Below, one piece after another: positions 1-35,668 of a stretch of DNA of 35,668 nucleotides (its first letter is position 1; each line of letters begins with the position of its first letter). This stretch comes from Deltaproteobacteria bacterium. GTDB lineage: Bacteria > Myxococcota_A > Polyangia > Polyangiales > Polyangiaceae. Under the pieces are notes generated by a model. The model was not told the origin of the DNA, ran no database searches, and worked only from the letters and a program-made list of their open reading frames with translations. The translations under genes were made by a program, and so were the position numbers. The stretch spans positions 1 through 35,668 of the forward strand of contig VGRJ01000040.1 in NCBI GenBank assembly GCA_016875405.1, in the 5' to 3' direction.

Positions 1-58
1 CTGCATCCAGAAGCAGTGCGACGCCGAGCTCGCGGCGTGCATCGGCGCGAAGTGCTGA
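1..58 (+). CDS. C-terminal end of a Cys-rich protein (partial)
   Basis: The first bases read in frame (codons from base 2) as CIQKQCDAELAACIGAKC and then a TGA stop at 56-58. Four cysteines in 18 residues, spaced C-x3-C-x6-C-x4-C, fit the disulfide-rich tails common in secreted or lipid-anchored myxobacterial proteins, and the other Cys-rich lipoproteins in this window support that reading. The 5' part lies outside the window, so no function can be assigned. A perfect inverted repeat follows the stop within a few bases, which suits the end of a transcription unit. The frame is inferred from cysteine content and the stop; the fragment is too short for certainty. Confidence 0.55.
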   Translation, partial: CIQKQCDAELAACIGAKC

Positions 59-60
59 CG

Positions 61-94
61 CGCGAGGTCGCGCCCCGCCTGGGCTGACCTCGCG
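61..94. terminator. Inverted repeat between convergent genes
   Basis: CGCGAGGTC (61-69) pairs perfectly with GACCTCGCG (86-94) around a 16-base loop. It starts two bases after the stop of the partial gene and lies in the roughly 220-base gap before the convergent lipoprotein gene. No U-tract follows, so it is not a classical intrinsic terminator. It could act as a bidirectional hairpin or a 3'-end stabiliser. The rest of the gap (95-282) shows no gene or motif I can support. Confidence 0.35.
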
Positions 95-282
95 GCTCGC
101 GCCGGCCGGTCGCATCGGTCGGCCCCCGGCGCCACCGTCACGGAGGACCGCGCTAGTGCGCCCGCTTTCGTCGTGGAGCGCATCGAGCGCCGCCGCACCA
201 ATGGCGAGAGCCGCGCCCCCCAAGGGAGACGCGGCTCGTCATGATTCGCTCGAACAGCTGGCCTTGAGGCGTTTGAATGCGC

Positions 283-1473
283 TCAGGGGCCGCCGCCAGC
301 GCCACCGGCACCACCAGCACCGCCGCCGCCGCCCGCGCCGCCCGCGCCGCCGGCGCCGCCGCCGCCGCCGGAGCCGCCGGCGCCGCCGGAGCCTTCCGGA
401 GCAGCCGTCCCGAGCGGGATGCGCGGCGGGCACTTCGAAGTGTCGCCCGCGTGCTTCGTCAAGCAATTGGGATCGGCGGCCTCCAGGCACTTGCCGCCGT
501 ACTTGGTCTCGTAACAGCCCACATCTGGCCCGAGCATCGCGTTCGTGCAGTCGACCGTGGCCTTGCAGTCCTCGCTCGTGTAGCAGAACCCGTTCATCGC
601 GAACTCGTTGCCGAAGCACCACCACGTCGGGTTGCCGCAGTCGTCATGCTCGGTGCACGCGGCCGTACAGCGACCGAAATCGCCAGCGCCGTAACCCGTC
701 GGTCGGAACATGCAGAGCCCCTTGTCGAGGCCGCCGCAGTCCGCGGTGTTGAAGAAGTCGCTGTCGCCGAGCGTGCACGGCGACGAGCAGACGCCGCCGT
801 CCATGCCGGTGAACTTCTGGCAGAAACCCTGGCACTCGGGCTGCTCCGCGTCGGGGTTGCAGAGCGCGCCGAGCGGCTTGCCCATCGCGATCTGATCGAC
901 GCAGGTCCCGCTGCGCGGGTCGCACTTACGGTCGCCGCACTGCTCGTCCTTGCCGCACGACGGCAAGCAGACCGTGCCCGCGTTCAGGTCGGTGCAGCGC
1001 AGGTCGTCACGACCGTGACACTTGTCGGGGTCGAGCTCGTCGTCGAGGAACTTGAGCTCCGGGCCGATCTCGCAGCCGAGGAAGCACTCGCCCGGATCGT
1101 TGTCGTTCGGCCGAAGGCAGGTGCTGCCCTTGCCGCAGTCTTTGTCCTTTAGGCAGTCTTTCGTGCAGTAGCCGTTCGCCACCCCGCCGCCGAGGAGCGG
1201 CGAGTCGGTGTCGGCGGTGATGCAGCGCAGCCCCGCGCCGCACTCCTTGTCGTTGGAGCAGAAGACGCCGATCAGGCTGTCGCCGCCCCCGGTCGCCGAC
1301 GAGGACGCCGAGACGACCGAGGCGATCCCGGAGCTCGCCTGCGCTGCGGACGCGCCACCCGCGCCGCTCGAGCCGCTCGAGCCGTTCGTGTCGCTGTCGC
1401 TGCCACAGCCCCAGAATCCCGCGACGAGCGCCGCCGCACCACCAAGCCACCAACCGTTCGTCGTTCGCATCAT
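283..1473 (-). CDS. Cys-rich lipoprotein with Gly/Ala-rich C-terminal tail
   Basis: Predicted 396-residue lipoprotein of unknown function. The start is the first of two adjacent ATGs (1473 and 1470), seven bases downstream of GGGAGGA; the longer reading upstream has no such site. MMRTTNGWWLGGAAALVAGF is followed by WGC, a signal peptide with a lipobox-like end (Cys about residue 23). A Ser/Gly/Ala linker follows, then a long region with many cysteine pairs of the type CSNDKECGAGLRC and CTKDCLKDKDCGKGSTC, expected to form disulfide-bonded modules outside the cytoplasm. The last 40 or so residues are almost only Gly and Ala. Such proteins are frequent in Polyangiales, with unknown roles; surface binding or structure is a guess. 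It faces away from the diguanylate cyclase promoter and probably has its own. Confidence 0.8.
   Translation of the reverse strand: MMRTTNGWWLGGAAALVAGFWGCGSDSDTNGSSGSSGAGGASAAQASSGIASVVSASSSATGGGDSLIGVFCSNDKECGAGLRCITADTDSPLLGGGVANGYCTKDCLKDKDCGKGSTCLRPNDNDPGECFLGCEIGPELKFLDDELDPDKCHGRDDLRCTDLNAGTVCLPSCGKDEQCGDRKCDPRSGTCVDQIAMGKPLGALCNPDAEQPECQGFCQKFTGMDGGVCSSPCTLGDSDFFNTADCGGLDKGLCMFRPTGYGAGDFGRCTAACTEHDDCGNPTWWCFGNEFAMNGFCYTSEDCKATVDCTNAMLGPDVGCYETKYGGKCLEAADPNCLTKHAGDTSKCPPRIPLGTAAPEGSGGAGGSGGGGGAGGAGGAGGGGGAGGAGGAGGGP
300..400. repeat. GCC/GCG triplet-rich low-complexity tract
   Basis: This stretch is almost uninterrupted GCC, GCG and CCG triplets on the plus strand and encodes the Gly/Ala tail of the lipoprotein on the minus strand. 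Tracts like this can change length by slippage in steps of three without breaking the frame, so tail length may vary between strains. They are also error-prone to sequence. Confidence 0.6.
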
Positions 1474-1480
1474 TCGCACG

Positions 1481-1487
1481 TCCTCCC
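1481..1487 (-). promoter_or_regulatory. Ribosome-binding site fixing the lipoprotein start
   Basis: GGGAGGA on the minus strand, seven bases before the ATG at 1473. It decides between that ATG and in-frame codons further upstream. Confidence 0.7.
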
Positions 1488-1559
1488 TGAAGAGCCGATA
1501 GCCTAGCAGAGCAGGCCTCATCGCTGCCGAAAAGGCGCACGCGAGGCGCTCCACGAGGC

Positions 1560-2585
1560 TCATGCCCCGTAGAGTACGAAGCGGTTCCGACCGCCGCGCT
1601 TCGCCGCGTAGAGAGCCTCGTCCGCCGCGGCGATCAGCTGCGTCGCCTCGACGAACTCCGGACGCCACAGGCAGACGCCGAGGCTCAGCGTGACGCGCAG
1701 ATGCTGGTCGCCGCCGATCGGGAAGAGCGAGCTCTCGACCCGCGAGCGCAGGCGCTCGGCGAGGTGTCCGCCTTGCTCGAGCGAAATGGAGCGCGCGACG
1801 ATGCCGAACTCCTCACCGCCGTAGCGGGCGAAGACGTCCTCGGTGCGCAGCACGCCGAGCGCGAGCCGACCGAGGTGCGCGAGCACTTGGTCCCCGGCGA
1901 GATGACCGTAGGTGTCATTGACGCGCTTGAAGTGATCGAGGTCGAACATGATGAGGACGAGGTTCGTCCGATGCCGCGCCGCGAAGCGGACCTCCTTCGC
2001 GAGCGTGTCGAGCAAGTAGCGCTTGTTGAAAGCCCCCGTCAGCGAGTCGCGCAGCGCCGCGTCGTAGAGCTGCCGGGCGAACTGATCGTCGAGCCCATCG
2101 CCGAAGCCGAAGCGCAGCACCGTCGTCTCGCCGACCCGGATCTTGTCGCCGTCCTTCAGCCGCGCGCGCTCGACGCGCTCACCGTTCAGGTAGGTACCGT
2201 TCGAGCTGCCGCGGTCCTCGACCATGTAATCCGGCCCGACGCGCACGACCGTACAGTGCATGCGGGAGACGCTGTCGTCGTCGAGGGTGATCGTCGCGTT
2301 CGCGGAGCGACCGATGACGGTCTCGGCTTGCTCGAGCGGGAAGAGCCGCCCGACCTCGGCGCCGATCAGCACCGTCAGGCGCCCTCGACGCGCGCCCGCG
2401 TCGCCCAGCGCGTCGGCCTGTAGCGTGAGCTTCGTCCGGCCGAGCTCGTCGTCGTCATCGAAGTCGCGGAAGCCCGACATCGGTTGGGGACGATACCCCC
2501 GAACCGGGGCCGTGTCGTCCTCGAAAGGTGCGGGACCTGACTCGTCGGCCGCCGCCTTGACAGCCCCCCATCGGCGCGGCATCAT
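1560..2585 (-). CDS. FHA-GGDEF diguanylate cyclase
   Basis: Predicted cytoplasmic enzyme that condenses two GTP into cyclic di-GMP, with activity likely gated by phosphothreonine binding. The N-terminal FHA domain (residues about 69-160) has the family signatures IGRS, SRMHC and SSNGTYLNG. The GGDEF domain (about 177-340) has FDLDHFKRVND and an intact RYGGEEF signature (GGEEF 256-260), so catalysis is expected. RTED (247-250) sits at the right distance for the RxxD product-inhibition site. There are no membrane segments. Two adjacent ATGs (2585, 2582) are taken as the start, but no good ribosome-binding site is visible, and Met36 (MSGFRDF) is an alternative. The gene is divergent from the metalloprotease gene with about 50 bases between starts. 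FHA-GGDEF proteins are typical of myxobacteria, where Ser/Thr kinases could supply the phosphorylated partner. Confidence 0.93.
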   Translation of the reverse strand: MMPRRWGAVKAAADESGPAPFEDDTAPVRGYRPQPMSGFRDFDDDDELGRTKLTLQADALGDAGARRGRLTVLIGAEVGRLFPLEQAETVIGRSANATITLDDDSVSRMHCTVVRVGPDYMVEDRGSSNGTYLNGERVERARLKDGDKIRVGETTVLRFGFGDGLDDQFARQLYDAALRDSLTGAFNKRYLLDTLAKEVRFAARHRTNLVLIMFDLDHFKRVNDTYGHLAGDQVLAHLGRLALGVLRTEDVFARYGGEEFGIVARSISLEQGGHLAERLRSRVESSLFPIGGDQHLRVTLSLGVCLWRPEFVEATQLIAAADEALYAAKRGGRNRFVLYGA

Positions 2586-2636
2586 TCGGCCGGCTGGCCG
2601 GTTTTTTGATCGACCCTGCGCCCAAGTCTCCCCACT

Positions 2637-4328
2637 ATGTCAGACAAACGCCGCACAAAGATTCGTTTCGCCTCCCTCGTGACCGTGCAAGCGATCGGCC
2701 TCTTGGCCGGCTGTAACATGATCACGGGAGCGGACTCGCTGGTGCTCGAGGACCGACCCTCGAACGGCGGGAAGCCCGGCGCCGGCTCGGGGACGAGCGT
2801 GGTCGCAGGCACCGGCGGCGCCCCTGGAACGAGCGATGGCGCCGGCGCGGGGACCTCCGACTCGACCGGCTTCGGCGGCGCGACCGCCACGGCGTCGGTA
2901 GCGACCGTTGGCGCCGCGAGCACGACCGCGACCGGGAGCACGGTGGCCGTGACGAGCACGGCGAGCAGCACCGGCAGCGGCGGCGACGTCGAGCCCGAGC
3001 CACCTGGACCGCAGCCACCGCCCGCGGTGACGAACGCCGCCGACGGCGTCGCGCTCACCGACGTCAAGCTCTACCAAGCCGTCGAGGTCTCGCTCACGAA
3101 GCCGAGCGACATCCCCGTCATCGCCGGCAAGAACGCGCTCGTGCGCGTGTTCTACCAGGTTCAGTCGGGCTACGACGGCAAGGCGGTCACCGCGCGCATC
3201 AGCACCGAAGCGGGCTACGCGGAGGCGACCTCCATGCTGAGCGGAGCGTCGACGCAGGCCTCGCTCGGCAGCACGTTGAACATCCAGGTCCCGGGCGCAC
3301 TGCTCGCGGTCGGCGGCACCTTTCGAGTCGATCTCGTGCAAGCAGACGGCAGCGGGACGAACGCGGCCGCGAGCTACCCGCAAGGCGGGGGCATGGCGAG
3401 CCACGGGGCCAAGGCGAGCGGACAGAAGCTGCGCGTCGTACTCGTACCCGTCCTGAACGGGGGCAAGCTCCCCGACACCTCGCCGGGCCAGGTGCAGAAG
3501 TACGCGGACCAGATCCGGTGGCAATACCCGATCCCCGAGGTCGAGGTGACCGTGCGTGCCCAACCTCACACCTTCGACGGTTGGCTCGGCAGTTACGCGG
3601 GCTGGTCTGCGTTGCTCAACGAAATCTCGGACGTACGCGACGCGGACAACGTCGCGCCCGACATCTATTACTACGGCATCCACGCCGCATCATCGAACGG
3701 GCTCCTGGGCCTCGGCTGGGTGGCGGGCGCGAACGATGTGTGGTCGCGCGCGGCGATCGGCGTCGGCTGGACGGGCGACACCGCGCCCGAGACTGCGGTG
3801 CACGAGCTTGGCCACAACCACGGACGCAGCCACTCTCCATGCGGTGTGGACGGCGACTGGAACTACCCGCACCCGGGCGCGAAGATCGGTGTCTGGGGCT
3901 ACAACCCGGGCACGAACAAGCTGCTCGACCCCGCAAAGTACGTCGACTTCATGAGCTACTGCGATCCGCCGTGGGTGAGCGATCACACCTACAAGGCGCT
4001 CTTCGCCCGCCTGAAGCAGGTGAACAAGGCGAACCTCGTGTACCCCGAGGCGCTCTTGAACCGCACCTGGGACCGCGTGCGAATCCTCGACGGAGTGGCG
4101 ACCTGGCTCGAGCCCATCACCCTCGCTGTGCCGCCGGATGCCGAGGTGAAGACCGTGTCGGCCGAGACCTCGCAGGGGTCCGAGGAGCTCGAGGGGCGTT
4201 ACTTCGCCTACAACCACCTCGACGGCGGCGTGCTGTTCGTCCTGCGACCAAAGTGGATGCTCGACCCGTCCGTCCTGCGCCGAGTCGAGTTCACCGCGGG
4301 CGGTCGTCGCTTCGCTCCGACGCGCTGA
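2637..4328 (+). CDS. Metzincin-type zinc metalloprotease lipoprotein
   Basis: Predicted 563-residue secreted lipoprotein peptidase. The signal peptide ends in LLAGC (Cys26). Residues about 40-130 form a Gly/Thr/Ser/Ala/Pro-rich linker that would hold the domain away from the membrane. The catalytic part contains AVHELGHNHGRSHSPCG, a perfect HExxHxxGxxH zinc site (389-399) with Glu390 as general base. DFMSYC (Met439) follows about 40 residues later as a plausible Met-turn, which places it among the metzincins (M66- or reprolysin-like); the exact family needs a profile search. The start ATG follows an AT-containing stretch without a clear ribosome-binding site. The 3' end overlaps the convergent membrane-protein gene by 38 bases. 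Substrates are unknown; degradation of host or prey protein is only a possibility. Confidence 0.85.
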   Translation: MSDKRRTKIRFASLVTVQAIGLLAGCNMITGADSLVLEDRPSNGGKPGAGSGTSVVAGTGGAPGTSDGAGAGTSDSTGFGGATATASVATVGAASTTATGSTVAVTSTASSTGSGGDVEPEPPGPQPPPAVTNAADGVALTDVKLYQAVEVSLTKPSDIPVIAGKNALVRVFYQVQSGYDGKAVTARISTEAGYAEATSMLSGASTQASLGSTLNIQVPGALLAVGGTFRVDLVQADGSGTNAAASYPQGGGMASHGAKASGQKLRVVLVPVLNGGKLPDTSPGQVQKYADQIRWQYPIPEVEVTVRAQPHTFDGWLGSYAGWSALLNEISDVRDADNVAPDIYYYGIHAASSNGLLGLGWVAGANDVWSRAAIGVGWTGDTAPETAVHELGHNHGRSHSPCGVDGDWNYPHPGAKIGVWGYNPGTNKLLDPAKYVDFMSYCDPPWVSDHTYKALFARLKQVNKANLVYPEALLNRTWDRVRILDGVATWLEPITLAVPPDAEVKTVSAETSQGSEELEGRYFAYNHLDGGVLFVLRPKWMLDPSVLRRVEFTAGGRRFAPTR

Positions 4329-7300
4329 CATCCTCGGCGGTGTCGGCGTGCGCGGTGTCGGCCCGCGCCCCCTCCGTCCGTGAAATCTCGGCGGTCTCCG
4401 ATGCGACGACGGCCCTGGATTCATCGCTCGGAGCGGCGCGACGCAAGAGCGAGGTCCCGCGAACGAGGCGCGGCAGCGTCGCTTCCGGGTGCGCGGCCGC
4501 GCTCCAGGCCGACACCCAGGCGTCCCACTGGATCGAGAGCTCGCGAAAGAAGACGCTCCGAGCGTCGAGCACGTGCAAGGGCTGCCCGCCGGTCGTACCC
4601 GTCACCTCGGGCCTCAGCGTGAGACCGCCGCGCTCGAGCCGGTACGCGACCTCGGTCTCGTAGCCCTCGCCCGGCCAGACGAGCAACACGCCGTCCGCGA
4701 TGTCGTAGGCGACACCGGCCCCGAGCTCGGCCTCGAGCTGCTCACGAACGAGGTCGACCTCGGCGCGCTGGTAGAGGCCGGCCAGCGCATTCTCGAACAA
4801 GCGCGCACCGTCGGCCGAAGCCTCCGTGAGCTCGCAGACGAAGCCTGGCTCGGCCATCGTCGCGACGATCATCGACGACTGCTCCTCGAAGCGGAGCTCG
4901 CATACCTCGCGACCGAGCGCGGGGCAGCGCAGACGAACCCGAATACGATTCGAGCTGAGCTCGACCTCCTCGACGAGAAGCTCGCCGTGCGTCCAGCGAG
5001 CCGCGCTCGAGAGCACCGCGACGAGCTCTCGCTCGACGAAGCGCCGTACCGCCTGCTCGACCTCGTGAAGCCCCTCGCGAAATGAGCCGAGCGAGGTCAC
5101 CCTGGCGCGCTCGAGCCGAGTGCCACGCATCACCGCGGCGTCGTCCTCGCGCTGAGCGGCGCGACGCAACCGCTCGTAGAGCTTCGGCAGCGTGCCCGAG
5201 TGCATGCCGACGACGAGAAGCCCGCGCATCGTCTCGCCGTGATGTCCGATCATCGCGGGGAGGAGCGCGCCGGGGCGCGTGGCCCGATACAGCTTGAAGT
5301 TCTCCTTCAGCTCCCAGGCGAGGAAGCCGAAGATGCTCGGTGAGAGGAACATCGTCATCCACGCGAGGAAGCCGCCGAGGATCACGCCGAGCGGCGCGAA
5401 GACCGGCGTCGCGAGGTCGAGGATGCGCGGCATGTAGGCGAGCATCAGTTTGTCGGCGACGACGACGACCGGGAAATGCTTGAGCGGATTGACGAACGGC
5501 TCGATGAGCAGCGTGACGTAGAACCGGATCACGTACGCGAAACCCGCCCAGACAAACCCCGCCGCACCCTTCGCGTAGAGCGATGCCTGCGACTGGCCTT
5601 GGCGGAACCGCAGCGCCTCGTCCACGCGATACATGGCACGATCCACGAGATCCATCGCCTTCTCGAAGAAGCGGCCGACCGAGCGCACGAGCCCGGGAAG
5701 CCACTGACGACTCACCACCTGGAAGCCTGGCGCGAGCTGATCGAAGAGCACGTCCTCGAGCCAGACCCCGACGCGAGAGTCGAGCGCAACGCTTGTCGCG
5801 AGGAAGAGCGCGAAGCCGAGGGCCGCGCCGAGCCACGGCTCTTCGATCCGCGTCGGAAGCAGGTACCATCCGAGGGTCGCCGCGAGCGCCGGGATGAGGC
5901 CGCGCCGGATCGCAAAACGAACCTGTGGCAGCGCGAACCACCGTCGAACGGTGGGCCGAGCGAACAGCATCCGCGGGATCGTGACGAGCAGGAACGAGAG
6001 CACGAGGCCGACGAGCTCGACGAGCTGCATCGCGGCGCGTCGGAAGAACGCCGAGTGAACGAGCCCGAACACCGCGAGCGAGGTGACCGCGAGCGACGCG
6101 GGCGTGACCGCCTCGACGTCGAGGTGCAAGAGGTGACCGAAGTGACCGAGCGCCTCGAGCACGATCGCCGCCGCGCCGATCGGTAGCGCGACGTAGAGGG
6201 TCACACGTCGACCGAGCTCGGTGCCGAACGGGACGCTCGACACCTTTTGGAACGCGCGTAGGTAGACCTCACTCGAGCGGTAGACGCCATCGAGCTCGTC
6301 ATCGAGGAGCGCGTCCGCGCAGAGCAGCGGGTCGCCGTCCCAGAACTCGCGCGCGTCGGCGAGGTCGGGCAGCTTCAGCTGGTTGCGCGAGAGCGCGTCG
6401 CGCAAGGCGCCAAACCCCAAGAATCCTTGGTCAAGCGTGACGTCGAGGAGCTCCTCGACGAGCTTCTCCCGCGCGAGCCGCTCAGGATCGGTCGAGGCGA
6501 CGAGGCCGACCCGCTCGAGGATCGCGTGGAGCTTCGAGCGCAGCGCGTCGCGGACATTTTCCTCGGCGTCGGCGAGCGCCGCGTCGAGGAGCCTCGCGAG
6601 CAGCTTGCGCTCGGCAGCCGGGACGCGAACGTGGCGGACGAGCTTCGCAGCCTCGCGGAGGCGCTGCGCAACGCGGAGCTCGCGCGTCGCAGGGAGGGCG
6701 CGGACGACCGGCCTCTTGCCTCGTGAGACGACGTAGCCCGCGACGTCGACGATGCTCTGCGGGCGCTCGTGCGCGAGGGCGGCGAGCTGAAGCGCGTAGA
6801 GCAGACGGGCCTCGACCGCGAAGCGCGTCGCCCGCTCCACCGCAGCCCTGTCACCGACGATCGCGAGGAGCGCCGTCCAGCTCGGTGCGGATCGACGGCG
6901 TGGGTGTGAGCCTGGTGGCGGCGCGAGGGCCGCGTTGAGGCGCGCGCCAAGGCTCGAGAGCGCCTCACGAGTCGACGCCTCGGCGCGGCGACGGAGCTCG
7001 GGCTCCTCGACCGTGGCGGCGTAGGCCGCTGCGAGCACCGCTCCGACGTCGTTTCCCTCGGCGCGCGCGCGGCGTGCCTTCTCGAGGAGCGAGACGACCT
7101 TCGACGGCGAGGCAGGACGCAGCGTCACGGCGTCGGCGAGCGCGAAGCTCGCGTGCGTCGAAGAGGAAGCGACCGTCGTATGCGAGACGGGGCCGAGCGC
7201 GGGCCGCGGGACCTCGGGCGGGCGCCCCTCGTCGAGCAGCCGGGCGACCTCGAGCTCCTCGGCGAACATCGCATCGAGGTCTTCGAAGCGAGCGATCCCC

Positions 7301-7830
7301 GGAAAGGTGGAGACGAGGAGCCCCGGCGCGAAGTACCTCAGCTCGAGGTACACGGCGGCGAACTCGACATAGACCTCGCGATCGTCGTGCGGCGGCAGGA
7401 CGAGATCGTCGTGGCGGAGCATCGCTCGGATCTCGTCGAACTCGATTTGCCCGATCCGATCGATGCGCTCGCGCAGCGCGGCAGCGTCGAGCTCGTTCGC
7501 CTTGGCCTTGGCGTCGAGCGCGAGGTGAACGCGAGCGTGAAACACCGCGCGCCAGTAGCGCGTGAGGATGCTCGACGGCTCCGAGTCGAGGAGGACACGG
7601 CGCGACGCGCGGGCCACGAGCACCACCGGATCCGGCACCTCATCGAACCGGACGCCGAGCTCGTTGACGAGACCGAGCGCCATCAGCTCAGCGCGCGCGA
7701 GCATGTAGCAGCGCGGGTGCGGCACGAGGCCGGACGCGCCGCGGTGCGCCTTCACGACGCGCCGGATGAGCGGCGGCTCGACGACCAGCGCGCCCGCCGA
7801 GCGGAGGAGTTCTTGCTCGATGCGCTCCAC
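4291..7830 (-). CDS. Large multi-pass membrane protein, unknown function
   Basis: A 1179-residue protein I do not recognise. The start is GTG at 7830 with AGGA five bases upstream. The N-terminal 530 residues are soluble, helical and rich in Arg, Glu and Ala. Hydrophobic segments lie at about 543-563, 578-594, 602-620, 643-659, 666-684, 756-777 and 805-828. A cytoplasm-like region of about 330 residues with many Glu, Arg and Leu follows, ending in an acidic Ala/Thr/Ser tail. No catalytic motif is evident. The N-terminal part (HPRCYMLARAELMALGLV and on) suggests a helical repeat but no clear TPR. It lies 58 bases downstream of gpmA on the same strand and could be co-transcribed. Its last 38 coding bases overlap the metalloprotease gene. 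The unbroken frame over 3.5 kb makes it a secure gene; any function is open. Confidence 0.85.
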   Translation of the reverse strand: MERIEQELLRSAGALVVEPPLIRRVVKAHRGASGLVPHPRCYMLARAELMALGLVNELGVRFDEVPDPVVLVARASRRVLLDSEPSSILTRYWRAVFHARVHLALDAKAKANELDAAALRERIDRIGQIEFDEIRAMLRHDDLVLPPHDDREVYVEFAAVYLELRYFAPGLLVSTFPGIARFEDLDAMFAEELEVARLLDEGRPPEVPRPALGPVSHTTVASSSTHASFALADAVTLRPASPSKVVSLLEKARRARAEGNDVGAVLAAAYAATVEEPELRRRAEASTREALSSLGARLNAALAPPPGSHPRRRSAPSWTALLAIVGDRAAVERATRFAVEARLLYALQLAALAHERPQSIVDVAGYVVSRGKRPVVRALPATRELRVAQRLREAAKLVRHVRVPAAERKLLARLLDAALADAEENVRDALRSKLHAILERVGLVASTDPERLAREKLVEELLDVTLDQGFLGFGALRDALSRNQLKLPDLADAREFWDGDPLLCADALLDDELDGVYRSSEVYLRAFQKVSSVPFGTELGRRVTLYVALPIGAAAIVLEALGHFGHLLHLDVEAVTPASLAVTSLAVFGLVHSAFFRRAAMQLVELVGLVLSFLLVTIPRMLFARPTVRRWFALPQVRFAIRRGLIPALAATLGWYLLPTRIEEPWLGAALGFALFLATSVALDSRVGVWLEDVLFDQLAPGFQVVSRQWLPGLVRSVGRFFEKAMDLVDRAMYRVDEALRFRQGQSQASLYAKGAAGFVWAGFAYVIRFYVTLLIEPFVNPLKHFPVVVVADKLMLAYMPRILDLATPVFAPLGVILGGFLAWMTMFLSPSIFGFLAWELKENFKLYRATRPGALLPAMIGHHGETMRGLLVVGMHSGTLPKLYERLRRAAQREDDAAVMRGTRLERARVTSLGSFREGLHEVEQAVRRFVERELVAVLSSAARWTHGELLVEEVELSSNRIRVRLRCPALGREVCELRFEEQSSMIVATMAEPGFVCELTEASADGARLFENALAGLYQRAEVDLVREQLEAELGAGVAYDIADGVLLVWPGEGYETEVAYRLERGGLTLRPEVTGTTGGQPLHVLDARSVFFRELSIQWDAWVSAWSAAAHPEATLPRLVRGTSLLRRAAPSDESRAVVASETAEISRTEGARADTAHADTAEDVSASERSDDRPR

Positions 7831-7888
7831 GATGGTCCTGACAGATCGACGAGGGACGAGCGGACCCGATGCCGAAGGCGTCAGCCGC

Positions 7889-8629
7889 TCAGCCAGCCTG
7901 CTTCGCGACCGCGGCGGCGGCGCGCGCGGCAGCGTCGGCGTCCCCGAGGTAGCGGGACGAGACCGGACGCAGATCGCGATCGAGCTCGTAGACCCGAGGG
8001 ATCCCCGTCGGGATGTTGAGGTCAGCGATCGCGTCGTCGGAGATCCCGTCGAGGTGCTTCACGAGGGCGCGGAGGCTGTTGCCGTGCGCAGCGACGAGCA
8101 CCACCTTGCCCGCGCGGAGGTCGGGGACGATCGCGTCATGCCAATAGGGCAGCATCCGAACGACGACGTCTTTCAGGCATTCGGTACCGGGGAGCGCGTC
8201 GGGCGCAAGGTCGGCGTAGCGCGCGTCGTGCGACGGGTGTCGCTCATCACTCGCCTCGAGCGGCGGAGGCGGGACGTCGTAGCTGCGACGCCACACAAAC
8301 ACTTGCTCCTTGCCGTGGCGCTCGGTCGTTTGCTTTTTGTCCAGCCCCTGCAGCGCGCCGTAGTGCCGCTCGTTGAGGCGAAACGAGCGGCGGACGGGGA
8401 CCCACGAGCGATCGAGCGCCTCGAGCGCGAGGTTGGCCGTCAGGATGGCGCGCTTCAAGAGCGAGGTGTGCACGACATCGGGTCGCACGCGGGCTTCGGC
8501 GAGCAATCGCCCCGCCTCGCGCGCCTCGGTGAGCCCCTTCTCGGAGAGCGGCACGTCGGTCCAACCCGTGAAGAGGTTCAACGCGTTCCACTCGCTCTCG
8601 CCGTGACGCAACAAAACCAGCGTGCTCAT
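7889..8629 (-). CDS. gpmA: 2,3-bisphosphoglycerate-dependent phosphoglycerate mutase
   Basis: A 246-residue cytoplasmic enzyme that interconverts 3- and 2-phosphoglycerate in glycolysis. The active-site signature [10 protein letters not shown] is at residues 6-15, with the phospho-accepting His at 9. [46 protein letters not shown] and the second histidine motif [19 protein letters not shown] all match the dPGM family. The length is normal for the family. The start ATG at 8629 has no clear ribosome-binding site; a CATCGT box lies eight bases upstream, a near miss to the TANNNT boxes seen at several other genes here. The membrane-protein gene follows 58 bases downstream. It is the second histidine-phosphatase-fold gene in the window, the other being the fructose-2,6-bisphosphatase domain. 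Confidence 0.97.
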
Positions 8630-8696
8630 CGAACGGAACGATGGCGCAACCGTCGACGGCGCGTCAATCGCCGTGCACGCTTGAGCCGCCGGGAAG

Positions 8697-8702
8697 TAGG
8701 CT
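8697..8702 (+). promoter_or_regulatory. Putative -10 box (TAGGCT) for a near-leaderless transcript
   Basis: TAGGCT ends seven bases before the ATG at 8710. At that distance transcription would begin at or next to the start codon. One of several similar boxes in the window; no convincing -35 is seen. Confidence 0.4.
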
Positions 8703-8709
8703 GCACGTC

Positions 8710-9696
8710 ATGCAGCGTCGCCCCCTCGGCCGGCGAGCCTCGCCCGCGAGGTCCGAGGTGGCGCTCCGCGCGGTCGGGCTCCTCGTGATCGTCATCGCCC
8801 TCGCCTGCTCTCGGAGGGGCGAGCCCGTACCGTCAGCGAGCGCATCGTCTGCGAGCGCGCCGGTTCCGCCTCGCGGTTTTCGGATCGATGGCGAGCCGTT
8901 CGCACCGGCCGCCATCCTGGCGACCGGCACCGAGGGCGAGGCGAGCTGGCGGCTCACCGTCGCGCCGAAGCCGATGACGTGTGACGACCTCGCCGCGAGC
9001 TACCCCGAGCACCCGAAGGAAGACGGCGCGCTGGATTTCTGGCTCGTCGAGCCGGTTGGCCGCGGCGGCAGCAGAGAGCCGTGGGCGTACCGGAGCGGAC
9101 ACGAGCTCACGGCGAGCGGTGCGCGGAGCCTCGTCGCCCGCGGCGCGATGCTCGATGGAGTGACGGTCAACGAGGACCGAATCGCGGTGAAGGGGCTCGA
9201 GCTGTCGCTTCAGACGCGCGGCCCGAACCCGAGGCTCTACCAGCACGACGGCGACTTGATCGCCCGCCGCTGCCCCCGTGTACGGCGGCCCGAGGCGGCG
9301 CATCCCCAGCCCAAGCTCACGCTCACGCTCGACGGAGAATCGGTGGCGATTCGAGGCGCGACGCTTCGCGACGAGGGCGGCAAGGTCTACCTTCGGCTCA
9401 CCCGCGCGCCGCACCGATGCGACAGCGTGTTCACCGAAGGCTTCGACTTCTATCTCGACCTCGCGCTCGTCGGCAGCCCGCTGAAGGTGAGCCACGTCGC
9501 GCTCCTCGGAGGGGCATTCCCCGAGAGCGCGACCGGCTCGAAGGGCAAGGAGACCTTCGTGGTCGACGCCCCCGCGCTCGGCGCGGCACCTCGCGACGTG
9601 ACGATGCGCGTCGACGGCACGCTCGACGCCGGTGGGTATGCCGTCGCGATGAAGGGCGAGGTCGTCGCGACGCGCTGCGTGGTCGCTCCAAAATGA
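8710..9696 (+). CDS. Lipoprotein with internal duplication, unknown function
   Basis: Predicted 328-residue lipoprotein. ATG 8710 is preferred because a signal peptide with Arg residues, a hydrophobic core ([12 protein letters not shown]) and a lipobox LAC (Cys33) follows directly. A Ser/Ala/Pro linker leads to two related halves. Residues about 57-191 and 203-326 both contain a DGE strand, a basic AP turn with a cysteine (C91, C237), a DFW/DFY segment, and an end of the form GDLIARRC or GEVVATRC (C188, C323). The cysteines may form one disulfide per repeat. The fold is probably beta-rich. I recognise no family. It is divergent from gpmA and 49 bases upstream of msrA, but msrA has its own putative promoter box. 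Confidence 0.8.
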
Positions 9697-9731
9697 CTCG
9701 CGCCGGCGCGAGCGCGCCGCCTCGCCGGTGC

Positions 9732-9737
9732 TACGCT
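9732..9737 (+). promoter_or_regulatory. Putative -10 box (TACGCT) before msrA
   Basis: TACGCT ends eight bases before the msrA ATG at 9746, and no ribosome-binding site lies between them. This fits a leaderless or near-leaderless msrA transcript. Confidence 0.4.
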
Positions 9738-9745
9738 CCGCCGTC

Positions 9746-10414
9746 ATGTTCCGCTTTTTGATGGGTCCGGTCGAGCTTCCGCTGCCGACCGCTGCGACTG
9801 CGCTGCCAGGTCGCGCCGAGGCGATGCCGCTGCCTTCAGGACACCTCGTCCTTGGCGTCCCGCTCACGCTCGAGGGGCTGGGCCTCGAACGCGCGGTGTT
9901 CGGGATGGGCTGCTTCTGGGGCGCCGAGCGCAAGTTCTGGCAGCAGCGCGGCGTGCGCTCGACGGCGGTAGGCTACGCAGGTGGCGTGACGCCGAACCCG
10001 ACCTACGACGAGGTGTGCAGCGGAGGAACCGGCCACACCGAGGTCGTTCGGGTGGTGTTCGATCCGAGCGAGATCTCGTACGCGAGCCTGCTCACGCTGT
10101 TCTGGGAGAGCCATGATCCGACGCAAGGCATGAGGCAGGGCAACGACGTGGGGACGCAGTACCGCTCGGCGGTTTACGCGTCGAACGACGAGCAACTCGC
10201 CCTCGCGGAGGCGTCCCGCGAGCGCTTCGGCGCGGCGCTCGTGCAGGCCGGGCATGGAGCGATCACGACCGAGATCCGGCGCGCGGGCGCGTTCTATTTC
10301 GCCGAGGAGTACCACCAGCAGTACCTCGCGAAGAACCCGAACGGCTATTGCGGGCTCGGCGGCACTGGCGTGCGTTGTCCGAAGGGCCTCGCTCCCGAGA
10401 CGACCCGAGCTTGA
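9746..10414 (+). CDS. msrA: Peptide methionine sulfoxide reductase A
   Basis: A 222-residue enzyme that reduces methionine-S-sulfoxide in proteins and so repairs oxidative damage. The catalytic motif [13 protein letters not shown] places the nucleophilic Cys at residue 56. [18 protein letters not shown], the [22 protein letters not shown] block and [11 protein letters not shown] are all family signatures. Two resolving cysteines occur near the end in [11 protein letters not shown] (C202, C211), as in the long E. coli-type MsrA with a three-cysteine relay. The N-terminal extension with ALPGR and HLVLGVPL also matches the long type. ATG 9746 was chosen over an in-frame GTG at 9728 because it gives the family N terminus and sits at the right distance from TACGCT. 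A hairpin follows the stop. Confidence 0.96.
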
Positions 10415-10427
10415 CGCGCGGGGGCCA

Positions 10428-10442
10428 GAGCCTTCAAGGCTC
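10428..10442 (+). terminator. Short hairpin after msrA
   Basis: GAGCCT-TCA-AGGCTC forms a six-base-pair stem 14 bases after the msrA stop. No U-tract follows, so its role as a terminator is tentative. Confidence 0.3.
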
Positions 10443-10446
10443 GGGG

Positions 10447-10715
10447 GTGCTTCAGGGCCACGCACATCGTCACGGTCACGGGCACGAGCACACCCCGAGG
10501 TGGGCGCCACACGGCGCGCACGGGCCGGAGCATGACCATGACCACGCGAGGAGCGACGACGGCGCGGCTCGAGCGCGTCCCCGGGGGCGTATGCTCCTCG
10601 CGCTCGCGCTGACGTCCTTACGTGGTCGCCGAGGTCGTCGGAGGCCGCCTCTCAGGGTCGCTCGCGCTGCTCGCCGACGCAGGTCATATGCTTTCGGACG
10701 CCGGCGCGCTTGCGC
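10447..10715 (+). pseudogene. Truncated, frameshifted CDF-family cation efflux gene (CzcD-like relic)
   Basis: From GTG 10447 the DNA reads LQGHAHRHGHGHEHTPRW and then PEHDHDHARSDD, a His-rich leader typical of CzcD-like zinc/cobalt exporters. RMLLALALT (10588-10614) follows, the start of the first membrane helix. The family sequence then continues one base out of register from 10619 as [20 protein letters not shown] and [14 protein letters not shown], a textbook CDF helix I/II with the metal-site ADAGHMLSD. Homology stops at about 10715, exactly where the convergent lipoprotein gene ends. About 90 residues of a normally 300-residue protein remain, so it cannot be a transporter. A deletion that removed the 3' part, together with or followed by a frameshift, explains the pattern. 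Confidence 0.8.
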
Positions 10716-11837
10716 TCAGTTGCAGGCGTCTTCGAGCAGGGTCACCGGCTTCGCGACGTCGCCGAGGCCGACCTTGCGGAGCGTGAAGCCGATGCCGACG
10801 CTGATGGCGTTGCAGGTCTTCGTGGGATCCTGGGTCCCGTCGTCGAGGATGTCGGAGGCGCGACGGATCTGGTTCGCGAGCACCGAGTCAAAGGCGTCGC
10901 ACGCCGTCTGGCCGAGCACCCCCGCGACGACGCGCACGCTCTTCACAAACTCCTCGGTCTTCACGTAACCGCCGATCTGACCGAGCGCCCCACCCTCATG
11001 GGTCGGGGCGAGCTGCGCGCTCATGCGCGCCTGGTAGATCGTGATCGGGACGGTGATCCCCGCGACGTTCAGCGCCAAGACGAAGTCTCGCGTGCCGTTC
11101 GACTCCCAGCGGTTGTTCACGATCTTCGAGTCGACAAAAAGCGTCTTGGCCGACGCGGGATCGGCGGGATTCGTCAGCGTCTCGTGAAGCAGCGGCCAGC
11201 AATCCCCGCCGTTCCAAGCCGGCGCCTTTCCGAGCGGCGCGCCGCCGAACACGCGGGTCGTCAGCTTGTCGACGTTTGCCTCGCTGCCGAGCCCCTCGAA
11301 GGCAAAGAGCTGCGTGAACTGCCCCTTCGAGATCGCGTCGTTCGCCTGCTGATCAAGCGGAGGAACCAGCGCGTTGACGGCGGGGAGCACATTCCGTCCA
11401 AACGAGTTGTCGCGACCCATCGGTCCGTCGCCGAAGGCCGAGGTCGCCCCGCCCATCACCGGTAGGCAGTGCTTCGACGTGTCGGCGCCGGTGGTCTGCC
11501 CATCGAGGTCGAAGCCGAACTCCTTCCATGCATCGCTCGCCTTCGTCCCGTCGAAGCCGTTGGCCCCGAGGAAGATCTCGTCGATCGCGAGGACCGCGCC
11601 GTCGTAGGGCTCGCAGCTCGGCGCGCTGCCACCGGCTCCGCCCCCGCCGCCGCCGGCCCCGCCGACGCCCGACGAGCTTGCGACGTCGCTCGCTCCGCCG
11701 CTGCCGCCCGAGCCGCTGGCGCTCACCGAGACCGAGCCGCTGCCCTCGGTCGATGCGGAGCAGCCCTGGTCGTAAATCGCGAGGGCGAGGACGGTAAGCG
11801 TGGTGATCGCCGCACCGACGGAGTGACGTCGCAGCAT
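10716..11837 (-). CDS. Lipoprotein with Ser/Gly linker, unknown function
   Basis: Predicted 373-residue exported protein. ATG 11837 is chosen because GAGGAA lies just upstream and the protein then begins [20 protein letters not shown], a signal sequence ending in YDQGCS. The residues before the Cys are not an ideal lipobox, so lipid attachment is likely but not certain. A Ser/Gly/Ala-rich tether of about 50 residues follows ([20 protein letters not shown] and similar). The folded part starts near [17 protein letters not shown] and has acidic, beta-rich character with a few cysteines, including one in the last three residues. No family recognised. Its stop abuts the CDF relic, so the deletion that truncated the transporter may have brought this gene to its present place. 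Confidence 0.78.
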
Positions 11838-11859
11838 GGGTTCCTCGAAGCGAGCGCGA

Positions 11860-11880
11860 CGCCGGTGTCCCTCACCGGCG
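11860..11880 (-). promoter_or_regulatory. Hairpin in the putative leader of the lipoprotein gene
   Basis: CGCCGGTG (11860-11867) pairs perfectly with CACCGGCG (11873-11880) around a five-base loop, 22 bases upstream of the ATG at 11837. It would form in the 5' leader if transcription starts at the AT-rich tract further upstream, and could affect translation or mRNA stability. Confidence 0.35.
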
Positions 11881-11916
11881 ACGGCCTCGGTGCCGGAGTA
11901 CCACAGACGAGGAGAC

Positions 11917-11927
11917 AAAATAAAGTA
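11917..11927 (-). promoter_or_regulatory. AT-rich tract, possible -10 region
   Basis: On the minus strand this reads TACTTTATTTT, the only AT-rich run in the gap between the lipoprotein gene and the small Lys/Ala gene. It contains -10-like hexamers (TACTTT, TATTTT). No clear -35 is visible. Confidence 0.3.
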
Positions 11928-12017
11928 CGCGGCCGGATGCAGGCTCGCCTCTCTCACCACCTCGCGGTGGCGGGAGCCGAGGTCACGACCCGAGCCGCGT
12001 TTCGAAGCCGAGAAGGC

Positions 12018-12131
12018 TCAGGCCTTCTTGGCGGCCTTCTTCGCAGGGGCCTTCTTGGCGGCCTTCTTCGCAGGGGCCTTCTTGGCGGCCTTCTTCGCAG
12101 GGGCCTTCTTCGCGGTCTTCTTCGCTGCCAT
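12018..12131 (-). CDS. 37-residue Lys/Ala/Pro-repeat peptide, histone H1-tail-like
   Basis: A very small gene with strong signals. ATG 12131 is preceded seven bases upstream by GGGAGGA, and the frame ends in TGA at 12018-12020. The product begins MAAKKTAKKAPAKKAAKKAP and consists only of Met, Ala, Lys, Thr and Pro, built from a nine-residue unit (KKAAKKAPA) repeated three times. Such AKKAPAKKA repeats resemble the tail of histone H1 and of bacterial H1-like proteins, which bind DNA through charge. A DNA- or RNA-binding role in the nucleoid is therefore inferred. Here no globular domain is attached; the peptide is the whole protein. A sigma-54-like promoter lies upstream. The ribosome-binding site and clean start/stop argue against a chance frame, but expression is not shown. 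Confidence 0.72.
   Translation of the reverse strand: MAAKKTAKKAPAKKAAKKAPAKKAAKKAPAKKAAKKA
12021..12101. repeat. Three perfect 27-bp tandem repeats
   Basis: The 27-base unit occurs three times without a mismatch (12021-12047, 12048-12074, 12075-12101), followed by a partial fourth unit. Each unit codes for nine residues of the Lys/Ala peptide on the minus strand. Identical codons in every copy point to recent expansion or conversion, so copy number may vary between strains. Confidence 0.9.
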
Positions 12132-12138
12132 TGGAAAA

Positions 12139-12145
12139 TCCTCCC
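12139..12145 (-). promoter_or_regulatory. Ribosome-binding site of the 37-codon gene
   Basis: GGGAGGA on the minus strand, seven bases before the ATG at 12131; a near-perfect Shine-Dalgarno sequence and the main reason to accept the tiny gene. Confidence 0.7.
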
Positions 12146-12198
12146 TCGCGGAATCGCGAGTCGTGAGCGCCACTACGGCGCGTTTGCGCGACCGCCTT

Positions 12199-12215
12199 TA
12201 CAAGGCCCGTGCCAA
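12199..12215 (-). promoter_or_regulatory. Sigma-54-like promoter element
   Basis: The minus strand reads TTGGCACGGGCCTTGTA. It matches the -24/-12 consensus TGGCAC-N5-TTGC with the correct spacing, except that the conserved C of the -12 GC is T. Transcription would start about 12 bases downstream and give a leader of roughly 55 bases before the Lys/Ala peptide gene. Myxobacteria use sigma-54 widely. The -12 mismatch keeps confidence moderate. Confidence 0.35.
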
Positions 12216-12495
12216 CTTCCTTCGCGTCGAACCTCGACGCGCCCTTCGAGCCCTTCCCGCGACAGCGGCGCGCGACGCCGATCGCACGCATCGCGCTTGT
12301 GTGCGCGCGCGATCCGTCTTCACTCGACGCATCGTGCGAGTTGTCGACAAGCGGCGATGGCGCACGACCTGCGACGCGCGTCGCGCATCACGTCGACACG
12401 CGACGGCGCAGAACGCGCGCACCCAAGGGTGCAAGCGCTGCACACCTCACGAGAGAGGGCACGTCGGTTGCAGCACGGTCGTCGTGACGAGCGAG

Positions 12496-13383
12496 ATGCG
12501 AAGCCATGGCGAGAGCACGACACGACGACGCGGCAGCGAGCTGTCACTTCGCGTGCGGCACCTCATGACGACGAAGGTCACGACCTTCGCGCCCGACGAC
12601 GATCTCGCGCTCGCGCTCGCGCTCCAGATGATGCTGTGGAGCTCGGTGCGACATCTCCCTGTCGTCGAGGACTCGAAGCTCGTCGGCCTCGTCACCGATC
12701 ACGGTCTGCTTCCGATGCGTCGCGACCCGCTCGTCGAGGGTCACCTACGTCAACGCGTGCGAGAGGTGATGCATCGACCGGTGAAGACCATTCACCCCGA
12801 CGAAGACGCGCGCGTCGCGGCCGCGCTGATGGCGACCGTACATATCCACTGCTTGCCGGTCGTGCGAGGAGACGAGCTCGTCGGCATCGTCACGAGCTCC
12901 GACCTGCTCGCCGGGAACGGCCGCCCGCTCCTCGGGAGCGAGCGCGTGCCGAGCGTCACCGAGGTGATGACGCGCTCGCCGGTCCGGTTTCGCGCCGACG
13001 ATCGGTTGTTCGAGGTGGTGCTGCGCATGATGCGCGAGGGTGTCCGCCACGTCCCCATCGTCGACGTCGACGAGCGCGTCGTCGGGATCGTCAGCGATCA
13101 GGACGTGCGGGTCGTGCTGGGCGATCCGCTCCACGCGCTCTCACACAGCGAAGAGCTCGACCTCGACGAGCTGACGGCGAGTCACGCGATGACCCCACGC
13201 CCCGTCCTCGTGCGCGCCGCGGCCTCGCTCGGAGAGCTCGCTCGGCTGCTGCTCGACGAAGAGATCGGGGCAGCGCCGGTCATGGATGGGGAACGGCGCC
13301 TCGTCGGCATGGTGTCGTACGTCGACCTCCTCCGCTTCGTCTTCGCCGGGAGATGGCCGCTCGTCGGACCCTCGCCACGGTGA
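12496..13383 (+). CDS. Four-CBS-domain protein
   Basis: A protein of about 295 residues made almost wholly of four CBS modules. Each has the pattern of a VxxVMxxxxxxxxPD start and a VGxVxxxDLL end: LMTTKVTTFAPDDDLALAL with LVGLVTDHGLL; VMHRPVKTIHPDEDARVAAA with LVGIVTSSDLL; VMTRSPVRFRADDRLFEVVL with VVGIVSDQDVR; and AMTPRPVLVRAAASLGELAR with LVGMVSYVDLL. Paired CBS domains bind adenine nucleotides and act as energy or ligand sensors. With no catalytic domain attached, this is probably a stand-alone regulator of an unknown partner. Start ATG 12496 is tentative: GTG 12484 and ATG 12565 are in frame, but the latter would cut into the first module. The stop overlaps the start region of the phosphatidyltransferase gene, so the two are likely co-translated. 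Confidence 0.88.
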   Translation: MRSHGESTTRRRGSELSLRVRHLMTTKVTTFAPDDDLALALALQMMLWSSVRHLPVVEDSKLVGLVTDHGLLPMRRDPLVEGHLRQRVREVMHRPVKTIHPDEDARVAAALMATVHIHCLPVVRGDELVGIVTSSDLLAGNGRPLLGSERVPSVTEVMTRSPVRFRADDRLFEVVLRMMREGVRHVPIVDVDERVVGIVSDQDVRVVLGDPLHALSHSEELDLDELTASHAMTPRPVLVRAAASLGELARLLLDEEIGAAPVMDGERRLVGMVSYVDLLRFVFAGRWPLVGPSPR

Positions 13384-13978
13384 GCGCGCGCGCGACCCTC
13401 GATCAACCGGGACGCACCCACGTCCGCGACCCGTGGCTCGTCCCCTCGCTGGTCACCCTGTGCCGCGTGCCGCTCGCGCTGTTCTTCGCCTGCTCGCTGT
13501 CCACGCCACCCCTCGCGCCCGCCATTCTCGCGACCACCGCGGCGACCGAGATCCTCGACGGACAGCTCGCTCGTCACCTGGACCTCGAGACCGAGGCCGG
13601 CGCGTTGCTCGACCCCGTCGTCGACAAGGTCTTCGCCGCCGTGGCCATGGCCGCGCTCGTCGTGAGCGGGCTCTTGCCGCTTGGGCTCGCGTGGCGGCTC
13701 CGCACGCGCGAGCTCGGAGAGCTCTTGCTCGTCGGGTTCTGGGTCACGCAGCGCGGCCGAAGAGCATGGCGACGTGCCCCCCGCGACCGAACGCGCTCGG
13801 CAAGGCAGCGACCGTCCTGCAGTCCTCGGCGATCGTCGCAGCGCTCTACGCGCACCCCGCGGTCGCTTGGCTGTTGTGGGCGACCGCGATCGGAGGAATG
13901 CTCCTGGCCATCGGCGACGGCGCGACCACACTCGCGGCGTACCGCGCGAGGAGCACGGCAGCATGGCGCGGAGCATGA
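13353..13978 (+). pseudogene. CDP-alcohol phosphatidyltransferase, split by a one-base frameshift
   Basis: Membrane enzyme family that transfers a phosphatidyl group from CDP-diacylglycerol to an alcohol (PgsA-like). The first part has the complete catalytic signature DGQLARHLDLETEAGALLDP then VVD, i.e. DGxxARx8GxxxDxxxD, between hydrophobic helices. After GFWVTQRGRRAWRRAP the frame is lost, and the family continues one base out of register as PRPNALGKAATVLQSSAIVA and WLLWATAIGGMLLAIGDGAT. Adding one C to the C6 run at 13777-13782 restores a continuous protein (RRAPPRPNALGK). A real frameshift or a homopolymer sequencing error both fit. The start is ATG 13353 or GTG 13380; the latter overlaps the CBS stop as GTGA. 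The 3' end overlaps yicC by 16 bases. Confidence 0.82.
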
Positions 13979-14832
13979 CGGGGTATGGGGCGGGCTCGGC
14001 GCGCCTCGCGGGGGGAACGCTCTCGGTCGAGGTCCGGTCGGTGAACCACCGGCACATCGACCTGCGCCTCGACTTGCCGAAGGAGCTCGCCTCGATCGCG
14101 TACGAGATCGAGCCCGGCCTACGCGCACGCCTCGCGCGAGGTCGTTACGATGTGACCGCGAGGCTCGACGGTGCGGCGACCCCGCCCTTGCTCGACAGGG
14201 CCCGCGCGCGCGCCGCGTATCAAGAGCTCGCCGCGCTGCGAGATGAGCTCGCCCCAGGGACGGCGCTCTCGGTGGCCGCGCTCGTGAACCTGCCCGAGCT
14301 GTTCCGCGCGACGCCGGAGTGGACCCGCGACGACCTCGTGAAGAGCTTCGAGGACGCGGCGGAGGAAGCGCTCCGAGGCCTCGCCGCGATGCGCGGCGAA
14401 GAGGGCCGACACGTCACCGATGACGTCCGTGCGCGCCTCGCGGAGGCCCGGATGCAGCGGGCAAGGATCGCCGAGGAGGTCCCGCTCACCGTCGAACGCG
14501 AGCGCCGTCGCCTGAGCGAGCGCGTCGCCCGACTCGTCGAGCCCGGGGCGTCGGTGGAGCCGGGTCGCCTCGAGCTCGAGGTCGTCCTCTTCGCGGACAG
14601 GGCCGATGTGTCCGAGGAGCTCGCGCGCCTCGCGAGTCACTTCGAGCAGGCGGAGAGGCTCCTCGCCGAGGACGGCGCGGTCGGAAAGAAGCTCGACTTT
14701 CTGCTTCAAGAGATGGTGCGCGAAGCAAACACCATCGGCTCGAAGAGCCAGAGCGCTCCGATCGCGCATGCCGTAGTCGAGCTGAAGACCGCGATCGAGC
14801 GGATGCGCGAGCAGGCGCAGAACCTCGAGTGA
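13963..14832 (+). CDS. yicC: YicC-family endoribonuclease
   Basis: A 289-residue cytoplasmic protein of the YicC/YloC family, members of which cleave RNA and affect stress and small-RNA turnover. The N terminus has MARSMTGYGAGS and VEVRSVNHRHIDLRLDLP, and the C-terminal DUF1732-type part has DFLLQEMVREANTIGSKS and VVELKTAIERMREQAQNLE, all family hallmarks. The length is typical. GAGGAG lies nine bases before ATG 13963. The start overlaps the end of the phosphatidyltransferase gene by 16 bases, so the CBS-PgsA-like-YicC run reads as one translationally coupled unit. The gene converges on the SirB1-type gene with only 24 bases between stops. Confidence 0.95.
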   Translation: MARSMTGYGAGSARLAGGTLSVEVRSVNHRHIDLRLDLPKELASIAYEIEPGLRARLARGRYDVTARLDGAATPPLLDRARARAAYQELAALRDELAPGTALSVAALVNLPELFRATPEWTRDDLVKSFEDAAEEALRGLAAMRGEEGRHVTDDVRARLAEARMQRARIAEEVPLTVERERRRLSERVARLVEPGASVEPGRLELEVVLFADRADVSEELARLASHFEQAERLLAEDGAVGKKLDFLLQEMVREANTIGSKSQSAPIAHAVVELKTAIERMREQAQNLE

Positions 14833-14856
14833 CCCGGGGCTCGTCTCGCCGCAGGA

Positions 14857-15696
14857 TCAGTGGAGGAGCGGAGGTGCGGTGGCCCTCACGCGTCGGAGCT
14901 CTTCGCGGGCGCGAGTCGCGCGCTCTCCCTCCGGATGGGAGACGAGGTACGCCTCGAAGTCCGAGATGGCGGCGCGGGTCGCACCGAGCTCGAGCGCATG
15001 GACGCCACGATCCACGCGATGCGTGGGCGAGCGCGTGAGCTCGAACAAGCGGTCGCAGACGACGAAGGCGCGCGCGTCATCGGCCCGCTGGACGTGGATC
15101 CGTTGCAGGTTCAAGAGCAAGCGAACCGCCACGGTGCGCACGCCGACCGGCTCGAAGCACGCGGTCGCCTGACTCGAATCGTCGAGCGTCTCGCGAGCGA
15201 GCGAGAGCAGCCGCTCGCGATCGAGTGGCGCCCCGCCCTCGAACGGGTCAGCGTAGCGCCGCTCGATCCGAACGAGGAAGTGTCCTGGAAACGCGACGCC
15301 GCTCCCCTCGAGCCCCGCACGCCGCCCGAGGGCCATCAGCACGACGGCCATCGCGACGGGGCTCCCCGTCCGGCGATCGATCACGTCGTTGAGGAAGTTG
15401 CCCCGGGGGTCGTCGTAATCGTCGCTCCCTCGGAAGCCGATCTCGCTCTTCAGGTAGTGGCAGAGCTGCCTCGCTCGCGCGAGCGCGTCGCCACCGACGA
15501 TGCGCCCTGCGAGCTCGACGCCGTGCTGATCGAACCAGTGACTGTACGGCCCCGCGTCGAGGCCGGGATACTCGTCGGCCCCGATGGCGAACGCCACCTC
15601 TTCTGGCGCCCGTGCGCGCGCCACTGCCAACACCCGTGAATCCACGGCGGGTAGGTAAGCCCAGGCGAACGCGGGCAAGGTGTGCCGACGCTCCAC
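14857..15696 (-). CDS. SirB1-family transglutaminase-like/TPR protein
   Basis: A 279-residue cytoplasmic protein. Residues about 90-170 match the SirB1/transglutaminase-like core-2 family: DDYDDPRGNFLNDVIDRRTG, PVAMAVVLMALGRRAGL, GVAFPGHFLVRIERRYADPF and the EGGAPLDRERLLSL segment. The C-terminal third is helical with a TPR-like hairpin (ISDFEAYLVSHPEGERATRA). The papain-like Cys of true transglutaminases is not obvious at the usual position, so catalysis is doubtful. The start is GTG at 15696, without a clear ribosome-binding site. It is divergent from the glycosyltransferase gene with 69 bases between starts. The biochemical role of this family is poorly known. Confidence 0.88.
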   Translation of the reverse strand: MERRHTLPAFAWAYLPAVDSRVLAVARARAPEEVAFAIGADEYPGLDAGPYSHWFDQHGVELAGRIVGGDALARARQLCHYLKSEIGFRGSDDYDDPRGNFLNDVIDRRTGSPVAMAVVLMALGRRAGLEGSGVAFPGHFLVRIERRYADPFEGGAPLDRERLLSLARETLDDSSQATACFEPVGVRTVAVRLLLNLQRIHVQRADDARAFVVCDRLFELTRSPTHRVDRGVHALELGATRAAISDFEAYLVSHPEGERATRAREELRRVRATAPPLLH

Positions 15697-15750
15697 GCGC
15701 CCGGAACCACGTGTTCACGCAAGCGACACTCGTCAACCCGAGAGGTTCGG

Positions 15751-15756
15751 TATAGA
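15751..15756 (+). promoter_or_regulatory. Putative -10 box (TATAGA)
   Basis: TATAGA ends nine bases before ATG 15766 and no ribosome-binding site lies between. It is a good -10 match and would give a transcript that begins within a few bases of the start codon. Confidence 0.45.
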
Positions 15757-15765
15757 CGGTGGTCG

Positions 15766-16845
15766 ATGCGAATCCTCTACGGCGTGGTCGGTGAGGGGAT
15801 GGGCCACGCGATGCGCTCGCGCGTCGTGATCGAGCACCTCCTCGCGCAAGGGCACGATCTCGAGATCATGGCCTCGAGCCGTGCCGTCGCCTTTCTCGAG
15901 CAGCGCTTCGGTCGCGTGAAGCGAATCCGCGGACTGCACATGGTCTACGAGGACAACCTCGTCTCGCGAAGCAAGACGCTGCTCTCGAACTTGCTTCACA
16001 CCGGACTTCGCGGAGTCCCGGCGAACGTCGCCGCCTATTTCGAGCTCATCGCGAGCTTTCGGCCGGAGCTCGTGGTGAGCGACTTCGAGTCCTGGACGTA
16101 CCTCTACGCGCGGGCGCACGGGCTGCCGGTCCTCTCGATCGACAACATGCAGATGCTGAACCGCTGCAAGCACGACAAGGCCATCACCGAGGGGCATCGC
16201 ACCTCGTACCGGGTGAGCCGAGCCTTCGTGAAGGGCAAGCTTCCCGGCTGCAACCACTACCTCGTGACGACGTTCTTCCGACCGCCGGTGAGAAAGAAGC
16301 GGACGACCCTCATCCCCCCGATCCTCCGCCCCGAGATCCTCGAAGCGAAGATCGAGACGGGCGACCACCTGCTCGTCTACCAGACCGGCACGAGTCACGA
16401 CGCGCTGCTTCGTACGCTCGAGAAGACTGGGGTGCCGTGCAGGGTCTACGGGGTGAAGCGCGACCTCTCCGAAGACAAGCGCGTGAAGAACCTCACCTAC
16501 CGCCCGTTCTCCGAGGCGCAGTTCATCCGCGACCTCGCCTCGGCGCGCGGCGTCATCGCGGGCGGGGGCTTCACGCTGATGGGCGAGGCCGTCTACCTGA
16601 AGAAGCCGATGCTCGCGATCCCGCTCGGGCGCCAGTTCGAGCAGCTGATGAACGCCCGGTACCTCGAGAAGCTCGGCTACGGCCGCTGCCTCGAATCGAT
16701 CGAGTCCCCCGAGGTCGTGCACGACTTCATCGACCGGCTCCCGAGCTTCGCCTCGAAGCTCGAGGGCTACGAACAAAAGGGGAATCGCAAGCTCTACGAG
16801 CACCTCGACGCGCTGCTCGACCGGGCGGCTGCGGGCGTCCTCTGA
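15766..16845 (+). CDS. MurG-like (MJ1255-type) glycosyltransferase
   Basis: A 359-residue predicted GT-B-fold glycosyltransferase. The N terminus MRILYGVVGEGMGHAMRSRV carries the Gly-rich loop typical of the family (GxGxGHxxR). The C-terminal donor-site region has FSEAQFIRDLASARGVIAGG, GFTLMGEAVYLKKPMLAIPL and QFEQLMNARYLEKLGYG, which match the MJ1255/Glyco_trans_1_3 group of MurG-like enzymes. No signal peptide or membrane helix is seen, so it probably acts at the inner face of the membrane or in the cytoplasm. Donor and acceptor are unknown. The next gene, the fructose-2,6-bisphosphate enzyme, starts 10 bases after the stop and is surely co-transcribed. Confidence 0.9.
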   Translation: MRILYGVVGEGMGHAMRSRVVIEHLLAQGHDLEIMASSRAVAFLEQRFGRVKRIRGLHMVYEDNLVSRSKTLLSNLLHTGLRGVPANVAAYFELIASFRPELVVSDFESWTYLYARAHGLPVLSIDNMQMLNRCKHDKAITEGHRTSYRVSRAFVKGKLPGCNHYLVTTFFRPPVRKKRTTLIPPILRPEILEAKIETGDHLLVYQTGTSHDALLRTLEKTGVPCRVYGVKRDLSEDKRVKNLTYRPFSEAQFIRDLASARGVIAGGGFTLMGEAVYLKKPMLAIPLGRQFEQLMNARYLEKLGYGRCLESIESPEVVHDFIDRLPSFASKLEGYEQKGNRKLYEHLDALLDRAAAGVL

Positions 16846-16855
16846 CGGGAACGCG

Positions 16856-18100
16856 ATGCAGCACCGCGAAGCGAAGATCGTCCTCGTCATGGTGGGGCTA
16901 CCCGCCCGCGGGAAGTCCTTCCTCGCGCGGAAGCTCGCGCGCTACCTGCGCTGGCTCGGCCAGGACGCGCGCATCTTCAACGTCGGCAGCTACCGCCGAG
17001 AGCGCATCGGCCAGCACAAGCCGGCGTCGTTCTTCGATCCCCAAAACCCCGACGGGAACCGCGCGCGACAGCGGGTCGCCCTCGAGGCCCTCGAGGACGC
17101 CTTCTCTTGGCTTCGAGGAGGCGGCCAGGTGGCGCTGTACGACGCCACCAACTCGACCCGCGCGAGGCGGCGCGTCATCGCCGAGCTCTGCCATCGCGAA
17201 GGCGCCGAGGTCCTGTTCGTCGAGAGCCTGTGCTTCGACCGCACCATCGTCGAGACGAACGTCCGCGAGACGAAGCTCATGTCGCCCGACTACGTCGGGG
17301 TGAGCACCGAGGAGGCGCTGCGGGATTTTCGCGAGCGCATCGCGCACTACGAGCGCGCGTACGAGCCCGTCGACGACAGCGAACAGAGCTTCGTCAAGGT
17401 GATCGACGGAGGGCGGCAAGTGGTGGTCAACCGAGTCGATGGGCCGCTGCTCGCGCGGGTCGTGGCGCTGCTCCTCAACTCACGGCTCACGCGCCACACC
17501 ATCTGGCTCACGCGACACGGTGAGAGCATCTACAACAAGGAGCGGCGTCTCGGGGGGGACTCGCCCCTGAGCCCGCGCGGCGAGGCGTTCGCCACGGCAC
17601 TCGGCGCGCACTTCACGCCGCCGCCCCCTGGACTCGCCGTCTGGACGAGCACGCTCCAGCGGACCGTCCAGACCGCGGATGCGCTCGGGCTGCCGACCAC
17701 CGCGTGGCGTCAGCTCGACGAGATCGACGCCGGGGTATGCGACGGGCTCACCTACGACGAGATGGCGCGCCGAATGCCCGACGTCTACGCGGCGCGGAAG
17801 GCCGACAAGCTCCGCTTTAGGTTTCCGCAAGGCGAGTCGTACCTCGACGTCATCCACCGACTCGAGCCGCTGATCCTCGAGCTCGAGCGACAGACGGCGC
17901 CGACGTTGATCGTCGGGCATCAAGCGGTGCTGCGGACGCTCTACGCGTACTTGGTGGGCGACCCGATCGAGAACTGCCCCCACATGACGCTACCGCTCCA
18001 TACCCTGATCGAGCTGACCCCGAACGCCTACGGCTGCGACGAGAAGCGGACGCTCCTCACGCGAGCGGTCGAGGAGCGCCACAGCATCATCCCGAGCTGA
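16856..18100 (+). CDS. Bifunctional 6-phosphofructo-2-kinase/fructose-2,6-bisphosphatase, eukaryote-type
   Basis: A 414-residue two-domain protein colinear with the eukaryotic enzyme that makes and breaks fructose 2,6-bisphosphate. The kinase domain (about 6-205) has the Walker A motif GLPARGKS (14-21), then RYLRWLGQDARIFNVGSYRR, YDATNSTRARRR, FVESLC and KLMSPDY. The phosphatase domain (about 215-400) has LTRHGESIYN (His221), GGDSPLSPRGEAFA, VWTSTLQRTVQTADALG, DEIDAGVCDGLTYDE (Glu289), FPQGESYLDVIHRLEPLI, GHQAVLRTLYAYL (His355) and PLHTLIELTPNAYGC. All principal active-site residues look intact, so both activities are plausible. It follows the glycosyltransferase by 10 bases. The physiological substrate in bacteria is not established, and a sugar-phosphate other than fructose 6-phosphate is possible. 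Confidence 0.92.
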   Translation: MQHREAKIVLVMVGLPARGKSFLARKLARYLRWLGQDARIFNVGSYRRERIGQHKPASFFDPQNPDGNRARQRVALEALEDAFSWLRGGGQVALYDATNSTRARRRVIAELCHREGAEVLFVESLCFDRTIVETNVRETKLMSPDYVGVSTEEALRDFRERIAHYERAYEPVDDSEQSFVKVIDGGRQVVVNRVDGPLLARVVALLLNSRLTRHTIWLTRHGESIYNKERRLGGDSPLSPRGEAFATALGAHFTPPPPGLAVWTSTLQRTVQTADALGLPTTAWRQLDEIDAGVCDGLTYDEMARRMPDVYAARKADKLRFRFPQGESYLDVIHRLEPLILELERQTAPTLIVGHQAVLRTLYAYLVGDPIENCPHMTLPLHTLIELTPNAYGCDEKRTLLTRAVEERHSIIPS

Positions 18101-18104
18101 CGCG

Positions 18105-18117
18105 GGCGGTGGCCGCC
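18105..18117. terminator. Small GC hairpin between convergent genes
   Basis: GGCGG-TGG-CCGCC lies between the stops of the kinase/phosphatase gene and the Hsp20 gene. The stem is only five pairs with no U-tract; a weak bidirectional terminator at best. Confidence 0.22.
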
Positions 18118-18123
18118 GCGAGG

Positions 18124-18483
18124 TCAGTTCACTTTCTTGACTTCGATCAATCTCGAGCGGAGCGTGGGGCTCTTGCCGACCTTCACGGTGAGCACGCCGC
18201 TCGCGAGCGACGCGTCGATGGCCTCGACGTCCACGCCCTCGGGAAGGGGCACGCTGGCGATGTAGCGTAGCGGCTCTGCCCAGCCCTCGGTGAGGGTCTG
18301 AGCGGCGTCGAGCTCGAGCCGCCCCGCCTCGAACCGGAGCGTGAGCCCTTCATCGGCGACGCCGGGGACGTCGAAGCGGAAGAGCCACGCGTCAGGGCTC
18401 TCGAAGGCGTCGAGGGTCGGCGCGACACGACGGCAGGTCTTTCGGGAAGGGGTGGGAGACGAGCTGGGATTCGACGGGTTCAT
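18124..18483 (-). CDS. Hsp20-family small heat-shock protein
   Basis: A 119-residue protein with an alpha-crystallin domain, an ATP-independent holdase that binds unfolding proteins. Residues about 25-110 follow the family course: WLFRFDVPGVADEGLTLRFE, LRYIASVPLPEGVDVEAIDA, and the AxxxxGVLTV signature in ASLASGVLTVKV. The N-terminal arm is Ser/Pro/Thr-rich and short. AGGAGGA lies seven bases before ATG 18483. It is 28 bases downstream of a second Hsp20 gene on the same strand, so the two form an operon and may make mixed oligomers. The C-terminal IxI/V motif used for oligomer contacts is not clear; the end is RSRLIEVKKVN. Confidence 0.88.
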   Translation of the reverse strand: MNPSNPSSSPTPSRKTCRRVAPTLDAFESPDAWLFRFDVPGVADEGLTLRFEAGRLELDAAQTLTEGWAEPLRYIASVPLPEGVDVEAIDASLASGVLTVKVGKSPTLRSRLIEVKKVN

Positions 18484-18511
18484 AGCGTTGTCCTCCTGGC
18501 GACCGGGCCTT

Positions 18512-18967
18512 TCACACGATGGAAACGGGGATGCTGCGAGGAGCGGCTGCAGCGACCTTCGGGAGCCTCACGGAGAGGACACCCGCGCGGAGCTCCGCGG
18601 TCACGCAGCCGATGTCGACCGGGCAAGGGAGCTCGATGGCGCGCGACAGCGTGGCCCCGTGGCGGTCGGTTCGGAGCGGCTTGTAACCCTCCGGCGCATC
18701 GACACGGCGCTCGGCGCGCAGGTGAAGCATTGCCCCCTCGACGCGGACCTCGACGGCGTCACCAGCCACGCCAGGCAGCTCGGCGTGGTACGCGAGCGCG
18801 CTGCCCTCGTCGACGAGGCGCTCGCGCAGGCCCGGCCGACGCGCGGCGGTCCTTGGACGGTGGGCGTCGAGGGCGCTCCAGAGCTCACGCTCCATGGCGT
18901 AGAGCTCCCTCACCACGCGCGACATGTCGGGGTGGGCGAATCTCCAATCACGATCGAGGCTCAGCAT
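18512..18967 (-). CDS. Hsp20-family small heat-shock protein
   Basis: A 151-residue alpha-crystallin-type chaperone, first gene of the two-gene Hsp20 operon. ATG 18967 is preceded by AAAGGAGA; the reading further upstream has no site. The family motifs are ALAYHAELPGVAGDAVEVRV, LSRAIELPCPVDIGCVTAEL and the signature AELRAGVLSVRLPK. The end RSIPVSIV carries an IPV/SIV-like tail that can serve as the C-terminal I-x-I/V anchor. The N-terminal arm with MLSLDRDWRFAHPDMSRVVR is aromatic and amphipathic, as usual for the substrate-binding arm. A possible promoter with a good -35 lies about 115 bases upstream. Confidence 0.9.
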   Translation of the reverse strand: MLSLDRDWRFAHPDMSRVVRELYAMERELWSALDAHRPRTAARRPGLRERLVDEGSALAYHAELPGVAGDAVEVRVEGAMLHLRAERRVDAPEGYKPLRTDRHGATLSRAIELPCPVDIGCVTAELRAGVLSVRLPKVAAAAPRSIPVSIV

Positions 18968-19079
18968 GGACGTTCTCCTTTCGGGCGAGTGGATGACGAT
19001 CGCGGAGCGGCACTCGCGCCGAGAGGCTCGGCGCCACCGCAACGCCTCGGCCCTTGCAGGCCACATCGTCGCAACTCCA

Positions 19080-19107
19080 CGAATAAGTCTGGGCGGTACC
19101 GTGTCAA
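19080..19107 (-). promoter_or_regulatory. Possible promoter of the Hsp20 operon
   Basis: On the minus strand TTGACA (19107-19102) is a perfect -35. TATTCG (19085-19080) follows 16 bases later as a weak -10. It would give a leader of about 105 bases to ATG 18967. The element does not match a sigma-32 or CIRCE heat-shock control site, and I see none nearby. Confidence 0.3.
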
Positions 19108-19136
19108 GCGGCCCTCCTCGGGATCAGCGCGACACG

Positions 19137-19262
19137 GCGGCGGTCGGGCACGCGCTCGGCGACGCGACCTCGGAGTCCGTGGAAGCGGTCTCGCTCGTGC
19201 TCACCGGTCAACTCGGCGAGGTGATGCGCGAGTCGGCGCGCTTCGCAGTGACGGTCGCGCAG
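19137..19262 (+). pseudogene. Vestige of a Lon-type protease domain
   Basis: One plus-strand frame in the 415-base gap between the Hsp20 operon and the binding-protein gene reads SLVLTGQLGEVMRESARFAV (about 19191-19250). LTGxLGxVMxESA is a signature of the Lon proteolytic domain. Just before it, AVGHALGDATSESVEA resembles the preceding Lon segment (VATGLAW...VEA) with several residues missing. The catalytic Ser and Lys, which lie further downstream in Lon, are absent, and the frame then turns into Arg-rich sequence. No start signal is seen. I read this as the remains of a lon paralogue; its place beside two heat-shock genes makes sense for a former protein-quality-control cluster. The match rests on about 20 residues. 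Confidence 0.5.
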
Positions 19263-19320
19263 CGGACGCCCGTCGCGGAGCCCGGCCGGCCCCGGGCTCG
19301 AAGAGCACGGCTCGATGCGA

Positions 19321-19340
19321 CGACCTCACTGACGAGGTCG
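19321..19340 (+). promoter_or_regulatory. Inverted repeat upstream of the binding-protein gene
   Basis: CGACCTC-ACTGAC-GAGGTCG is a perfect seven-base inverted repeat with a six-base spacer, ending 28 bases before the TATGCT box. It is placed where a regulator of that promoter could bind, but could be a chance or former coding sequence. Confidence 0.3.
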
Positions 19341-19368
19341 CTCGGTTTCGCGAGCGGGGTTGAGAGGG

Positions 19369-19374
19369 TATGCT
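19369..19374 (+). promoter_or_regulatory. Putative -10 box (TATGCT)
   Basis: TATGCT ends eight bases before ATG 19383, with no ribosome-binding site between. Same arrangement as at msrA and the glutaredoxin-like gene. Confidence 0.42.
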
Positions 19375-19382
19375 CCGTCGTC

Positions 19383-20987
19383 ATGAGCCGTGCCGCCTCG
19401 CTCGTGGATCGCCTGCACGCGGTCCTGCTCGTCGGGGCGCTCGTGGGGCCGGCGGGGTGCTCGCTCTCGAACGTCGCCGTCGACGCGTGCAAGACCGATC
19501 TCGCGTGTGAGTCGACGTTCGGCGTCGGGAGCCGCTGCGAGCCGAGCGGCTACTGCAGCGCGCCGACGGCCTGCGATACGGGGCACGACTGTCGGGCTCG
19601 CCACGGCGGCGGAGCCTGCGTCGAGGGGCTCTGCCGCGCGACACTTCCAAGCGATCCGACTGGGGCCTGCACCACGTTCGATCCCGACACGCTCCCAGGC
19701 ACGCGGCTCACCGGCGACGACGCACCCGTCTTGGTGGGCGCGATGGTGCTCCCGGGCAGCGATTTCTCGCCTCCCATCCTCGACGCTGCGCGCCTTGCGA
19801 TTCGCGACATCAACAGCGTCGGAGGCGTCACCGATGGGCGCACGCTCGGGCTCGTCGTGTGCGACACCGGAGGTCCGATGAACTCGCTCGGCGGCGACGA
19901 ACGCCGCGCGAGGATCCACGCGGTGGTGGACTACCTCGGAGGAACGCTCGGGGTCCCGTACGTCGTCGGACCGCTGACGTCCGGGGACGCGATCTTCGCC
20001 GTGTCGCGCGCCGTCGCGCGCCAGCTCCCGACCGCGTTCGTGTCTCCCTCGGCGACGAGCCCGGCGCTGACGCTCGAACCCGATCGCCTCTCGCAGGACG
20101 TCCCCTACGGGCTCTTCTGGCGCACCGCCCCGAGCGATCAGCTGCAAGGCCAAGTCCTCGCGAAGAGCGTCGTGGGCTCGTACCCGAGCCCGCTCGACCC
20201 TGGAAAGATCGCGCACGTCGCGGTCGCGTTTCGCGACGATGCGTACGGCCAGGGGCTAGCGGACGCGTTCCTCAAGTCGTTTCAAGGCAAGACCACGCTG
20301 ATCAAATTCGCCATCGGGGCCGAGCTCGCGCCCGTCGTCACCGACGTCGCCGCCGCGGGTCCCGACGGCGTGATGTTCGTGGATGTCGGCGGCGATCGCG
20401 CCCTCGAGTTCATCGCGGCGATGGCGAAGGCTCCGGCGCTCGCGTCTCGACCGCTCTACCTCGCCGACGGCTCGAAGAACGAAGGGCTCCTCGATCCAAA
20501 GCTCGCCGCCGACGTCCGGACGATCATCTACGACCAGACCTTCGGCACCGTCGCCGCGGCGCCAGAGGGGCCGCTCTTCGACGTCTTCCAGGCGAGCTAC
20601 AAGTCCGAGTTCGGCGGCACCGATCCGGCGAACAGCGCCTTCACCGCGAACGGCTACGACGCCGCCTACCTCGGGGCGGCGGCGCTCGTCTATGCCGCGC
20701 AGACCGGCGCAGCGTTCGATGGACTCGGCATCGCCGAGGGGCTCGCGCGGCTCGTGCCCGGCGGTCCCAAGGTCGACGTCGGCAAGACGCAGTGGGGCGC
20801 GTTGAAGGGCTACCTCACGAGCGGCGAGCGAAAGGCCGACATCACGGGGATCTCCGGCGCGCTCGACTTCGACGCGTCGACGGGCGAAGCACCGGCGCCG
20901 ATCGAGATCTGGCAGCCGACCATGCTCTCGACGGCGTGCAACGGAAAGCCTCCGTGCTTCAGGCGGCTTGCAGTGGTCACACCATGA
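19383..20987 (+). CDS. Periplasmic ligand-binding lipoprotein (branched-chain amino-acid receptor type) with Cys-rich tether
   Basis: Predicted 534-residue lipoprotein. The signal peptide ends in GPAGC (Cys26). Residues about 35-90 contain a dozen cysteines (for example GSRCEPSGYCSAPTACDTGH), a disulfide-rich module. The rest is a periplasmic binding-protein fold of the LivJ/ABC type: VLVGAMVLPGSDFSPPILDA, ARLAIRDINSVGGVTDGRTL, VVGPLTSGDAIFAVSRAVAR, FVSPSATSPALT, FRDDAYGQGLADAFLKSF and GYDAAYLGAAALVYA. In the family this fold binds amino acids or small amides. No permease or ATPase gene is in the window, so it may be a receptor rather than a transporter part. Its stop overlaps the cutA start as ATGA. 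Confidence 0.9.
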   Translation: MSRAASLVDRLHAVLLVGALVGPAGCSLSNVAVDACKTDLACESTFGVGSRCEPSGYCSAPTACDTGHDCRARHGGGACVEGLCRATLPSDPTGACTTFDPDTLPGTRLTGDDAPVLVGAMVLPGSDFSPPILDAARLAIRDINSVGGVTDGRTLGLVVCDTGGPMNSLGGDERRARIHAVVDYLGGTLGVPYVVGPLTSGDAIFAVSRAVARQLPTAFVSPSATSPALTLEPDRLSQDVPYGLFWRTAPSDQLQGQVLAKSVVGSYPSPLDPGKIAHVAVAFRDDAYGQGLADAFLKSFQGKTTLIKFAIGAELAPVVTDVAAAGPDGVMFVDVGGDRALEFIAAMAKAPALASRPLYLADGSKNEGLLDPKLAADVRTIIYDQTFGTVAAAPEGPLFDVFQASYKSEFGGTDPANSAFTANGYDAAYLGAAALVYAAQTGAAFDGLGIAEGLARLVPGGPKVDVGKTQWGALKGYLTSGERKADITGISGALDFDASTGEAPAPIEIWQPTMLSTACNGKPPCFRRLAVVTP

Positions 20988-21310
20988 ACGACGACGACGC
21001 GCTGGTGGTGCTCTCGACGGTGCCGGTTCGCGATGGGCACGCCGAGCGGATCGCTCGCGTGCTCGTCGAGGCCGGAGTGGCGGCGTGCGTGAACGTCCTC
21101 GGCCCCGTCCGCTCGATCTACCGATGGGACGGAGAGCTCTGCGACGACCTGGAGCAACAGCTCGTCATCAAGACGCGCGCCTCGCGCTACGCCGCGCTCG
21201 AGGAGCTGCTGCGGCGCGAGCACCCGTACGACGTCCCCGAGATCCTCGCCTTGCCCGCCACCCTGGGCAGCGCGAGCTACCTCTCGTGGCTCCGCGACCA
21301 CACGAGCTAG
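20984..21310 (+). CDS. cutA: CutA-like divalent-cation tolerance protein
   Basis: A 108-residue small trimeric protein of the CutA1 family. Hallmarks are VVLSTVPVRDGHAERIARVL, GVAACVNVLGPVRSIYRWDG, the LVIKTRASRYAALEELLRRE helix, and HPYDVPEILALPATLGSASY with a terminal SYLSWL. The conserved Cys in AACVN is present. Family members bind divalent metal ions, and in E. coli the gene was found by copper tolerance, though its true function is still unclear. ATG 20984 overlaps the upstream stop by four bases (ATGA), so translation is coupled to the binding-protein gene. A perfect palindrome TGCGTCGACGCA (21325-21336) lies in the short convergent gap after the stop. Confidence 0.94.
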   Translation: MNDDDALVVLSTVPVRDGHAERIARVLVEAGVAACVNVLGPVRSIYRWDGELCDDLEQQLVIKTRASRYAALEELLRREHPYDVPEILALPATLGSASYLSWLRDHTS

Positions 21311-21357
21311 CGGCACGAGCCCGATGCGTCGACGCAGGCCGCGGTACGAGGCCGAGC

Positions 21358-21812
21358 TCAGCGTGGGCCGTGCGTATCGATGACGCGCCAGCTTCCGTCG
21401 GCCTCGCGACACGCGGTGCCGTAGACCTCCTCGTCGCGACCTCCGACGTTCGCGCGTACCTGAAATTCACGGCACGGCGCGACCATTTGGACGCTCGTAG
21501 GTTCGAACGGGGTCACTGCGTCGGCCCCGCCGGTGTCGGGGTTTACCCAACGCACCTCCTCGTAGGTGCGCGCGACATCTGCCGCTCGTCGAGCGCGTCC
21601 ATCTGCCGGCCGACCTCGGCGCCGAGTAGCGCGCCGAGGATCCCGCCGAGGATCGCACCTCCGGCGTTACCGTGAGCGAGCGCCGCGCCCGCGAGCGCGC
21701 CCGCGCCGACACCGACCACGGCACCCGACTGCTGCTGGATGCGACAGCCCCCAACGAGCGACACCAGCACCACCGAGCCCACGATCGTCAGGGAGCGCAC
21801 CTTCACGTCCAC
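21358..21812 (-). pseudogene. Glycine-zipper surface-antigen lipoprotein, split by a frameshift
   Basis: From GTG 21812 (GTG 21806 is an alternative) the product begins VRSLTIVGSVVLVSLVGGC, a lipoprotein signal. A glycine-zipper segment follows: GAVVGVGAGALAGAALAHGN and AGGAILGGILGALLGAEVGR. After QMDALDERQMSRA the frame runs to an early stop (TAA at 21543). One base out of register, the family sequence continues: TYEEVRWVNPDTGGADAVTP, then CREFQVRANVG and VYGTACREADGSWRVID, the C-terminal domain of 17-kDa surface antigens. Restoring one base near 21560-21570 joins the parts. It lies 73 bases downstream of the PP2C gene on the same strand. This is either a genuine null mutation or a sequencing error in a GCGCGC stretch. 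Confidence 0.8.
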
Positions 21813-21885
21813 TGGCGCCGCAACGCACGGGCCACACGCCCAGGTTCAAGAAGCAGCGCGACGAAGCACCGCGGAGCGACTTGAC

Positions 21886-23106
21886 CTAGATCACGTCCTC
21901 GCCACCCTCGGACGAGAGGTCGAGCGACAGGCGGCTCCCGAGCCGGTCGAGCAAGGTCACCCCGAGCTGGGGCCGCTCCTTCACGAGCTCCCAGAACGCG
22001 TCCTTCTTCAGGCGCAAGACGCGCGCGACATCCACCGTGACGAGAGACGCACGAGCCACGCGGGGCGCGAGCAAGGTGGTGGCCCCGGCGTGGGCCCCCG
22101 CGAGGAGCTCCCGCGAGCCCTCCCCCGCGCGGGCCTCGAGCTTTCCGTCGAGGAGCACGAGCAGCTCGGCGCACGGCTTGCCCCCCTCGAGCACCACCTC
22201 GTCGTCGAAGTAGTCGTCGATCTCGCACGACTCGAGGATGCGCGTGAGCACGGCCATCCCGAGGCCCTCGAAGAGGAACAGCGCCTCGAGCGCCTCGAAC
22301 TTGCCGACGAGCTCGCTGCTCATCTCGTCGACGATCTCGATCTCGGGGTCGTCCGGGTGAATCCCGACGGCGACGACCGTCACGTTGTCGTGACCGCCGG
22401 ACGCATTGGCGAACGCGACGAGATCTCGCGGGATCCCCGCGAGATCGCGAGTCTCGAGGGCGTCGTCGAGCAAACCGTCGTCTTCGAGGTAGTCGGCGAG
22501 CCCGTCGGAGCAGAGGAGGAAGCGATCGCCGGGCGCGACGTCGAGGCAGAGCACGTCGGCGTGCACGTCCGGTTGGGTCCCCACGGCGCGGGTGAGGACG
22601 TGGGCGAAGGGGTGATCGGCGACCTCGTCGGCGCGGATGAGCCCGGCGAGGTAGAGCTCGTTCGACATCGTGTGGTCGTTGGTGAGCTGGCTCACCTTGC
22701 CGTGCCGCGACAAGTAGAGGCGGCTGTCGCCGACGTGAGCGCACACGGCCTTGTCCCCGATGACGAGGAGCAGCGTGAGCGTACAGCCCATCCCCGCCCG
22801 CTCGTCATCCTCGCTCGCGAGGTCGTAGATCGCCGTCGACGCGGTCTCGACGAGATCGCGCACGAGCTCGCGGAGGTCATCCTGCGACGCCTCGCCGCGC
22901 CCGAAGCGCGCAATCTCCTCGGACACGCGCCGGATCTCCGTCCGGAGGACCTCGATCGCCGTCGCCGAGGCGACCTCGCCCGCGAGGTGTCCCCCCATGC
23001 CATCGCAGACGACGTAGAGCCCGAGCTCATCGTCGACGAGGAACGCGTCCTCGTTCTGCTCGCGCGTGCGACCGACGTCGGTCTGTCCATGGCCGCGCGC
23101 GTGCAT
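21886..23106 (-). CDS. PP2C-type Ser/Thr phosphatase fused to a cyclic-nucleotide-binding domain
   Basis: A 406-residue cytoplasmic protein. The N-terminal two thirds are a metal-dependent PP2C phosphatase: GQTDVGRTREQNEDAFLVDD, LYVVCDGMGGHLAGEVASA (metal-binding Asp35), GCTLTLLLVIGDKAVCAHVG, DSRLYLSRHGKVSQLTNDHT, DRFLLCSDGLADYLEDD and ASGGHDNVTVVAV. The last 135 or so residues form a cNMP-binding beta-roll: FLFEGLGMAVLTRILESCEI, VLEGGKPCAELLVLLDGKLE and SRELLAGAHAGATTLLAPRV. This suggests a phosphatase whose activity or location responds to a cyclic nucleotide or other small ligand; the phosphate-binding-cassette Arg is not evident, so ligand binding is uncertain. ATG 23106 gives the canonical N terminus. 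It is 49 bases downstream of plsY, and probably opposes one or more Ser/Thr kinases elsewhere. Confidence 0.93.
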   Translation of the reverse strand: MHARGHGQTDVGRTREQNEDAFLVDDELGLYVVCDGMGGHLAGEVASATAIEVLRTEIRRVSEEIARFGRGEASQDDLRELVRDLVETASTAIYDLASEDDERAGMGCTLTLLLVIGDKAVCAHVGDSRLYLSRHGKVSQLTNDHTMSNELYLAGLIRADEVADHPFAHVLTRAVGTQPDVHADVLCLDVAPGDRFLLCSDGLADYLEDDGLLDDALETRDLAGIPRDLVAFANASGGHDNVTVVAVGIHPDDPEIEIVDEMSSELVGKFEALEALFLFEGLGMAVLTRILESCEIDDYFDDEVVLEGGKPCAELLVLLDGKLEARAGEGSRELLAGAHAGATTLLAPRVARASLVTVDVARVLRLKKDAFWELVKERPQLGVTLLDRLGSRLSLDLSSEGGEDVI

Positions 23107-23155
23107 GTCCCGGAGGGAGTACCACGGGAGACCGTCGCAAGAAACCTCGACGGGC

Positions 23156-23743
23156 TCAGGCGATGGGGCGCTCGCGACCCGCCCGGAGTCGAGCGAGGTT
23201 CTCGTGGTGCCGAGCGACGACGAACAGCGCAAGCGCACCGAGGAACACGACCTCCCCGCGTGAACGACCGACGCCCCAGCCCGCGACGGGGAGCATCGTC
23301 GCCGCGACCAGCGCCGCGAGCGAGACCACGCGGCGAGCCGCGAACACGACGCCGAACGCGAGGACGGCGAGGACGGTCGCAGCGGGCGCGAGGACGAGGC
23401 AGACCCCGAGGCTCGTCGCGACCCCCTTGCCTCCGCGAAACCGAAGCCATGGCGTGAACACGTGGCCGACGACGGCCGCCGCACCGGCGACGTGGAGCAC
23501 CCCGAGCGCGCTCTCCGACGAGAGCCCGCTCCGTGTCGCGAGGACGAGCGGCAACGCCCCCTTCAGCGCATCGAGTACGAGGACCAGGAGCCCGAGCCGC
23601 AGCCCCACCGTTCGCGCGACGTTCGCCGCCCCGATGTTGCCGCTCCCTCGGGCCTGGATGTCGACGCCCCGCGCCCGCGCGACGAGCCAGCCGAAGGGGA
23701 TCGACCCCGCGACGAAGGACACGACGACGAGGGTCACGCTCAC
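23156..23743 (-). CDS. plsY: Glycerol-3-phosphate acyltransferase PlsY
   Basis: A 195-residue integral membrane enzyme that transfers an acyl group from acyl-phosphate to glycerol 3-phosphate, the first step of phospholipid synthesis. The three family motifs are clear: GSIPFGWLVARARGVDI followed by GSGNIGAANVAR (motif 1), KGALPLVLA and GHVFTPWLRFRGGKGVATSL (motif 2), and HHENLARLRAGRERPIA near the end (motif 3). There are five to six hydrophobic helices. The start is GTG at 23743, with no ribosome-binding site but TAGACT eight bases upstream on the coding strand. The PP2C gene follows on the same strand. Confidence 0.96.
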   Translation of the reverse strand: MSVTLVVVSFVAGSIPFGWLVARARGVDIQARGSGNIGAANVARTVGLRLGLLVLVLDALKGALPLVLATRSGLSSESALGVLHVAGAAAVVGHVFTPWLRFRGGKGVATSLGVCLVLAPAATVLAVLAFGVVFAARRVVSLAALVAATMLPVAGWGVGRSRGEVVFLGALALFVVARHHENLARLRAGRERPIA

Positions 23744-23751
23744 GACGCCGA

Positions 23752-23757
23752 AGTCTA
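23752..23757 (-). promoter_or_regulatory. Putative -10 box (TAGACT) before plsY
   Basis: On the minus strand TAGACT ends eight bases before the GTG start at 23743. TCGACC lies 16 bases further upstream as a fair -35. It fits a leaderless plsY transcript. Confidence 0.45.
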
Positions 23758-23812
23758 GCCACCGTCTCGCGCGGGTCGAGCACTCGTAGCGGTGCGAGGC
23801 GCGAGTTCGCGC

Positions 23813-23818
23813 TATATC
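23813..23818 (+). promoter_or_regulatory. Possible -10 box (TATATC)
   Basis: TATATC is the only AT-rich hexamer between plsY and the FemAB-like gene. It would give a leader of about 30 bases that contains the GAGG ribosome-binding site at 23846-23849. Confidence 0.35.
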
Positions 23819-23856
23819 GATGGGGCGTCGCCGGGCGGCGCGTGCGAGGCGATGAC

Positions 23857-25008
23857 GTGAGCGCGGCGATGACGACGGTGCGAGTGCTCGGGGCGATGCG
23901 CGAGGTCGACGCCTCCGAGTGGAACCGCTGCACGCGCGGAGACCCCTTCGTGTCGCACGAGTTCTTGAGCGCGCTCGAGGACTCGGGCTCGGCCGTCCCG
24001 GAGCATGGCTGGCACGCGCGGCACCTCGTCGTCGAAGACGAGGTCGGCGTCGTCGCCGCGGCCCCCGCTTACCTGAAGACGCACTCCTACGGCGAGTACG
24101 TGTTCGACTGGGCGTGGGCGGACGCGTACCGTCGACTCGGGCTCTCGTACTACCCGAAGCTCCAGTGCTGCGTCCCGTTCACGCCGGCGACGGGCCCGCG
24201 CTTGCTCGTCCGAGAGGGGCTCGCCCGCGCGCACCATGAGGAGGTCCTCGTCGCCGCGTTGGTCGAGGTGGCACGGCGCGAGGGCGCCTCGTCCGTCCAC
24301 GTCACGTTCCCGACGTCCTCCGAGCGTGAGCGCGGCGCCGAGCTCGGCCTGCTCACCCGCTCGGGCCTGCAGTACCACTGGCACAACCGCGGCTTCGCGA
24401 GCTTCGACGACTTTCTCGGGACGCTGCTCGGGAGGAAGCGGCGCGTCCTCGCTCGCGAGCGACGTGACGCCAACGCGGCCGTCGCGATCGAGACGCTCCG
24501 TGGTGCCGACATCGGGACCGACGAATGGAACGCGTTCTACGGCTTCTACCGAGACACCATCGCGCGCAAATGGGGCCAAGCCTACTTGACGCGGGCGTTC
24601 TTCGAGACGCTCGGCGCCACGATGAGCGACCGGGTCGCGATGGTGGTCGCGCGACGCGACGGCGAGGTGGTGGCCGCGGCCCTCAACCTGATCGGACCGG
24701 ACGCGCTCTTCGGGCGCTACTGGGGCACGTCGGTCGAGGTCCCCTTCCTGCACTTCGAGCTTTGCTACTACCGAGCCATCGAGCTCGCGATCGAGCTTGG
24801 GCTCGTGCGCGTCGAGGCGGGCGCGCAGGGCGAGCACAAGCTTGCGCGAGGCTACGTCCCGGTCGAGACGCACAGCCTGCATCACATCCTCGACCCGCGG
24901 CTCGCGAGCGCCATCGGCTCGTTCGTCGAAGAGGAGAGGCTCGCGATCCTGCGCGACATGAGCGCGCTCGACGAGCTGACCCCGTACCGCGACCGTCGCG
25001 GCGGCTGA
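23857..25008 (+). CDS. FemAB/GNAT-like acyltransferase (DUF482 family)
   Basis: A 383-residue cytoplasmic protein of the FemAB-like DUF482 group, GNAT-fold enzymes thought to transfer acyl or aminoacyl groups, with substrate unknown. Typical family sequences are WNRCTRGDPFVSHEFLSALE, APAYLKTHSYGEYVFDWAWA, YYPKLQCCVPFTPATGPRLL, FYRDTIARKWGQAYLTRAFF, the LFGRYWGTSVEVPFLHFELC block, and VEAGAQGEHKLARGYVP with THSLHHILDPRL. The length is normal. GTG 23857 is preferred because GAGG lies seven bases upstream; ATG 23869 is in frame but has no such site. It is divergent from plsY. The glutaredoxin-like gene begins 57 bases downstream behind its own promoter box. Confidence 0.9.
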   Translation: MSAAMTTVRVLGAMREVDASEWNRCTRGDPFVSHEFLSALEDSGSAVPEHGWHARHLVVEDEVGVVAAAPAYLKTHSYGEYVFDWAWADAYRRLGLSYYPKLQCCVPFTPATGPRLLVREGLARAHHEEVLVAALVEVARREGASSVHVTFPTSSERERGAELGLLTRSGLQYHWHNRGFASFDDFLGTLLGRKRRVLARERRDANAAVAIETLRGADIGTDEWNAFYGFYRDTIARKWGQAYLTRAFFETLGATMSDRVAMVVARRDGEVVAAALNLIGPDALFGRYWGTSVEVPFLHFELCYYRAIELAIELGLVRVEAGAQGEHKLARGYVPVETHSLHHILDPRLASAIGSFVEEERLAILRDMSALDELTPYRDRRGG

Positions 25009-25051
25009 GGCAGCCTTCGTCGAGGCGCCTGCCGGGAGCGACCGGATGGGC

Positions 25052-25057
25052 TAGGCT
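25052..25057 (+). promoter_or_regulatory. Putative -10 box (TAGGCT)
   Basis: TAGGCT ends eight bases before ATG 25066, with no ribosome-binding site between them. The hexamer is identical to the box before the lipoprotein gene at 8710. Confidence 0.42.
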
Positions 25058-25065
25058 CGGCCGCG

Positions 25066-25671
25066 ATGAGCTTGCTTGATCGACTTGGCAAAAAGACCTT
25101 CGACGCAATCGACCGCGCGGCGCGCGCCGCCGAAACGCTGCGCAACCGCGTGGAGCCGATGCTCGAGGGGACGGCGCTTGGAGAGCGGCTGCGCGAGCGC
25201 GACCGACTCCATGACGTGAGCGATGTACCGACACCACCGAGCAACGTCTCACCGTTCGTGCCGCAGCCGACCGGCGACGCGACGCGCCCTCCCCTCGGCA
25301 AGCCCGAGCTCGCGGCGCAGCTCTTCGGTCGCGGCACCGATCCGTGGACCGCTCGAACGCGCCAGCTCCTCCGCGATCGAGGCATCGAGCTCGAGTGGAA
25401 CGATCTCGAGGCCGAAGGCGGAGTGCAGCTCGAGGCGCAGGTCGTCACCGAGACGAAGCACCCATCGGGCCCCTGGGTCTACCTGCGCGGTGAGTTCGTC
25501 GGTGGCTTTAACGCCGTGCACGAGCTCGATCGGCTCGGTCAGCTCGAGGTGATGACGCTGCCTCCGGAGGAGCGCCGGGATGGACGCGGTCGCACGCGCA
25601 TCGTCGTCGCGAAGCGCGGCGGCGACGAGCAGGCCGAGGGCGAGCGCGGCAACCCCGACGACCGCAAGTGA
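25066..25671 (+). CDS. Glutaredoxin-fold protein without cysteine
   Basis: A 201-residue cytoplasmic protein. Residues about 80-165 follow a glutaredoxin: QLFGRGTDPWTARTRQLLRD, GIELEWNDLEAEG, then PWVYLRGEFVGGFNAVHELD and LGQLE. In active glutaredoxins the first motif has CPxC or CPxS after the beta strand; here the Cys position is Asp (D92-P93), and the whole protein contains no cysteine at all. It therefore cannot do dithiol or monothiol redox chemistry. The GEFVGGFN glutathione-side loop is kept, so it might still bind glutathione, an iron-sulfur cofactor from a partner, or a protein. The N-terminal 60 residues are a helical Arg/Glu-rich extension. The exonuclease gene starts 16 bases after its stop. 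Confidence 0.82.
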   Translation: MSLLDRLGKKTFDAIDRAARAAETLRNRVEPMLEGTALGERLRERDRLHDVSDVPTPPSNVSPFVPQPTGDATRPPLGKPELAAQLFGRGTDPWTARTRQLLRDRGIELEWNDLEAEGGVQLEAQVVTETKHPSGPWVYLRGEFVGGFNAVHELDRLGQLEVMTLPPEERRDGRGRTRIVVAKRGGDEQAEGERGNPDDRK

Positions 25672-25687
25672 GCGGACAGGGCGGCGG

Positions 25688-26584
25688 ATGCAGCTCCACC
25701 TCGTCGACGGGACCTACGAGCTCTTCCGCGCGCACTTCGGAGCGCCAGCCGGCGTCGACGCCTCGGGTCAAGAGGTCGGCGCGGTGCGCGGGCTCGTGCG
25801 CTCGCTCGCCGCGCTGCTCGCCGCACCTGCCACGACCCACGTCGCGGTCGCGTTCGACAGCGTCATCGAGTCCTTCCGCAATCGATTGTTCGCCGGCTAC
25901 AAGACCGGCGAGGGCTTGCCGCCGGAGCTCCTCCGACAGTTCGCGCTTGCCGAGCGGTGCACGGCGGCGCTCGGCGTGTCGGTCTTCGGCATGGTCGAGT
26001 TCGAGGCCGACGACGCGCTCGCCACGCTCGCCGCGCGACTCGTCGAGGCGCCCGAGCTCGAGCGCATTCTTCTCTGCTCGCCGGACAAGGACCTCGCGCA
26101 GTGCGTCTCGGGTGAGCGTGTGGTCGGCTTCGATCGCATGCGCGACAAGCTGCTCGACGAGGCCGGTGTGCGCGAGAAGTTTGGCGTCTCGCCCCGATCG
26201 ATCCCCGACTGGCTCGCGCTCGTCGGCGATGACGCCGACGGCATTCCTGGCCTGGCGCGCTGGGGCGCGAAGGGCGCGGCCGCAGTGCTTGCGCGCTACG
26301 AGAGGCTCGAGGCGATCCCCGACGACGCGAGCCTCTGGGACGTGAAGGTGCGCGGCGCGAAGGCGCTCGCGGATGTGCTCACGGCGCGGCGCGAGGACGC
26401 GATGCTCTTCCGCACGCTCGCGACCCTGCGCACCGACGTGCCGCTCGACGCCGACCTCTTTTCGCTCGCGTGGCGCGGACCGACGGACTTGCTCGGGCCG
26501 TTGCTCGACGAGCTCGGCATGAGCCGCCGCGTGCTCGACTCGCTCCTCGCGGCCGCCGATCGTTGCCTCAGAACCGGCGGGTGA
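25688..26584 (+). CDS. Stand-alone 5'-3' exonuclease (PolA N-terminal domain type)
   Basis: A 298-residue nuclease of the FEN/5'-3' exonuclease family, which removes RNA primers or flaps in DNA replication and repair. Family motifs are MQLHLVDGTYELFRAHFGAP, VAVAFDSVIESFRNRLFAGYK, EFEADDALATLAARLVE (metal-binding acidic cluster), LCSPDKDLAQCVSGERVVGF and the helix-hairpin-helix part WLALVGDDADGIPGLARWGA with KGAAAVLARY. Most acidic metal ligands are present, so it should be active. The polymerase domains of PolA are absent, so this is a separate protein such as an ExoIX-like enzyme. ATG 25688 gives the canonical start. It sits between the glutaredoxin-like and flavin-reductase-like genes, with gaps of 16 and 13 bases. 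Confidence 0.93.
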   Translation: MQLHLVDGTYELFRAHFGAPAGVDASGQEVGAVRGLVRSLAALLAAPATTHVAVAFDSVIESFRNRLFAGYKTGEGLPPELLRQFALAERCTAALGVSVFGMVEFEADDALATLAARLVEAPELERILLCSPDKDLAQCVSGERVVGFDRMRDKLLDEAGVREKFGVSPRSIPDWLALVGDDADGIPGLARWGAKGAAAVLARYERLEAIPDDASLWDVKVRGAKALADVLTARREDAMLFRTLATLRTDVPLDADLFSLAWRGPTDLLGPLLDELGMSRRVLDSLLAAADRCLRTGG

Positions 26585-26597
26585 CTAACGGCATCTC

Positions 26598-27200
26598 ATG
26601 CGCATCGATCCAGGCGAGCACGAGCCCCTCCGCGTCTACCATTTGATGACGAGCGTGATCGTGCCGCGCCCGATCGCCTGGGTCTCGACCATCTCCCGCG
26701 ATGGTGTACCGAACCTCGCCCCGTTCAGCTTCTTCAGCGGGCTCACCGCGACACCGCCGCTCGTGACGATCGCAGCCGGCCGACGGCGCGGCGCGCGCAA
26801 GGACACGACGAACAACGCGTCGGCGACGCGCGAGCTCGTCATCAACGTCGTCACCGAAGCGTTGCTCGAGCCGATGGTGCAGACGAGCGGCGAGTTCCCG
26901 CCCGAGGTCGACGAGATCTCGCTCGCGAAGCTGACGCCGCTCCCAAGCGTGAAGGTGCGGCCGCCACGGATCGCCGAGTCGCCGATCCAGCTCGAGTGTC
27001 GCACCCGCGAGATCCTCGAGATTTCACCTGGGATCGTGGATCTCATCGTGGCCGAGATCGTGCTCGTGCACGTCGACGACGCGATCGAGGTCGGTGCGGA
27101 TCTGTCGATCGCGACCGAGAGCATCCGCCCGCTCGCGCGACTCGGAGGTCCCAATTACACGACGCTCGGATCGATCAAGAAGGTGGAGCGCCCCACCTGA
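26598..27200 (+). CDS. Flavin reductase-like (FMN-binding split-barrel) protein
   Basis: A 200-residue cytoplasmic protein of the flavin-reductase-like split-barrel family, which binds FMN or FAD. Signatures are YHLMTSVIVPRPIAWVSTIS, GVPNLAPFSFFSGLTATPPL, the KDTTNNASATRELVINVVTE block, and a C-terminal PLARLGGPNYTTLGSIKKVE typical of the DIM6/NTAB group. Members reduce flavin or act as flavoprotein oxidoreductases; the substrate here is unknown. The start is 13 bases after the exonuclease stop, so the three plus-strand genes from 25066 can form an operon. It converges on the Cys-rich lipoprotein gene with 72 bases between stops, in which I see no strong terminator. Confidence 0.92.
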   Translation: MRIDPGEHEPLRVYHLMTSVIVPRPIAWVSTISRDGVPNLAPFSFFSGLTATPPLVTIAAGRRRGARKDTTNNASATRELVINVVTEALLEPMVQTSGEFPPEVDEISLAKLTPLPSVKVRPPRIAESPIQLECRTREILEISPGIVDLIVAEIVLVHVDDAIEVGADLSIATESIRPLARLGGPNYTTLGSIKKVERPT

Positions 27201-27272
27201 GGGCCTGAAGACGGCGCTCTCTGGCGGACGCTCGCGCGGGCTCTCGCTCGCGAAGCCGAATCACGCGTTCGG

Positions 27273-28592
27273 TCAGGGCTTCTGCTTGTCGGCGACGCCG
27301 TACTCGGCGCAGCCCCAGGCCTGGATGAAGAGCTCCCAGTCCCACTCGAAGATCGTGCCCTTCTCGCCGCGACGGATCGACCACTTGCCGCCGTTCGTGA
27401 GCGACAGCTGCATGTCGAGCGGGATGACCTGCTGCGCGTTGAAGAGGTGATCGTCACCGTTCAGTCCGATGGAGCCCGAGATTACTGGGCCGAGCGCGCC
27501 GACGGTCATCAGGATCCAGCCCGCGTCGCCCGGCACGATGCCGCCGATCATGCCTGCGGCGCCCGAGAGGGAGTCGACCAGCTTCTGGTAGGTGGACGTG
27601 TCGTCCTGCTCGATGCAGTCGTAGGTGAGCTGCAGGTTGCCGTTCGGCGTCTTGGGGCCCTTCTGGCCCCAGATCACGCCCGCCTCGAGCGAGTAGGCGA
27701 ACTCCTTGCCGCTGCCGAGCCCCGGCGTCGGCGGCAGCAGGCGGACCTCGCCGCCGTTGCCGGACTCGGCCTGAATGACGCAGAAAATCTCGTCCTTCTC
27801 GTCCGGCCACGGGTCATCCGGGTTGTGGACCTTCACCTTCGCGACGCCCACGCGAAGGAGCGGTGCGCCGCACTCGAGCGTGCCGCCCGGCGGGTCGGCG
27901 TCCCCGAAGGGCTGCGTCGGCAGGTTTTGCGGGTCGAGGACGGGGAACTTCGAGCGGAAGTCCTTCATCGAGGCGAGTCCGGCGCGCGCGAGACCACCAC
28001 GGATCGCGTCAGAGGCGTCGCGGTTCTTCGCGAACACCTCGCGAAGCGCGGGCACGAGCGGGTGCTCGCCGCTCCGCGCCTCGCTGTCGAGGGCCGCCGC
28101 CATCATGCGAACGCCCGGCCCGGCCTCGGCGATCGTGTTCTCGAGGCGCGCGAGGATTTCCGCCTTCGAGAGCTGCTTCATCTTCGGGATGTCGAGCGAC
28201 GCGATGTGGGGCGGGTTCGGCTTCGGGATGAATGCGTTGTCGCACGACGGCGCGAGCAGGCACGGCTCGCAGATGCCACAGTCTTTCTCGCAGGTGTGGC
28301 AGTTTTCGTCGTCGGCGCAGGTATTGTCACCGCAAGGCTCGGGCGGGAGACCCGTGGAGCTCGACGAGGTGCCGGCCCCACCGCTGCAATCGCAGACCCC
28401 GAAGCCGGACCCGTCCTCGAGGCAGATCTGCAAGCCTTCGGTCCCGCCGAAGCACGGGCAGACCGTCTGATGACCGGGGACGCATGCCGACGCGCCCGAT
28501 GTTGACGACGCCGTCGAGGTTTCGCCGGCGGCGCAGGCCGCGAACACACCCGCAACAAGTACGAGAGCCGGAAGGAGCATGCGCATTCCCAT
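27273..28592 (-). CDS. Cys-rich lipoprotein, unknown function
   Basis: Predicted 439-residue lipoprotein. ATG 28592 has GAGG eight bases upstream, and the product then begins MGMRMLLPALVLVAGVFAAC, a signal peptide with Cys20 as likely lipid site. Next comes a Thr/Ser spacer, then CVPGHQTVCPCFGGTEGLQI and CLEDGSGFGVCDC, a module often seen in Polyangiales surface proteins. After a Ser/Gly tether comes a second module, CGDNTCADDENCHTCEKDCG. The remaining 300 residues are a larger domain with LLPPTPGLGSGKEFAYSLEA and KWSIRRGEKGTIFEWDWELF; I do not recognise it. The role may be recognition or binding at the cell surface. The 301 bases upstream hold its likely promoter. Confidence 0.82.
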   Translation of the reverse strand: MGMRMLLPALVLVAGVFAACAAGETSTASSTSGASACVPGHQTVCPCFGGTEGLQICLEDGSGFGVCDCSGGAGTSSSSTGLPPEPCGDNTCADDENCHTCEKDCGICEPCLLAPSCDNAFIPKPNPPHIASLDIPKMKQLSKAEILARLENTIAEAGPGVRMMAAALDSEARSGEHPLVPALREVFAKNRDASDAIRGGLARAGLASMKDFRSKFPVLDPQNLPTQPFGDADPPGGTLECGAPLLRVGVAKVKVHNPDDPWPDEKDEIFCVIQAESGNGGEVRLLPPTPGLGSGKEFAYSLEAGVIWGQKGPKTPNGNLQLTYDCIEQDDTSTYQKLVDSLSGAAGMIGGIVPGDAGWILMTVGALGPVISGSIGLNGDDHLFNAQQVIPLDMQLSLTNGGKWSIRRGEKGTIFEWDWELFIQAWGCAEYGVADKQKP

Positions 28593-28893
28593 GAAATCGA
28601 CCTCTATCATGCGAAGGAACAATACGAGCGGTCTTCACTGCGGGGGCGCGGGGGAGCGCTCCAACCGCAATTTAAGCAGCAATTGTGCCGCGGCCGAAGC
28701 GGAAGCGGCGACGCGCACCGGAGCGATGCGCGCGAGCCAGACATTTCCCCTGATTCCGTGATCTGGGAGGCGCTCCTCACGCGCGCTCGCCGGCGCTTCC
28801 GACGAGGCCGGATGATTCTTCTCTCGCCGGGATTGGATCAAGCCTTGTCCATGCCGACCGCCTCACCTCGGCGGGGGCTGTGCCGCGCCGAGA
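28593..28893. other. 301-base gap upstream of the Cys-rich lipoprotein gene
   Basis: No gene is supported here. The most striking part is an AT-rich island at about 28667-28686 containing CAATT and AATTG in inverted orientation eight bases apart, in otherwise very GC-rich DNA. It lies about 80 bases upstream of ATG 28592 and could be a promoter or operator for that gene. No -35/-10 pair is convincing. Confidence 0.4.
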
Positions 28894-30414
28894 TCAACCG
28901 ATGTCAAACTTCACGCCCTGCGCTAGCGGAGCCTGGCCGCTCCAGTTCACGGTGCAGGTCTGCCGACGCATGTAGGCCTTCCAGGCATCCGAGCCGGACT
29001 CGCGACCACCGCCGGTGTCCTTCTCGCCGCCGAAGGCGCCGCCGATCTCGGCGCCGCTCGTGCCGATGTTGACGTTGGCGATGCCGCAGTCGGAGCCCGC
29101 GTGCGACAGGAACCGCTCGGAGGCGCGGAGGCCGTCGGTGAAGATCGCGCTCGAGAGGCCCTGCGAGACAGCGTTGTTCGCGGCGATCGCCTCATCCAGC
29201 GAGTCGACCTCGAAGACGTAGAGGATGGGAGCGAAGGTCTCCTCCCAGGCGATTGGGAAGCTCGCCTGGGGCGGTGCCTTGACGATGGTGGGCTCAACGA
29301 AATTGCCGGCGCGTTCGAGCACCTTCCCGCCGCAGAGGACCGTACCCCCCTGCTCTCGCGCCGCCGCGACCGCCTTCTCGTAGGCGGCGACCGAGAGCTT
29401 TGTGTGAAGCGGGCCGAGCAGCGTGCCCTCGGCGAGCGGATCGCCGATGCGGATCGTCGCGTAGGCGCGCGTGAGGCGCTCGGTCAGCTTCGCGGCGATC
29501 CCGCGGGTCGCGAAGATGCGGCGCGTGCTCGTGCAGCGCTGACCTGCCGTACCGACCGCCCCGAAGGTGATGGCGCGAACCGCCATCTCGAGATCGGCGT
29601 CGTCGAGGACAATGATGGCGTTGTTGCCGCCGAGCTCGAGGATGGTCTTGCCGAGGCGCGAGCCGACCTGCGCCGCCACCTTGCGACCGACCGCGGTCGA
29701 GCCGGTGAACGACACGAGCGGGATGTCCTTCGAGTCCGACATCCAGGAGCCCACGTCGGCGTCGCCGACGACGAGGTTGAAGACGCCCTCGCAGTCATGC
29801 GCCCGCATGACGCGGTTGGCGATCTGCTGCACCGCAAGCGCAGTGAGCGGAGTGCGCGGCGACGGCTTCCACAGCATGACGTCGCCGCAAGCGGCGCCGA
29901 GCGCGGCGTTCCACGCCCAGACCGCCATGGGAAAGTTGAACGCCGTCACGACCGCGATGGGTCCGAGCGGGTGCCACTGCTCGAACATCCGGTGACGAGG
30001 CCGCTCGGACTGGATCACGAGGCCGTGAAGCTGACGGGATAGACCGACCGCGAAATCGCAGATGTCGATCATCTCCTGCACCTCGCCGAGGCCCTCGCTC
30101 CGGATTTTGCCAACCTCGAGCGAAATCAGCGCGCCGAGGTCCTCTTTGTGCTCGCGGAAGGCGTTCCCGAGCTCGCGAATCACCTCGCCTCGTAGCGGCG
30201 CCGGGCGCATGCGCCAGGCAGCGAACGCCTCCTTCGCCTTCGCGAGCACCACCTCACCGTCGGCGATCGTCGCGGAGCGCACACGGCCAAGCTCGTCGCC
30301 GCTGGTCGGGTTGTAAGACACGAGCGGCTCGCCTCGTGTCTCGATCCACGAACCGGTGCACGCACCGGATTGAAGCCCCTCGATTCCAAGCCGGGTCAGT
30401 ACGTCTCGCGTCAT
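28894..30414 (-). CDS. ALDH7-family aldehyde dehydrogenase (2-aminoadipate semialdehyde type)
   Basis: A 506-residue NAD(P)-dependent aldehyde dehydrogenase of the antiquitin/AmaB group, which in bacteria oxidises 2-aminoadipate 6-semialdehyde in lysine breakdown. Seen in the sequence: AFNFPMAVWAWNAALG, cofactor-site WKPSPRTPLTALAV and FTGSTAVGRKVAAQVG, the catalytic Glu260 in LELGGNNAIIVLDDAD, the catalytic Cys294 in GTAGQRCTSTRRIF, and the ALDH7-specific end NVNIGTSGAEIGGAFGGEKD with TGGGRESGSDAWKAYMRRQT. AGAGGGAG lies eight bases before ATG 30414. It is divergent from the fused 2-oxoacid dehydrogenase E1 gene with only 50 bases between starts, which suggests shared control and a joint role in amino-acid catabolism. 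Confidence 0.94.
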   Translation of the reverse strand: MTRDVLTRLGIEGLQSGACTGSWIETRGEPLVSYNPTSGDELGRVRSATIADGEVVLAKAKEAFAAWRMRPAPLRGEVIRELGNAFREHKEDLGALISLEVGKIRSEGLGEVQEMIDICDFAVGLSRQLHGLVIQSERPRHRMFEQWHPLGPIAVVTAFNFPMAVWAWNAALGAACGDVMLWKPSPRTPLTALAVQQIANRVMRAHDCEGVFNLVVGDADVGSWMSDSKDIPLVSFTGSTAVGRKVAAQVGSRLGKTILELGGNNAIIVLDDADLEMAVRAITFGAVGTAGQRCTSTRRIFATRGIAAKLTERLTRAYATIRIGDPLAEGTLLGPLHTKLSVAAYEKAVAAAREQGGTVLCGGKVLERAGNFVEPTIVKAPPQASFPIAWEETFAPILYVFEVDSLDEAIAANNAVSQGLSSAIFTDGLRASERFLSHAGSDCGIANVNIGTSGAEIGGAFGGEKDTGGGRESGSDAWKAYMRRQTCTVNWSGQAPLAQGVKFDIG

Positions 30415-30445
30415 GTGCCGTGCTCCCTCTTGTTCGAACCGCCGC

Positions 30446-30453
30446 GTTATAGT
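30446..30453. promoter_or_regulatory. Overlapping divergent -10 boxes
   Basis: GTTATAGT contains TATAGT on the plus strand (30448-30453), 11 bases before the E1 start, and TATAAC on the minus strand (30451-30446), about 31 bases before the ALDH start. Two RNA polymerases could not use this site at once, so the divergent genes may be reciprocally expressed or share a regulator. No good -35 is visible on either side. Confidence 0.42.
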
Positions 30454-30464
30454 CTGCTCCGCGC

Positions 30465-32714
30465 ATGATTCGTAGAGCCGACGCGAGCATGGCCGATCGC
30501 GTTCCCTTCGTCGACGGCGGCTTCCTCGATCACGTGCGCGCGCTCACCCCGAGCCGCCCGCTTCGCCGCGGAGACGATCCGCTGCGACCCGGGAGCGCGC
30601 TCTCCTGCCGGGAAGCGTTCGGCATCTACCAAACCCAGCTCGAGAGCCGACTCGTCGACCTCGCCGCGAGGAACCTGAAGAAGGACGGCCTCGCGTTCTA
30701 CACCATCGGCTCCTCGGGGCACGAGGGCAACGCCGCGGTCGCCGCCGCGCTACGCCCATCGGATCCTGCGCTCCTGCACTACCGCTCGGGCGCGTTCTTC
30801 CTCGAGCGAGCCCGACAGCTCGGGCGCGATGACGGCGCGTACGCGATGCTCCTCGGGATCGTGGCGAGCTCGGAGGAGCCGATCGCGGGCGGGCGTCATA
30901 AGGTATTCGGACACGCCGAGCTCGCGATCCCACCCCAGACCTCGACGATCGCCTCGCACCTCCCGAAGGCGGTCGGCATGGCGTTCGGCCTCGGGCGCGC
31001 GGGTCGCCTCGGGGTCGCGACGTCGAGCCCGTCCGACGCCATCGTGGTGTGCTCCTTCGGGGACGCCTCGGTCAACCACTCGACCGCGCAAGGTGCGTTG
31101 AACGCCGCGGCCTGGGCCGCGCATCAAGAGCAGCCCGTCCCGGTGTTGTTCGTGTGCGAAGACAACGGCATCGGGATCTCGGTCCCAACGCCCGACGGCT
31201 GGGTCCGCGCCGCGAACGGTGGGCGACCGGCGTTCGCATACCGCGCGGTCAATGGGCTCGATCTCGAGGCGACCTACGGCGCCGCGCGTGAGCTTGCGGA
31301 CATCGTCCGTCGCGAGCGTCGCCCCGCGTTCTTGCATATGCGGACGGTACGCCTGATGGGGCACGCGGGCTCCGACATCGAGACCGTGTACCGCTCGCTC
31401 GACGAGATCGAGGCGACCGAAGCGCTCGATCCGCTGCGCATGGGTGCGAGCCTCCTCGTCGAAGCAGGCGCCGCGACACCGAACCAAATTCTCACGGCCT
31501 ACGAGGAAAACCGCGCGCGCCTCGACGCGCTCGGGCGACGCGCCGCGACGCGCCCGAAGCTCACCACCGCCGCCGAGGTCATGGCGCCCCTCGCGCCGCG
31601 CGACGACCAGGCGATCGCCACGCTCGCGACGCGGTCGGCGGACGAGGCCGAGCGACGACGCTTCTGGGGCGACAAGCTCCCTGAAGAGCAGCGCCCGGCG
31701 GGCTTCGCGCAGCACGTCAACTGGGCCCTCGGTGATCTGCTCGCTCTCCACCCGGAGCTGTTCCTGTTCGGCGAGGACGTCGCGAAGAAAGGAGGGGTGT
31801 ACGGCGTGACCCGAGAGCTGTCGCGGCGGGCGAAGCGAGGGCGCGTCTTCGACACGCTGCTCGATGAGCAGACGATCCTGGGCCTCGGCATCGGCTTCGG
31901 TCAGCTCGGGCTCCTGCCAATGCCCGAGATCCAGTACCTCGCGTACCTTCACAACGCCGAGGATCAGCTGCGCGGCGAGGCCTCGAGCCTGCAGTTCTTC
32001 TCGAACGCGCAGTACCGAAACCCGATGGTGGTGCGCATCGCTGGCTACGGCTACCAGAAGGGCTTCGGCGGCCATTTCCACAACGACAACTCCGTCGCCG
32101 TGCTGCGCGACATCCCCGGCATCGTGATCGCCTCGCCCGCGCGCGGCGACGACGCGGCGGCGATGCTCCGTACCTCGGTCGCAGCAGCGAAGGCCTCTGG
32201 CTCGGTGTGCGTGTTCCTCGAGCCGATCGCCCTCTACGGCGAACGAGACCTCCTCGAGAAAGGCGATGGCGGGTTCACATCGCCGTACGCGCCCGCCTCT
32301 CTGGAGGCGCACGTGCCCATCGGCGCGGGCCGCCTGTGGCGCGAGGGCGACGACGTTACGCTCGTCTCCTGGGCGAACGGCCTCTACATGAGCCTTCGTG
32401 TCGCGGCGCGCCTCGAGCGCGAGCACGGCGTGCGCGCGAGGGTCTTCGATCTGCGGTGGCTCGCGCCGCTGCCGGTCGACGAGCTCCTCACCCACGCGAA
32501 CCACACAGGGCGCGTGCTCGTCGTCGACGAGACGCGGCGAACGGGCGGGGTGTCGGAGGGCGTCGTGACCGCCCTTGTCGATCGAGGCTTCTCGGGGCGG
32601 ATCCGGCGGGTCGCGAGCGAGGATTGCTTCATCCCGCTCGGTGATGCCGCGAACTTCGTGCTCCTGCAGGAGCGCGCGATCGAAGAGGCCGCGCTCGCCC
32701 TCGCGAAGGCCTGA
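30465..32714 (+). CDS. 2-oxoacid dehydrogenase E1, alpha and beta subunits fused
   Basis: A 749-residue thiamine-diphosphate enzyme that decarboxylates a 2-oxoacid and passes the acyl group to an E2 lipoyl protein. The alpha half (about 45-380) has YTIGSSGHEGNAAVAAAL, HYRSGAFFL, SHLPKAVGMAFGLGRAG and the cofactor site FGDASVNHSTAQGALNAAAW ending in CEDNGIGISV; the usual GDG is GDA (199-201) here. The beta half (about 415-745) has NWALGDLLALHPELFLFGED, LDEQTILGLGIGFGQLGLLP, EIQYLAYLHNAEDQLRGEAS and GFGGHFHNDNSVAVLRDIPG. The sequence is closest to branched-chain 2-oxoacid or 2-oxoisovalerate E1. No E2 or E3 gene is in the window. An alternative start is Met9. It is divergent from ALDH7 with overlapping -10 boxes. 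Confidence 0.92.
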   Translation: MIRRADASMADRVPFVDGGFLDHVRALTPSRPLRRGDDPLRPGSALSCREAFGIYQTQLESRLVDLAARNLKKDGLAFYTIGSSGHEGNAAVAAALRPSDPALLHYRSGAFFLERARQLGRDDGAYAMLLGIVASSEEPIAGGRHKVFGHAELAIPPQTSTIASHLPKAVGMAFGLGRAGRLGVATSSPSDAIVVCSFGDASVNHSTAQGALNAAAWAAHQEQPVPVLFVCEDNGIGISVPTPDGWVRAANGGRPAFAYRAVNGLDLEATYGAARELADIVRRERRPAFLHMRTVRLMGHAGSDIETVYRSLDEIEATEALDPLRMGASLLVEAGAATPNQILTAYEENRARLDALGRRAATRPKLTTAAEVMAPLAPRDDQAIATLATRSADEAERRRFWGDKLPEEQRPAGFAQHVNWALGDLLALHPELFLFGEDVAKKGGVYGVTRELSRRAKRGRVFDTLLDEQTILGLGIGFGQLGLLPMPEIQYLAYLHNAEDQLRGEASSLQFFSNAQYRNPMVVRIAGYGYQKGFGGHFHNDNSVAVLRDIPGIVIASPARGDDAAAMLRTSVAAAKASGSVCVFLEPIALYGERDLLEKGDGGFTSPYAPASLEAHVPIGAGRLWREGDDVTLVSWANGLYMSLRVAARLEREHGVRARVFDLRWLAPLPVDELLTHANHTGRVLVVDETRRTGGVSEGVVTALVDRGFSGRIRRVASEDCFIPLGDAANFVLLQERAIEEAALALAKA

Positions 32715-32759
32715 GCCAAACCGCCCCCTCGTCGGCCCAGCGCTGCCCCTTGCGGAGCG

Positions 32760-32773
32760 GCGCGAAAACGCGC
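32760..32773 (+). promoter_or_regulatory. Hairpin just before the OmpA-family gene
   Basis: GCGCG-AAAA-CGCGC forms a five-pair GC stem directly before ATG 32774 and 12 bases before the preferred ATG 32786. It would lie in the leader or at the end of the E1 transcript; a role in translation control is possible but untested. Confidence 0.28.
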
Positions 32774-32785
32774 ATGAGAGTCGCC

Positions 32786-33685
32786 ATGCGTACCCGAGCG
32801 ACGATCGCCGCCCTGACCTTGGCCCTCCTCTCCGGCTGCGTCACGAAATCCGAGCACGAGCGCCTGCTTGCCCTCGCGGCGGACCGCGAGAAGAGCCTCG
32901 CGGCGAAGGCAGCCGCCGAGGACGCCCGCGCGAAGCAACAGATCGCCGCGCTCGAAGCGTCGCTCGCGACGCTGAAGGGCGAGGTCGACGAGCGTGACAA
33001 GAAGCTCGGCGAGCTACAGGTCGATCTCGCGGGCTTGCAGAAGCGCTACGACGACTCGAGCGCCCTCGCGAACGAGCTGCGGCAAGAGCTGCAGAAGGCA
33101 GGCAAGAACGTCGACGGGCTGATGGCCGAGAAGGGCAAGATGCGCCAGGCCCTCGACGAGGCGAAGGTGCGCCTCGAAGAGCTCCGCCGCGCGCAGGAGG
33201 CCGCGCAGAAGCGCGCCGACCTCCTGAAGAACCTCATCAACAAGTTCAAACGCATGATCGAATCGGGCGACCTCAAGATCGTGCTCCGCGACGGTCGGAT
33301 GGTGCTCCAGCTGCGAAACGACGTGCTGTTCGACTCCGGAAAGATCGAGGTGAAGCCGGCAGGACGGGACGCCCTGAAGGACGTCGCGAAGGTCCTCGTC
33401 ACCCTCACCGACCGCAAGCTCCAGGTCGTCGGCCACACCGACAACCGCCCGATCCAGACCGAGCGCTTCCCGTCGAACTGGGAGCTGTCGACGTCGCGCG
33501 CGATCTCAGTCGTGAAGTTCCTCATCACCGAAGGCGTGAAGGCCGAGCTGCTCTCGGCCGCGGGGCACAGCGAGCACGACCCGGTCGCGACCAACGACAA
33601 CGACGACGGTCGCGCGAAGAACCGACGCATCGAGATCGTCCTCCAGCCGAACCTCTCCGAGCTCATCGCCGTCCCGACCGAGTGA
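32786..33685 (+). CDS. OmpA-family peptidoglycan-binding lipoprotein with coiled coil
   Basis: A 299-residue outer-membrane-associated lipoprotein. ATG 32786 is preferred because GAGAG lies five bases upstream; ATG 32774 is in frame. The signal peptide ends in LLSGC. Residues about 20-150 are a long Lys/Glu/Ala coiled coil (for example KGEVDERDKKLGELQVDLAG). The OmpA/MotB domain follows, with LRNDVLFDSGKIEVKPAGRD, QVVGHTDNRPIQTERFPSNW and ELSTSRAISVVKFLITEGVK, then AAGHSEHDPVATNDNDDGRA and KNRRIEIVL. The Asp and Arg that grip diaminopimelate are in the HTDNRP and AKNRRIEI regions. It probably links the outer membrane to peptidoglycan across a coiled-coil spacer. It starts 71 bases after the E1 gene. 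Confidence 0.92.
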   Translation: MRTRATIAALTLALLSGCVTKSEHERLLALAADREKSLAAKAAAEDARAKQQIAALEASLATLKGEVDERDKKLGELQVDLAGLQKRYDDSSALANELRQELQKAGKNVDGLMAEKGKMRQALDEAKVRLEELRRAQEAAQKRADLLKNLINKFKRMIESGDLKIVLRDGRMVLQLRNDVLFDSGKIEVKPAGRDALKDVAKVLVTLTDRKLQVVGHTDNRPIQTERFPSNWELSTSRAISVVKFLITEGVKAELLSAAGHSEHDPVATNDNDDGRAKNRRIEIVLQPNLSELIAVPTE

Positions 33686-33756
33686 CGCGGGGCGGCGCTG
33701 CGCCGGCCGCGTGCGACCTTGTCTTCGCGCGCCTACGGCTGCAGGCTCACCGGGCC

Positions 33757-34698
33757 ATGCCACGTCACCTCAGGACGATCCGCGATCTGTCGCCCGCCGA
33801 GTTCGACCGATTGCTTTCGCTTGCACGCCGCGTGAAGGCAGACCCGAGCGCCTACCGCGCAAAGCTCGCCGGCAAGAAGGTAGCGCTCGTCTTCGCGAAG
33901 CCCTCGACGCGCACGCGCGTGTCGTTCGAGGTCGGTGTTGCTGAGCTCGGAGGGCAGCCGCTCTTCTTGCCGACCGGCGGCCCCGCGGGGCTTCAGGTGG
34001 GCCGAGGCGAGCCGCCGCACGACACGGCGAAGGTGCTGTCTCGCTATGTGGACGCGATCGTCATCCGCACGTTTGGGCAGGACGAGGTCGACGCGCTCGC
34101 CGAGCACGGCCGCGTCCCGGTCGTGAACGCGCTCACCGACTCGGAGCATCCGTGCCAGGCGCTAGGCGACGTGCTCACGATCCGCGAGCGCTTCGGCGAT
34201 GACCTCCGTGGCCGCACGCTCGCCTTCGTCGGCCCCGGCAACAACGTGACGCATGCGCTGATGCTCGCAGGACCGCGCGCGGGGCTCGATGTGATCGTCG
34301 CGTGCCCCGAGCTGCTCCCTCCATCGCACGTGGTGCTCGAGCGCGCGCGTGAGGAGGCGGCCCGCGCCGGGACGCGCGTCTACGTCGAGCACGATCCGCG
34401 GCGCGCGGTGAAGGACGCGTCGATCGTCTACTCGGACACCTGGGTGAGCATGGGGCAAGAGCGCGACGCCGAGAGCCTCCGAGCGAAGCTCGCGGCCTAC
34501 ACCGTGGACGACGACCTCATGTCGATCGCGGCGCGTGACGCGATCTTCATGCATTGCATGCCGGTCCATCGAGGCGAGGAGGCCACCGCATCGGTGGTCG
34601 ATGGTCCCCAGTCGGTCGTCTTCGACCAGGCCGAGAACCGACTCCACGTGCAGAAGGCCCTCCTGCTCTTGCTCCTCGGGGCCGAGCCGTGGACCTGA
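33757..34698 (+). CDS. argF: Ornithine carbamoyltransferase
   Basis: A 313-residue cytoplasmic enzyme that makes citrulline from ornithine and carbamoyl phosphate in arginine synthesis. The carbamoyl-phosphate site is KPSTRTRVSFEVG, followed by LGGQPLFLPTGG, QVGRGEPPHDTAKVLSRYVD and ALTDSEHPCQALGDVLTIRE (HPCQ). The ornithine side has VGPGNNVTHALMLAGPRAG, YSDTWVSMGQE (DxWxSMG) and the catalytic Cys in HCMPVHRGEE, where most relatives have HCLP. The Glu usual in FEKPSTRTR is Ala here. Neither change removes a known catalytic residue. ATG 33757 gives the canonical N terminus. The next gene overlaps by 10 bases. No other arginine gene is nearby. Confidence 0.95.
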   Translation: MPRHLRTIRDLSPAEFDRLLSLARRVKADPSAYRAKLAGKKVALVFAKPSTRTRVSFEVGVAELGGQPLFLPTGGPAGLQVGRGEPPHDTAKVLSRYVDAIVIRTFGQDEVDALAEHGRVPVVNALTDSEHPCQALGDVLTIRERFGDDLRGRTLAFVGPGNNVTHALMLAGPRAGLDVIVACPELLPPSHVVLERAREEAARAGTRVYVEHDPRRAVKDASIVYSDTWVSMGQERDAESLRAKLAAYTVDDDLMSIAARDAIFMHCMPVHRGEEATASVVDGPQSVVFDQAENRLHVQKALLLLLLGAEPWT

Positions 34699-35540
34699 GG
34701 TCGGCGAACCTCGCCGCGCCCTACCGGCGCATCCTCGACACCTGCGAGCCCTTTCTCATCACCTACCCGGGCAACCACAGCGCGCTCGACCTCGCGCCGT
34801 TCGGCCTCGTGCTTCGCCGCGAGCGGCTCTACACCGCGACAAGCCTCACGAGCCGAAACGTCGTCGATGGGCTGCACGTCCTCGACGCGGCGACCTTCGG
34901 CGATCAGGAGATGCTCATGCCGCGGTGGGTCCTCTTCGACTGCGGTGAGTTCCCAGGGATCGTGTTCGGCTTCGGGCGTCGCGCTGAAGAGCTCTCGCCC
35001 GCGCTGCGCTCACGCTACCGCGCCGAGGACGACGACTCCTTCGTTCCGCTCTCGATGTGGGTGGCGATCCGCTGCGCCGAGGAGGGCTCGTGGTTTGGTC
35101 ACAACCTCTCGTCGGTCAACGTGATGGCCACCGGTGACGACGCGCTTCCGGGACTCGCGACGCTGACGAAGGCTGTCGGCGTGAAGGTCGCGCGCGCGAC
35201 GCGACAATACGGCGCGACGCAGTGGACCTCGTCGAGCATCGGCCTTCACCTTCGGCTCGGCGACATGCAGCTCCTTTCGGCCTACACCCCGGCGCACACC
35301 CACCCGGAGACGCTGTCGTATCGCATGAACGTCGACGAGGCCGTCCTCACGAGGAGCCTCCTCGACGGCTACCGCCCGTCGCGAGCGGAGGGGGACAGGC
35401 GCCTCGCCGCCGACGACCGCGACACGCTCCTCGCCCTCCAGAGCGAGCTCGAGGCCGGCGACGCGTGGACGCTGGTGCGCGCCGAGAGCGTCGCCGGAAG
35501 CGCCCAGCGCCTGCACTTGGTGCGCGGCTCGGCGACTTGA
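34689..35540 (+). CDS. Uncharacterised protein overlapping argF
   Basis: A 283-residue cytoplasmic protein that I do not recognise. It begins at GTG 34689 (MDLRSANLAAPYRRILDTCE), 10 bases before the end of argF, so it is translationally coupled to it. Segments such as FLITYPGNHSALDLAPFGLV, MPRWVLFDCGEFPGIVFGFG, SMWVAIRCAEEGSWFGHNLS and LSAYTPAHTHPETLSYRMNV suggest a globular alpha/beta protein with conserved-looking Trp, His and Asp residues. No signal peptide or membrane helix is visible. Coupling to argF suggests, but does not show, a part in nitrogen or arginine metabolism. Its stop is six bases from the stop of the next, convergent gene. Confidence 0.8.
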   Translation: MDLRSANLAAPYRRILDTCEPFLITYPGNHSALDLAPFGLVLRRERLYTATSLTSRNVVDGLHVLDAATFGDQEMLMPRWVLFDCGEFPGIVFGFGRRAEELSPALRSRYRAEDDDSFVPLSMWVAIRCAEEGSWFGHNLSSVNVMATGDDALPGLATLTKAVGVKVARATRQYGATQWTSSSIGLHLRLGDMQLLSAYTPAHTHPETLSYRMNVDEAVLTRSLLDGYRPSRAEGDRRLAADDRDTLLALQSELEAGDAWTLVRAESVAGSAQRLHLVRGSAT

Positions 35541-35546
35541 TTCGTG

Positions 35547-35668
35547 TCAAGGAGGTACAAGCAAGCCGAGTCGGGCGCGCGCCTCGAGATGAGGGCCGCT
35601 GACGAGGAACGCGAGGAGCTCGCGCGCCTCGGCGTGCTTGCCGAGCCATCGCAGCCGCTCCGCCTCAC
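35547..35668 (-). CDS. C-terminal end of a helical protein (partial)
   Basis: On the minus strand one frame reads EAERLRWLGKHAEARELLAF, LVSGPHLEARARLGLLVPP and then TGA at 35547-35549. The Leu/Ala/Arg/Glu pattern with HAEARELL fits an amphipathic helix pair such as a TPR-like end. The other two frames are Ser/Arg-rich and look non-coding. The 5' part lies beyond the window edge, so function cannot be assigned. It converges on the argF-linked gene with six bases between stops. Confidence 0.6.
   Translation of the reverse strand, partial: EAERLRWLGKHAEARELLAFLVSGPHLEARARLGLLVPP

Follow-up and report, generated by a model that had tools for sequence, protein, structure and literature searches.

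A conserved gene for a histone H1 tail-like peptide in a genus of Polyangiaceae, and apparent frameshifting in its paralogue

Results

A tail-only gene on the minus strand

The DNA analysed here, a stretch of 35,668 nucleotides that we call the window, carries a 37-codon open reading frame (ORF) on its minus strand at positions 12018–12131, which encodes MAAKKTAKKAPAKKAAKKAPAKKAAKKAPAKKAAKKA and ends with the stop codon TGA. Translation bears out what a sequence-only reading of the same DNA had described, namely a product of 37 codons limited to Met, Ala, Lys, Thr and Pro, with a nine-residue unit in three exact copies. The coordinates of that reading were also correct, while the strand, which it did not give, is the minus strand. 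The peptide consists of 16 Lys, 16 Ala, 3 Pro, 1 Thr and 1 Met, with 0 acidic residues, and its KK doublets start at residues 4, 8, 13, 17, 22, 26, 31 and 35. The gene contains a 27-bp tandem repeat (12021–12125, minus strand; 3.9 copies, 97% matches), in which a first, degenerate copy (MAAKKTAKK) stands before three exact copies of APAKKAAKK. A Shine-Dalgarno sequence, GGGAGGA, lies at 12139–12145 of the minus strand with a 7-nt spacer to the ATG, as had been claimed (seven bases ahead of the start).

Downstream of the small gene is a co-directional signal-peptide/lipoprotein-like gene without a Pfam family (10716–11837, minus strand), and upstream is a yicC-like endoribonuclease gene (13963–14832, plus strand); both were used as synteny markers. 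The neighbourhood also includes msrA and a CBS-domain protein. On the plus strand, 12018–12131 translates as SGLLGGLLRR..., and two open frames (11469–14246 and 11836–13383) span the site. Coding on this strand was set aside as the explanation, because the selection pattern, the ribosome-binding site and the flanking elements fit the minus frame. The second of these frames (515 aa, 11836–13383) joins the CBS-domain protein, whose probable start is at 12496, to the frame antisense to the small gene; over-extension of this kind by an automatic caller could mask the small gene.

The usual view of bacterial H1-like proteins is of long repeats or of tails that extend a folded domain. The peptide fits the descriptive class of bacterial H1-tail-like proteins, with Lys/Ala/Pro repeats, a tail without acidic residues and a repeat number that varies between relatives. 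It had no match to the Pfam HC2/Hc2-like family PF07382 (gathering score 40 bits), against which a 45-aa orthologue scored 20.4 bits. Scores of 9.1 bits for the peptide against NF038053, and of 22.5 and 12.1 bits for the orthologue in genome G001, lie below the NCBIfam cut-offs of 80 (NF038053, histone H1-like DNA-binding protein) and 135 bits (NF038052, Hc2). The winged-helix globular domain of linker histone H1 is absent, all 37 residues being low-complexity M/A/K/T/P. Since the peptide falls short of the curated models and has no globular domain, it is not filed under the Hc2 or H1-like families; if the function proposed below is correct, it would act as their tails do. A search of solved structures with the peptide returned a chance-level match only, and a search for a phage origin returned no match, although the low-complexity filter could hide one.

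Conservation and selection within the genus

Orthologues of the small gene are present in 4 of 5 genomes of the window's genus (Polyangiaceae, Myxococcota), the window's own included (G000; 5.0 Mb in 218 contigs), with lengths of 37, 45, 53 and 32 aa. Members of this genus include the freshwater metagenome-assembled genomes Polyangiaceae bacterium RH-23may17-336, Polyangiaceae bacterium ZH-3nov15-113 and Myxococcales bacterium Baikal-deep-G134. A whole-genome DNA search gave two same-genus species as its best matches, and the fourth species (G002) was detected via a promoter-plus-start pattern. In G003, an assembly that is 85% complete, neither the small gene nor yicC was found.

The orthologues share the ATG and the TGA stop, and their ribosome-binding region stays purine-rich (AGAGGA in G001 and G004; GGAGG in G002, the most divergent), whereas the repeat number varies. 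Their differences in length are multiples of three, with 0 in-frame stops or frameshifts in any copy, and aligned codons gave pS values of 0.21–0.67 and pN values of 0.04–0.15. A chance low-complexity ORF is ruled out, because the frame is conserved in four species with pS far above pN. On this comparative evidence, ORF 12131–12018 is a genuine small protein gene.

In G001 and G004, the small gene is flanked by the lipoprotein-like gene and yicC, and the neighbours share 47–77% amino-acid identity. The sequence-only reading had named syntenic copies with variable repeat number, together with conservation of the ATG, stop and ribosome-binding site in relatives, as telling for the gene; both are found and favour it. 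From the small gene to yicC, G001 and G004 lack both the CBS-domain gene and the gene that follows it in the window. We note this pair (12496–13978, plus strand) as a lineage-specific insertion or loss.

A sigma-54-like promoter element

Upstream of the leader, no invariant block is longer than an element common to all four species, AGTTGGCACG-N4-TTG-(T/A)A, located 83–85 nt upstream of the ATG (TGGCACG to ATG); sequence farther upstream is poorly conserved. In the window the element reads TTGGCACG-GGCC-TTGTA (12199–12215, minus strand) and matches the sigma-54 consensus given for M. xanthus, TGGCACG-N4-TTGC(T/A) (PMC9765219), at 11 of 12 positions. When combined with the KAP start, it was found in 4 of 108 family genomes, all in the window genus, against 0 for the backward control, and among 379 genomes of the phylum the combination did not occur outside that genus. 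The window genome encodes RpoN (E 4e-63) and has a canonical sigma-54 element ahead of an NtrC-type activator open frame, the activator being recognised by its AAA+ motifs GESGTGKE and GAFTGA rather than by a family scan. Many myxobacterial sigma-54 genes serve starvation or development. We infer that the small gene is transcribed by sigma-54 RNA polymerase, which would make its expression conditional.

A serious alternative, though less likely than not, is that the element is not a sigma-54 promoter and that the gene is expressed, perhaps constitutively, from an unrecognised promoter. The -12 C of the consensus is missing in 4 of 4 species, with T or A in its place, and strict sigma-54 motifs across the window genome were not enriched over the backward control. 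However, the near-complete match has the correct spacing, no sigma-70-like site was found in the region upstream of the small gene, and the nla6 promoter of M. xanthus, functional and mutationally characterised, likewise lacks the -12 C (TGGTGCG-N4-GTGTT; PMC9765219). This alternative concerns regulation only and is compatible with the function proposed below for the peptide.

Leader hairpins and a terminator-like element

Two leader hairpins are present in all four species. Hairpin 1 (12167–12181, minus strand; GCGCC-GTAGT-GGCGC) has a stem that is invariant and a loop that varies, and hairpin 2 (12145–12160, minus strand; CTCGCG-ATTC-CGCGAG), which abuts the ribosome-binding site, is the same in G001 and G004 and longer in G002. 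Both hairpins have modest z-scores (-1.6 to -2.6), and neither stem shows compensatory change. On the 3′ side of the stop, three species have a long hairpin with six compensatory pairs (z -4.0, -6.2 and -5.8) and, after it, ACTTTATTTTGT without variation; the window's copy, with a folding energy of -48 kcal/mol and a z of -4.0, occupies 11915–12000 of the minus strand. A strict terminator scan (5 T in 8 after a short loop) made no call at the small gene, and the hairpin is therefore labelled terminator-like. Together, the promoter-like element, the leader hairpins and the terminator-like element suggest a monocistronic mRNA of roughly 260–280 nt.

The conservation of the leader hairpins and the strength of the 3′ structure would also suit a structured or dual-function small RNA for which the peptide is secondary. 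We consider this very unlikely: coding selection is clear, length varies by multiples of three, the 3′ structure resembles a terminator, and an Rfam search at the locus matched no family.

A second locus and the Polyangiaceae H1-tail family

The window genome has a second H1-tail locus at ~43.8–44.0 kb of contig C1, where a paralogous gene (C1:43831–43974; locus L041, ATG at 6962, minus strand) starts MAAKKTAKKA... and runs into a slippery sequence followed by a stop. Its promoter region, TTGAC-18-TATACG within TGGCA(A/C)TATACGTCNTGCAACA, recurs in 56 of 108 family genomes (≤2 mismatches), and in nearly all retrieved loci an H1-tail ORF lies just downstream. Across the 52 loci that were read, family proteins are mostly 37–136 aa long, and the longer ones end in an acidic cap (SDESE, DDEE or LPPSFGVSGDEAE). 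The zero-frame product is ≤60 aa in 17 of these loci, 13 of them outside the window genus; therefore, tail-only peptides are common in Polyangiaceae. The sequence-only reading was right that an H1-like tail is here the whole protein, but such short tail-only proteins are not confined to this locus, the second locus often encoding 37–60 aa. The second locus is the older, ancestral member of the family. Descent of the small gene from the paralogue cannot be proven, because Lys/Ala/Pro tails converge easily.

Several further features of the family were observed. Upstream of H1-tail ORFs (for example, L110–L139), a 22-bp promoter-region motif that reaches past the -10 box, TGGCAATATACGTCGTGCAACA, is nearly invariant across Polyangiaceae genera, and its conserved part, TCGTGCAACA, may be a regulator site. 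A strong conserved terminator-like hairpin, AGCGAGAC(A/G)CA...TG(C/T)GTCTCGCT, follows the paralogue in L041, L042, L046 and L047. At L157 (G125:C503), the H1-tail ORF extends to 299 aa, unlike in close relatives, through a frameshift, recoding or an assembly error. Across the family, response regulators, topoisomerase-like proteins and others also carry fused KAP tails (L016, L022, L025, L037 and L003; in other genomes and on the window genome's own C2).

The small gene is shorter than most family members, and its same-genome paralogue is almost identical to it at the N-terminus and in the C-terminal residues, as would be expected if the locus were a remnant, that is, a truncated, decaying and functionless duplicate of a longer H1-like gene. 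Four species have preserved the gene, with pS exceeding pN by a wide margin and an intact frame in every copy, and it has a promoter-like element, leader hairpins and a terminator-like element of its own that are conserved as well. These findings have already largely refuted the remnant reading, which we regard as the least credible of those considered.

Apparent frameshifting in the paralogue

At the paralogue loci of four species (L041, L046, L047 and L042), a conserved slippery A7/A9 run is followed at once by a stop: the gene reads GCC GCA AAA AAA GCC TGA in three species and GCC GCA AAA AAA AAC TGA in the fourth, with A_AAA_AAA in the correct phase. The -1 frame continues as a K/A/P-rich tail for 70–106 more residues, giving -1 products of 113–150 aa that end in VDDESE, VDDDSE or MDDEAE in three species; the product of the window genome ends in PSTNA. 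A stem (AGCGCGA/TCGCGCT) starts 5 nt downstream of the slippery run in three species. In the window-genome paralogue, AAA accounts for 2 of 18 Lys codons, and both are within the slippery site. An independent case occurs in another genus (G086), where an H1-tail gene (L132, G086:C423, ATG at ~1570) reads AGT AAA AAA AAG TAA, with the dnaX heptamer A_AAA_AAG right before the stop; a -1 shift would extend its product from 74 aa to 166 aa, ending in the family acidic cap PPNFGPYGDESE. A scan of the genome collection with the slippery pattern of the genus found no other H1-like gene.

The paralogue thus combines a conserved in-frame slippery heptamer with an overlapping -1 ORF for a conserved product, as expected of programmed -1 frameshifting, and this apparent recoding would yield a short and a long form. 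Sequencing error is unlikely, because the pattern is found in four assemblies from different lakes. Transcriptional slippage on the A7–A9 run, instead of ribosomal frameshifting, is a possible source of the same products.

Recoding of the small gene itself was ruled out, as its end has no slippery run and its other frames have no lysine-rich continuation. At their C-terminal ends, the small gene (GCCGCCAAGAAGGCCTGA) and the paralogue (GCCGCAAAAAAAGCCTGA) have the same residues, without the slippery run in the small gene. For this reason, the small gene resembles a dedicated, non-slippery short form of the paralogue.

Discussion

Taking conservation, selection and flanking elements together, we think it probable that the small gene is a genuine one whose product is a nucleic-acid-binding, DNA-compacting and conditionally expressed peptide; for the 37-aa peptide, binding to nucleic acid is the best inference. 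H1-type tails are disordered polycations. The peptide is likewise expected to be disordered and equivalent to a piece of the C-terminal tail of histone H1, in which KK doublets every 4–5 residues would bind the phosphates of nucleic acids. Such binding would neutralise charge and compact DNA locally when sigma-54 transcription is on, for example during starvation or development, and the peptide would either act alongside the longer H1-like protein of the paralogous gene or compete with it. A tail of 32–53 residues as the complete gene product makes the role of a bare H1 tail in the cell directly testable.

In the strongest rival reading, the peptide acts chiefly not on the chromosome but on RNA, ribosomes or polyphosphate, either as a counter-ion or by organising granules. 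A polycation of 37 residues lacks any element that would confer specificity, and expression of the stress type (sigma-54) would also fit a role with polyphosphate. In Pseudomonas aeruginosa, the H1-like protein AlgP is associated with polyphosphate granules and positions them through its KPAA tail (PMC9239181). However, the neighbouring genes give no pointer to polyphosphate, and yicC, an RNase-family gene, lies on the opposite strand. We judge this rival unlikely, and favour DNA as the partner.

Tail length is evolutionarily labile among relatives and, in one genus, is apparently set by translational recoding. It is conceivable, at somewhat less than an even chance, that Polyangiaceae tune the length of the H1-like tail as a regulatory variable, with a recoded ancestral gene and, added in one freshwater genus, a second, sigma-54-controlled gene for the short form alone. 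The ancestral gene would then give rise to two forms: normal termination would produce the short peptide, which is all tail, and programmed -1 frameshifting the long one with its acidic cap. If true, this would be a bacterial linker-histone-like isoform system based on recoding. A literature search, which was not exhaustive, found no report of recoding in histone-like genes, and an equally incomplete search found none on such genes in Myxococcota.

Among known systems, chlamydial Hc2 (HctB, PF07382) and Bordetella BpH1 likewise consist of short Lys/Ala-rich repeats whose number varies between strains or species; they also lack the eukaryotic globular domain and bind DNA (PMC2848022). In contrast, Hc2 proteins are 165–237 aa long, whereas the orthologues described here have 32–53 aa, fall below the Pfam and NCBIfam cut-offs and carry a sigma-54-like element. 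AlgP and PhaF of Pseudomonas share the KPAA/KKAA-type tail, and peptides of KPAA repeats bind DNA (PMC9239181), but in those proteins the tail is joined to a different domain at the N-terminus, while in the window it is the whole protein. The C-terminal domain of eukaryotic linker histone H1 has the same Lys/Ala/Pro composition and frequent lysine pairs; the window peptide differs from H1 in having no winged-helix domain, and there is no evidence of common descent. The paralogue, in turn, resembles bacterial dnaX, in which -1 frameshifting likewise involves an in-frame A_AAA_AAA or A_AAA_AAG, a downstream stem-loop and two products sharing an N-terminus (PMC5009743). The outcome would be the opposite, as the shift in E. 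coli dnaX leads to the short form, whereas in the paralogue, with a stop right after the slippery site, it is the long form that needs the shift.

Follow-up and report, generated by a model that had tools for sequence, protein, structure and literature searches.

Recurrent replacement of the catalytic cysteine by aspartate in a glutaredoxin-like family known here from one bacterial class

The window, by which we mean the whole stretch of 35,668 nucleotides that was analysed, carries a glutaredoxin-like gene in the order FemAB-Grx-exonuclease-flavin reductase. The features on which the analysis rests are the following.

23533 to 25008, plus strand: upstream ORF encoding a FemAB-like protein, with PF04339 over residues 122-486 (Pfam); the true start probably lies inside the ORF.
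25066 to 25671, plus strand: glutaredoxin-like protein of 201 aa, with no cysteine (ORF translation and family alignments).
25066 to 25272, plus strand: N-terminal part, residues 1-69, made of helices 3-33 and 37-48 and a Pro-rich linker (model, same-locus relatives and amphipathic moment).
25303 to 25560, plus strand: Grx domain, about residues 80-165 (alignment, AlphaFold2 model and Foldseek).
25339 to 25341, plus strand: GAT codon of Asp92, which replaces the catalytic Cys (alignment with solved Grx).
25459 to 25461, plus strand: His132, in a column that is Gln in 31/34 Cys members of the family and His in 4/6 Asp members (family alignment).
25688 to 26584, plus strand: stand-alone 5'-3' exonuclease with PF02739 and PF01367 (Pfam); the start, at about 25688, was set by comparison with relatives.
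26598 to 27200, plus strand: flavin-reductase-like protein with PF01613 (Pfam).

Asp92 lies within the stretch LFGRGTDPWT of the protein, and the motif GEFVGGFN occupies residues 142-149. Profile searches place the protein below the cut-offs for glutaredoxins, with E=0.0054 and 17.4 bits for PF00462 (curated cut-off 22.9) and E=7.8e-6 and 26.1 bits for TIGR02181 (cut-off 90); the relatives at loci L025 and L095 pass the PF00462 cut-off. We modelled the protein with AlphaFold2 from an input alignment of four full-length sequences, its own and those of three relatives. Residues 81-170 were modelled with a block-mean pLDDT of 83-94 and show the order of elements expected of a glutaredoxin (strand 84-88, helix 93-104, strand 109-113, helix 119-130, strands 137-140 and 143-146, helix 148-156), with Asp92 directly preceding helix 93-104. 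The N-terminal helices 3-33 and 37-48 were modelled at pLDDT 65-77 and the linker and tail below 50, and the overall pTM is just 0.50. Foldseek searches with this model returned solved glutaredoxins at the top ranks (probability 1.00, rmsd 0.9-1.4 Å for the top six), the matches including human GLRX2 and holo GrxC1. The assignment to the glutaredoxins is firm because of the relatives and the structure, the family-profile scores alone being weak.

Aligned with the sequences of solved glutaredoxins, Asp92 falls in the column of the catalytic Cys, so that Asp stands where helix 1 of a glutaredoxin would begin with its nucleophilic Cys. The Lys/Arg expected three residues ahead of the active residue, a rule taken from an excerpt of PMC7351949, is present as Arg89, and alignment identifies the Pro before strand 3 and the GG motif as Pro136 and Gly146-Gly147; the TVP motif is cut down to its bare Pro (SGP). 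Neither the CGFS motif nor the five-residue loop by which the excerpted text of PMC7351949 defines class II is found in the alignment. The Asp92 site cannot carry out glutaredoxin thiol chemistry. A reading of the window from its sequence only had described a kept Grx core and GEFVGGFN loop, a catalytic Cys changed to Asp and a protein without any Cys, and had proposed structure prediction as a check; translation, alignment, Foldseek and a model that is confident over the Grx fold all bear it out.

Ahead of the domain, the N-terminal helix is strongly amphipathic, the moment of residues 2-33 being reached by none of 1000 shuffles; for four relatives the N-terminal moment was reached by 11 to 125 of 1000. 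Two genomes, G001 and G004, encode this N-terminal segment as a stand-alone protein of 81 and 83 aa (L023:1462-1707, minus strand, and L003:1501-1752, plus strand), with the Grx domain absent and the short gene in the position of the window gene, between FemAB and exonuclease. Pfam gave no match to either short protein up to E=1, and against the 75 N-terminal residues of the window protein it gave a cecropin match alone, far below its cut-off. A full-length Asp copy lies elsewhere in G001, on a 5.8 kb contig that resembles two other contigs of G001 in GC, although the MAG may be contaminated. The Asp members at L097 and L098 are without the N-terminal segment. The architecture thus runs from an amphipathic helical segment at the N-terminus through a flexible linker to a single-Cys Grx domain (x-P-W-S/T), after which comes a conserved tail.

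Whole-genome profile searches, with profiles grown stepwise, found 40 distinct relatives with E below 1e-30 for the first profile, one per genome, in 40 of the 317 genomes of the class, and a second profile returned the identical 40 genomes at E<=1e-18. With so many genomes encoding a relative, chance is no concern. Among 377 genomes sampled across the phylum, 12 gave a match at E<=1e-14, every one belonging to the class of the window and none outside it. Beyond the phylum, coverage consisted of one scan of named genome contigs, with a pattern that spanned the N-terminus alone; it added two full-length relatives to that of G001, all in MAGs labelled Polyangiaceae or Polyangia. On these searches the family is known here only from one bacterial class. 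Within f1, the taxonomic family of the window, 12 genomes have a Grx relative.

Across the 40 family members the active-site residue is Cys in 34, Asp in six and anything else in none. The Asp members are those of the window, G001 (L002/L026), G133 (L027/L031, from another genus), G234 (L095, f22), G255 (L097, f24) and G315 (L098, f32). Asp is encoded by GAT in all six, Cys by TGC (26) or TGT (8), and passage from a Cys codon to an Asp codon takes two base changes, with no single-base route. That only Cys or Asp occurs (34:6:0) despite this barrier points to a need for a negative charge or a ligand at the position. As a control, 33 Grx-like ORFs from the fetched loci that are not family members were aligned with MAFFT and have Cys in 32, Asn in one and Asp in none; the share of Asp among Cys replacements implied by BLOSUM62 is 3.6%, a figure to which we give little weight. 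At L018:1149-1743 (plus strand) a Grx-like protein outside the family has Asn for the catalytic Cys (GMAQNPYP).

Apart from L034, L037 and L088, the active-site Cys is the sole Cys of domain and tail in the Cys members (31 of 34); since this is usual, the family is of a single-thiol kind and its Asp members are merely without that thiol. Total absence of Cys is not common to all six, as three carry a single Cys at another place in the domain or tail. The minus-strand ORF of L088 encodes a member with a C-terminal extension that holds six further Cys, possibly a fused Fe-S domain. Around the site, all 40 members have Ser or Thr at +3, 37 of 40 have Trp at +2, and the active-site Pro is kept in 27/34 Cys and 5/6 Asp members. 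Gly at +4 is found in 33/34 Cys members vs 2/6 Asp members, and in the column four residues ahead of the conserved Pro, 31/34 Cys members have Gln and 4/6 Asp members have His, a residue that no Cys member has there. These shifts at the His/Gln column and at Gly+4 could reflect a single event, because L097/L098 may have a common origin with the genus of the window. In L027 a Pro occupies the otherwise conserved Lys/Arg position.

To count the Cys/Asp changes we built trees with the trait column masked. The best tree of all 40 rows requires three changes at the fewest, and grouping all Asp rows into one clade is rejected (p-AU 0.0003). When five rows were left out (L037, L088, L038, L039, L093; four of them long or odd and one a near-copy), the resulting 35-row tree still gives three changes and a p-AU of 0.0037 for a single Asp clade, and its starred branches force just one change. 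Joining the window clade and L095 as one clade is rejected (p=0.0013); joining the five Asp rows other than L095 is not (p=0.20), nor is joining L095 with L097 and L098 (p=0.14). With these two groupings left standing, three changes are not a firm minimum; the trees make two or more independent changes secure, with three as the best estimate. Trees differ on whether the Cys member L025 groups within the Asp rows closest to the window or outside them. Asp is retained in relatives that match the window domain at 80/125 and 67/124 positions, that is, over roughly 54-64% identity.

The genomic neighbourhood of the family in f22 and f23 suggests a link there to an Fe-S enzyme system. In these two groups 19 of 25 Grx loci contain, within the fetched locus, another Grx-like gene, a protein of ~600 aa with conserved Cys, or both; in G252 and G226 the ~600 aa protein lies on the same contig within 8 kb of the family member, and in G223, G225, G248 and G249 the locus has neither gene. 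In the three loci scanned with Pfam the next gene encodes an activase with BcrAD_BadFG and DUF2229, and the Asp member L095 lies in a locus of the f22/f23 kind. The second Grx-like protein, of 154-162 aa, adjoins the f22 family member as a tandem gene (L129:4876-5337, minus strand, and L132:6069-6554, minus strand); it is without an active-site Cys (HMDKTRRD-type) and has a Cys ahead of its GG motif. The activase and the ~600 aa protein, which is dehydratase-like, form an operon-like pair (L129:5351-9470, L132:6584-10972, L134:71-4673), the latter protein having no Pfam family above cut-off. At L089:1069-2277 (minus strand) and at L099 a Grx domain with a CPYA site is fused to a NifU-like domain beside a homologue of the ~600 aa protein, Pfam having been run on L089 only.

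This neighbourhood favours the main rival to a non-redox binding role, namely a metal or [2Fe-2S] site with the active residue and glutathione as ligands, in which Asp would replace Cys as an oxygen ligand. The Asp member in an activase-type locus, the Grx-NifU proteins of two other genomes (NifU by Pfam in L089), the presence of GLRX2 and holo GrxC1 among the Foldseek matches, and the Asp-ligated cluster of NsrR described in an excerpt of PMC5411485 would all fit such a site. However, the activase and ~600 aa homologue of the window genome lie elsewhere, with no Grx beside them, and the ~600 aa protein is far commoner than the Grx family, occurring in 218 of the 317 class genomes, a frequency that makes co-occurrence of the two uninformative. 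The active-site Pro of most members might interfere with Fe-S assembly, to judge from the part of PMC11724882 drawn on here, and the loop between Lys/Arg and active site that marks class II in the PMC7351949 excerpt is absent. On balance we regard a metal or Fe-S site as unlikely. Slightly less likely again is that Asp and Cys are functionally interchangeable, each acting as an anionic ligand and not as a redox nucleophile, for example in a glutathione-assisted metal or Fe-S site that serves the dehydratase-activase system; a thiol-free glutaredoxin would then have been made repeatedly with its function kept. The genes of L097 and L098 come after one that reads as an aldo/keto-reductase-like gene by sequence.

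Another reading takes the window protein for an adaptor dedicated to the FemAB-like protein or to the exonuclease. The sequence-only reading had named an exonuclease and a flavin-reductase-like protein as likely co-transcribed with the gene, and its gene order is right; this order and the short gaps favour an adaptor. FemAB also adjoins the gene in L025, where FemAB-Grx is followed by other genes and then by exonuclease and flavin reductase, and in L027, where FemAB is divergent from the Grx gene. Yet the special tie to the exonuclease that had been proposed did not hold up. Exonuclease homologues occur in 73 of the 108 genomes of the window's taxonomic family at E<=1e-50, mostly without any Grx relative, against Grx in 12; the order FemAB-Grx-exonuclease was seen only in the window genus (G000, G001 and G004); and G001 and G004 keep it minus the Grx domain, which must be dispensable at this locus in both, since it has been lost there. 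Among the 30 loci returned, most of which span ~1.5 kb each side, the exonuclease has FemAB and the Grx gene, whole or reduced to its N-terminal segment, as neighbours in the window, G001 and G004 only. We reject a role as exonuclease scaffold, the link being local to the window genus, and consider a dedicated adaptor in general improbable. Downstream of the flavin reductase the window has a Cys-rich, lipoprotein-like ORF (27273-28622, minus strand), and an ORF of related appearance stands in the matching place in L025 (L025:9530-10528, minus strand).

Loss of function, in which the copy has lost its Cys and drifts, is improbable to much the same degree. It could be argued from the nearest same-locus relative, L025, which has Cys, from the two genus-mates that lack the Grx domain at the window locus, and from the Gly at +4 that most Asp members have given up. 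Against it, Asp persists over the divergence given above and has been the outcome repeatedly. Of the 31 columns with a conservation of 85% or more among the Cys members, the Asp members also keep most (window 24, L027 26, L002 24, L095 29, L097 25, L098 26), the Cys members themselves keeping 16-31. The window protein retains Arg at the conserved Lys position as well as the Pro and GG. By NG86, five pairs with an Asp member in them have dN/dS values of 0.33-0.45, and two pairs made up of Cys members alone have 0.41 and 0.12; these values are rough, dS being high in some pairs, and all lie below 1, in line with purifying selection. Because Asp recurs, conserved columns are kept and dN/dS is below 1, simple decay of the Asp copies appears unlikely. 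The comparison of relatives suggests instead a selected shift from Cys to Asp, toward a job that does without sulfur chemistry. The sequence-only reading had favoured retention of the fold without redox chemistry, and the occurrence of Asp in distant relatives, its repeated origin and the 24-29 of 31 columns kept agree with it. It had also held that orthologues with the normal Cys would point to decay; such orthologues exist, the same-locus L025 among them, yet their existence does not imply decay.

It is very improbable that the Grx fold has gained a hydrolytic or transferase site in which Asp92 acts together with His132 as nucleophile or base: His stands at the 132 column in 4/6 Asp and 0/34 Cys members, but L027 and L095 pair Asp with Gln, and both groups with His may descend from one ancestor (p=0.20 for a clade of the five Asp rows).

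The reading we prefer, and to which we would give an even chance, is that the window protein is a pseudo-glutaredoxin, its fold kept under selection and its catalytic residue lost, in which a carboxylate has taken the place of the thiolate and which has a non-redox binding role. The main job of the family would then need no thiol-disulfide exchange: a negatively charged group where helix 1 begins, mostly a thiolate and here a carboxylate, would keep glutathione or a partner protein bound in the groove of the fold, of which Arg89, Pro136 and Gly146-147 are left without the thiol. Asp would be a fixed mimic of the thiolate, proof against oxidation and glutathionylation, and the N-terminal helix might tether the domain to a membrane or to a partner. 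GSH-S_ATP and GCS2 were matched in all 12 genomes checked for glutathione synthesis, including the six with an Asp member, and glutathione is therefore probably available to these hosts. We infer the binding or scaffold role, since no neighbour is common to all Asp members among the loci compared. Against the pseudo-glutaredoxin reading stand the Cys kept in L025, the insecure count of three changes, the Pro of L027 at the Lys/Arg position, the reduction of TVP to SGP in the window and the loss of the Grx domain at this locus in G001 and G004.

Several known systems resemble this protein in part. Class I (CxxC/S) glutaredoxins such as human GLRX2, plant GrxS12/GrxC5 and bacterial Grx3 are alike in fold, in the place of the active site, in the short loop after Lys/Arg, and in the Pro and GG; the window protein differs from them in having Asp for Cys, no resolving Cys, an N-terminal helical extension, a C-terminal tail and SGP in place of TVP. 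With the CGFS (class II) Fe-S glutaredoxins the Cys relatives in the family share a single-thiol active site, but the family is without CGFS and the five-residue loop and has Pro after the active residue, and the window has Asp. Plant class III (CC-type, ROXY) glutaredoxins likewise use the fold without redox chemistry, and ROXY9 with a mutated catalytic Cys still regulates its targets, according to an excerpt of PMC11887855; they differ in being plant-specific, in keeping the native Cys and in binding TGA factors, and no test of this analysis relates them to the window protein. TRX z, which has a Trx fold, likewise plays a structural role once its thiol is gone, the C106S form complementing in the text excerpted from PMC4036507, although its thiol loss was engineered and that of the window protein is natural. 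A literature search, beyond whose reach most subscription journals lay, found no description of a natural Cys-to-Asp glutaredoxin among the titles and abstract openings listed.

The recurrence of the same change within one family adds interest beyond the observation of a single copy. A catalytic Cys replaced more than once, and by Asp alone, amounts to a natural experiment in which the swap separates the sulfur chemistry of a glutaredoxin from charge, ligation or binding, and in which Cys/Asp pairs of close relatives are open to direct comparison.
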